DNA from: Candidatus Baldrarchaeum yapensis
Lineage (GTDB): Archaea > Asgardarchaeota > Baldrarchaeia > Baldrarchaeales > Baldrarchaeaceae
DNA length: 13,188 nucleotides
Assembly: GCA_016840465.1 (NCBI GenBank)
Contig: JAEOSH010000055.1
Span: 1-13,188 of the forward strand
Direction: 5' to 3'
How positions within the stretch are numbered: position 1 is the first letter of the stretch; every line of letters starts with the position of its first letter. The position numbers and the translations under genes are program-made. Under the pieces are notes generated by a model that saw only the letters and a program-made list of their open reading frames with translations, was not told the origin of the DNA and searched no databases. This document shows, one piece after another, positions 1-13,188 of the stretch.

Positions 1-10
1 AGTACTCACT

Positions 11-34
11 ATATTTATAATGTCAATTGTGACA
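11..34 (+). promoter_or_regulatory. TATA-like promoter and small inverted repeat upstream of the hydrolase gene
   Basis: The A/T box ATATTTATAA at 11-20 is centred about 26 bases before the GTG at 42, the usual archaeal distance from TATA box to transcription start. Immediately downstream lies TGTCA-attg-TGACA (21-34), a short inverted repeat between box and start, where a repressor could sit. The box is a fair call; the operator is only suggestive. Confidence 0.45.
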
Positions 35-41
35 ATATTCA

Positions 42-1568
42 GTGAACGCCTGTTTAAATGAACCATGCAACAACCGTCGAATGGAAGTGGTTTCCGTGAA
101 GAGGGGAGCAGTAGCATTCGTGGTATTCCTAGTTGTATTTCTCGTGACTGCCACTCTGCCCATATATTTCCAGTACACAACCGTCGATATAAAGAGTGGT
201 CAGATAAGTACTCCCGTCGGACCAATAGGACTCGCTTACGTAAGCCCAAAGTTCGAGGCGCGGAAGGACATCGTTTTCATAGTGGTGCACGGCTGGTCTG
301 GAAGTAACTTCTTTGTCAGACCGCTAGCAATAGAAATTGCGAAAATGGGGTTCAAAGTATTACTCATGGACCATATGGGGCACTGTGGATCTGAGAATTT
401 CCTCATGCTGAGACTTCAGCTTAAGGATATTAGAAAGATGTGTGTAGATGCCATGGAAAAATCTTTCTTCTACATGCAACTCGTAATATCTGAGGCTCGG
501 AGGTTTGTCGGAAACAATAGTGCAAAGATTATAATCGTGGGGCATAGCTTAGGAGGAGCCCTTGCGATAATGTGGGGTTTTCAATCTAGGGACGTAGAAC
601 TAGTCTTTGCTCTCGGCCCAGTCCCCACATACGAGTACGTTAATGCATCTATGCCCAAGAGGCTTATCGTAATTATGGGAAAGTGGGACCAAGTTTTCAC
701 ATTAGAGGAAGAAATGGAACTCCTAAGGAGGGCGGGGTGGGCGGAACCCCGAGTTGATGAGTATTTCGAGACAAATGGAACCGTACGCGGACTCTATATG
801 GTGAAATGGGCAGGGCATCTTTGGGAACCATACTCGAAGGAAACAGTCGAAATAATAAGGGAATGGACCAAGAAGGTTGCAGGCCCGGTAAGGGAAGCCC
901 CCATTAATATAATGATCCACTCGATATGCGGAATAGTAATATCACCGATAATGGGAGCGTTTGCGATAGCAACGCTTCCAAGAATATTGGCGAGAAGGCT
1001 AGGTACCGAAAGAAGGAACTTCTCCGAAATTTTCGGGAGCCCATTACCTCAAATGGAGGGGGCACGCAGACTCGTATTTGCGCTAATAATGGGTCTCGGC
1101 CTTTACACAGAGATTTTTGCAAGCCTCGGCTTTTCGTTCATACCGGTGTTTCCTGCGACTTTCCTTAGACTTGCACTGGTTCCTCTGTTCTTCATCCTCT
1201 TACTGGTAGGGAATCTTATATGGGAGGCGATATTCAGGAAACTCTTACCTCGTCCTCTCGCAAAGAGAGGAAAACCAGCTCTGTATCTGTCAGTTGGTGC
1301 ATCTATGGGCGTGCGTTATATCCTAATAGCGCTACCGTTCCTCTTGCTCGCAGTGTACGCGGAAAGAATGGGATTCGGCAGCGTCTCGATATTAAGGGGG
1401 TTAATGATGCTTTTCATGATAATAGGGGCCATAGGAACATTGCTCATGGAGATTGCAGCAATAACAACATACCTCTATACGGAGGATATAAAAGCGTCTG
1501 CGTTTGCAAATACACTTCCATGGGCTGTGATCGGAGCATCTGCGCTCCCATTAATGCTAATAGTCTAA
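42..1568 (+). CDS. Membrane-anchored alpha/beta hydrolase with polytopic C-terminal domain
   Basis: Probable serine hydrolase (esterase, lipase or peptidase of the alpha/beta fold); the substrate cannot be told. Numbered from the GTG at 42, a hydrophobic segment lies at about 21-42, followed by a soluble hydrolase domain at about 70-285. That domain has an HGW oxyanion-type motif (83-85), the nucleophile elbow GHSLGG with S169, a plausible acid D216 in GKWDQ, and a plausible base H259 in WAGH. Residues 289-508 then hold about six hydrophobic segments. Three N-x-S/T sequons (NNS, NAS, NGT) fall in the hydrolase domain, which fits an outside location. The start is uncertain. The TATA-like box at 11-20 predicts transcription from about 41-42, favouring leaderless GTG at 42. 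An ATG at 81, or a GTG at 96 that would give a neat MKRG signal-anchor start behind a weak GGAAGTGG site, are alternatives. Hydrolase fold is confident; the role of the membrane half is unknown. Confidence 0.85.
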   Translation: MNACLNEPCNNRRMEVVSVKRGAVAFVVFLVVFLVTATLPIYFQYTTVDIKSGQISTPVGPIGLAYVSPKFEARKDIVFIVVHGWSGSNFFVRPLAIEIAKMGFKVLLMDHMGHCGSENFLMLRLQLKDIRKMCVDAMEKSFFYMQLVISEARRFVGNNSAKIIIVGHSLGGALAIMWGFQSRDVELVFALGPVPTYEYVNASMPKRLIVIMGKWDQVFTLEEEMELLRRAGWAEPRVDEYFETNGTVRGLYMVKWAGHLWEPYSKETVEIIREWTKKVAGPVREAPINIMIHSICGIVISPIMGAFAIATLPRILARRLGTERRNFSEIFGSPLPQMEGARRLVFALIMGLGLYTEIFASLGFSFIPVFPATFLRLALVPLFFILLLVGNLIWEAIFRKLLPRPLAKRGKPALYLSVGASMGVRYILIALPFLLLAVYAERMGFGSVSILRGLMMLFMIIGAIGTLLMEIAAITTYLYTEDIKASAFANTLPWAVIGASALPLMLIV

Positions 1569-2049
1569 GTATCAGTGCTGATGCATTTTAGCGAATAATG
1601 GAGTGGCATTCATATGAACATCAGCACCGAAGAATCAGCGCATGCGCATATTACCGAAACCTACTTTTTGGCTAAAATGATAAGCCACACATGTTCTTCA
1701 CTGCTAGCTCATTACCTAAATTTCAAATCAACCAACCTTTTGAAAAACGTAGTTTGCAAACAGACAGGACTGATAAGGGTCTACAGCATCCATGATATAT
1801 TCGTAGTGGCGAAGGGTCTCGGTAAGTACGCCTTGCCTAAGGGGATAGGGAGGTAATCACAGGGGAGGATAACGGATTCTGTGTTTCATGTGCAGGTATA
1901 TGCGAATCACCGTGGTTGGAGAATTCTGAACTCGATCCTGATACCAGAAGAAGATAAAGGAATCGAGTCAGTATTTATGGGAGACCCTTATGATTGCAGT
2001 CGCGCCTATTGCTTATTCATTAACTCAGGATCGGAGAATCTTCCCGTAG
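1569..2049. other. Region without a recognisable gene; two short doubtful frames
   Basis: Two plus-strand frames are open here. One runs 1614-1856 (80 residues, ATG with GGAG about ten bases upstream). The other runs 1881-2075 (64 residues, GTG) and overlaps the start of the tnpB remnant. Neither resembles a family I recognise. The second has alternating hydrophobic and polar stretches that could be beta strands (for example near RAYCLFINSGSENLP), so it may be a decayed fragment of a real protein. I do not assign function to either; most of this stretch is probably degenerate sequence on the left flank of the transposon remnant. Confidence 0.3.
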
Positions 2050-2763
2050 AGCTGGGCATCATTATTATTCCGTAAATGTAATCGAGCGATGCAAGATCTC
2101 CGCAGTTCTGACACACGTCATGAGATTGATGTCTCCTCCTGTGTCAATAGGGAAAAGATTCAGAAAAAACTTGCTAAGAAGCCACGTAAGATGAAAAAAC
2201 TTGAAGAAGTACTCTGGAAGGGAGAAGAGAAGAGTTAAAGACCATCCGCATAAAGTATCAGCTATAATTATCTCAGAAGCTATGAAACGTAATGCCAAGA
2301 TTATAATGGAGGATTTAAAGTATATACGAAATCATCTACTAAAAATAAAAATAATAAGAACATGAGGAGAAGACTAAATAGATGGAACTTCAGAAAATTA
2401 CGGTTCTTCATCGAATATAAAGCTAAATGGAATGGTTTAAGTATTAATTATGTTAGAAGCTTATAAAATCTCAACCCTGTGCCCAATATATGTGGGTCTA
2501 GATCAAATCCGAATGGGCACAGGATCTTGAGATGCGAGAAATGTGGCTTAGAATTCGATAGAGATGTTGTGGCAACTAAAGCCAGACGGAACGGGAGAAA
2601 CGCTCCATCCAGTACCAAATATTACCAAAGACCCATAAAACTGGATAAAGCGGAGAACGGAGATACCAAGGAAGTACGGAAAGCCCATCATATTGGGAAT
2701 GAACAGTGGTTCGACGCGTACTTCAAGGTGATCTACGGGAAGACATACCGATACACCTCATGA
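2050..2763 (+). pseudogene. tnpB: Decayed TnpB (IS200/IS605-family RNA-guided nuclease) remnant
   Basis: Fragments in several plus-strand frames join into the C-terminal half of an archaeal TnpB. In order: IQKKLAKKPRKMKKL (from about 2150); RRVKDHPHKVSAIIISEA and AKIIMEDLKYIR (from 2228), which is the RuvC-II neighbourhood with the ED of LEDLK; LNRWNFRKLRFFIEYKAKWNGLSINYV (from about 2370); then CG...NPNGHRILRCEKCGLEFDRDVVAT, the second half of the zinc ribbon plus the RuvC-III aspartate. Stops at about 2236, 2361 and 2464 and frame changes separate them. In the zinc ribbon the expected CPICG codons are disrupted by what looks like a 2-base AT duplication (ATATAT near 2488). The N-terminal half with the first RuvC aspartate is not recognisable, and no tnpA lies nearby. 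Such nucleases use a guide RNA from the element end; this copy cannot make an active protein. Confidence 0.85.
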
Positions 2764-2811
2764 CGGAAGAGAACGCCCTACCATGCACGCACTTTACAAG
2801 TGCCATTTCAT

Positions 2812-2824
2812 GAGAAAAAAATGC
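2812..2824 (-). terminator. Oligo-T tract after the MFS transporter gene
   Basis: On the minus strand, a run of seven T (2815-2821) follows the MFS stop codon within about 20 bases, without a clear hairpin. Archaeal RNA polymerase terminates at such tracts. Confidence 0.45.
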
Positions 2825-2832
2825 AAGGAGAG

Positions 2833-4059
2833 TTAACCTCGCTCGGAGACCATCGCAAGCAACGCCATTGCAACTATGGCGAGTGCTGCACCATAAAGGA
2901 ACGCAAGATAGGGCTGTATGTCGAATAGGAATCCGGCCAGTATTCCTCCGGGAAGCGTTGCGAGCCCAACCGCGGTATGGAAGGTTCCGAGAGCCGTGCC
3001 CCTGATATCCTCGGATGCCAACTTTGAGGTGAAGGCGCGTTGCGTTCCATTAGTCATCGCGTACGTTAGTCCGTATGTTGCAAATAGCACGACTATTGTC
3101 GCTAGAGACAATGCATAAAACCACGAGAAAACAAAACCTAGGCACACCGCCGCAAACACAACGTATCCTCCGAGGATCACCCTCTTCATTCCAACTCTGT
3201 CCGCCAGCATCCCCATCGGAATCGCAAGCAACGCATAGATCGAATTGAATACTACATACATAAGTATTGCAAGGGCCGTTGCCAGTCTTTCGTCGTATCC
3301 TAAGAGCATAAGCATATCCTTTGCCATCGCTAGGAAAAGCATATACGTGAAGTTTGCCATCGCGAATACGGACGCCGCTGCTATCAACAATTTAAGATCC
3401 CTAGGAAGTCCTGCAATGCTGAGTGCTAGCGAGATCTCCTTGGGTTCCCTTCTCCTCTCGGTGACAAATATCAGGGGAACGAGCGCCAAGAACGCTACTG
3501 CGACACCTATCCACAGGATCGTAATGATGGCTTCTTTGAGTTGCTCCGGCTCCGCCCCCTCGGGAGATAAACTCCAGAAGAGGAAGAATGCTAGGAGTGA
3601 TCCGAGTATTGCGCCGCTCGTGTCAAGCGCTCTATGCAACCCGAAAACTTTTCCTCTAACACTTTCTTCAGAGAAATCGGCAATTAGCGCATCTCTGGGT
3701 GCGGTTCTGATCCCTTTGCCCACTCTTTCAATCGGCCTCAGGACGGCAAGATGCCACCAGTGGGTTGACAGTGGAAAGAACATCTTAGATGCCGCGGATG
3801 CTCCGTAGCCCGAGACAACAAACACCTTCCGCCTACCATATTTATCCGACCAGTATCCTGAAAACACCCTCAAAATGCTGGATACGGAGTCTCCCAACCC
3901 GCCTATAAGTCCTAGTGCGACGCCCGTGCCGCCGAGTATCATTATGAAGAAGGGAAGTACTGGGAACATCATCTCACTGCTCGTATCCGTGAGAAAGCTT
4001 ACGATTCCCAGCAGTATTATATTAAGACTGATCCCTAAGACCCTCCTGTCACGTGCCAT
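2833..4059 (-). CDS. Major facilitator superfamily transporter
   Basis: A 12-helix MFS secondary transporter of the cytoplasmic membrane, intact and of normal family length (408 residues from 4059, 414 from 4077). Counting from 4077, it has the loop 2-3 signature GYWSDKYGRRK (74-84) and its second-half counterpart GMLADRVGMKRV (289-300). It also has the segment ERVGKGIRTAPRDALIADFSEESVRGK (117-143), typical of a broad group of uncharacterised bacterial and archaeal MFS carriers; I cannot name the substrate (drug, metabolite or sugar export or uptake are all possible). Start choice: ATG at 4059 is preceded by AGGTGA with a four-base gap, a strong ribosome site. A TTATA box at 4102-4106 would start transcription near 4078, leaving a leader of about 19 bases. 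The ATG at 4077 would be leaderless and adds MEEGEA. It is transcribed against both neighbours, so probably on its own. Confidence 0.92.
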   Translation of the reverse strand: MARDRRVLGISLNIILLGIVSFLTDTSSEMMFPVLPFFIMILGGTGVALGLIGGLGDSVSSILRVFSGYWSDKYGRRKVFVVSGYGASAASKMFFPLSTHWWHLAVLRPIERVGKGIRTAPRDALIADFSEESVRGKVFGLHRALDTSGAILGSLLAFFLFWSLSPEGAEPEQLKEAIITILWIGVAVAFLALVPLIFVTERRREPKEISLALSIAGLPRDLKLLIAAASVFAMANFTYMLFLAMAKDMLMLLGYDERLATALAILMYVVFNSIYALLAIPMGMLADRVGMKRVILGGYVVFAAVCLGFVFSWFYALSLATIVVLFATYGLTYAMTNGTQRAFTSKLASEDIRGTALGTFHTAVGLATLPGGILAGFLFDIQPYLAFLYGAALAIVAMALLAMVSERG

Positions 4060-4099
4060 GGCCTCACCTTCCTCCATGACTGACGATGCCTTAACTTAA

Positions 4100-4108
4100 C
4101 TCTATAAC
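4100..4108 (-). promoter_or_regulatory. Candidate TATA box of the MFS gene
   Basis: Minus-strand AGTTATAGA, centred about 26 bases before 4077-4078. It is weak as a box, but its distance fits the AGGTGA-led ATG at 4059. Confidence 0.3.
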
Positions 4109-4212
4109 TTTAGTCGGAGTTTTAACTGTGTATGTCTGTACCCGAACTTAATGTTTCATTCCTATGTGTAACATAACAAAAAATATGCTACGAAGAGGAA
4201 GGAGAGAATACC

Positions 4213-4593
4213 GTGGTACCTATGAGAGCGGAGCAGGTATTTGCAAGGGTTGAATTGAAGCATGAGGATAAGACTATCAGTGTTAGAGCACTCGTTGATA
4301 CGGGTGCAAGTCGGAGCGCCATTTCATTAAGACTCGCCCGGAGGTTATGATCCTTTATTCCGTTAAAGAAGCCATATTACTTGAGAATTGCAAATAAAGA
4401 CGGAAGAGTAAAAATAATCGGACGATGTATGGTAGACATAGTATTTGAAGGGGTGGAGGTTCCCGGCGGAGTGGTCTTTGAGGTCGTCGAGAACCTCAGA
4501 GAGGACGTGGATCTGATAATTGGGAGACCGGAAATAGATGCATGGGATATGGTGTTTACACCGGAGGATCCCGACCGCGTAAAGTTCCCATAG
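4213..4593 (+). pseudogene. Retropepsin-like aspartic protease, interrupted by one in-frame TGA
   Basis: A single reading frame from GTG 4213 (GGAG at 4201-4204, gap of eight) or ATG 4222 reads ALVDTGASRSAISLRLARRL, then TGA at 4348-4350, then continues open for 81 codons to TAG at 4591-4593. VDTGA is the catalytic motif of the retroviral-type (retropepsin fold) aspartic proteases, with D at 4297-4299. The downstream part (YYLRIANKDGR, VDIVFEGVEVPGGVVFEVVE, DLIIGRPEIDAWD) matches the family's later beta strands and its LLG/LIG-type motif before the last helix. Total length without the stop, about 126 residues, is normal for the small archaeal/bacterial members, which act as dimers. Only one codon is damaged and no frameshift is visible, so the loss is recent, is a sequencing error, or the stop is read through. 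A TTG at 4381 could at best make the C-terminal half, lacking the active site. Confidence 0.75.
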
Positions 4594-4850
4594 AATTCGA
4601 GATAATTTAGTACTATTTCTTCGACTTTAACCGCGAAAATTTAAACAGTCATATTAGGTCTTTCAGATTCCCAATGATGCAGATCACAATAAAGCCATAT
4701 TGCGAGCCCATGAAAATCGCCTTAAATGTTGTTTTTCATTACCACGACAAATTGCTAAAAACAGTCCACCTAGACTCTTATGTCGTGATGCCGTGCTCTG
4801 CGATACTGTCATGAAAAATGAGTTTTAAACACATTTAGAAAATCGCTGCA
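4594..4850. other. Intergenic stretch with a possible 46-residue ORF
   Basis: AT-rich spacer. It holds a box AAAATTTAAA (4636-4645) and, 33 bases on from the box centre, an ATG at 4674 opening a 46-codon frame to TGA at 4812-4814 (MMQITIKPYCEPMKIALN...). The frame has sensible composition and alternating strand-like segments, but no family is recognised. Coding is possible, not shown; it may be an eroded fragment. Confidence 0.25.
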
Positions 4851-5155
4851 GTGAAAACACCCGTTTTTCCAAGTCGTATGGCGGCTTATGCAAGTCAGGT
4901 AACAGGAACTCTTGGATGTGGGCTCAGAGGTTACCCGAAAGGGGTCTTGGCAGATATGTTTTATCGAGGAGGATCATTGGCTGTCGACTATAGGAAGATT
5001 GCGGAGGCTGTCAGAGTGATTGCGGAGATGCTGACGGTGCGAGTGAAGTGAGGGTTGTCACGAAGAAGAGGACCGACATTTCGTTTAGCTTGGAGGGTAG
5101 GAAGGCGGGAGAAGACACGAGTAATTACGTTGAAGGCAGCCGGTTTTTGTCGTAA
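4851..5155 (+). pseudogene. Remnant of an M29-family aminopeptidase
   Basis: Two frames join into a middle piece of the M29 (AmpS / thermophilic metallo-aminopeptidase) family. Frame one (4851-5051) ends GYPKGVLADMFYRGGSLAVDYRKIAEAVRVIAEML, resembling the family stretch in which a G-x-T/L-x-xMF-x-RG segment is followed by the ADY-x-x-I helix. Frame two (5048-5155) gives VRVVTKKRTDISFSLEGRKAGEDTSNYVEGS, matching the next family segment V-R-V-T-(x)n-G-T-D-L-x-F-S-I-E-G-R. A frameshift near 5043-5050 separates them. The metal-binding residues, which lie further toward the C-terminus in this family, are missing, and the N-terminal part is not convincing. No active enzyme can be made. The identification rests on motif order recalled from the family; I would put it at about two in three. 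Confidence 0.6.
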
Positions 5156-5446
5156 CCCCCCAGGCAGATAAGCTTGAAAAGGTAGAATGGTTGGCTTTGT
5201 AATTAAATAATCAAATAAGGAACAAGAAGTCTGTCGATTAAGAGAGATCCTGCGCAATCATTAAGTTCAGCAGCGAATCAGGAGATGTTTAATAATTTTT
5301 ATGATTTAAGGAGAATTCTCTGCTCCATGAAAACCATATCGTGATGATAGGTGAAAAATGGCGAAATTCCGCTTTTTCAATTTGTAAATAGAATTGTTTC
5401 TTACGGAATTACGAAACGGTCTCAAAGGAAGTAGAAAAAAATGAAA
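5156..5446. other. Intergenic spacer with an imperfect hairpin
   Basis: No coding signal. A hairpin can be drawn at 5353-5378: GAAAAA, a TG bulge, GCG, loop AAATTC, CGC, TTTTTC. It ends in a T run and could be a terminator-like structure or chance. The rest is AT-rich leader toward the acyl-CoA synthetase promoter. Confidence 0.25.
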
Positions 5447-5466
5447 GTCGATATTTTTAAATCGAC
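5447..5466 (+). promoter_or_regulatory. TATA box enclosed in a perfect inverted repeat, acyl-CoA synthetase promoter
   Basis: GTCGAT (5447-5452) and ATCGAC (5461-5466) are perfect inverted arms around ATTTTTAA. The box ATATTTTTAA (5451-5460) is centred about 25 bases before 5481, so transcription should begin close to 5481. A dimeric regulator bound here would cover the box and block TBP, so the geometry suggests repression. No regulator gene is next to it. Confidence 0.5.
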
Positions 5467-5504
5467 ATAAAGAACTAATATTGCTAGGTACGGATTTGGT
5501 GTGT

Positions 5505-7259
5505 ATGATGGAGAAGGGACACCCACAAAGTATAGAAAAGGGTTTTAAAGAACGTACGGTGGACCTGTACAGCGATGATCTTTTTAAGTCCCATCTTCGT
5601 GGTATTAGGAAGAGCCCTTGGGTTGAAGAGGGGCGTCCATGGTATAAGTGGTATGAATCAACCGCCCCTCGACTAATAGATTACCCAGAAGTCCCACTCT
5701 ATGAGATTTGTGACCAAGCGGCCTTAAAGTTTCCAAATAATACATTTGTGATTTACACGAAGGATGGACGAAAATACATATACTTGGAACTCAAGTATTA
5801 CACTGACAAGCTTGCGGCGGCTCTTTATGATAAGTTCGGGATTGGAAAAGGAAAGTCTATTGCGTTACTGATGTGGAATTCTCCAGAGTACATATTCAGC
5901 TGTTTCGGAGTTCTCAAGACAGGGGCATGTTGCACCCCGATAAATCCTCTTCTAACAAGGGATGACGTGAGCTATATTATTGATAACGCGGAGATCATAG
6001 ATACGGTAATAGTTGAGGATAGGCTCTATCCGCTCATCAGGGGAATTGACAAGATAAGGAATGTTATAGTTGTTGGTAGAAAGATGGAAGGAGCTTATGA
6101 ATTCTGGGAGTTAATTGAAGCTTATAGGCCGGATCAGCGTCCTGAGGTGGAAATAGATCCCAAGGAGAATCTCGCACTTCTTATGTATACTGGCGGAACT
6201 ACCGGAAGGCCTAAGGGCGTTATGCTGACACACTTCAATTTACTTGCGAATGCTCTCCAATGCACGTATACGGGAAGAGATTTGGAAAAAGTGAGAAGTG
6301 GATTTGGAAAAGGGCGTACCCTGATTGCATTACCAATATGCCACATCTATGGCTTCACGATGGTTATGTATTCCATATACCAAGGGGCAATGATGATTTT
6401 GATGGAAAGATTCGATATTCGGGAGTTCTGTGAAAATGTTGAAAAATACCAGGTGCATTACTTCCCGGGAGCGCCAACAATGTATGTTTATCTGGTAAAT
6501 TATCCTGAGATCTCAAAGTATAATTTCTCTTCTCTGGTCTCTGCGATTTCTGGTTCCGCACCGTTGCCTCCGGAAGTTGCAAGGAAATGGGAGGAACTTA
6601 CCGGAGTTCCCGCTTGTATGGGGTATGGACTGACCGAATGCAGCCCTGTTACAACAGTTAATCCTGTATGGGTTTTTGGCACCGTAAAGCGCGAAAGTAT
6701 CGGGATTCCATTAATAGATACTGACTGTAAAATCGTGGATCTAGAGACCGGCGAGGAAGTTCCTCTAGGAGAAGTCGGAGAGATTCTATGGAGAGGACCG
6801 CAAGTAATGAAAGGATACTGGAAGGCCCCTGAAATGACAAGAGAAGTCCTAACTGAGGATGGCTGGGTTAGATCTGGAGATTTGGCGTACATGGATGAAG
6901 ATGGTTTCATTTACATAGTGGGGAGAGTTAAGGACATCATAAAATATAAGGGATATCGCCTACTACCCGACGAAATAGAGGCAAAACTTTACGAGCATCC
7001 TGCGGTTATGGAGTGTGCAGTAATAGGAGTTCCTGATCCGGTTGCTGGCGAAAACATAAAAGCATTCATAGTCTTAAAGCCGGAGTATCGCGGAAAAATA
7101 TCTGAAGAGGAAATACTGGAATGGGCAAAAGAAAAACTGGGACCACTAAAGCACCCCAGAATTATAGAATTTAGATCCTCACTCCCCAAAACTCCGGTTG
7201 GTAAAATATTTAGAAGGAAATTGCGTGAAGAAGAGTACGAAAAGGCAAAACAGAAGTGA
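5505..7259 (+). CDS. Long-chain fatty-acid--CoA ligase-like AMP-forming synthetase
   Basis: An intact ANL-superfamily adenylate-forming enzyme (584 residues from 5505, normal length). It activates a carboxylate with ATP to an acyl-AMP and then transfers it to CoA; the overall pattern is closest to FadD-type long-chain acyl-CoA synthetases. Motifs counted from 5505: the phosphate loop YTGGTTGRPKG (228-238), the A5 motif GYGLTECSP (373-381), SGDLAYMDEDGF (457-468) with the ribose-binding aspartate, the hinge IVGRVKDIIKYKGYRLLPDEIE (471-492), and the A10 catalytic lysine K567 in PVGKIFRRKL. All key residues are present. The chain length or exact acid used cannot be read from this. ATG 5505 is chosen because GGTG lies at 5498-5501; TTG at 5481 coincides with the predicted transcription start and would be leaderless, adding eight residues. 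It stands alone, with no other beta-oxidation genes beside it. Confidence 0.93.
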   Translation: MMEKGHPQSIEKGFKERTVDLYSDDLFKSHLRGIRKSPWVEEGRPWYKWYESTAPRLIDYPEVPLYEICDQAALKFPNNTFVIYTKDGRKYIYLELKYYTDKLAAALYDKFGIGKGKSIALLMWNSPEYIFSCFGVLKTGACCTPINPLLTRDDVSYIIDNAEIIDTVIVEDRLYPLIRGIDKIRNVIVVGRKMEGAYEFWELIEAYRPDQRPEVEIDPKENLALLMYTGGTTGRPKGVMLTHFNLLANALQCTYTGRDLEKVRSGFGKGRTLIALPICHIYGFTMVMYSIYQGAMMILMERFDIREFCENVEKYQVHYFPGAPTMYVYLVNYPEISKYNFSSLVSAISGSAPLPPEVARKWEELTGVPACMGYGLTECSPVTTVNPVWVFGTVKRESIGIPLIDTDCKIVDLETGEEVPLGEVGEILWRGPQVMKGYWKAPEMTREVLTEDGWVRSGDLAYMDEDGFIYIVGRVKDIIKYKGYRLLPDEIEAKLYEHPAVMECAVIGVPDPVAGENIKAFIVLKPEYRGKISEEEILEWAKEKLGPLKHPRIIEFRSSLPKTPVGKIFRRKLREEEYEKAKQK

Positions 7260-7260
7260 T

Positions 7261-7290
7261 TATTTATTATTTTCCCCCCATTTTTTGTCA
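7261..7290 (+). terminator. Pyrimidine/T-rich terminator after the acyl-CoA synthetase
   Basis: Directly after the TGA come TTATTTATTATTTT, a C run, and TTTTTT. T-rich clusters of this kind are the normal archaeal termination signal; no stem is needed. Confidence 0.5.
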
Positions 7291-7369
7291 GATCCATTAT
7301 GCAATTATATGGGCTCATGCGGCTTAGTTGTGTAGATGGTTGACCTGATAGATAGTACTTCTTTTGTTG

Positions 7370-7404
7370 AATGTTACAATGTAACATTATTATGGAGTTT
7401 AAAG
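7370..7404 (+). promoter_or_regulatory. Perfect 19-base palindrome and TATA box ahead of the decayed vapBC
   Basis: AATGTTAC-aat-GTAACATT (7370-7388) is a perfect inverted repeat with 8-base arms. A box GTTTAAAG follows at 7397-7404, and the antitoxin ATG comes at 7445. Toxin-antitoxin operons are commonly repressed by their own antitoxin binding such a palindrome, so this is the likely operator, preserved although the genes are broken. Confidence 0.5.
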
Positions 7405-7444
7405 ATTAATGCTTGTTACAAGGAGTAGTGCTTGGATAGTCGTT

Positions 7445-7687
7445 ATGAGCAAGGTTGAAGACCGAACATGTGCGGGTTCTTGAGAAGATAATGAGAAGGT
7501 ATAGGCTCAGGAGGTTATCGGAGGCCCTAGATTTAGCTCTTAGAATTGCGCCTAGAGAAATGGACAAGTTTCGAGGGATTCCCGGGCCTTTCTGGAGAGC
7601 CTTAGGATGGCGGGCGAGGGTGGAGAAAGGGATTCCGAGATGGTTGATGAATTGCTATATGGTGGGAAAAGTGGCGATTCTGATTGA
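7445..7687 (+). pseudogene. Decayed VapB-type antitoxin
   Basis: Pieces in alternating frames reconstruct a VapB-like antitoxin. MSKVE at 7445 shifts after a few codons into EHVRVLEKIMRRYRLRRLSEALDLALRIA (7466 onward), with the helix pattern and the RLRSLSEALDLAL-like core of a ribbon-helix-helix-type DNA-binding antitoxin. After about 7570 the frame returns to the first, giving RDSRAFLESLRMAGEGG and then RDSEMVDELLYGGKSGDSD, stop at 7685-7687, the acidic tail that would bind the toxin. The end overlaps the toxin start GTG 7671 by 17 bases, the coupling normal for vapBC. Two frameshifts mean no functional antitoxin unless the sequence is in error. Confidence 0.7.
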
Positions 7688-8090
7688 CATCGGAGTGTTT
7701 TACGCGTTTTACAATAAGAGGGGCGTCCACCATTTGGATTCCATTTGCATAATAGTTCACGCACTCGAGGGTAGATGAGGGCGGGTTCTGATACAGATCT
7801 GATAGTGTCGGAAGCCTTCACTCTACTCAGGCGCAGGATAGGGATTGATGCCACGAGAGCAGTTTTGAAAGCATTGGAGAAGAGTGGATGGACGTAGTTT
7901 TCATGGATTCTCGGTATTACGAGGAGAAAGTCAAGTTGATAGACAAGTACAGAGACGTGAAGCTAAGTTTTGCAGATTCCTTTACGGTGGTGTTAAGGGA
8001 TCGGGAAAAGAACATTTGGCGACTTATGACGAGAGTACTTTTCTCCCATTTGGAGTTTGTATTATAGGGCGGGGTATGCTTCTACATTAA
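7671..8090 (+). pseudogene. Decayed VapC-type PIN-domain toxin
   Basis: Successive frames rebuild a PIN-domain ribonuclease toxin. VAILIDIGVFYAFYNKRGVHHLDS (from GTG 7671) carries the first catalytic aspartate at 7686-7688. After a TGA at 7776-7778, where a tryptophan codon is expected (GR-W-GRVL), and a one-base loss, LIVSEAFTLLRRRIGIDATRAVLKALEKSGW follows with the conserved glutamate. Then comes MDVVFMDSRYYEEKVKLIDKYRDVKLSFADSFTVVL, with the FADSF acidic motif, and finally TYDESTFLPFG in another frame. At least three lesions are present. A further open piece, STLSSNERE...RRWTEKYYRG (up to about 8167), may be its worn C-terminal tail. Known VapC toxins cut tRNA or rRNA; this one cannot be made. 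Confidence 0.75.
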
Positions 8091-8167
8091 GTTCCAATGA
8101 GCGTGAGAAGATAAGGAGGTGGACGGAGAAGTATTATCGTGGGTTGGGGGAATCCGGTGGTTGTTGA

Positions 8168-8355
8168 GGTGTTGTGACGGCTCATGTAGAACAGTAATGG
8201 CTATTCACATAGAGACGAGGATCCGTTCTGACATTTCGCTACTTTTGTTGCATTGATGTGCGTAGTGGAGGAGTTGGCCTATCTTTCCCCTCGAGTTAAG
8301 CCCACTACCCGTTAGACTTCAAAGTAGTAGGAGTTCACGGTTTTCCGGTCTCATT
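8168..8355. other. Short spacer between the two vapBC loci
   Basis: Nothing recognisable: no frame longer than about 20 codons with a family-like pattern, no repeat shared with either flank. The two toxin genes converge on this stretch. Confidence 0.4.
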
Positions 8356-8793
8356 TTAGCATTTCTTTCCCAATTCTCCTATGAAGATGACATTCTTCTC
8401 CTTTCTTTTGATCGCGTTGCATAGTTTCTCATCTGCGGTTATTAGGGGGGCATTTATTTTTCTTGTGCAGATTATGTAAATAGCGTCATACACCGTCACG
8501 GGGTTTTCAGTTGCGTATCTCAGGGCTTCTTCTAGGATTTTCCAGTCCACGTTTATTGTTCGGATGTCGATTTCCTTTAGTGTGTCCAGGGACTCGAGAG
8601 CGATCTTCTGGTCGATAATTTTCCTGAGTGTGTATTTCCGGAGGGCACTTGCCACTTCCAACCTGAAGAGGTCGGGTGCGTAGAGTTCGAGCGTACCGTT
8701 TTTGTACCTTTCTAGAATTTCGAAAGCAATATCGCTGTAGTCTTCGGGTATGAACCACTTTACGACTACCGATGCATCGACTACGGCTTTCAT
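8356..8793 (-). CDS. vapC: VapC-type PIN-domain ribonuclease toxin, intact
   Basis: A 145-residue PIN-domain protein, normal VapC length, with all four acidic active-site residues in expected places: D6 (VVDASV), E46 (RLEVASAL), D103 (VYDAIYI) and D121 (ITADEKL). These coordinate Mg2+ or Mn2+ for RNA cleavage; in the family the targets are tRNA or rRNA. The start ATG overlaps the antitoxin stop in an ATGA (8790-8793), so translation is coupled and toxin is made only with antitoxin. It shares only the general fold with the decayed VapC next door, so the two loci are not recent duplicates. Confidence 0.93.
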   Translation of the reverse strand: MKAVVDASVVVKWFIPEDYSDIAFEILERYKNGTLELYAPDLFRLEVASALRKYTLRKIIDQKIALESLDTLKEIDIRTINVDWKILEEALRYATENPVTVYDAIYIICTRKINAPLITADEKLCNAIKRKEKNVIFIGELGKKC

Positions 8794-9014
8794 CTACCCT
8801 CCCTATCTTCCCTTATTAATTGCGCGGCCAAATTCCCCTGCACTCTTCCTACTCTCTCCCTAATTTCCTTTATTTTTTCGATGGCCCTCTTGATTTTCTC
8901 CCTCCTCACGCGCTCCTCTAAAAACTTTCTTATCTCCTCTGAGTAGTTTATTCCTAGTCTTTCCATCTCCTCCTTGAGCCAAGCCGGAACCCTCACTCCT
9001 ATTACTACGCTCAT
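8790..9014 (-). CDS. vapB: VapB-type antitoxin, intact
   Basis: A small protein (74 residues from 9014) directly ahead of vapC. The N-terminus VVIGVRVPAWLKEEMERLGINYSEEIRKFLEERV looks like a ribbon-helix-helix DNA-binding domain (strand, then two helices). The highly charged rest (KIKRAIEKIKEIRERVGRVQGN...) is the likely toxin-binding helix and tail. It should neutralise VapC and repress the operon. ATG 9014 is preferred because GGTG lies six bases upstream; the ATG at 9026, at the predicted transcription start, would be leaderless and adds MVLA. ATGA overlap with vapC. Confidence 0.88.
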   Translation of the reverse strand: MSVVIGVRVPAWLKEEMERLGINYSEEIRKFLEERVRREKIKRAIEKIKEIRERVGRVQGNLAAQLIREDREGR

Positions 9015-9024
9015 CGCTAACACC

Positions 9025-9055
9025 ATATGTTAATGTTATATGTTAACATTTAAAT
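9025..9055 (-). promoter_or_regulatory. vapBC promoter with direct repeats
   Basis: The minus-strand box ATTTAAAT (9048-9055) is centred about 26 bases before 9026. Between box and start lie two copies of ATATGTTAA as read on the plus strand (9025-9033 and 9038-9046), 13 bases apart, the second inside the palindrome TGTTAACA (9041-9048). This placement suits autorepression by VapB. Confidence 0.5.
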
Positions 9056-9060
9056 CCACG

Positions 9061-9310
9061 GATGAAGTTCACGAGCATTAATTTTGTTTAACATAAACAC
9101 TCATTGCTAGGGCATTGGCACGAGGCATCAGTCGCTGGTCTGAGCGTCACTGCCTATCTTCCCCCTGCGTCCCCGCTTTTTGCCTATAACCTCGGTGCCA
9201 ACTTCTTCGCTACAGTAAGGTTGTGCCGTTGCTTAGGTGTATAGTTTTGTCCGCCCCTATAGAGCTTTACCTGCACAGTTTGCAAGATTACGAAACACCT
9301 TTCACAGAAA
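9061..9310. other. Spacer without a supported gene
   Basis: Roughly 250 bases between the divergent vapB and GH67-like genes, with a GC-richer block at about 9110-9260 than the surrounding promoter DNA. Short open frames exist on both strands but none shows a family pattern. It may be an eroded insertion. Confidence 0.35.
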
Positions 9311-9366
9311 CTTTTAAATAACTCTAGACCGACATAATGACGCACAGGATCCATCGCATAGGGGAG
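9311..9366 (+). promoter_or_regulatory. Promoter and ribosome site of the GH67-like gene
   Basis: A TATA-like CTTTTAAATA (9311-9320) predicts a start near 9341. GGGGAG (9361-9366) sits eight bases before TTG 9375 and is what decides that non-ATG start, since no ATG follows for many codons in frame. Confidence 0.5.
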
Positions 9367-9374
9367 TTTAAATC

Positions 9375-12300
9375 TTGAACCGATGGAAGATTTTCGGTCT
9401 AGTATATTTGATATTGACTTTAAGTTTGGCGACATTTGTGGGAAACGAAGTTAACAGTTTTCTAAACATACAGTTTCACCCCAAGGATCTACCTGAGATT
9501 CCCCAATTTCAAGTCAGTTTGCATGATAGACCTCTCCCGATTGTTGGTAATATCTCCGCCATAGTTGTCCCGGAAAACTCCACAAGTGACGATCTCTACA
9601 ATAGATCTATTACAACCCTGCTTGAAGTCCTAGAAAGTAGAACTGGAAACAAGCCTAAAATCTTAGAGCCGGACTCTCCTATACCTGATGGTAGAATTAT
9701 AGCTATCGGTTCACACGAAAGGAATCCATTTGTCCCAAATAATATTGATTTGCCCAGTGACTTCGATTATGATTCCTTTGCTTTAAGAACATACACCAGC
9801 GGAAATAAAGAAATTTTAGCTATTATCGGTGGAAGTAAGCTGGGAGATGCTTACGGTATTTACTGGCTTGCTGATGAAATTTTAACAGGGACCTCATTAG
9901 GCGGTAAAGACATTTTTTCCCAGAATGTTACATTAATTCCCAAGATAAAACTCAGACTTGTAGATTTGGGCGGAGTCGGAATAGTTCCCAACCCGGAGGA
10001 GTGGGGAAACGACTATTCTTTGAGCAGTAGAAGATTTGAAGACGTAATTTTAGAGGATCCTCCCTACATAAACGAAACTGCCTTTGAAAGAGTGAAAGAG
10101 GAGTTTAAAGAATACGTTCATCGAATGATCGCTTACGGTTATAATGGTATTGTAATGGGCGGATTTCTGGAGTACGTAAACTTCGATCTAGTCGGAAATG
10201 GTTACGAAATATATGGCCCCGACAGTGTTTATAGGGAGAGACATTTAATTCTCCGTGAAAAGTTCGGAGAACTTTTTAAATACGCACATGACATGGGTTT
10301 AAAGGTCATTTTAAGTACCGACATGGTTGCTTTAACCGGACCCTTAGAAGGATACTTCATAAGGAAATTTGGAAAAATCGACGTCTCTAGAGACGAGTTC
10401 TGGGAAGTTTATAGGAAAGGTATGGAAGAACTCTTCACGGTTCTCCCTTATGTTGACGGTTTAATGATAAGAATAGGAGAAGCGGGTGGAGCCTATAATG
10501 TCCCTGGATGGGACTACAGAAGCGAACTGTACGTAAAAACAGTTGATTCCACTAAGAAAATGTTACGATCATTTCTTCCAGTATTCGAAGAGTTTAACAA
10601 AATTCTAATCTTTAGAACTTGGACGGTAGGTGTTGGGGAGATCGGAGACCTGCACACAAATCCTGAAACCTACGAGGAGGTTTTAGGAGACATATACTCT
10701 CCAAACTTGATAGTCTCAACAAAGTATTGCATGGGCGACTTTTACAGTTATCTTCCTTTTAACCCAACTTTCGAGGTAGGAAACCACTCAAGAATGATCG
10801 AATTCCAAGCAAGAAGAGAATTTGAGGGGTTCTGTGCGTTTCCAAACTATTTAGGGCCACTCCACCAACAAGCTATCAAGTATGCCATCGAAAACAGCAA
10901 TGTCACGGCTGTATGGGTTTGGACGCAGGGCGGTGGCCCTCTCCGAGCAAGTCCAATGACTTTATACCCCTTTTACGGCTTCTGGTTATACATCGACCTC
11001 AACGTTTACGTAACAGCCAAACTTGCATGGGATCCCAATCTAGATTTAGTTGCGATAACGGAAGGCTGGGTTTCTAAAATTTTCGGGAATAATCCTGTCG
11101 TAGTTTACAACATCACACGCATGCTTCTAATTTCTAGGGAAGCCATTTTGAAGGGACTTTACATAAGCGAATTTGCCAGAAAATATGTTAAAGCCTTCGG
11201 GCTTGAACCTCCACCCATGCTGTGGATCTTCGAATGGGATCGTGTATGTGGCTCTTCAGTAACATTAAGCGGAATATATGAGGTATGTAAAAACAATCTC
11301 GAAGAAGCAATAAAAGAAGGTTTTTACGCACTCGAAGTTGTTAAAACAATGAAATCCCTAGCATCAAACCTTGGAGATTTGATAGAAGAACGAGGATTAA
11401 GATGGTACGAGTATATGCTGGAATCCCTAGACTACGAGGAGAGTATTCTAAAAACTCTTGCGTGGTATCGAAAATTCTTCTTGAAATACTATCAGTGGAT
11501 TGAAACCGGAAAAATTGATATCTACAAAGAATGGGTTGACGCTTTAGAGAAATTCAAACTCTACAAACAAGAACATTTAAACACCTACGGCAAAAACCTA
11601 GACTTCCCGGCATATAACTTCAAAGAAGCAGACGCATTTATTTCAAGAGCCGAGAAAACTGTTCTCACGTTTTGGATCGGAAGAGTACTCTTTGCTTTTC
11701 TAATATGCTTATTCATTCTAGGAGCACCCTTTGTCCAGAGACGATTATCGATAAGTCCAACCAAGAACTGTACCAAAGCTATTTGGTTCGGCACCTTTTC
11801 CCCGTGGAATCTAAAACAAATTGAAAAGCCGGCACTAAGAGATATAGGATTCTTAAGCCTCTTAACTTATGTTTCAATTATAGGCGGATTTGCAACATTC
11901 ACATTTTTCTCAGCAATCCATCTAACTTACGGAATAACAGCACTACTAACCTCGTATTTAATAGTTCTAATATTTGCATTTGCATACAAGAAAACATGGA
12001 CTAACATGCTCTACCTGTTTGCAACACTATCACCACTAATAGCCCTAACAACAGTAGTAGCAGGAATCTGTAGCATAAGAGGTCCATTCCTATTCTGGTA
12101 CTACTTCTGGGCACAGCCAACCTTTAGATTAATCCTCATAGAACTAATAGTAACCTCCATAGCATGGTCCATCTTCGGAATCATCACAACAGCAAAAACT
12201 ATATTGAAAATGAGATTAACCTCCGTCTTCGGAAGACTCTTCCTACTATTTGGAATCATCCTTTCAATAATTGGAGGATCAACAGGAGTCATAACGCTTG

Positions 12301-12542
12301 AAAGAACTCTTTCCATAGTAAACGAAGAACTCGTAATGCTCCCGTTTGCGTTATCCGATATTCTCGGAATAACCACACATCTAAACATAGATCCAGACAT
12401 TCCATGGTACCTACTTGAAATTGGAATAATAGCAATAGTAATCGGAATAATTACACATGTCTTTGACACTTTCTGGCATAACAAAAATTTCGCCAGAAAA
12501 GATCCATCCTTTAAATTCCAAAATATACAAATACAAGGTTAA
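9375..12542 (+). CDS. Membrane-anchored, divergent GH67-like (alpha-glucuronidase-type) glycoside hydrolase
   Basis: A 1055-residue protein. An N-terminal hydrophobic anchor or signal lies at about 5-25. About 50-190 looks like the small N-terminal domain of GH67, ending in IIGGSKLGDAYGIYWLADEIL. About 190-530 is a barrel-like region: VDGLMIRIGEAGG (E369), IVSTKYCMGDF (D455), and RMIEFQARREFEGF (474-486, E482), which parallels the GH67 MMEFQ-x-TQEY-x-G motif. Next comes a GH67-like helical domain, with NVYVTAKLAWDPNLDLVAITEGWVSKIFG (543-571). Spacings E369-D455 (86) and D455-E482 (27) are close to the acid/base spacing I recall for GH67 (about 79 and 28). Residues 763-1035 then hold about seven or eight hydrophobic helices. 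Eight N-x-S/T sequons lie before residue 600, fitting an extracellular catalytic part. GH67 enzymes release glucuronic acid side chains from xylo-oligosaccharides; substrate here is inference. Start: TTG 9375 with GGGGAG. No other xylan gene is adjacent. Confidence 0.75.
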   Translation: MNRWKIFGLVYLILTLSLATFVGNEVNSFLNIQFHPKDLPEIPQFQVSLHDRPLPIVGNISAIVVPENSTSDDLYNRSITTLLEVLESRTGNKPKILEPDSPIPDGRIIAIGSHERNPFVPNNIDLPSDFDYDSFALRTYTSGNKEILAIIGGSKLGDAYGIYWLADEILTGTSLGGKDIFSQNVTLIPKIKLRLVDLGGVGIVPNPEEWGNDYSLSSRRFEDVILEDPPYINETAFERVKEEFKEYVHRMIAYGYNGIVMGGFLEYVNFDLVGNGYEIYGPDSVYRERHLILREKFGELFKYAHDMGLKVILSTDMVALTGPLEGYFIRKFGKIDVSRDEFWEVYRKGMEELFTVLPYVDGLMIRIGEAGGAYNVPGWDYRSELYVKTVDSTKKMLRSFLPVFEEFNKILIFRTWTVGVGEIGDLHTNPETYEEVLGDIYSPNLIVSTKYCMGDFYSYLPFNPTFEVGNHSRMIEFQARREFEGFCAFPNYLGPLHQQAIKYAIENSNVTAVWVWTQGGGPLRASPMTLYPFYGFWLYIDLNVYVTAKLAWDPNLDLVAITEGWVSKIFGNNPVVVYNITRMLLISREAILKGLYISEFARKYVKAFGLEPPPMLWIFEWDRVCGSSVTLSGIYEVCKNNLEEAIKEGFYALEVVKTMKSLASNLGDLIEERGLRWYEYMLESLDYEESILKTLAWYRKFFLKYYQWIETGKIDIYKEWVDALEKFKLYKQEHLNTYGKNLDFPAYNFKEADAFISRAEKTVLTFWIGRVLFAFLICLFILGAPFVQRRLSISPTKNCTKAIWFGTFSPWNLKQIEKPALRDIGFLSLLTYVSIIGGFATFTFFSAIHLTYGITALLTSYLIVLIFAFAYKKTWTNMLYLFATLSPLIALTTVVAGICSIRGPFLFWYYFWAQPTFRLILIELIVTSIAWSIFGIITTAKTILKMRLTSVFGRLFLLFGIILSIIGGSTGVITLERTLSIVNEELVMLPFALSDILGITTHLNIDPDIPWYLLEIGIIAIVIGIITHVFDTFWHNKNFARKDPSFKFQNIQIQG

Positions 12543-13013
12543 TGTTGCTAAAGATCATAGTTGCAACTACATCCGAAATTTTTCATTTCTCTTCTCTAAA
12601 GGCTATCTTTGTTATTAAAAAGTCATGGCCAAAATCGAAGACTTCAAGAAACTTGAAAACGCAGTCAATGCGATTTTATGGGAGCTGTTGAGAAAAGTTC
12701 TCGAAACGTATACAGGATCACTATCATCAAAGATAATTTTCCAAGGCGCATCATGCGAAAACCAAAGGGAGCATTATTCATAGTTCGGCATCCTGTGAGA
12801 CGTGCTTAAAGCAGATGCGAAAAAGTTTAATGGCAAAAAGGCAATGCTTGAGAAATGAACAAGGTCCGATAAGGAAGCATGCCGATTTTCGAGAAGCTTA
12901 GAGTGCAATATCGCTTTCTGCAGGTGCTTGAGGTTCTGGTGATGAAGCTTAGGTTTATGCTCGCTGATATGCGGTTCGCCGGGCACATGGTGATAAGAAC
13001 ATAAAAAATATAT
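12543..13013. other. Degenerate region with broken coding-like fragments
   Basis: No intact gene. On the plus strand a frame from ATG 12625 (52 codons, MAKIEDFKKLENAVNAILWELL) stops at 12781. From about 12710 another frame reads ITIIKDNFPRRIMRKPKGALFIVRHPVRR, then VLKADAKKFNGKKAMLEK in a third, then MPIFEKLRVQYRFLQVLEVLVMKLRFMLADM (from about 12879). These read like successive parts of worn genes, but I recognise no family. A T-rich patch at about 12577-12596 may terminate the upstream gene. Confidence 0.3.
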
Positions 13014-13187
13014 CTATCTCTTGAAAGTTTGGGAACTACTACATTTTCTGGTTTGATGACCAGTTGGCCTTTGGGTTGTTTCGTTTTGCCTATTTTGGAG
13101 GAGTTTGAGGTCGTCTCTTAGTGGGACTCCGGAGGTTACGGCTTCTGTAGCCAGGGGGTTTCTTCTGGATAGCAGTTTTTGGAACTC
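13014..13187 (-). CDS. Possible partial gene entering from the right edge
   Basis: On the minus strand a frame is open from the window end to TAG at 13014-13016: 57 residues, no start inside the window. It reads LLSRRNPLATEAVTSGVPLRDDLKLLQ, then a basic, glutamine- and serine-rich tail. The segment NPLATEAVTSGVPLRDD faintly recalls the C-terminal part of small nucleotidyltransferase-domain proteins, but that is a weak impression. The opposite strand is also open over part of it, so coding status is uncertain. Confidence 0.3.
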   Translation of the reverse strand, partial: EFQKLLSRRNPLATEAVTSGVPLRDDLKLLQNRQNETTQRPTGHQTRKCSSSQTFKR

Positions 13188-13188
13188 T

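Follow-up and report, generated by a model that had tools for sequence, protein, structure and literature searches.

The final large gene on the 13,188-base contig analysed here, hereafter the window, occupies positions 9375..12542 of the forward strand, starts with TTG, and encodes a 1055-amino acid protein that the list of open reading frames, homologues, and Pfam identify as a GH67-like/membrane fusion. An earlier note on this DNA had called the same reading frame and pointed to the motifs RIGEAGG (containing E369), CMGDF (D455), MIEFQARREFEG (E482), and KLAWDP...EGWVSKIFG, all of which we found. The neighbouring genes encode an alpha/beta hydrolase with membrane helices, an MFS protein, an acyl-CoA ligase, and a PIN protein; none is a glycan gene. 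The hydrolase (window 42-1568) carries one helix at its N-terminus and approximately five membrane helices at its C-terminus, repeating the helix-enzyme-polytopic layout of the fusion protein on the same contig. The PIN-domain toxin lies on the reverse strand (window 8356-9020), with a small, unassigned upstream ORF that may be its antitoxin, and a fragment at window 2479-2763 that weakly matches the TnpB/Cas12f1-like zinc domain (PF07282, 2.7e-5, just below the cut-off) is likely an insertion-sequence remnant.

The fusion protein begins with a transmembrane helix (residues 6-24; 9390..9446), whose position is conserved in all homologues and whose hydropathy and flanking charge predict a cytoplasmic N-terminus. 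It is followed by a weak GH67N-type domain at approximately residues 60-185 (9552..9929), seen in alignments and as a Pfam GH67N match (E = 0.022, residues 106-163), and then by a GH67-like (beta/alpha)8 catalytic region (residues 191-625; 9945..11249) defined by VIA-align, Foldseek, and hhalign. Toward the end of this region, the alignment reveals a family-specific invariant motif, GLEPPPMLWIFEWD (residues 609-622; 11199..11240). A helical linker (residues 626-745; 11250..11609), recognized from the predicted model and from conservation, leads to the membrane, where hydropathy and the predicted model place a domain of seven helices (residues 763-1030; 11661..12464). All of these features are on the forward strand. 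The seven C-terminal helices and the single N-terminal one agree with the seven or eight hydrophobic helices counted previously; the earlier note had placed its helices at the C-terminus and overlooked both the N-terminal helix and the GH67N-type domain.

Several lines of evidence establish a distant relationship to GH67, and the motif matches exceed chance. The Pfam GH67C profile matched at E = 1e-6 (28.9 bits, above the cut-off of 27), with GH67M (0.0018) and GH67N each below the curated cut-off. A phmmer search of the PDB retrieved the Cellvibrio GH67 structures 1h41 and 1gqi at E ~1e-8 over residues 437-629, the family profile matched Geobacillus AguA, also a GH67 enzyme, at 1e-8 in the same database, and hhalign against 16 classical Bacteroidota GH67 proteins gave 3.1e-16, with a probability of 98.7%, over residues 131-592. 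When an AlphaFold2 model of the fusion protein, built from nine sequences and with a mean pLDDT of 69, was compared by VIA-align, GH67 crystals stood at the top of 1000 matches (Z 18.9, 413 residues, 3.8 A); Foldseek with the predicted catalytic model found GH67 at 4.7e-12, and the predicted model has the (beta/alpha)8 fold of GH67. Of the two refuting checks proposed in the earlier note, the search for a clan hit returned one, and the other, whether the three acids come together, was read from the order of strands in the predicted model. In the alignment, the HYGPxPW stretch of the classical C domain is absent and the invariant GLEPPPMLWIFEWD stands in its place, which suggests a different leaving group and perhaps a different sugar. 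Because of this replacement, and because the general acid is uncertain, the protein is described here as GH67-related and left outside GH67 membership.

Five residues, D455 (10737..10739), E476, E482 (10818..10820), K450 (10722..10724), and R414 (10614..10616), share columns with the conserved D, E, E, K, and R of classical GH67 and are invariant across the close family. Counting from the numbering of the AguA profile match, D455, E476, E482, and K450 correspond to AguA D364, E386, E392, and K359. D455 and E482 fall in exactly the columns of the classical D (D364/D365) and E (E392/E393), the catalytic bases of GH67 (D364 and E392 in AguA). R414 and K450 are aligned with an invariant Arg and an invariant Lys, which in GH67 bind the substrate carboxylate, and are candidates for the same role. 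The general acid of GH67 is E285 in AguA and E292 in Cellvibrio; both MAFFT and hhalign place the candidate acid, E369 (10479..10481), one residue before it, beside a four-residue insertion. The titles of PDB entries for the variants E285N, E386Q, and E292A agree with these catalytic roles. Thus, of the three acids that the earlier note saw in GH67 order, D455 and E482 occupy the expected columns, whereas E369 misses its column by one residue. The GH67 acid sits on a mobile loop (PMC3879575), which makes a shifted general acid at E369 plausible. In the predicted model, strands 360-366, 410-414, 445-450, and 472-478 end at, or just before, E369, R414, D455, and E482, which would put these residues on the expected active-site edge of the barrel, as judged from strand order only; the loop of E369 is badly modelled, with a pLDDT below 50 for residues 370-378.

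To find relatives, one genome each for 84,980 species was scanned with short peptides of the fusion protein, an approach that reaches close relatives only, so that the family may be wider. The eight homologues recovered are all from Bacteroidota and are approximately 40-43% identical over about residues 188-1031; a ninth Bacteroidota homologue (G290), 50% identical over residues 191-844, has an in-frame stop. The fusion is therefore common to nine Bacteroidota homologues, with approximately 40-50% identity across both the catalytic and membrane parts. Within the Asgard phylum, five of 227 genomes match: that of the window, G160 (31-33% identity, split between contig ends), G185 (1036 amino acids, 22% identity), G221 (a weak match), and G026. 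Three more divergent Asgard GH67-like proteins have hydrophobic helices. The GH67N-like domain is missing from the Bacteroidota homologues and present in G160 and G185. A tree built from the catalytic core groups the Bacteroidota fusions in a single clade (96/96) and places the window protein as sister to it (83/75); the positions of the G185 and G160 proteins are unsure because of their long branches. A search of viral contigs found no relative of the fusion protein, and the only matches on plasmids were distant, at 20-28% identity; several of these carry an alpha-glucuronidase family annotation, two of them in Haladaptatus.

Conservation of the -1 site residues, together with GH67 as the top structural match, would also be expected of an ordinary GH67 alpha-glucuronidase that removes xylan side chains and has merely acquired a membrane anchor. 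However, GH10 xylanase and UxaC gave no match at E 0.001 in the 96%-complete host genome, which makes xylan catabolism by the host unlikely and favours a role other than on plant xylan, as had been suggested. Moreover, two of the Bacteroidota that carry the fusion (G151 and G153) encode a classical GH67 as a separate gene, and HYGPxPW is replaced in the fusion protein. We consider an anchored xylan-directed enzyme unlikely on these grounds.

The charges of the membrane loops follow a positive-inside pattern that fits an N-terminus inside and a catalytic domain outside the cell. The ectodomain contains 8 N-glycosylation sequons, compared with 3.2 expected from shuffles (p ~0.008). From the positive-inside rule and this excess of sequons, we infer that the catalytic part is extracellular, in keeping with the surface display envisaged in the earlier note. 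Conservation within the membrane domain is uneven: the helices have a mean column identity across the family of 0.45-0.56 and the inside loops one of 0.42-0.53, versus 0.75 in outward loop 2 (residues 900-918; 12072..12128; SIRGPFLFWYYFWAQPTFR; 7 of 19 positions invariant) and 0.78 in outward loop 3 (residues 974-1011, including NEELVMLPFALSDILGITTHLNI; 12294..12407; 16 of 38 invariant), and the catalytic core has a value of 0.73. The family alignment contains no invariant charged residue in the membrane helices. Judged from the alignment, conservation in the membrane domain faces the predicted catalytic side, and the location of conservation in the outward loops rather than the helices argues against a transport path and points to a membrane-proximal role in substrate or domain contacts. 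It argues for a membrane domain that would serve as an anchor and give the catalytic domain additional surface close to the membrane.

Database searches with the membrane domain (residues 741-1055) produced no Pfam match over the cut-off. INSIG (0.0098) and UQCC3 (0.0055) were weak, single-member matches, and Yip1 (0.0019) matched the divergent G185 protein only; none was taken as homology. Foldseek returned nothing usable from a poor model of the domain (pLDDT 65; best E 1.4), and a membrane-only profile run against 395 Bacteroidota genomes recovered the known fusion and, at E over 0.001, fragments, but nothing else. Neither Pfam nor the fold search with the poor model gave a GT-C match.

In three Bacteroidales (L008, L010, and L011), the genes on either side of the fusion encode two HlyD-type adaptors and a TolC-type protein, as confirmed by Pfam for L008 and L010, and a pump ATPase was not seen beside the fusion gene. 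In L010 and L011, the stop codon of the HlyD gene upstream and the probable GTG start of the fusion gene overlap as GTGA. A decayed operon of the order HlyD / GH67-membrane / HlyD / TolC, with internal losses in several of the genes, occurs in a further genome (G241, L056 3186-7009). These arrangements, in which the gene takes the slot expected for an inner-membrane pump in four Bacteroidales (one with a decayed operon) and has no ATPase, bear on the earlier proposal that the membrane part moves the product or a lipid-linked substrate, that is, that it works in concert with the catalytic domain as a transporter or flippase, carrying either the uronic acid set free or a lipid-linked glycan. Seven C-terminal helices would suit such a role. 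However, the helices are the least conserved part, at 45-56% identity per column and devoid of invariant charge, while the outward loops are conserved like the core; no transporter family was matched by Pfam or by the fold search with its poor model; and the archaeal gene is not adjoined by HlyD-type adaptors or TolC. Thus, the transport proposal fared poorly, and we regard it as quite improbable.

The homologue in the Asgard genome G026 (L057 9348-10556, with enoyl-CoA hydratase- and thiolase-like genes upstream) is an intact protein of 403 amino acids in which the N-terminal helix region is joined to the membrane domain and the catalytic domain is absent. Compared with the window protein, it retains 21 of 38 residues of outward loop 3 but only 2-7 of 19 in the helices. 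Since loop 3 is kept in a protein that lacks the catalytic domain, the membrane module may act on its own and have a separate role, the alternative being an assembly deletion in G026. A retained loop 3 and a general acid out of register might be seen in a GH67-fold protein that has lost its activity and serves at the membrane to sense or bind glycans; however, the catalytic bases and carboxylate ligands are invariant in every close homologue, and we think it very unlikely that the family is inactive. In the divergent G185 homologue, the alignment places Ser at the position of E482, and the predicted activity may therefore not be general to all homologues. The locus of this homologue (L060, G185:C189, 2383-16052) comprises genes for GH99, the GH67-like fusion, two Gfo/Idh/MocA-like proteins, a phosphohexomutase, and a GH123 domain; the latter follows 13 hydrophobic helices and is a further case of a glycosidase joined to a polytopic membrane part.

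The host genome contains 12 Ras-family GTPase matches, the best of which is closest to yeast Sec4 and Thorarchaeota Rab; thus, the host is an Asgard archaeon, in accord with the archaeal origin given in the earlier note. The fusion gene has a GC content of 39.7%, versus 45.6 +/- 1.8%, and deviates by approximately 2 s.d. in 4-mers, whereas the remaining contig fits the host composition. Because the gene is GC-poor and nearer to the Bacteroidota genes than to the other Asgard copies, horizontal transfer between the host and Bacteroidota is likely and offers the simplest reading. The host probably gained the fusion gene from Bacteroidota, or shares it with them, by this route; either direction is possible because the archaeal protein is the more complete of the two in its domains. 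Neither the sharing with Bacteroidota nor the apparent horizontal gain was foreseen by the earlier note. Bacterial contamination of the archaeal bin, which the gene's bacterial closest relatives and low GC content might suggest, is highly improbable, given that the rest of the contig has 4-mer distances of 0.12-0.16 to the host (0.10-0.16 for the host versus itself), that those of the whole window to Bacteroidota are 0.30-0.36, and that the acyl-CoA ligase of the contig shares up to 57% identity with proteins of archaea from the same phylum.

The fusion protein resembles the GH67 enzymes Cellvibrio GlcA67A (1gqi/1h41) and Geobacillus AguA (1k9d/1mqr) in its domain order, (beta/alpha)8 barrel, pair of bases, and Arg plus Lys. 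It differs in being fully membrane-integrated, in the one-residue shift of the acid, in the replacement of HYGPxPW, and in sharing only ~15-20% identity with them. The next-best fold match is GH138 BP0997 (6hze, rhamnogalacturonan II), an alpha-galacturonidase (Z 17.9, a comparison of fold similarity alone); it is soluble and ~12% identical. The closest soluble relatives are Bacteroidota GH67-like proteins (L028, L029, and L031-L033; hhalign 2e-37), which share R-x-G-E and Y/F-R-T-W, are mostly ~570-600 amino acids long, and lack the membrane domain. Some lie beside sulfatase or other sugar genes, and one soluble relative (L062) adjoins sulfatase genes in a Bacteroidota genome. GH115 alpha-glucuronidases show a distant fold similarity (Foldseek ~2e-6), have no membrane domain, and possess active-site residues that are not common to GH67 (PMC3879575).

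Taken together, we favour, with moderate confidence, an outward-facing, membrane-integrated exo-glycosidase of the GH67-related clade that removes a uronic acid residue from a glycan on the cell surface or close to it. The best reading of the glycan is a surface or lipid-linked one that bears uronic acid. The sulfatase genes beside L062 and the GH99 and GH123 genes near the G185 homologue count in favour of this view; the shifted E369, the Ser of G185, and the non-glycan neighbours in the window count against it. One helix ahead of the catalytic domain and seven behind it would bracket this domain and hold the barrel near the outer face of the membrane. Catalysis is predicted to be inverting, as in GH67: D455 and E482 would probably activate water, a nearby acid, probably E369, would protonate the leaving group, and R414 and K450 would hold the carboxylate. 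The conserved outward loops may shape the leaving-group side, or keep a substrate with a lipid or surface anchor in place at the membrane. In a bolder version, these loops would belong to the active site of a membrane-integral uronidase whose substrates are lipid-linked glycans or glycolipids, and the Bacteroidales protein would also be the inner-membrane unit of an ATPase-less HlyD/TolC-type assembly; this is a speculation that we doubt will hold in full.

To our knowledge, no GH67-clan enzyme within a polytopic membrane domain has been described, and our literature search found no paper on a membrane-integrated GH67-clan enzyme or on GH67 in Asgard archaea. If active, the protein would provide a handle on the nearly unknown surface and lipid-linked glycans of Asgard archaea, and would be a glycan enzyme common to these archaea and Bacteroidota. 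Its conserved outward loops offer a concrete hypothesis, that of a membrane-assisted active site.
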